From a virus, in IMG/VR virus record IMGVR_UViG_3300030419_001767, positions 1-22,386 of that record: a stretch of DNA of 22,386 bases; one strand, 5' to 3'. Positions 1-22,386 of this stretch are shown piece after piece. The translations under genes and the position numbers were made by a program. A model generated the notes under the pieces. That model worked only from the letters and a program-made list of their open reading frames with translations. It made no database searches and was not told where the DNA came from. Position 1 is the first letter of the stretch. Every line of letters begins with the position of its first letter.

Positions 1-328
1 TATTCTTGAGTTCACTGCTGGTTTCCGCGCCAATGTCACTGCCGATTCTAACGGCACCGCTGGCGCAATGAATGTTGGCAGCATCTCCAAGAAATATGAT
101 GTTTACGTCGATCCATACTTCCCGCGTAACGTGGTTCTAGTTGGTCGCCGTGGCAACAGCTTCCTAGAGAGCGGTTATGTCTATTCTCCTTACGTTCCGC
201 TACAGGTCACTCCTACCATCTTTGGTATCGAGGACTTCGTGCCACGCAAGGGTGTTATGACACGCTACGCTAAGAAAATGGTTCGCCCAGACATGTACGG
301 TTTGGTCGTTTGCCAAGACCTAGTGTAA
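1..328 (+). CDS. 23: Major capsid protein, C-terminal part (T4 gp23-like), cut by the window start
   Basis: The open frame enters the window at base 2 and ends at TAA 326-328, giving the last 108 residues of a longer protein. The stretch reading KKYDVYVDPYFPRN, then GYVYSPYVPLQVTP, then FVPRKGVMTRYAKKMV matches the C-terminal pattern of T4 gp23-family shell proteins (a D-P-Y segment, a Y-x-PYVPLQ segment and a final K-x-G-x-x-TRY segment). gp23 family proteins form the hexamers of the head shell. A strong terminator follows directly and neck genes come next, as expected for this gene. Codons here favour CGT/CGC, GGT and AAC, unlike the AGA-rich tail genes, consistent with very high expression. 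Most of the gene lies outside the window, so its length and any cleaved propeptide cannot be judged. Confident at family level. Confidence 0.85.
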   Translation, partial: ILEFTAGFRANVTADSNGTAGAMNVGSISKKYDVYVDPYFPRNVVLVGRRGNSFLESGYVYSPYVPLQVTPTIFGIEDFVPRKGVMTRYAKKMVRPDMYGLVVCQDLV

Positions 329-352
329 GCACTAGTCTTTGACTAAGAGTTG

Positions 353-389
353 CCCCTCGTCTGCTTCGGTAGGCGGGGGGTTTCTCTTT
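353..389 (+). terminator. Intrinsic terminator after the capsid gene
   Basis: Bases 353-364 and 369-380 pair over 12 bp (G-C rich with three G-T wobbles) around a TTCG tetraloop closed by C-G, an exceptionally stable loop. A T-rich run (TTTCTCTTT, 381-389) follows. It starts 24 bases after the capsid stop codon, so it probably ends or attenuates the abundant capsid transcript before the neck genes. Confidence 0.88.
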
Positions 390-421
390 GGGGAAACTAT
401 TTAGAGAAGAGGAAATCAAAA

Positions 422-1675
422 ATGCCAGTACCACAACTTAGTCCTAGTTCTACTACAAGCACTTCTATTCTAACTTCTACAGGTTCAACAGCCGACGTAG
501 CAGCAGCACTGCCTTTTACCATATACAGCAACGTAGCATCTTTTATCAGCGGTGCTTCAGACCAAGTAGCTTATGTTTATAAAAAATTGGGCGGCGACGT
601 TCTCGACATAGAAATAAAAACTGGCAATGTTTATGCTGCCTATCAAGAGGCAGTGCTAGAATATTCTTATATGGTGAACTCTCACCAAGCACAAAATGTT
701 CTTTCCGATATGCTTGGTGCAACAACTGCGTCCTTTGATGAAGATGGAGAGATTTCAGCAGGAGCATCAGACGCTTCAAGGGATTTTCCAAACTTTGGTT
801 TTGCCTACGCTCGCCGCGTTGCCGAGGGTATTTCAACTGAGGCTGGTGTCGGCGGCACTCAAACAGTATATTCAGCTAGTTTTAAGTTGGAGGCTAATAC
901 GCAAAAATATGATTTACAAAACGTTGTTCAAACGTCAAGTTCAATTGCAACATCAGATTATTATAACTTAGTAAACAACAAAAAGGTTTTAATTCGTGAT
1001 GTTTATTACAAAAATGCAAACAATATGTGGAGGTTCTTTAGCTACTATGGTGGTCTAAATGTTGTTGGCAATCTTTCTACTTATGGTCAATACGCAGATG
1101 ACTCAGTTTATGAAGTTATTCCAACTTGGCATAACCGACTACAAGCAATGGCTTTTGAAGACCACGCCAATGTTCGTTTTTCTCATTATTCTTACGAACT
1201 ACAGAACAACTTTATAAAAGTTTACCCACCTCCCGGCGACACAGTTTTATCTGACGATATTATCTGGTTTACCTTCACTATTGACGAAGATGCTAACACA
1301 GAGGATTCTACACGTTTGCGAGGAGTCAAAGGTGTAAACAATATGAACACGCTTCCGTTTGCAAATATTCCCTACGATAATATCAACTCTATGGGCAAGC
1401 AATGGATTCGCAGATATGCTCTCGCACTTTGCAAAGAAATATTAGGACAGGTTCGTTCCAAGTTTGGCACAATCCCGATTCCAAATGACTCAGTGACTCT
1501 CAACGGCTCAGACCTTATCAGCCAAGCCCGAGAAGACCAGCAGAATCTAAAAACAGAACTAAAAGAACTTCTAGACCAACTAACTTATCAAGCCCTCTCA
1601 GAAGGCGATGCAGCGATTGTGGAGAATAGCGCTAAACTATTACAGAATGTTCCAAACGCTATCTATGTGGGGTAA
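422..1675 (+). CDS. Neck / head-tail adaptor structural protein (gp13-like by position)
   Basis: A 417-residue protein. The frame is open further upstream, but that part runs through the terminator hairpin; ATG 422 has a good ribosome site (AGAGGAAA, 408-415) and is the likely start. After a Ser/Thr-rich leader (about 1-30), residues 55-95 include the pattern LGGDVLDIEIKTGNVYAAY followed by a helix, which resembles the helical N-terminal domain of phage head-tail adaptors. Near the C-terminus, LCKEILGQVRSKFGTIPIP and LNGSDLI precede a charged helical tail; these resemble the ends of structural proteins in other large myoviruses. It lies between the capsid gene and the tail terminator, where T4-type phages keep neck genes, so a role at the portal-neck joint is inferred. 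Assignment to gp13 is by position and size only. Confidence 0.6.
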   Translation: MPVPQLSPSSTTSTSILTSTGSTADVAAALPFTIYSNVASFISGASDQVAYVYKKLGGDVLDIEIKTGNVYAAYQEAVLEYSYMVNSHQAQNVLSDMLGATTASFDEDGEISAGASDASRDFPNFGFAYARRVAEGISTEAGVGGTQTVYSASFKLEANTQKYDLQNVVQTSSSIATSDYYNLVNNKKVLIRDVYYKNANNMWRFFSYYGGLNVVGNLSTYGQYADDSVYEVIPTWHNRLQAMAFEDHANVRFSHYSYELQNNFIKVYPPPGDTVLSDDIIWFTFTIDEDANTEDSTRLRGVKGVNNMNTLPFANIPYDNINSMGKQWIRRYALALCKEILGQVRSKFGTIPIPNDSVTLNGSDLISQAREDQQNLKTELKELLDQLTYQALSEGDAAIVENSAKLLQNVPNAIYVG

Positions 1676-1679
1676 ATAA

Positions 1680-2159
1680 ATGGCAAAGTTTACAAGACCA
1701 GCAGCACCACCACCTCCGCTCTTTGTTGGAGAGAAAGAAAGAAATTTAGTAAGGCAAGTTAATACTGAACTTATTGAGAATGTGGTAGGACAGGTTGTGG
1801 CTTACTACGCTATTGATATAGACAATTCAAACTTTCACCCTGTTTATGGCGAGAGCAAAGAAAAAAACTTTTTACCACCTGTGAGAGTATATGCAAGAGT
1901 AGAAACACAACAGTCCGATGTTCAGCAAACTAAGGCAGGATATGATAGAAGGCAAAAAATCACAGTTTACTTTCACAGAAAAAGACTAACAGAAGACCAG
2001 AATCTTTTTGTAAGGGCTGGAGACTTTGTTTTCTATGACGGAGATTACTACGAGATCGTAGAGACACGAGGCTCAAAAAGATTGTTTGGACAAGACGGTC
2101 AAAAGTATGAAACAATAGCAGAGTGCCTAAAGGCAAGAGAAGGAACATTTAATGGCTAA
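1680..2159 (+). CDS. Head closure / neck protein (gp14 position)
   Basis: A 159-residue protein starting 4 bases after the previous stop and overlapping the next gene by 8 bases, so the three neck genes are probably translated as a coupled unit. The N-terminus is rich in proline (residues 8-13). The C-terminal half is beta-rich and contains FVRAGDFVFYDGDYYEIVETR, a layout like the G-D-x-(hydrophobic)-Y-x-I strand pairs of head-closure (stopper) proteins of the SPP1 gp16 and T4 neck type. Such proteins seal the filled head and provide the surface to which the tail docks. T4 gp14 is longer (256 residues), so strict orthology is uncertain. Neck or connector function rests on position and this strand pattern. 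Confidence 0.5.
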   Translation: MAKFTRPAAPPPPLFVGEKERNLVRQVNTELIENVVGQVVAYYAIDIDNSNFHPVYGESKEKNFLPPVRVYARVETQQSDVQQTKAGYDRRQKITVYFHRKRLTEDQNLFVRAGDFVFYDGDYYEIVETRGSKRLFGQDGQKYETIAECLKAREGTFNG

Positions 2160-2955
2160 CGGTATACAGGAACAGGTATTTGTAGAGTCTTCCATAGAAA
2201 CTATGGACACTGCCGTATTTAATTTTCTTAAAAATGACTTGCAGCTTTATACTGAAAAGCAGGGCGAACAACATCGTGTTCCAATCCTTTGGTCTTCGGC
2301 AGAAAGAGCGTTCCAAATAAAAAAAGCAAAAGAACTAAGAGACGACAGAGAAACATTAATTTACCCGCTTCTTACAGTCTACAGAGAAACAATCGAGAGA
2401 GACAATGAAACATTTCCGTTTACTCCCGGCTCAAACAACTTTCCAATTGCAAGAAGAATATTGCCAGTGCAAACACAGAAGTTTGCAAATGCCCGAGCAA
2501 ATAAAAAATTTGGAGTTAACAATAGAAAGTTTGATAATAAAAAGGTAGTTTATGAGACTTTGTTTTCAAACAATGTAATTTCTGTTCTTGCAAAATACAA
2601 CATTACGATAAGAACAAATTACTTAACAGATATGAATAAAATTTTAAACGCTTTTATTACAGCAAACAACTTTAGGGGCATAAAACTGGAAAACGAAGGT
2701 CACACATATTATTTGACAATACCAGACCAATTTAGTTTTGATAAAATTTCAGAGACCCTTGATACAGAAGAAAGGTTCTTTGAAACTTCGTTTGCATTAG
2801 AGACAAGAGGCGCACTGTTCCCTAGAATTGAGAATATTGATGAGGCTGTAATAAAAACCTCACAGAGTGCTGTAAATATAAAATTCAATAAAGAAAGAAC
2901 AATCGCTGGAGAAAAACCACAAATTAGTGGAGCGAAGTCATTTGTGGAAGAGTAA
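2152..2955 (+). CDS. 15: Tail terminator / proximal sheath stabiliser (T4 gp15-like)
   Basis: A 267-residue protein, close in length to T4 gp15 (272). The start at ATG 2152 has GAAGGA 7 bases upstream and overlaps the end of the previous gene. Residues 24-60 (FLKNDLQLYTEKQGEQHRVPILWSS, read in two pieces) match the gp15 pattern in which a strand-helix is followed by R-V-P-I and an aromatic/serine turn. A stretch with several arginines and L-P/Y-P-L-L comes next, then a pair of strands around TIRTNYLTDMNKIL. gp15 forms the hexameric ring that caps the finished tail tube and sheath and joins the tail to the neck. Its place directly before the sheath gene is the same as in T4. Fairly sure. Confidence 0.7.
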   Translation: MANGIQEQVFVESSIETMDTAVFNFLKNDLQLYTEKQGEQHRVPILWSSAERAFQIKKAKELRDDRETLIYPLLTVYRETIERDNETFPFTPGSNNFPIARRILPVQTQKFANARANKKFGVNNRKFDNKKVVYETLFSNNVISVLAKYNITIRTNYLTDMNKILNAFITANNFRGIKLENEGHTYYLTIPDQFSFDKISETLDTEERFFETSFALETRGALFPRIENIDEAVIKTSQSAVNIKFNKERTIAGEKPQISGAKSFVEE

Positions 2956-3012
2956 CTTTCTTTTCAAGCAAATAGACACTATTTATAGAGACAATTTAGG
3001 AGTGAACAAAAT

Positions 3013-5823
3013 ATGTCAGTTAAAAAGTTTAGATTTGTATCTCCCGGTGTATTCATCAACGAGATTGATAATTCACAATTACCCTCCGAGCCAGCACCAG
3101 AAGGACCAACCCTTATCGGTCGCTCGTTGAGAGGACCAGCGCTTCAGCCAGTTCAGGTTGATTCGTTTGAAGAGTTTGTGGATGTTTTTGGACCACCAAT
3201 CGCCGGTACGGAGAACGTAGACGCTTTCAGAAACCCCGGCTTTGGTGCCGCAACATACGCCACCTATGCCGCACAGGCTTGGTTGAGAAATAGCTCAACG
3301 ATTAATTTTGTTCGCTTAATTGGTAAAGAACACCCCAATAAAGAATCTGGTGGCGAAGGTGGCTGGAAGTTGGCTGATTTTAGCAACACTGGCGGCGGCG
3401 CATACGGTCTATTCGTATTCAACTCCTCATCAGCCGGTAACCACACTGGCACGTTAGGTGCAATTATTTACTGTGATAGCGATACCCATGTTCAGGTTAG
3501 TGGCACGGTTCCTAATCTTGTTGGCAGCCGCGCTGCGGCGCTGACCGGCTCAAGCACACTAGTTTCAACCACAAACAACGAAGTTGTTCTTCGTATTGTA
3601 CGAGGCGGCGGGACATTACAACAAAACGTAAGTTTTGACAGAACTTCAAGAAAATATATTCGTAATGTTCTAAACACAGATCCAACAAGAACGACCACGG
3701 CAATTACGCCAACGGCAGACCAAGAAGAATACTTCTTGGGAGAAACTTTTGAAAGAGCGATTGAAGAGGATCTTAGTGGCGTTACAAATATTGCTTTTGC
3801 AATGGCAGTTCCACTAGATAATGGAACAGTTGACGGCGCAGATTTTAATAGAGATTTTGTTATCTCTGAAACTGGTGATGTTATTTCTCAAGACTTATTA
3901 ACCACCTCTGATGACTTCGATCCATCTATAAGTTCGCGAGTTACAAAGCTTTTCAAGTTTGTAAGTTTGCAAACTGGCGAATATGATCAGGGTGCGGTTA
4001 AGATCTCTATTGAAAACATTAGACCAGCCAAAAAGCCCGGTGACTTTGGAACTTTCAATGTTGTTGTTCGCAGAATTGATGATAACGATGCCAAGGTTAA
4101 AGAGGTGGAGAGATACAACTCTGTGAACCTTAACCCCAACTCCCCAAATTACATTGCAGCACAGATTGGTGATCAAAATATTTCTTGGGATAATGACGAG
4201 AGAGTTTACAAATACTATGGTCAATACCCAAACAACTCAAGCTATGTTCGTATGTCAATGGCACAGGCAGTTGATGATGGAACAATTGATTCCTCGTTAT
4301 TACCATACGGTTACTACGGACCATCAAAGTTCAAGAATGTAGCATACACATCTGGCTCTTCCTTAACAGCCGGTACAGACTTCTTAACTGGAACAGGTTC
4401 ACTTCCAGCAGCCGCAGCACCCGCTGGCTACGGCGCAGCGGGCGATTTATTGATTGGTAGTCAAGTTGGTCCACTGTTAATTAAGTTCCCTAACGTCCCA
4501 GTGCGTACTACTACGGCTGTTGGCGATGTAAGCAGTCCTCAAGCCGCTTACTTTGGGATGACCACCACAAGAGGCACAGGTTCTACCACTTATGATGAAT
4601 CGCTTCCAGATTTCTTAAGAACAAAGCCCGGTTCATTGAACAACTTTAGCAGTCTCAATAACCTCACGGAGTTCTCACACATCTTTACTCTTGACGACCT
4701 AGAAATATCAAACGGCAATGTGATTTACACTAGTGGCTCAAGAGCAGCAGGCGATTCACTGACGGCAAAGAGCGGTTCTTATTCAATTCTTACTGGCGGT
4801 CTCGCACCAAAAGGTTTCACAATTCCCCTATTCGGTGGCTTCGACGCTATGGATATTACCGAGAAAGACCCCTTTGCAAATCGCAATCTAGACGGACAGA
4901 CCGAGCGCTCAAGCTGCGCTTACCACGCTATGACGGTCGCAATTGATTCAGTCAAAGATCCAGAGATTGTTCAAACAAATGTTCTTTCTGTTCCCGGTGT
5001 AACAACTGCTGGAATTACAGACAAGTTGCTTGATGTTGCCGAGGACAGAGGTGATTGCCTAGCAGTTATCGACTTAGCCGGTGGCTACCAGCCCACCTCC
5101 GAGAACGCCAATGGGTTCTCAGCCCGAGTTGGTTCTGTAAATTCAACGGTCAACACTCTTAATAATAGAGCGATTAACTCCAGTTTTGGTTGCGCTTTCT
5201 ACCCTTGGGTTAGAGTGCAGGACACCTTCTCTGACAGCACAGTTTGGTTACCACCATCAGTTGTAGCAATTGGTGCATTCTCTTTCACAGATAGAAATGC
5301 AGAGCCTTGGTTTGCCCCAGCAGGATTTACCCGTGGCGGTCTAACAAAGGGTGCCGGTGGTCTAAGAGTTCTAGGTGTTGCTGACAGACTTCGTTCAAAG
5401 GACCGTGATGACCTTTACGAAGCAAACATCAACCCAATCGGAACTTTCCCGAACGAGGGTGTTGTCATCTTGGGTCAGAAGACTCTACAGACAACACGTT
5501 CAGCGTTGGACAGAATTAATGTTCGCCGCCTCTTGATTTACACAAAGCGTCAAATCACGGCAGTAGCCAACGATCTACTCTTTGAGCAGAACGTTCCCGA
5601 CACTTGGAATAATTTCCTTTCAAAAGCAGAGCCAATCTTGCGTGATATCAAGGCAGGCTTTGGTCTAGAGGATTACAAGTTGGTTCTCGATGAATCAACA
5701 ACAACCCCCGAGCTTCGCGATAGAAATGTCCTTTATGCAAAGGTTTTCTTGAAGCCAGCAAAGTCAATTGAGTTTATCGCACTTGATTTTGTAATCACAA
5801 ATTCAGCAGCCACATTTGAGTAA
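3013..5823 (+). CDS. 18: Contractile tail sheath protein (gp18-like)
   Basis: A 936-residue protein. The N-terminus (FVSPGVFINEIDNSQ, followed by a G-P-T-L-I-G segment and an F-x-x-F-V-D-V-F-G segment) is the standard start of tail sheath proteins; the extended arm there links neighbouring subunits. The C-terminal domain from about residue 828 (DRINVRRLLIYTKRQITA, then LFEQN, then FLKPAKSIEFIALDF) is the conserved core that surrounds the tube. A TAGGAG ribosome site lies 9 bases before ATG 3013. T4 gp18 has 659 residues; the extra 280 or so fall in the middle (roughly residues 100-600), where sheath proteins carry variable domains facing outward. The tail tube gene follows 16 bases after the stop. 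Identification is secure; the middle domains are not recognised. Confidence 0.93.
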   Translation: MSVKKFRFVSPGVFINEIDNSQLPSEPAPEGPTLIGRSLRGPALQPVQVDSFEEFVDVFGPPIAGTENVDAFRNPGFGAATYATYAAQAWLRNSSTINFVRLIGKEHPNKESGGEGGWKLADFSNTGGGAYGLFVFNSSSAGNHTGTLGAIIYCDSDTHVQVSGTVPNLVGSRAAALTGSSTLVSTTNNEVVLRIVRGGGTLQQNVSFDRTSRKYIRNVLNTDPTRTTTAITPTADQEEYFLGETFERAIEEDLSGVTNIAFAMAVPLDNGTVDGADFNRDFVISETGDVISQDLLTTSDDFDPSISSRVTKLFKFVSLQTGEYDQGAVKISIENIRPAKKPGDFGTFNVVVRRIDDNDAKVKEVERYNSVNLNPNSPNYIAAQIGDQNISWDNDERVYKYYGQYPNNSSYVRMSMAQAVDDGTIDSSLLPYGYYGPSKFKNVAYTSGSSLTAGTDFLTGTGSLPAAAAPAGYGAAGDLLIGSQVGPLLIKFPNVPVRTTTAVGDVSSPQAAYFGMTTTRGTGSTTYDESLPDFLRTKPGSLNNFSSLNNLTEFSHIFTLDDLEISNGNVIYTSGSRAAGDSLTAKSGSYSILTGGLAPKGFTIPLFGGFDAMDITEKDPFANRNLDGQTERSSCAYHAMTVAIDSVKDPEIVQTNVLSVPGVTTAGITDKLLDVAEDRGDCLAVIDLAGGYQPTSENANGFSARVGSVNSTVNTLNNRAINSSFGCAFYPWVRVQDTFSDSTVWLPPSVVAIGAFSFTDRNAEPWFAPAGFTRGGLTKGAGGLRVLGVADRLRSKDRDDLYEANINPIGTFPNEGVVILGQKTLQTTRSALDRINVRRLLIYTKRQITAVANDLLFEQNVPDTWNNFLSKAEPILRDIKAGFGLEDYKLVLDESTTTPELRDRNVLYAKVFLKPAKSIEFIALDFVITNSAATFE

Positions 5824-5839
5824 AAGGAGACAATAAACA

Positions 5840-6340
5840 ATGGCATTTTGGAATTCAGCACAGTTAGAGCCTAAGAAAAGTTATCAATACACGGTAACAA
5901 TGCCCTCTATTGCAGAGCCTTTTCTTATCAAGTCAGCAAAACTTCCTGCTATGGAAGTAGGCACGTTGGAGGCTGACTACACGCAATACAAGTTCTACTA
6001 CCCCGGTAAGGTTACTTGGTCACCAGTAGAGTTTACTATTTATGATGTGGTTGGTGATAGTTCTGTGGCAAAAAAGTTGGTAGATCTATTAAAGAACTCC
6101 GGTGTACAGCAACCCGCAAATTCAAATGATAAAGCAACTCTTTCTAAGGCAGCGCTTGCAGGCAACCTTGGTAACGTTATCATTTCACAGGTTGACACAG
6201 CCGGTAGTATTATTTCAAAGTGGACCCTTACAAACGCTTTTCTAACCAACGCAGATTTTGGTCAGCATGGCTATTCAGATGAAGGGTTGATTGAAGTCAG
6301 CGTCACTCTTCAATATGATTGGGCAGAATACGACGGGTAA
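5840..6340 (+). CDS. 19: Tail tube protein (gp19-like)
   Basis: A 166-residue protein (T4 gp19: 163) immediately after the sheath gene, with AAAAGGAGA about 10 bases before ATG 5840. The pattern is that of tube proteins: an N-terminal F/W-x-x-A segment, then KSAKLPAMEVGTLEADY, then FYYPGKVTWSPVEFTIYD, in which the last strand includes the conserved W-x-P-V/I-x-F-T-I-x-D. The C-terminus reads WTLTNAFLTNADFGQ and then VSVTLQYDWAEY, the usual closing strands. Subunits stack as hexamers to make the inner tube through which DNA passes and which the sheath drives into the cell. The strong ribosome site suits a protein made in well over a hundred copies. Confident. Confidence 0.88.
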   Translation: MAFWNSAQLEPKKSYQYTVTMPSIAEPFLIKSAKLPAMEVGTLEADYTQYKFYYPGKVTWSPVEFTIYDVVGDSSVAKKLVDLLKNSGVQQPANSNDKATLSKAALAGNLGNVIISQVDTAGSIISKWTLTNAFLTNADFGQHGYSDEGLIEVSVTLQYDWAEYDG

Positions 6341-6364
6341 TTATAAAAACAAACAAGAGGAATA

Positions 6365-7210
6365 ATGAGTGCAAGAAATGAAGAAAAACTGGGTTCGTCC
6401 TTAGAGCCTTCAGTTCAGTCCCGAGCGGCTACACCACCCCCTGCTAACAGCATACTAAACTTTCCAACCCCAACAGAATTTGTAGAACTTCCCTCTGGTG
6501 GTAAATACTATCCAGAGGGTCATCCTTTACACGGGGTTGAGAGCGTTGAAATAAAAATAATGACAGCAAAGGAAGAAGACATTCTCATTAACGAAAGTTA
6601 TTTACGAGAAGGTGTTGCTGTTGAAAAACTTTTAAAAAGTGTTTTGATCGATAGAAGTTTAAAACTAGAAGATTTTTTGATTGGTGATAAAAATGCTATC
6701 TTATTTGCAACAAGAATTTCTGGACTAGGACCACACTATGGTGTAAATCTAGGTTGTGGGGCTTGTGGTGCAAAACAAGAAAAAACAATCGATCTAAGAG
6801 AAGTCGAACATAAAGATTGCTTTTATGATAATGTTGACCAAACTGAAAAAGGAACATTTATAACGACATTGCCAACCACTGGTCTTAATGTTGAATTTAA
6901 ATTGTTGAGTGGTCATGAAGAAAAAAGCATTGAAGAGACCATGAAAAAAAGGAAAAAATATAAAGTTGAACAAGAACGTTTGCTTTATATGATGGAACTT
7001 ATGGTCCAAAGTATAAATGGCGTTGAAGACCGCTCACAAATTAGAGCCTGTCTGTCCAGAATCCCAGCCAGTGATTGTAGACACTTAAGAAAAACATATG
7101 AAAGGGTTTGTCCAGATGTTGACATTAATCACGAATACTCCTGTTCAGAGTGTGGTCACACACAGGAGGTGATAATGCCGCTCACGGCAGACTTTTTTTG
7201 GTCTAAGTGA
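6365..7210 (+). CDS. 26: Tail/baseplate assembly chaperone, short form (T4 gp26 family), zinc ribbon
   Basis: A 281-residue protein with AAGAGGA before ATG 6365. FVELPSGGKYYPEGHPL (39-55), then V-E-I-K-x-M-T-A-K-E-E-D-I-L (61-74), then LIDRSLKLEDFLIGDKN (94-110) follow the pattern of the T4 baseplate protein family that includes gp26. Two CxxC pairs, C131/C134 and C260/C263, look like a four-cysteine zinc ribbon. It ends PLTADFFWSK; the family commonly ends in an F-F-W segment. It lies between the tube gene and the tape measure, the usual place of tail assembly chaperones. The 3' end carries a run of seven T (7193-7199), and a 66-codon frame without a start codon continues from there, so a longer product by frameshifting is likely. 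Whether it acts as a chaperone or a hub component is not decided by sequence. Confidence 0.75.
   Translation: MSARNEEKLGSSLEPSVQSRAATPPPANSILNFPTPTEFVELPSGGKYYPEGHPLHGVESVEIKIMTAKEEDILINESYLREGVAVEKLLKSVLIDRSLKLEDFLIGDKNAILFATRISGLGPHYGVNLGCGACGAKQEKTIDLREVEHKDCFYDNVDQTEKGTFITTLPTTGLNVEFKLLSGHEEKSIEETMKKRKKYKVEQERLLYMMELMVQSINGVEDRSQIRACLSRIPASDCRHLRKTYERVCPDVDINHEYSCSECGHTQEVIMPLTADFFWSK
7192..7199 (+). other. Probable programmed frameshift site (C TTTTTTT)
   Basis: In the frame of the upstream gene the codons are GAC TTT TTT TGG TCT AAG TGA. A +1 (or -2) slip on the T run moves the ribosome into the frame GGT CTA AGT GAT GAG, which stays open to TAG 7395-7397. A -1 slip meets TAA at 7204-7206 almost at once, so it would not be useful. 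The stop codon of the short form lies only 9 bases beyond the run. Confidence 0.65.
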
Positions 7211-7397
7211 TGAGTATGGCAAACAAGTATATGAGGTTATCTTCTATCTTGTTTATTACGCTGGCATAAGTTTTACAGAGGCTTACAACTTTCCTATTGG
7301 TCTCAGAAATTATATGTTTGAGAGACTTCAGAAAGAACTAGAAGAAAAAAACAAAGCAATACAAAAAGCCTCCGGTAAGAAAACCCACAAGTTTTAG
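7197..7397 (+). CDS. Frameshift-encoded C-terminal extension of the tail assembly chaperone
   Basis: This frame encodes about 66 residues, beginning FGLSDEYGKQVYEV and continuing through IFYLVYYAGISFTEAYNFPI, then GLRNYMFERLQKELEEKNKA, and ending KKTHKF. It has no ATG, GTG or TTG until Met at 7311, two thirds of the way through the helical region, and stop codons close it upstream at 7170-7175. It therefore has no start of its own and is best read as the tail of a fusion made by a +1/-2 slip at 7192-7199. The pattern (acidic/aromatic helix, then a Y-N-x-P-x-x-L-R turn, then a charged helix) resembles the small protein or extension that follows gp26-like proteins in other T4-type phages. Two-length chaperones just before the tape measure are common in long-tailed phages. 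An alternative is a one-base sequencing error in the T run, which would give a plain fusion. Confidence 0.68.
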   Translation, partial: FGLSDEYGKQVYEVIFYLVYYAGISFTEAYNFPIGLRNYMFERLQKELEEKNKAIQKASGKKTHKF

Positions 7398-7453
7398 CGG
7401 GTAGTATTTGCTTAAACGGGACTACTTACTCTAGGAGCAGGAGTATAGTTACC

Positions 7454-7768
7454 ATGAAAGAACCCGTTGTTATTAATTTAAACGAAAAAAGAATAGATGA
7501 ATCTTGGATGTCTCAATTTGGCGCACAAATTAAATTTATGTTGGCGCAGATGGGCTTTGCACCACTAGGTGGCTCCAATATTAAGATTCGCGGACTCCCT
7601 TCTCAGATTGGCGCATTTATGGGCGCACTTCAGGGCGAGCGTGCTTATATGGACGCTGCAAAAACCTATGGTCTAACTAATCCAAAAACATATAAAAGCA
7701 AGGTCGGTCTAAATCAAGCAATTAGAAATTTTGAACGAGCCACGGGCATCAAATATCCAATTAAATAA
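7454..7768 (+). CDS. Small protein before the tape measure, function unknown
   Basis: A 104-residue protein preceded by two overlapping ribosome sites (AGGAGCAGGAG, 7433-7443) 10 bases before ATG 7454, so it should be translated well. It starts MKEPVVINLNEKRIDESW, followed by an amphipathic helix (SQFGAQIKFMLAQMG), a glycine-rich turn and SQIGAFMGALQGERAYMDAA, and ends with a basic segment (about 80-104). There is no signal peptide or clear membrane segment. It sits between the chaperone frameshift cassette and the tape measure, 9 bases before the latter, which suggests a part in tail-core assembly or a small structural component. I do not recognise the family. Confidence 0.65.
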   Translation: MKEPVVINLNEKRIDESWMSQFGAQIKFMLAQMGFAPLGGSNIKIRGLPSQIGAFMGALQGERAYMDAAKTYGLTNPKTYKSKVGLNQAIRNFERATGIKYPIK

Positions 7769-7777
7769 TTTTAAGAT

Positions 7778-9997
7778 ATGGCTACAGAAGAACAAGTAAA
7801 AACTCTGGAACAAGAACTGGCTTTACTCAAAGTCAGGAATAAGGTTTTAGGTGAGTTTAGAAGCGAACAAGAATTGGCAGCAGAAGCCGCACGAATTCGT
7901 TTAAGCTTTATTGAAAAAGAAAAGAAAGAATTAACTGAAAAACTAGGGTTTTTGCAAGAGGCAAGAGATACAGCCACCGCAACTAAGGAAGAAACCGAGG
8001 AAGAATATCAAAATCTTAAAAGGCAACTCCAAGCACTCAATGAAAAAGCAGCAAAAGAGCAAAAAATACTCGATATACAGGTAAAACAGAAAGAAGCCCA
8101 AGAAGCCATAAAAGATCTCACAAGCACGACTGCCGGTAACCTTAAAAACATGGCTGGGCAAATGGGTCTGCTCGCTGCTGAAACCGATCCGTTTGTAAGA
8201 CAGTTTAAAAGTTTTGGTAATGCCCTTCAAAAATCTGTAAAAAACGGAGAAGGCTTGAAAGGTGCGCTAAAGGGTGTTGGCAAGGGAATTGGTGACGCTG
8301 CTAAAGATATATTCAGTTTTAGCAATATGATGGGCTTGGTCGGCGGTGGCGCACTGGAAACTTCCGCAGAGTTAATTAATGCGGATAAGGCGTTGGTCCA
8401 ATTTGGCTTGTCAGCTAGTAAATCAAAAGAAGTTACCAGAGCAACAAGCGCAGAGTTTATCAAAGCAGGTGGTTCGGTTGATGAGTTGGCAACGGCATTT
8501 TCAGCACTTTCTGATACTTCTGGTTTGCTTGCTAAAAGATTGGGACCACAGTTTGCAAACCGTTTAGCGCTACTGAACAAAACAGGATTGGATACTGCAA
8601 GTTCAACTGAAATTCTAAACGAAGCAATGATACGAGAAGGAATGACCGCAGTTGAAGCTCAAGACCGCTTAGGTGATTTGGTAAAAATTTCTAGAGATTT
8701 AGGCGAGCCTGTGGGCAAGGCAGCAAAAGAATTTACACAGTTTGGCTCGCAAATTAAAAAAGTCGGTCCTGCTGCCGTAAAAGAGTTCGCAAAACTAAAA
8801 GCAATATCCGCATCAACCGGGGTTGAAATAAGTAAATTAATTTCAATCAGTGAGGGCTTCACAACATTTGAGGATGCTGCAAGAGCAACACAACAATTAA
8901 ATCTTGTGCTAGGAACAAACCTAAGCTCAGTTCAATTAATGAATATGTCCGAATCAGAAAGAGTGGAGACAATTCAAAGAGCAATCCGCGCACAGGGTGG
9001 ATTAGAAAGCCTAAATCAACACCAAATCAGATTACTTGAAGATTCGATTCCCGGTAATTTAAAATTAACGGAAATAATGGGATTGCAAAATGAAGTGAGC
9101 GTCGATGCAACAGATACCACGAAAGACAACAACGAAGAACTTAATAAACAAGAAAAACAATTTCAAAAAGTTATGAGCGCTTCAGAAGCGATGGCTGCAA
9201 ATATGAAGGCAGCAACATTAGAGATGGGCAAGGGTCTTGCAAAAGTATCTCAGTCGATTGGTGGTACGGTCAGTGGTCTGTCCACACTTACCACTATGAT
9301 AGGTGTTGGTCTTGTTTCTGTTGTCTCGCTTGCAGCGTTCGCTTTCACAACTTTTGGCGGTGCAATGGCTACCGCTGGTCCTGCCGCTGCACTTGCCGGT
9401 GAAGGCATTGCAGTTGGAGGCACTGCTGCTGGTGGGGGTTTAACTGCTCTCGCTGGAGGAGGCACCGCAGCGATTCCAGTTTTATTAACTATCACGGGAG
9501 TAATTTTAGGTGTAGGCGCAGCCATCGCACTGGTTGTGTCTTCTGTCGCGCTTTTAGTAAAAGCAATTTCTGGAGCAGGAACCGAATCACTCTTGGCATT
9601 TGGTAAAATGATGGCAAATATTGCAATGGCTGTTAACCCAATTGGTATTATCTTCTTGGGTATTGAAAAAATAGTCAAATCAGTATCCGCTGGTATTGTT
9701 AGTGTTGCCAATGCAATCGGTAATTTGATGACCACCACGAAAGGTTTTGGTCTGGGCGACTTGGCAACTTTAACAGCGGTCGGTGGAGCGGTCGCCACCA
9801 TTGCCAGCAATTTAGATGATGTGTCGCTACCAAAGCTTAAACAAATGAACACCTTGGTTAACTCCTCGCTCACCGCCGCAACCGGAGTAGGTTCAGGCGG
9901 TGGTGCTAAAACAATCACTGTTAATCTAACCCTTGATGGCAAGGTTTTAGATAGAAAAATCATTAGCACAACCAACGGGGCTTTAGTTAAGCCGTAA
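7778..9997 (+). CDS. Tail tape measure protein (gp29-like by position)
   Basis: A 739-residue protein. Residues 1-115 are a charged coiled coil rich in Glu, Lys, Gln and Ala. A long helical middle (about 150-490) is Ala/Gly/Ser/Lys rich. Three hydrophobic stretches follow at about 494-545, 565-597 and 607-635. The C-terminus has a glycine-rich turn and a short beta hairpin (TITVNLTLDGKVLDRKII). Coiled coil plus hydrophobic segments, position after the chaperone and being the longest helical protein in the module are typical of tape measures, which set tail length and can enter the host membrane during injection. The rule of thumb of about 0.15 nm per residue gives a tail near 110 nm. The ribosome site is weak, so translation may be coupled to the preceding gene 9 bases upstream. 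Confidence 0.8.
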   Translation: MATEEQVKTLEQELALLKVRNKVLGEFRSEQELAAEAARIRLSFIEKEKKELTEKLGFLQEARDTATATKEETEEEYQNLKRQLQALNEKAAKEQKILDIQVKQKEAQEAIKDLTSTTAGNLKNMAGQMGLLAAETDPFVRQFKSFGNALQKSVKNGEGLKGALKGVGKGIGDAAKDIFSFSNMMGLVGGGALETSAELINADKALVQFGLSASKSKEVTRATSAEFIKAGGSVDELATAFSALSDTSGLLAKRLGPQFANRLALLNKTGLDTASSTEILNEAMIREGMTAVEAQDRLGDLVKISRDLGEPVGKAAKEFTQFGSQIKKVGPAAVKEFAKLKAISASTGVEISKLISISEGFTTFEDAARATQQLNLVLGTNLSSVQLMNMSESERVETIQRAIRAQGGLESLNQHQIRLLEDSIPGNLKLTEIMGLQNEVSVDATDTTKDNNEELNKQEKQFQKVMSASEAMAANMKAATLEMGKGLAKVSQSIGGTVSGLSTLTTMIGVGLVSVVSLAAFAFTTFGGAMATAGPAAALAGEGIAVGGTAAGGGLTALAGGGTAAIPVLLTITGVILGVGAAIALVVSSVALLVKAISGAGTESLLAFGKMMANIAMAVNPIGIIFLGIEKIVKSVSAGIVSVANAIGNLMTTTKGFGLGDLATLTAVGGAVATIASNLDDVSLPKLKQMNTLVNSSLTAATGVGSGGGAKTITVNLTLDGKVLDRKIISTTNGALVKP

Positions 9998-10023
9998 AAA
10001 ACGTTGATAACTCTATTTATAGT

Positions 10024-10749
10024 ATGGCGTATAAACACGAAGTCCGTAAAGCAAGGGTAAAATTTTTCTTACCACAAATCAACGAAACGGTAAGTTTCCC
10101 AGCATATTTATCTTCTTTGTCTGATGAATTTACTTCTAATTGGAATTCTGAACAATACTACGGAGTCCAAGACTCAATAGGGAACTTTGTTGGAACAAAC
10201 AGGAAGATCAATTGTTCATTTAAAATATTGGCAAATGATCGGCGTGATTCGGTTATTTACCAAATTAAATTAAACAAACTGGCTCAATCTTTGTATCCTG
10301 AAATAAGTGACGAAATGGTGCCAACCTCCGCACCCCTAATAGGTGTCAAATTTCACAATATTATTCAGGACAAAGCTGGGTTTTTATTTGGTTGGATTGA
10401 TGGCGTCTCCCTGACACCGGATTTAGCTGGGGCTGGATATAATTTTGGAGACTTTGGAGAAGAACAAGTTACTTTTAGAGCATGGGATTTTTCCTTTTCT
10501 TTAAACGTAATACACAAAGAACGTCCCGGTCGCAAAGCCAGCGGATTTACTCTTGGAGAAGTCAACCACTTTCCTGTGCGGATTAGCGACAAAGCATTGA
10601 CGACTCCTCGTGATAAATATAAAGATCCCGAGGATCTTGCAAAAACAACACCTGATAATAAACGCAAGCTGCTCACTAATGCAGCAAAAGTTCCTCCACC
10701 GAACAAACCCGCCCAAACTCAACGACCGGGACCGACAAGAAAGGTATAA
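10024..10749 (+). CDS. Tail tube initiator / baseplate protein (gp48/gp54-like by position)
   Basis: A 241-residue protein after the tape measure. The core (FPAYLSSLSDEFTSNWN, then EQYYGVQDSIGNFVGTNRKI, then a strand SFKI, a helix leading to QSLYPEI, then APLIGVKFHNII and GWIDGVSLTPDL) is a mostly beta design seen in phage proteins that form the base of the tube: a tube-like fold in which an F-x-x-x-W-x-x-E-x-x-x-G-x-x-D segment precedes strands with P-P/A-P-L-I-x-I/V-x-F. The last 45 residues are basic and proline rich, probably flexible. The start at ATG 10024 has no ribosome site, and the decamer CTATTTATAG ends one base before it. Distal tube or baseplate function is an inference from fold pattern and order. 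Confidence 0.55.
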   Translation: MAYKHEVRKARVKFFLPQINETVSFPAYLSSLSDEFTSNWNSEQYYGVQDSIGNFVGTNRKINCSFKILANDRRDSVIYQIKLNKLAQSLYPEISDEMVPTSAPLIGVKFHNIIQDKAGFLFGWIDGVSLTPDLAGAGYNFGDFGEEQVTFRAWDFSFSLNVIHKERPGRKASGFTLGEVNHFPVRISDKALTTPRDKYKDPEDLAKTTPDNKRKLLTNAAKVPPPNKPAQTQRPGPTRKV

Positions 10750-10754
10750 TAGCG

Positions 10755-11093
10755 ATGGGAACAAGAATAGAAAACAAAAATTCCTTTGAAAACAATAAGC
10801 TTGAGTTTCTTAAGAAATATCGAGGCAAGAAGAAGTTTATAAATCAGTTTGCATCTCAACAATTGGTTTACCCTTCTCAAACAGAAATAAACGAAATAGA
10901 AAATTTTGTTTACCATGTGTGGAAAGAAGGCGACACATACGCCAAACTTGGTTACGAGTATTATTCAGATCCTGCTTTGTGGTGGATCATCGCTACCATA
11001 AACAAAAAACCAACAGAGTTTGACTTAAAGGTTGGTGATGTGTTGTATGTTCCAACGGTTCTTTATGAAGCTATGGAGTTGGTAGGTTATTAA
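10755..11093 (+). CDS. 53: Baseplate wedge protein with LysM-like domain (gp53-like)
   Basis: A 112-residue protein. The C-terminal half reads YHVWKEGDTYAKLGYEYYSD, then PALWWIIATINKKPTEFDLK, then VGDVLYVPT: the LysM-like arrangement of a V-x-x-G-D-T strand, a helix with W-W-x-I-x-x-x-N and a closing G-D-x-L-x-V-P strand, found in T4 gp53 and in small baseplate proteins of other contractile tails. In T4, gp53 binds neighbouring wedges together around the hub. T4 gp53 is longer (196 residues), so this is a compact form. It starts 5 bases after the preceding gene and ends 2 bases before the hub-like gene. Confident of the domain, fairly confident of the role. Confidence 0.75.
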   Translation: MGTRIENKNSFENNKLEFLKKYRGKKKFINQFASQQLVYPSQTEINEIENFVYHVWKEGDTYAKLGYEYYSDPALWWIIATINKKPTEFDLKVGDVLYVPTVLYEAMELVGY

Positions 11094-11095
11094 AA

Positions 11096-13462
11096 ATGGC
11101 TGAAGACGAAAAGAAAAAAAAGATAAAACCAAGAAAACAAAACAAGTGGTCGGATCAAGCTTGGCTTGTATCAAATTCCGAATATTGGTTTAAGCCGGGG
11201 ATATTTACTCTGTATACAGAATTTAAATATAGCTCAGTCTTACAAGGCTCGGCTGTTGATCATTTTATGAATTTAAAAGGAAGAGATTTATCAATTCTTC
11301 AGCCTTATTTTAAGCTTGAAAAGTGGGTTTATAAGGAAAGTATTAAGGGCAATAAACTTATAAAATCTGGAGGAGGATTCCGCAATTATCCAATCACTAC
11401 ATTACAGCGAGACATTGATGATGTGGCTAAAAAGCGTGGCAAAATCCCGTTTGTAACAATTAAATCGGTTGAGGTCCGTCGCGGCGAAAAAAGAATAGGC
11501 GAGAAAAATATAGAATTCACATTAGTGTTTCACGCTTCTAGTTACGAGGCGTTTACAAAAAAAAGAAAAGGCGTCGCCCTTATAGATTTTATTAGAAGAA
11601 GCCAAACATCTAAGATAGAGAATGCGAAAGATCCCAACGTCACAAACCCGAGAGACCACGCCGCTCGCCTGACGATTGGAATTGCTGCTCCTAATGGGCA
11701 GTCTTTTAATAGTCTGACCGAAAAGAACTTTTTAAGCAATGGCGGCGAACGTGTAAAAAGATTCGCAACCAGCCCCAGCCGACAAATAAGATTGATGGGA
11801 ACGCTGCTTGACCACGATGTAACACTAAATTCTGACGGCTCGTTGGACGTGACAATAACATTTTTAGGGATGATGGACACCTTTTTTGAGAACCCAGAGT
11901 TAAACATTCTTTTTAATACCAAGAAAGCCACACCTATTCAAAAAAAGATTGACGAACTTCAAAAGAAAATAACTAAAACTACCAAAAAAGGGCAAAGAAC
12001 CACCCTTCAAAAAGAACTAGAATCCATGAAGAAGACGTATGCAGAAGAGGCGTACAAGGATATAATAAGAGACTTTAAAAAGAAAGGGTATGTGTTGCAA
12101 GCGTCTGTAAGCCCAAAAATCATAAATGCAGTTACAAACAGGCTCACTCCAAAAGAACAATATGAACAAGACGAAGAGGCTAAGAAAAAGAGCGCCAAAG
12201 GCACCACCCAAGGCGGCAAATATGCTTATCGGCATATTCAAACAAAAATTATGGGTAAAAGGTTTGCGTCTAAATTCTACAAAGAATTGTGGGTAGCCCC
12301 CCCCAAGCCTGATTCCAAGCCGGTAAAATATAAAGCAGGAGCAGTTTCTGCTTTAAGAGAAAACCCTGTCGAGTACAAGGGCGCTAGATACACGCCAAGG
12401 GTAATATTGTATGTTCCTCTGGGTGTAATTATAGCCTATTTTATGGACAATGCTCTTAGAAAAGCAGTAACACCAAGCGACAATAAATATCTAAACTTTA
12501 CGCCCAATATAGCGATTGGCAATATTCGTTTTAGTCAAACCTCTGGCGCATCGGTCGGCATACCATCTTTAATGGAAACCGGCGGCAAGTTTTATACAAC
12601 AAAGGAAACTATTCATGAAGCAAATATGGGAACGATCCCTGTAGCCCTTTCAACCTTTCAAAAATGGTTTGTAAAATATGTATCTGGACAAAACAAAACA
12701 ACGATTAGCATGAGACAATTCTTAATGAATCTTTTGCAAAATTTAATTGCGGAGTCGTTTGATAGTTTTGGTCCCGCTTGCTTTGCCCCAAGACTTTGGA
12801 ACGCAAATATGAATTATTATTCATATAATAAAGGAACCAGCTTACACCTATCGGCATTGAACGGTGGAACAGTTCAGGATAAATACGTTACTTTTAAATT
12901 AGCCGGTTCTCAAGCAGTCGTGAAAAATGTTTCCTTTTCTAAGGCGAATGTCTCAAAACACTTTGGTGCCGCACAACAGGGAAAAGCCGCTTTTAGTGAT
13001 ACTGGTATTGTAAGATTTCCAACTGAAGCAACCATAGAAATGGTGGGAAATCCGTTTTTTAAGAACGGTCAATTAATAATCATCGATCCGAGAGGATTCA
13101 TACCAGTTACAAAAGACGCGGGTCAGCTAGGCATTGGCGGCGCATATAGAATTATTTCTACACAAATGAATTGGGAAGTTAGTTCTTGGACCACCACAAT
13201 TAAAGCAGTTTTTGAGTCTGCATACAAAAAAAATAGAACAAAGGCAGTTAAAGGCTCTACAACAGGAACAGCCTACATTGATTTTCCAGATATTGAAAGG
13301 GGAACATATGGCAAGAAAGCAGCACCCGGCTCGGTTGTAGCCGAACAACCACCTATTGTTAACCCTACAAACAGCCCTAGACAAAAAAAGTGTGGACCAA
13401 ACGACAATAGTAACAGATGTCAAATCGCCCGAAGGAAAGCCGCGTTAGCAGGGGTAAGATAG
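11096..13462 (+). CDS. Large baseplate hub-like structural protein (gp27/gpD-type C-terminus)
   Basis: A 788-residue protein starting 2 bases after the gp53-like gene. The N-terminus (1-20) is very basic. Residues 225-265 contain IRLMGTLLDHDVTLNSDGSL, followed by a strand-rich part; a charged coiled coil lies at about 276-335; a longer beta-rich part follows. Near residue 648 the segment MVGNPFFKNGQLIIIDPRGF, then LGIGGAYRIISTQMNWEV and W-T-T-T-I-K-A-V-F-E-S, is the typical closing pattern of hub proteins (G-N-P-x-x-x-x-G-x-x-I, then L-G-x-G-G-x-Y-x-I, then a T-x-x-x-x-x-x-E strand), as in the gp27/gpD/gp44 group. Hub trimers connect the tube to the central spike. No lysozyme domain is seen. 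The last 46 bases overlap the longest form of the next gene. Hub role is likely; the long middle is unrecognised. Confidence 0.65.
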   Translation: MAEDEKKKKIKPRKQNKWSDQAWLVSNSEYWFKPGIFTLYTEFKYSSVLQGSAVDHFMNLKGRDLSILQPYFKLEKWVYKESIKGNKLIKSGGGFRNYPITTLQRDIDDVAKKRGKIPFVTIKSVEVRRGEKRIGEKNIEFTLVFHASSYEAFTKKRKGVALIDFIRRSQTSKIENAKDPNVTNPRDHAARLTIGIAAPNGQSFNSLTEKNFLSNGGERVKRFATSPSRQIRLMGTLLDHDVTLNSDGSLDVTITFLGMMDTFFENPELNILFNTKKATPIQKKIDELQKKITKTTKKGQRTTLQKELESMKKTYAEEAYKDIIRDFKKKGYVLQASVSPKIINAVTNRLTPKEQYEQDEEAKKKSAKGTTQGGKYAYRHIQTKIMGKRFASKFYKELWVAPPKPDSKPVKYKAGAVSALRENPVEYKGARYTPRVILYVPLGVIIAYFMDNALRKAVTPSDNKYLNFTPNIAIGNIRFSQTSGASVGIPSLMETGGKFYTTKETIHEANMGTIPVALSTFQKWFVKYVSGQNKTTISMRQFLMNLLQNLIAESFDSFGPACFAPRLWNANMNYYSYNKGTSLHLSALNGGTVQDKYVTFKLAGSQAVVKNVSFSKANVSKHFGAAQQGKAAFSDTGIVRFPTEATIEMVGNPFFKNGQLIIIDPRGFIPVTKDAGQLGIGGAYRIISTQMNWEVSSWTTTIKAVFESAYKKNRTKAVKGSTTGTAYIDFPDIERGTYGKKAAPGSVVAEQPPIVNPTNSPRQKKCGPNDNSNRCQIARRKAALAGVR

Positions 13463-14838
13463 TGAAAGAAATAACAGGTCAAGGATATGCCTCTGAAATA
13501 CCAGAGTCAAGCAACGAAGCAACGGCAATTACTAATTTTCAGGAAAGAGCCTTTATTGATTATACTGAGGATGCCGCTCTAACTGTAGATATTAGAACGC
13601 AGAAATCACTATTTGGAAGAATTGATGAGGACAACAATTCAATCTATCCAAATGTTGACAAGGTTGTCTTTGATCCAACACTGGGGGTGTTTGGGTTTGA
13701 TTTTGCGCTGACTCTTATTAAGCAGTTCTCCACAGAATGGGAGTCTGTTCAACCGCAGGTTTCTAAGTTTTCTGTTTATAAGAGTCCAACGATTACAAGC
13801 CAATTTAGAGACGTAGACGAAGTTCTTGAAAAATACTATGCTGAGTTATTTGAGCAGTTTAGGGCTGAGTTGTTTATCAGTGGCGAACAAGTTAGTATAA
13901 CCGGATTCGATGATTATGTTTCAAAATTCATAACTTTTATGAAACAGAAAAGTATGTTATTTACTCGCGAAGCGCTAATAAGAACAAATAAGTTTCATCC
14001 TGATAGCACACTACTAATTTATAATTTAAGTGAAGCGCCACACGGAAACGATGAAACAGCACTGGTTGATTATTACTACGATGCTTCGTTTCCTGCTGTG
14101 AGTGAGTTTCTGCTACATCACGGTTTGGTCTTAGATCGGCATTCTCCTTGGAGGTTTGTAGTGAATCTTAAATCACCACAGGTTACAAGCCCAGACAAAG
14201 ATCGAGAGATGCCGTGGACTCAAATAAACACAAAGAAGCTTATTGCTGATTATTTTATACCCGCTTATAAATCTGAAGCAACAAAAGCAAAGGAACTTTT
14301 AGTTTCTTACTACAACACGTTTATAACAACGATAACCAAAAAGAAAATTTCTCAATGCTCGGAAACACTTAAGCCGATACAGTTGGATGTTAACATTTCT
14401 CCTGCTGTTGACTCCGCATCTGTAAACTTGACAGTGATTAATTTTTTGATCGCAGTAAGGGAATATGAAACAAAAAAGAATATAACAAGTTCAATGAGAC
14501 AAAAAATAACACAGGAGTTACAGAAAGACATAAACAAGATAGATGCGGCTTACCAAGTTCTTCACGAACTAATGAAAAAACGCCAATTTTTTGTCCCACC
14601 CAAAGTTATGAGCAGGGTTGATGCCCTAGTCATTTCAAACTATCTGCGTTGCAATGGCGCACACCGTTCATTCTCAGACGGTTCTTGGGTTCCCTGTAAA
14701 AACATAGTAGAGTTTCTTTCAAAAGTAAAACAAAATAAAGGCGCACCCGCAGTCTTAGAATCGTTTTTAGCCAATATTAACAAAGAAGAAATCGAAGCTG
14801 ATCAAGAGGAAATCCTTGACATCATCGATCCTTTCTAG
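13462..14838 (+). CDS. Structural or baseplate protein of unknown family
   Basis: A 458-residue product if translation starts at GTG 13462, which shares one base with the previous stop (TAGTG) and has AGGGG 7 bases upstream. The frame also contains ATG 13417 (473 residues), but that start has no ribosome site and would overlap the hub gene by 46 bases, so GTG is preferred. The protein is soluble and mixed helix/strand. Recognisable but unassigned segments include FLLHHGLVLDRHSPWRFVVN at about residues 230-250 and NYLRCNGAHRSFSDGSWVPC at about 410-430. A helical region at about 330-380 separates them, and the C-terminus is acidic. It is the last gene of the structural block, so a baseplate or wedge role is guessed from position only. 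Its 3' end contains the -35 element of the polymerase promoter. Confidence 0.55.
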   Translation: MKEITGQGYASEIPESSNEATAITNFQERAFIDYTEDAALTVDIRTQKSLFGRIDEDNNSIYPNVDKVVFDPTLGVFGFDFALTLIKQFSTEWESVQPQVSKFSVYKSPTITSQFRDVDEVLEKYYAELFEQFRAELFISGEQVSITGFDDYVSKFITFMKQKSMLFTREALIRTNKFHPDSTLLIYNLSEAPHGNDETALVDYYYDASFPAVSEFLLHHGLVLDRHSPWRFVVNLKSPQVTSPDKDREMPWTQINTKKLIADYFIPAYKSEATKAKELLVSYYNTFITTITKKKISQCSETLKPIQLDVNISPAVDSASVNLTVINFLIAVREYETKKNITSSMRQKITQELQKDINKIDAAYQVLHELMKKRQFFVPPKVMSRVDALVISNYLRCNGAHRSFSDGSWVPCKNIVEFLSKVKQNKGAPAVLESFLANINKEEIEADQEEILDIIDPF

Positions 14839-14844
14839 TATACT
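14816..14844 (+). promoter_or_regulatory. Sigma-70-type promoter for the DNA polymerase gene
   Basis: TTGACA at 14816-14821 (perfect -35), a 17-bp spacer, and TATACT at 14839-14844 (5 of 6 for the -10). The -35 lies within the end of the upstream structural gene. Counting six bases from the last -10 base puts +1 at 14851, the A of the polymerase ATG, so the transcript is predicted to be leaderless. Confidence 0.8.
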
Positions 14845-14850
14845 GGCAGT

Positions 14851-16035
14851 ATGATTTTTCAAACGCTAGACGACAAAGAAACATGTGTTGCGTCTTATTT
14901 CCAAGGCGCACTTCATTTTGACCAGATTCCAGAGCAAGGCTCTGGGACTTGGAACTATCATACATACTTGCCAGAGAAAGTCAAGTTTGCAGAACTTTGG
15001 GCTGGTGGCAAAACCATTGACCAAGTTTGTCCAGAGGATCTAAAAGAAGATTGGGATGCCTCAACCAACCGGCTGAAAGCAATGCTCAAATCTTTTTATC
15101 ACGTTGGTCTAACCATCGATGATTTTTGTTTTTATGAGTTAGTTCCCCACAGGTTTCTCAAGCAACACGCTGAACTAAAGAACCGCATCACAGAACACGT
15201 TCTACGGAACTATCCAAAGCCCGAGAACTATGACACAACCATTAGGACAGAACAAGTTCTAAAAGAAATAAGTCTTCAGCCCCAAAAGCTCAACGCTTCT
15301 AACATTCGTCTTCAAATGGCGACAACTTCTGGACGTGATCTTTTCAACAGATTACGGGACAACCCATACATCAAATACAACCAGTTCGGAACGCGCACTG
15401 GTCGCCTGACAACGCGCCCAAATAGTTTTCCTATACTGACACTGCCTAAAAAAATACGCGGCGTTATAGAGCCTTATAAATCAGTTTTTCTTGAGTTCGA
15501 TGTTGTGTCGGCTGAAGTTGCAACTCTCTTTTATCTAACCGACCAACCCATTCCCGAAGGCGACCTTCACGAGTGGATTAACAAAAAGGCATTCGGTGGT
15601 AAACTAACGAGAGATGAGAGCAAAAAAAGATTCTTTTCTTGGTTGTACGATCCAAGAAAGTCAAACGAATCTTTGGAGAAACTATTTAGTAGACAGGAAA
15701 TTCTTGAACGGTATTACTCTAACGGCAAGATTACTAACCCATTGGGTAGAAAGATAGAAGTGGGGGAGGAAAAAGCACTAAACTATCTTGTGCAAAGCAC
15801 ATTCAACGATATTTTCCTGTTCAACATCGCCAGACTGTCAAACAAAATGAAAAAATGGGGAATGAAGTCCCGTATTTCATTTGTGGTTCACGATAGCGTT
15901 GTTCTAGACTTCGATAAAACGGAGAGATCCAAAATTGAAGACATTATGTCCGTTATTTCTAATTTTGACGGATACAAATTTGGTCTTCACATGAGTCTCG
16001 GAACAAATTGGGGAGCGATGAAGGAGATTTTATGA
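14851..16035 (+). CDS. polA: Family A DNA polymerase, minimal form without an exonuclease domain
   Basis: A 394-residue protein that shows the family A palm and fingers motifs in order. TRTGRLTTRPNSFPI (181-195) matches the TGRLSSxxPNLQNIP segment. Motif A is EFDVVSAEVATLF with catalytic D217. Motif B, RDESKKRFFSWLY, keeps the spacing R254, K258, F262, Y266 of the E. coli O helix (R754, K758, F762, Y766) but has Asp in place of the usual Gly after Tyr. NPLGRKI and ALNYLVQSTFNDI follow. Motif C is VVHDSVVLDF with catalytic D348; Ser replaces the usual Glu. Residues 1-150 show no 3'-5' exonuclease motifs and are too short for that domain. T7 polymerase has 704 residues, Klenow fragment about 605. 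It probably copies the phage genome with a proofreading exonuclease encoded elsewhere, as in RM378. No ribosome site precedes the ATG. Confidence 0.88.
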   Translation: MIFQTLDDKETCVASYFQGALHFDQIPEQGSGTWNYHTYLPEKVKFAELWAGGKTIDQVCPEDLKEDWDASTNRLKAMLKSFYHVGLTIDDFCFYELVPHRFLKQHAELKNRITEHVLRNYPKPENYDTTIRTEQVLKEISLQPQKLNASNIRLQMATTSGRDLFNRLRDNPYIKYNQFGTRTGRLTTRPNSFPILTLPKKIRGVIEPYKSVFLEFDVVSAEVATLFYLTDQPIPEGDLHEWINKKAFGGKLTRDESKKRFFSWLYDPRKSNESLEKLFSRQEILERYYSNGKITNPLGRKIEVGEEKALNYLVQSTFNDIFLFNIARLSNKMKKWGMKSRISFVVHDSVVLDFDKTERSKIEDIMSVISNFDGYKFGLHMSLGTNWGAMKEIL

Positions 16036-16889
16036 GAAGTATTGTCGCAGTAGGAGAAGCAGCAATTTATTTTACAAATTATCTGGAAAAATACCCAGAT
16101 TTTTCTTTTTACACCCTCAACCACACCTCGGCTGAGTTCAAAGTCCCGATCTACACAGAGTTGGAGAGATATGAAGAGACCTTGAGGGGTCTAAAGAAAT
16201 ATTTGTCCACAGTGGCTGACGATGTAACTTATGTCGTATCAGGTGGAGAACACGTTTCACTTATTTCACTGCAAGTTCTAAAGCACATCAAAAATAAAAA
16301 CGTAGACATTGTTTATTTGCAGCCAGACCTTGACACTCTCAACAAAACTGGTATAATGTTACACAACTTGGTTCACGGTGTTTTGCAAGAGAAGACCCGT
16401 TCACATACTTTCAAGGAGTTTACGGTTTTTGATTTAGCCGAAGTAAAAAAGATTTCTGGCACTGTAACGCTTGGCAAAATGAATGAGGCGGTTGTTCACT
16501 GCTGCGCTCAACACTGGCAGGCACACCTTTGGCTTTCTTCTCTCGACCCTGTGTTTGAAATCCGAGAAGAAAAAATTAAAAACGCGGTTATTTCTACACT
16601 TTCTTATTGTGATTTTTCCTTGACAACAACCACAAATCTTGGTAATATATTATTCACACGCGAAAAGGAGGTTCTTCTAGGAATACCAGAAAAAAGACTA
16701 AATGAGGACACAAATCTCCACAACGAGATTATGTCAAACTTTAAACAGTACAGGGAGCAGGAAGTATCAACTTCCATCAAAGTGTGCGGTGTTCCCTTTG
16801 AGCAAGAAATCGTTTATGTGAAAAGCTCAACCACAGCCGTGCAGAATAAAATGTTACAAGAAACTATTGACAAAGAACAAAATCAATAG
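16032..16889 (+). CDS. Unrecognised protein with an FtsZ/tubulin-like layout
   Basis: A 285-residue protein. ATG 16032 has AAGGAG 7 bases upstream and overlaps the polymerase stop by 4 bases, so it is favoured over ATG 16008. I know no family for it, but the order of elements resembles FtsZ/tubulin. A strand-Gly-helix-strand comes first (SIVAVGEAAIYFTNYLEKYP, then FSFYTLN). VTYVVSGGEHVSLISLQVLK (66-85) then parallels the strand-GGGTGTG-helix segment. A helix follows and ends in FKEFTVFDLAEV. A long helix starts near N151, FEIREEKIKNAVIS sits where the catalytic loop would be, and closing strands ILFTREKEV and STSIKVCGVPF end the protein. Only two glycines remain of the GTP signature and the usual catalytic aspartates are not obvious, so activity is doubtful. 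Its place between polymerase and gp32 suggests a replication-associated role. The fold is a hypothesis. Confidence 0.5.
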   Translation: MRSIVAVGEAAIYFTNYLEKYPDFSFYTLNHTSAEFKVPIYTELERYEETLRGLKKYLSTVADDVTYVVSGGEHVSLISLQVLKHIKNKNVDIVYLQPDLDTLNKTGIMLHNLVHGVLQEKTRSHTFKEFTVFDLAEVKKISGTVTLGKMNEAVVHCCAQHWQAHLWLSSLDPVFEIREEKIKNAVISTLSYCDFSLTTTTNLGNILFTREKEVLLGIPEKRLNEDTNLHNEIMSNFKQYREQEVSTSIKVCGVPFEQEIVYVKSSTTAVQNKMLQETIDKEQNQ

Positions 16890-16895
16890 TATTAT
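16867..16895 (+). promoter_or_regulatory. Sigma-70-type promoter for the ssDNA-binding protein gene
   Basis: TTGACA at 16867-16872, a 17-bp spacer and TATTAT at 16890-16895 (5 of 6). The -35 is in the last codons of the upstream gene and the -10 starts just after its stop codon. Predicted +1 is about 16902, giving a leader near 28 bases that contains AAAGGAG (16913-16919) 10 bases before the ATG at 16930. Confidence 0.75.
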
Positions 16896-16929
16896 AAAGC
16901 AAACCATACAGCAAAGGAGTAATTTTATT

Positions 16930-17682
16930 ATGGCAATTGATTTTAGCAAGTATAAAGCAAAACTGGACGCCCTTGATGGCAAGCGCTCTGGAGGAAAGAA
17001 CAACGATACGTTCTGGAAGCCAGAGATTGGGACACACCAGATTCGTATCCTTCCCGCAGAGGATGGAGATCCCGTAAAGGAACTTCATTTTCACTATAAC
17101 GTGGAAAAGGGCGGTGTGATGTGTCCAAAGCGCAACTTCAATGACAGTTGTCCTATCTGTGAGTTCGCGACTTCACTTTACCGTGAGGGAACGCCTGACA
17201 GTCAGGATCAGGCAAAGAAGTTGTTTGTGACTCAGCGTTACTACGCTCCAGCGATTATTCGCGGTCAGGAGGAGCGTGGTCCTGTTCTGTGGTCTTTCCC
17301 AAAGACTGCTTACAGGTCTATCATTGAGACCATCCTTGATGAAGACTATGGCGATGTGACTGACCCCAAGAAGGGTTTCGACTTGAAGGTCACTTACATT
17401 GGCAAGAACTTCGGCAAGGGTGACCGAGTTGTCTTTGATAACCTTCAGCCTCGTCCTCGTCCGACCACTTTGTGTGACGACGATGCTCAAGCCACTGAGT
17501 GGATGAATCACGAGATTGATGTTTACAAGATCTTTGATCGCAAGTCTCCCGACGAGGTTCAAAAGATTTTGGACAACTACCTGATGCCTGACGGCGGCAA
17601 CGATACTGTCCGCTATGGAGGTTCTGAGAAGCCTGCTTCTAAGACCTCGATGGTTGACGCAGCGTTCGCCAATGTCGGCTAA
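16930..17682 (+). CDS. 32: Single-stranded DNA-binding protein (T4 gp32-like)
   Basis: A 250-residue protein. The frame opens at 16867, but ATG 16930 has a strong AAAGGAG site and a fitting start (MAIDFSKYKAKLDAL); the upstream ATG lies in the promoter. Basic residues near 18-24 (KRSGGK) recall the N-terminal cooperativity region of gp32. The zinc site is clear: H53/H55, then C65-x8-C74-x2-C77, close to T4 gp32 (H64-x12-C-x9-C-x2-C90), within an OB-fold core. The C-terminus is not obviously the acidic tail of T4 gp32. The protein coats single strands at the fork and loads recombinase and helicase partners. It has its own promoter and a terminator directly after it, and its codons favour CGT/CGC and GGT, all consistent with high, separately set expression. 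Confidence 0.9.
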   Translation: MAIDFSKYKAKLDALDGKRSGGKNNDTFWKPEIGTHQIRILPAEDGDPVKELHFHYNVEKGGVMCPKRNFNDSCPICEFATSLYREGTPDSQDQAKKLFVTQRYYAPAIIRGQEERGPVLWSFPKTAYRSIIETILDEDYGDVTDPKKGFDLKVTYIGKNFGKGDRVVFDNLQPRPRPTTLCDDDAQATEWMNHEIDVYKIFDRKSPDEVQKILDNYLMPDGGNDTVRYGGSEKPASKTSMVDAAFANVG

Positions 17683-17695
17683 ACATTGCTGAGTG

Positions 17696-17723
17696 GGGGA
17701 GGGGCGAAAGCCCCTCCCCTTTT
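17696..17723 (+). terminator. Intrinsic terminator after the ssDNA-binding protein gene
   Basis: Bases 17696-17705 (GGGGAGGGGC) and 17710-17719 (GCCCCTCCCC) form a perfect 10-bp stem around a GAAA tetraloop, followed by TTTT at 17720-17723. It lies 14 bases after the stop codon and just upstream of the uvsX ribosome site (AAAGGAG, 17727-17733). Confidence 0.92.
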
Positions 17724-17737
17724 ATAAAGGAGACATA

Positions 17738-18862
17738 ATGCCGAGAAAATCAAAAGCTGATAAGGCTGGCAAGCTTTCTTTGAAAGATATGCAAAAACTT
17801 ATCAATAAACGAGCAGGAATGGCGGTTGCTTATGATTTAAACGAAGACAACCCCACGATTGTAAAAGAGTGGATTCCAACTGGCTCACGAGTTCTTGACT
17901 CAATTATTTGTCGAGGACAACTTGCTGGTCTTCCAGCAGGAAAAATTGTTGAAATCGCAGGGCTACAAGCCACTGGCAAGTCTTACATGGCTGCACAGTG
18001 TGCTGCTAATGCCCAAAAAATGGGCTTTGATGTTATTTATTTTGACTCAGAGTCTGCCATTGATCCAGAGTTTCTTAAGAATGCAGGGTGTAATCTAGAC
18101 ACTCTTCTTTATGTTCAGGCTTCTTCAGTAGAGTTTGTGTTGGAGACAATCGAAGATCTTCTAGCAAACAACGAAAATAAAATGTTGTTTATCTGGGATT
18201 CTTTGGCATTGACCCCAAGCAACTCTGACGTTGAAGGTGACTTCAATCCTCTTAGTTCAATGGCTGTCAAACCACGCATTTTGTCAAAGGGTCTGTCCAA
18301 GTTGACAGTTCCAATTGCAAATAGTGGTTCCGTGATGTTGGTTCTCAACCAGTTGAAGACAAACATTACTATGAATGTTGCAGAGGCTTTGACGACGCCT
18401 TATTTCACACCGGGGGGTAAGGCTTTAGCATATGCCTATTCGCTCCGTATTTGGCTCACAAAGCGCAAAGCAAAGAATGCATTCATCACTAATGATGCAG
18501 GCTTTAGGATTGGCTCTGAGGTTAAAGTAAAACTAGAAAAATCTCGCTTCGGAACAGAAGGTCGAATGTGTCAGTTTCAGATTATCTGGGGCGAAGCACA
18601 ACCTCGCATCTTGGATAAAGAGAGTTGGTTCGACGCTGTAAAGATTTCTGATCAGTTGAAGTCCGGTGGTCCTTGGTGGACACTAACCTTTGACGACGGA
18701 ACACAAAAGAAGTTCCAAGGTGGCGCTTGGTTGGAAATGCTTGAGGATAAAAAGTTTTACGATCAAATTATTAAAATTATGGATCGAGAACTTATTCAAA
18801 AGTTTGATGAGCAAACTGGCGATGCTTCGGCGTATTACGAAAGCAAAGAAGATGAAGATTAG
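17738..18862 (+). CDS. uvsX: RecA/UvsX-type recombinase
   Basis: A 374-residue protein (T4 UvsX: 391, E. coli RecA: 353). The frame is open further upstream through the terminator hairpin, but ATG 17738 with AAAGGAG before it is the obvious start. GLPAGKIVEIAGLQATGKS (64-82) contains the Walker A loop, GLQATGKS. FDSESAID (102-109) carries the catalytic Glu105. MLFIWDSL is the Walker B strand with D154. LVLNQLKTNI (201-210) corresponds to the RecA switch region with Gln205. It forms ATP-dependent filaments on single-stranded DNA for strand exchange, repair and recombination-dependent replication, working with gp32 encoded just upstream. The C-terminus is acidic (final ESKEDED). The deaminase gene overlaps its last 11 bases. 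Confidence 0.92.
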   Translation: MPRKSKADKAGKLSLKDMQKLINKRAGMAVAYDLNEDNPTIVKEWIPTGSRVLDSIICRGQLAGLPAGKIVEIAGLQATGKSYMAAQCAANAQKMGFDVIYFDSESAIDPEFLKNAGCNLDTLLYVQASSVEFVLETIEDLLANNENKMLFIWDSLALTPSNSDVEGDFNPLSSMAVKPRILSKGLSKLTVPIANSGSVMLVLNQLKTNITMNVAEALTTPYFTPGGKALAYAYSLRIWLTKRKAKNAFITNDAGFRIGSEVKVKLEKSRFGTEGRMCQFQIIWGEAQPRILDKESWFDAVKISDQLKSGGPWWTLTFDDGTQKKFQGGAWLEMLEDKKFYDQIIKIMDRELIQKFDEQTGDASAYYESKEDED

Positions 18863-19298
18863 CCAATCGAGTAAAAAGACTCAAAGGTATTTTGAACTTG
18901 CGCGGCGCATGGCGAAGGAAAGCACCTACGGGAAACTTCGTCATGGAGCGGTGCTTGTCAAGGGCGGGAGAGTCGTATCAGTAGGATTTAATAAAGGGTC
19001 TTACTGTGCCTTCGGTCAAAGATTTAGAGATATTCACAAATACGGTCACGCCACACAGCACGCAGAAATCTCCGCAATACTTGGCATTTCAGCAAAAACA
19101 ACACAAGGGGCATCAATGTATGTTGCGAGAATAAATAACGAGAACAAATTTAGAATGTCCAAGCCCTGTTGTATGTGCCACGAAGTAATGGAGTTTGTTG
19201 GTGTGCGAAAAGTATATTACACAACGGGAGAAGATTCATATGAGACAGCCGCAATCGGACTTGATGAGTCGTTTTGGCATAGAGGTGCAGACGATTAA
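18852..19298 (+). CDS. Deoxycytidylate (dCMP) deaminase-like zinc enzyme
   Basis: A 148-residue protein. ATG 18852 lies within the end of uvsX (11-base overlap, translation probably coupled); the frame extends further upstream inside uvsX without sense. The zinc-dependent cytidine deaminase signature is present: H70-A-E72 in HATQHAEISAI, and P105-C106-x-x-C109 in KPCCMCHEVM. H70, C106 and C109 would bind zinc and E72 act in proton transfer. An N-terminal helix, the HGAVLVKGGRVVSVGFN strand pair (31-47) and VRKVYYTTGED (118-128) match the family core. dCMP deaminases make dUMP, the precursor of dTMP; T4 encodes one (gene cd). With the reductase gene nearby, a nucleotide-supply role is likely, though other members of the superfamily act on different cytosine or guanine substrates, so substrate is inferred. 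Confidence 0.78.
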   Translation: MKISQSSKKTQRYFELARRMAKESTYGKLRHGAVLVKGGRVVSVGFNKGSYCAFGQRFRDIHKYGHATQHAEISAILGISAKTTQGASMYVARINNENKFRMSKPCCMCHEVMEFVGVRKVYYTTGEDSYETAAIGLDESFWHRGADD

Positions 19299-19461
19299 TG
19301 AAAATGAAGATGGTTCGCTAGATGTAAAAGTAGACGTAAACGAACGGTTCAAAGAATGGTTTGTGTATATGCACGGACTCCCACAGTGGGATGAAGATTA
19401 TTTTGAGCAGTGGTTTCTAAAAACACTCGGTGATTATGTAGGGGTAAATCCAAATGAATAG
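19240..19461 (+). CDS. Small acidic protein, function unknown
   Basis: A 73-residue protein if started at ATG 19240, which has GGGAG 9 bases upstream. ATG 19264 is a possible shorter start with a poor ribosome site. It overlaps the deaminase gene by 59 bases and the exonuclease gene by 8 bases, so it belongs to a tightly coupled row. The sequence includes GIEVQTINENEDGSLDVKVD, then ERFKEWFVYMHGLPQWDEDY and FEQWFLKTLGDYV: acidic and unusually rich in tryptophan and phenylalanine for its length. No cysteines, signal peptide or membrane segment are seen. Such small acidic proteins in replication rows can be protein-binding factors, but nothing here decides that. Confidence 0.6.
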   Translation: MRQPQSDLMSRFGIEVQTINENEDGSLDVKVDVNERFKEWFVYMHGLPQWDEDYFEQWFLKTLGDYVGVNPNE

Positions 19462-20407
19462 AATGATGATTGTAGACGGAAATAATTCTTTTTTACGCAA
19501 CTACGTTGTAGACCCGTCTCTATCAAATAATGGAGAACCCATTGGCGGTTGTAAAGGCTTTCTAAAGTCTCTGCAAAAGCAATGCCGTATTATTAAGCCA
19601 GACTTTGTTGTAGTGGTGTGGGACGGTGAAGGTGGTTCGCTCAAGCGAAGAACCCAAAATAAAAACTATAAAGAAGGTCGTAAGCCGATCCGCTTTAACC
19701 GTCCAAATACCTTTATGACAGATAGGCAACAAAATGACAATAGAGTTTGGCAAATGGGAAGGTTGTTTGAATACCTAAACGAACTTCCTATTGCCCAACT
19801 TATTTCGGAGAACGTGGAAGCTGACGATTTGGTTGGCTACATTGTTTCTCGCTTCCCAAAAACAGAAAAGGTTATCGTTTCCTCAGACAAGGATTTCTTT
19901 CAACTCTGCGACGACAAAACTATTGTTTATCGTCCAATCCAAGATAAGTTTGTTACAAAGAAAACTATTCTTGAGGAGTTCAAGATTCACCCTCGTAACT
20001 TTGCACTTGCCCGTGCTATCACGGGTGACAAGTCAGACAATCTTGTTGGTGTTCCAAGAGCAGGGCTAAAGACCGTTGCGTCACGTTTCCCAGAGATGGC
20101 TGAAGACCGTGACATTTTTATCAACGAGTTGGTTCAGCTTTGTGAAACAGCCGAGAAGAAAGTAAAAATTTACGAAAGTATTGTAGAGAACAAACAACTT
20201 GTAACAGACAACTACAAACTAATGCAACTATACACCCCTTCGATTTCGACCAGAACAAAAGCAAAGATTGATTGGTCACTCAAAGAATGTTGCACAGATT
20301 TTAATCTTACACAGGTCAACGCAATGATGTTGGAAGACGGATTTGGAAATTATAACTTTGGACAACTTTGGGCTACGATGAGAAACATCTCCTTGCAATC
20401 AAAATAA
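19454..20407 (+). CDS. 5'-3' exonuclease / RNase H of the FEN family
   Basis: A 317-residue protein (T4 RNase H: 305) with the acidic metal-binding residues of flap nucleases in order: D8 in MMIVDGNN, D57 in VVVVWDGEGG, E122-A-D-D125 in NVEADDLVG, D145/D147 in VSSDKDFFQL, and D192/D195 in TGDKSDN. GVPRAGLKT (199-207) is the helix-hairpin-helix that grips the DNA duplex. These enzymes remove RNA primers from lagging strands and trim flaps. The short family A polymerase in this phage lacks the 5' nuclease domain of bacterial Pol I, so this separate enzyme fills that role. The gene overlaps the previous one by 8 bases. Its last codons contain the -35 of the next promoter. Confidence 0.88.
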   Translation: MNRMMIVDGNNSFLRNYVVDPSLSNNGEPIGGCKGFLKSLQKQCRIIKPDFVVVVWDGEGGSLKRRTQNKNYKEGRKPIRFNRPNTFMTDRQQNDNRVWQMGRLFEYLNELPIAQLISENVEADDLVGYIVSRFPKTEKVIVSSDKDFFQLCDDKTIVYRPIQDKFVTKKTILEEFKIHPRNFALARAITGDKSDNLVGVPRAGLKTVASRFPEMAEDRDIFINELVQLCETAEKKVKIYESIVENKQLVTDNYKLMQLYTPSISTRTKAKIDWSLKECCTDFNLTQVNAMMLEDGFGNYNFGQLWATMRNISLQSK

Positions 20408-20421
20408 AACTATAGTAGAAT
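20393..20421 (+). promoter_or_regulatory. Sigma-70-type promoter for the helicase gene
   Basis: TTGCAA at 20393-20398 (4 of 6), a 17-bp spacer and TAGAAT at 20416-20421 (5 of 6), overlapping the end of the exonuclease gene. Predicted start is about 20428, with a 14-base leader that includes AAGGGGGTG before ATG 20442. Confidence 0.55.
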
Positions 20422-20441
20422 AGAACAAATAAGGGGGTGAA

Positions 20442-21818
20442 ATGAAAGGGCAAGAATTTGAGTTGGAGAACTTTGCGAAGTTCGGCAAAAACTTTCAAGA
20501 AAAGTTGGTTCAGTGTATGTTTTACGACAGGTCGTTCTATGACCAGATGTCGGATATTTTTGATATTTATTTTCTAGAACTAAAGTATCTAAGGTTGTTT
20601 TATTCTCGGCTTGCTGGTTATCGCAGTACATACGAGAAGCATCCTTCGGTAGACATTATGACTTCAGTAATCAAGACAGAACTTGATGATGAAACTGAAG
20701 TGGTCAAGAAGCAGGTAAGGGATTACTTTGCTCGCATCGCAGTTACAAATGTGGTCGAGGATTCAGAGTATGTAAAAGCCACCGCTCTTGATTTTTGCAA
20801 GAAACAAAAACTAAAAGAAGCTATTATGAAGTCCGTTGGTCTTCTCAAGACTTCTTCGTTTGATGAAATCAAAGAAGTTATTGATAGCGCAATGAAGTTG
20901 GGTCTGGATAATAATCATGGTTATGATTATCTGCTAGACTTTGAAGAACGATTTATGATGAAGTCGCGCAACCCAATGACCACGGGTTGGAAGACGATTG
21001 ATGACATTACAAAAGGTGGGTTAGGTCGCGGAGAACTTGGAGTTGTTATTGCTCCAACTGGTGCAGGAAAGTCTATGGCTCTTGTTCACCTTGGCGCACA
21101 AGCAGTCAAGGCTGGCAAGAATGTGGTTTACTATACTCTAGAACTTCTTGACACAGTTGTGGCTTCTCGCTTTGATTCTTGTATTACAGGGATCAGGTTA
21201 CAAGACCTAACGACACTGAAAGACGAAGTTTATGACGAGGTAAAAGATCTGGAAGGTCGCCTGATCATCAAGGAGTACCCAACTAAATCTGCCAATGTGA
21301 ATAAACTAAAACAGCATCTAGAGAAGCTTCGTTTCACAGGTTTTGAACCTGATTTAATTTGTGTAGATTATGGAGATCTTTTGTCGCCTATTTCTTCTTA
21401 CAAGGAGAAACGGATTGAGTTGGAGACTATTTATGAAGACCTTCGGGGAATGGCGCAAGAGTTTGAGTGTCCCGTTTGGACAGCTTCCCAGACCAACCGC
21501 AGCGGCTTGAACGCTGAAGTTGTTACTATGGAGTCAATTAGCGAGGCGTTTAACAAATGCTTTGTAGCGGATTTCATCTTTACTCTTTCGCGGACGATTA
21601 CAGACAAGAACAATAACTCTGGCAGGATATTTGTGGCTAAAAACAGAAATGGTCCTGATGGTATTGTTTACCCCATTTTTATGGATACGAGCAATATCAA
21701 GATCGATGTTCTTTCCCCGACAGGCGAGACGGCTGATGAGATTAATCAGAACGCAGCCAAAAAACAACAAGAAACTCTCAGAGAAAAATATAAAAAATTT
21801 AGAAACGGAGGAAATTAA
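20442..21818 (+). CDS. Replicative DNA helicase, DnaB/gp41 type
   Basis: A 458-residue protein (T4 gp41: 475; E. coli DnaB: 471). The N-terminal 165 residues are helical, as in the DnaB N-domain and linker. MTTGWKTIDDITKGGLGRGE (179-198) opens the RecA-like motor. Walker A is APTGAGKS (204-211). YTLELL contains the catalytic Glu234. LICVDYGDLL (305-314) is Walker B with D309. WTASQTNRSG carries the sensing Gln350, and VAKNRNGPDGIV near residue 405 resembles the arginine-finger region. Hexamers move 5'-3' on the lagging strand and recruit primase. A strong AAGGGGGTG ribosome site precedes ATG 20442. No primase domain is fused, and no primase gene is seen in the window. Confidence 0.9.
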   Translation: MKGQEFELENFAKFGKNFQEKLVQCMFYDRSFYDQMSDIFDIYFLELKYLRLFYSRLAGYRSTYEKHPSVDIMTSVIKTELDDETEVVKKQVRDYFARIAVTNVVEDSEYVKATALDFCKKQKLKEAIMKSVGLLKTSSFDEIKEVIDSAMKLGLDNNHGYDYLLDFEERFMMKSRNPMTTGWKTIDDITKGGLGRGELGVVIAPTGAGKSMALVHLGAQAVKAGKNVVYYTLELLDTVVASRFDSCITGIRLQDLTTLKDEVYDEVKDLEGRLIIKEYPTKSANVNKLKQHLEKLRFTGFEPDLICVDYGDLLSPISSYKEKRIELETIYEDLRGMAQEFECPVWTASQTNRSGLNAEVVTMESISEAFNKCFVADFIFTLSRTITDKNNNSGRIFVAKNRNGPDGIVYPIFMDTSNIKIDVLSPTGETADEINQNAAKKQQETLREKYKKFRNGGN

Positions 21819-22386
21819 ATGGATCTAGAGAAGAATATACTTTCTGATATTACAGTGCATATGAAGTATGCAAAATATCTCCCCAAGAAAGAACGTCGTG
21901 AGACATGGACAGAACTTGTCAATAGAAATAAAAATATGCACGCCAAAACTTATCCTGAGTTGAAGGACGAGATCAATGAGGCGTACAAGTATGTAAAAAA
22001 CAAAAAGGTTCTGCCTTCAATGCGTTCAATGCAGTTCGGTGGAAAGCCGATCGAAATAAATCCAGCAAGGATTTATAATTGTGCTTTTGCTCCGATCGAT
22101 GATTGGCGAGTATTCAGTGAGGTTATGTTTCTTCTCTTGGGTGGCACAGGTGTGGGCTATAGCGTTCAACAACACCACGTTGAAAAGTTGCCAGAGATCC
22201 GTAAACCAAATCCAAATCGCACCCGTCGTTTCCTTATTGGAGACAGCATTGAAGGCTGGGCAGATGCGGTCAAAGCTTTGATGCGAAATTATTTTTATGG
22301 TGGTTCAAAGATCAGATTTGACTTTTCTGATATCCGAGCCAAAGGTTCCAGACTAATTACTTCTGGTGGGAAGGCACCGGGACCAC
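21819..22386 (+). CDS. nrdJ: Class II (B12-dependent) ribonucleotide reductase, N-terminal part, cut by the window end
   Basis: ATG 21819 overlaps no coding base of the helicase gene (stop 21816-21818) and follows an ACGGAGGA ribosome site. The 189 residues present include VLPSMRSMQFGGKPIE (64-79), RIYNCAFAPIDDW (84-96), FLLLGGTGVGYSVQ and GDSIEGWADAVKALM. These match the N-terminal region of monomeric adenosylcobalamin-dependent ribonucleoside triphosphate reductases of the Lactobacillus leichmannii type. The Cys in the YNC segment should be one of the two redox-active cysteines. The enzyme turns ribonucleotides to deoxyribonucleotides without oxygen or a second subunit but needs host cobalamin. 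The catalytic barrel lies beyond the window, so completeness cannot be judged. Confidence 0.87.
   Translation, partial: MDLEKNILSDITVHMKYAKYLPKKERRETWTELVNRNKNMHAKTYPELKDEINEAYKYVKNKKVLPSMRSMQFGGKPIEINPARIYNCAFAPIDDWRVFSEVMFLLLGGTGVGYSVQQHHVEKLPEIRKPNPNRTRRFLIGDSIEGWADAVKALMRNYFYGGSKIRFDFSDIRAKGSRLITSGGKAPGP

Follow-up and report, generated by a model that had tools for sequence, protein, structure and literature searches.

Gene layout and reading frames at the locus

The window, meaning the whole stretch of DNA that we analysed, is a virus fragment of 22386 bases, and all features described here lie on its plus strand. Genes for a tail sheath protein (3013–5823; phrog_23, 7.9e-66) and a tail tube protein (5840–6340; phrog_4542, 6.7e-17) precede the gene of a gp26-like tail assembly chaperone (6365–7210), whose 281-aa product matches the T4_baseplate family over the whole domain (PF12322, 6.5e-13, profile positions 6–219 of 219) as well as the baseplate hub family phrog_150 (1e-14). 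Next come an ORF of 104 aa (7454–7768), for which Pfam and PHROG searches gave no match and whose family is unknown, and the gene of a probable tape measure protein of 739 aa (7778–9997), an assignment that rests on a weak Pfam match to TMP_3 (E 0.0037, below the cut-off) and on its position after the chaperone.

The chaperone gene ends with GCA GAC TTT TTT TGG TCT AAG TGA (...PLTADFFWSK*), the stop codon TGA lying at 7208–7210. A C at 7192 is followed by seven T at 7193–7199 and then by GG, so that the putative slip site, TTT TTT TGG, spans 7193–7201. The −1 frame meets a TAA at 7204–7206. The frame that either a +1 or a −2 shift would reach is closed on its 5′ side by TGA TAA at 7170–7175 and stays open as far as the TAG at 7395–7397. 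Its extension beyond the slip site (GLSDEYGKQVYEVIFYLVYYAGISFTEAYNFPIGLRNYMFERLQKELEEKNKAIQKASGKKTHKF; 7200–7397, 66 codons, giving 65 aa past the junction, GLSDEYGK...KTHKF*) contains no ATG, GTG or TTG before its conserved core. Re-reading the sequence confirmed the positions that a first-pass annotation of this DNA had given for the T run, the stops and the open frame; its estimate of about 345 residues for the joined product becomes 343 aa for a +1 shift, or 344 aa for a −2 shift. Two conserved elements upstream of the slip site had not been remarked on, namely an internal Shine-Dalgarno-like AGGAGGT (7164–7170), which ends 23 nt before the first T, and a hairpin, TGCCG-CTCA-CGGCA (7176–7189), located 3 nt 5′ of the slip site, whose role as a +1 stimulator is an inference.

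In shuffles of the window, an open frame as long as the extension has a probability of about 0.004. About one T7GG per window is expected by chance, and because the motif by itself is so common the weight of the argument comes from its conservation in relatives. An ATG at 7175, preceded by AGGAGG, could plausibly serve the window as an internal start in the 0 frame, but it is not conserved. On the 3′ side of the extension, at 7399–7450 and also in loci L002 and L003, we observed a conserved non-coding sequence, TGCTTAAACG..ACTACTTA.TCTAGGAG.AGGAG, ahead of the next gene.

Conservation of the +1 extension

Two IMG/VR contigs with 76% protein identity keep TTT TTT TGG in the same codon phase together with an open +1 extension, and the same site, phase and extension are found in 10 further contigs at only 35% protein identity. 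A profile search yielded 80 viral loci and 17 loci from MAGs. Altogether the +1 extension was found in about 114 analysed loci, and removal of loci above 85% identity left a non-redundant set of 97, in which the median length of the extension is 67 codons. Two positive DNA-pattern scans gave 175 loci, part of which overlap those from the protein search; all 169 complete extensions among them have at least 55 codons, lie in the +1 frame and carry the P...R motif. Substitutions in the extension fall on +1-frame codon positions 1, 2 and 3 at 30, 17 and 53%, a coding-like distribution that indicates coding selection on the extension, which forms a conserved protein family (alignment A2). The first-pass annotation had proposed a comparison with relatives, and in relatives only about 35% identical in protein the T run and the frame offset do recur, as does the absence of any needed start.

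These data bear on what had been named as the main alternative, a one-base homopolymer error, and equally on a broken gene (pseudogene). Homopolymers are in general error-prone in sequencing, and no result here points to an error. The shift layout is shared by the 97 non-redundant loci, from many assemblies and including cultured phages (Mel-JY01, immuto), and the extension evolves as a coding sequence. The 97 independent loci exclude the error as the main alternative, and we regard any remaining chance of an error or a pseudogene as negligible.

Cultured and named relatives carry the +1 extension behind various sites: the same T7GG site in Microcystis phage Mel-JY01, TTT CTT TGG in Flavobacterium phage immuto (TTTCTTTGG), TTT TTT CAC in Bacillus phage SP-15, TTT TTT AGT in Listeria phage LIS04, TTC TTT CGT in Streptococcus phage GXN1 and TTT CTA TTC in the huge phage LR756508. 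A direct sequence search with the extension in phage records returned one match only. As to how the records treat the extension, it is annotated in Mel-JY01 (L015, 3740–3976) as a gene with a start inside the chaperone gene, the hypothetical gene SP15_046 (2330–2449) of SP-15 (KT624200; L021, 2228–2449) is an internal fragment of it, and in the records of immuto and LIS04 it is unannotated.

The proposed slip site and the direction of the shift

If a ribosome slips at this site, the second codon of the slip site would be in the P site, and among the 97 loci this codon is TTT in 91, CTT in five, CTA in one and TTC in none. Elsewhere in the gene TTC makes up 24% of the Phe codons, against 0 of 91 at the P site (P ~1.5e-11). 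The A-site codon is TGG in 90 of the 97 loci. IMG/VR was scanned three times with patterns fixed solely by GGAGGTNCCNNT upstream and TGGCCT downstream, and thus unbiased toward the P-site codon; the scans found TTYTTT at least 120 times, TTYCTT 55 times and TTYTTC, which has the synonymous but non-slippery codon, not at all. A fourth scan, which allowed any TTY YTV, gave eight matches, all of them TTT CTA TGG, and in all eight the extension is still in the +1 frame, read as F-Y-G-L; these loci would fit a slip from UUU to UUC one codon earlier. Slippage one codon earlier is also needed in LIS04 and LR756508.

The first-pass annotation had left open whether the shift is +1 or −2. A −2 shift of the ribosome, known from phage Mu, lands in the same frame as +1 and reaches the extension with one extra Phe, and the seven T of the window would permit it. 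The frame offset is however unchanged in the TTC CTT TGG loci (L083 and L084) and in the TTT CTA TGG loci, and as neither site allows −2 re-pairing a −2 shift is excluded; the 55 CTT loci from IMG/VR also speak against it. We therefore favor +1 and consider −2 very improbable. Equally improbable, in our judgment, is that RNA polymerase slips on the T run, so that some mRNAs with six T are read straight through. Seven T behind a hairpin do form a terminator-like context that could promote such slippage, but the T run is kept in a fixed codon phase without lengthening, and dozens of relatives with an interrupted run (TTTCTTT, TTCCTTT, TTTCTA) have the same +1 extension; the CTT variants, which break up the homopolymer, exclude transcriptional slippage on it. 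They also qualify the earlier description of a poly-T site: the T run does recur, but since CTT interrupts it the conserved property is a P-site codon that is slippery in the +1 direction.

Nearly every variant could be accounted for by a single type of event, in which a tRNA paired with UUU or CUU in the P site shifts onto the overlapping +1 triplet as UGG, CGN or CUA occupies the A site. Both CUU_U and UUU_U are known to be prone to +1 shifts (PRFect paper, PMC10885494), and UUU_CGU is reported to be the site of influenza PA-X (PMC3498833). The best reading of the site comparison is thus +1 slippage of the P-site tRNA at YUU_UGG, although ribosomal slippage in vivo is inferred.

Conserved elements upstream of the proposed slip site

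The motif GGAGGT lies within 45 nt upstream of the site in 63 of the 97 loci, against 11.9 (at most 20) when the sequences are randomised synonymously with the protein preserved. Of the 63 Glu-Val pairs that lie within 36 nt of the site, 61 are encoded as GGAGGT, against 2 of 142 elsewhere in the gene. In most cases 17 or 23 nt separate the 3′ end of the motif from the first T, and the hairpin is located between the motif and the slip site. For the 18 nt before the site (−18 to −1) the mean minimum free energy is −3.90 kcal/mol, compared with −1.29 in synonymous controls (z −17.9); most other windows of the gene give a folding signal close to zero, apart from lesser signals next to the site and within the extension. 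When the ungapped stack was run through RNAalifold, no consensus structure emerged because the hairpin occupies at least two registers, and tests per sequence and per register were used in place of the consensus. In the first register (stem of −17 to −13 with −8 to −4, loop of 4) at least four pairs form in 22 loci against 1.3 expected, with stems such as TGCCG/CGGCA, TACCG/CGGTA and TGCCC/GGGCA, which represent compensatory changes; the second register is found in nine loci against 0.8 expected. A search of Rfam returned nothing beyond a chance match that stayed below threshold.

As judged from these comparisons, the GGAGGT motif and the hairpin are under strong selection, and we infer that they probably stimulate the +1 shift. 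They are not obligatory, since there are loci, for example L086, L093 and L103, with neither GGAGGT nor a predicted hairpin. When the 101 nt at 7160–7260 of the window are folded freely, a structure other than the local hairpin has the minimum energy, and the hairpin would thus have to refold as the ribosome moves on ahead of it. A hairpin adjoining the E site stimulates +1 frameshifting at CUUUGA on 70S ribosomes and mimics a Shine-Dalgarno duplex (PMC6321510). The least certain step is the part played by the SD-like motif, which may add pausing or may come nearer to the decoding site once the hairpin folds.

Alternatively, the hairpin and the T run could act ahead of the tape measure gene as an intrinsic terminator or attenuator rather than as a frameshift stimulator. 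The stem of the window was also picked up by a terminator scan, and the pattern at 7176–7199 is terminator-like. We nevertheless find this unlikely, as the stem has merely 4–5 pairs and ends 1–4 nt ahead of the run, many relatives interrupt the T run, and a terminator would leave both GGAGGT and the +1 ORF unexplained.

The strong SD-like motif upstream of the extension could also suggest that the extension is a separate protein with a start of its own, perhaps a non-canonical one, driven by GGAGGT. Some ATG, GTG or TTG is present upstream in the +1 frame in 62 of the 97 loci, and the annotation of Mel-JY01 treats the extension as its own gene. Against this, the conserved core is not preceded by any start codon in the remaining 35 loci, and the window is one of them, which bears out the first-pass observation that the extension lacks a start. 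Further, the +1-frame codons 5–9 nt past GGAGGT are mostly not start codons, and a separate start does not explain the requirement for YTT at the P-site codon. We hold a separate start to be quite improbable, and prefer the +1 shift.

Protein family and structure

T4 gp26 and T4 gp51 both match T4_baseplate, and gp51 carries an extra tail of about 48 residues. AlphaFold2 modelled the fused 343-aa protein with a pLDDT of 89, the extension being predicted as three helices (282–299, 303–307 and 311–337); the folding used alignment A5, in which six residues of each gene-1 row were misplaced. Foldseek matched the model to T4-like baseplate hub assembly proteins and to the SP-15 baseplate hub subunit (best E 4.7e-19). 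No solved structure was found by sequence search, and Foldseek gave no PDB match below 0.001; in a second look at solved structures the HK97 tail assembly chaperone 2ob9 came first with a weak match (Z 4.6, rmsd 3.6, 81 residues). An hhalign comparison of the extension with the T4 gp51 tail aligned the right regions at a P of only 0.083, and the single-sequence comparison with T4 gp51 was uninformative, so homology between the two is only suggestive. That the two products work together as chaperones in assembling tape measure and tube is inferred from family membership and position.

Natural switches and known systems

One relative (L100, 3218–3460) has the Phe codons TTC TTC, and an A AAT TTC heptamer precedes its extension, which is in the −1 frame; in this locus a switch of the shift to −1 appears to have taken place. 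In the jumbo phages XacN1, RAS14 and PA5oct (L022, L023, L122) and in LR756511 the extensions are also in the −1 frame, preceded by T TTT TTT or T TTT TTC. In the records of XacN1, RAS14 and PA5oct these are not annotated as frameshifts.

The T4 proteins gp26 and gp51 share with the gene described here the T4_baseplate family and the position before the tape measure gene, and the gp51 C-terminal tail aligns at the extension, though only suggestively; in T4 they are encoded by two separate genes on opposite strands, whereas here there is one gene and a +1 shift. Vladimirov, Gautam and Davidson (2022) are said, going by the title of their paper, to argue for a non-frameshift mechanism in T4-like phages. 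As +1, −1 and two-gene solutions are all found, the two chaperone lengths would persist while the means changes. For lambda-type chaperones it has been described that the outcome is kept while the means varies, T4 being the exception, and +1 or −2 versions of frameshifted tail chaperones are known from HSTV-2 and Mu (Atkins et al., 2016; PMC5009743).

As in the lambda gpG/gpGT pair, a short and a long form would come from one start with an out-of-frame extension upstream of the tape measure gene, the conserved slippery site lies at the overlap, and the shift direction varies between relatives; lambda, on the other hand, shifts by −1, and sequence similarity to the gene in the window is not known. 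In the Vandenendeviridae (phage Adele, PMC12846349) a myovirus tail chaperone likewise has a slip site of the poly-T kind close to where TAC-N ends, but the direction is −1 and the site is GTTTTT. The Mu-type re-pairing of the P site two bases back is possible in the window and not in the TTC CTT TGG and TTT CTA TGG relatives. With CUU_UGA of prfB (RF2) the site shares the YUU_U slip codon (UUU_U in the window; TTT or CTT in 96 of the 97 loci), the +1 direction and an upstream SD-like motif. It differs in that the A site of prfB is the stop codon UGA rather than the sense codon UGG of 90 of the 97 loci, in that the SD of prfB lies 3 nt upstream and not 17–23 nt with a hairpin in between, a distance that leaves the role of the SD-like motif unclear, and in that no autoregulation is implied. 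In influenza PA-X tRNA-Phe on UUU is reported to re-pair +1 at UCC_UUU_CGU, which resembles the relatives with TTT CGT or TTT CGG, though the ribosome there is eukaryotic and the gene unrelated (PMC3498833).

Discussion

We are confident that the best explanation of the locus is the production of two tail assembly chaperones from one start by a +1 shift, while pointing out that there are no proteomics, ribosome profiling or reporter data. The comparative evidence supports the first-pass proposal that the chaperone is made in two lengths, the longer one through a shift into the +1 frame. As far as sequence alone can establish them, the layout, the frame, the constraint on the site, the upstream elements and the coding selection on the extension are secure.

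We suggest that the majority of ribosomes would terminate at 7208, releasing a short form of 281 aa (TAC-N, like T4 gp26). The others, a minority, would pause while tRNA-Phe occupies UUU in the P site and a slow UGG stands in the A site, and would slip one base forward, from UUU to UUU, or in some relatives from CUU to UUU. In the window the P-site codon would re-pair from 7196–7198 to 7197–7199, and the 0-frame A-site codon TGG (7199–7201) would be replaced by GGT from 7200. GGAGGU and the hairpin, refolding just behind the E site, would probably promote this forward slip. The shifted ribosome would then continue in the +1 frame and complete a long form of 343 aa (TAC-NC, like T4 gp51), whose C-terminal domain is predicted to be helical and which would contain the junction peptide ADFFGLSDEYGK. 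The ribosomal +1 mechanism, its stimulation by the upstream elements, the ratio of the products and the chaperone function are all inferred, and both proteins are predicted from sequence alone.

A broader proposition is that there exists a natural +1 signal, composed of an internal SD, a hairpin abutting the E site and a sense slip site YUU_UGG, that is widespread in uncultivated T4-like myophages, in which the hairpin pushes the ribosome forward, and that it occurs in one chaperone family where +1, −1 and two-gene solutions replace one another. On this proposition as a whole we are evenly divided. A hairpin upstream that pushes the ribosome forward is otherwise known to us only from synthetic constructs. 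A widespread +1 version in the T4_baseplate family, marked by a conserved SD-hairpin-slip signal, appears to be new; we found no description of it in the open-access papers searched, where the key paper on T4-like phages is available to us by its title only.

The long form is unannotated or split in the public records of cultured relatives, and the layout appears to be present in hundreds of related uncultivated phages. T4-like tail chaperones have been described as an exception to the frameshift rule, but their relatives include a large clade that seems to obey it, in the rare +1 direction. This clade holds hundreds of natural variants of the +1 signal, including swaps of the P-site codon and compensated hairpins, and these could be used to test upstream mRNA structure and SD pairing as drivers of forward slippage on bacterial ribosomes.
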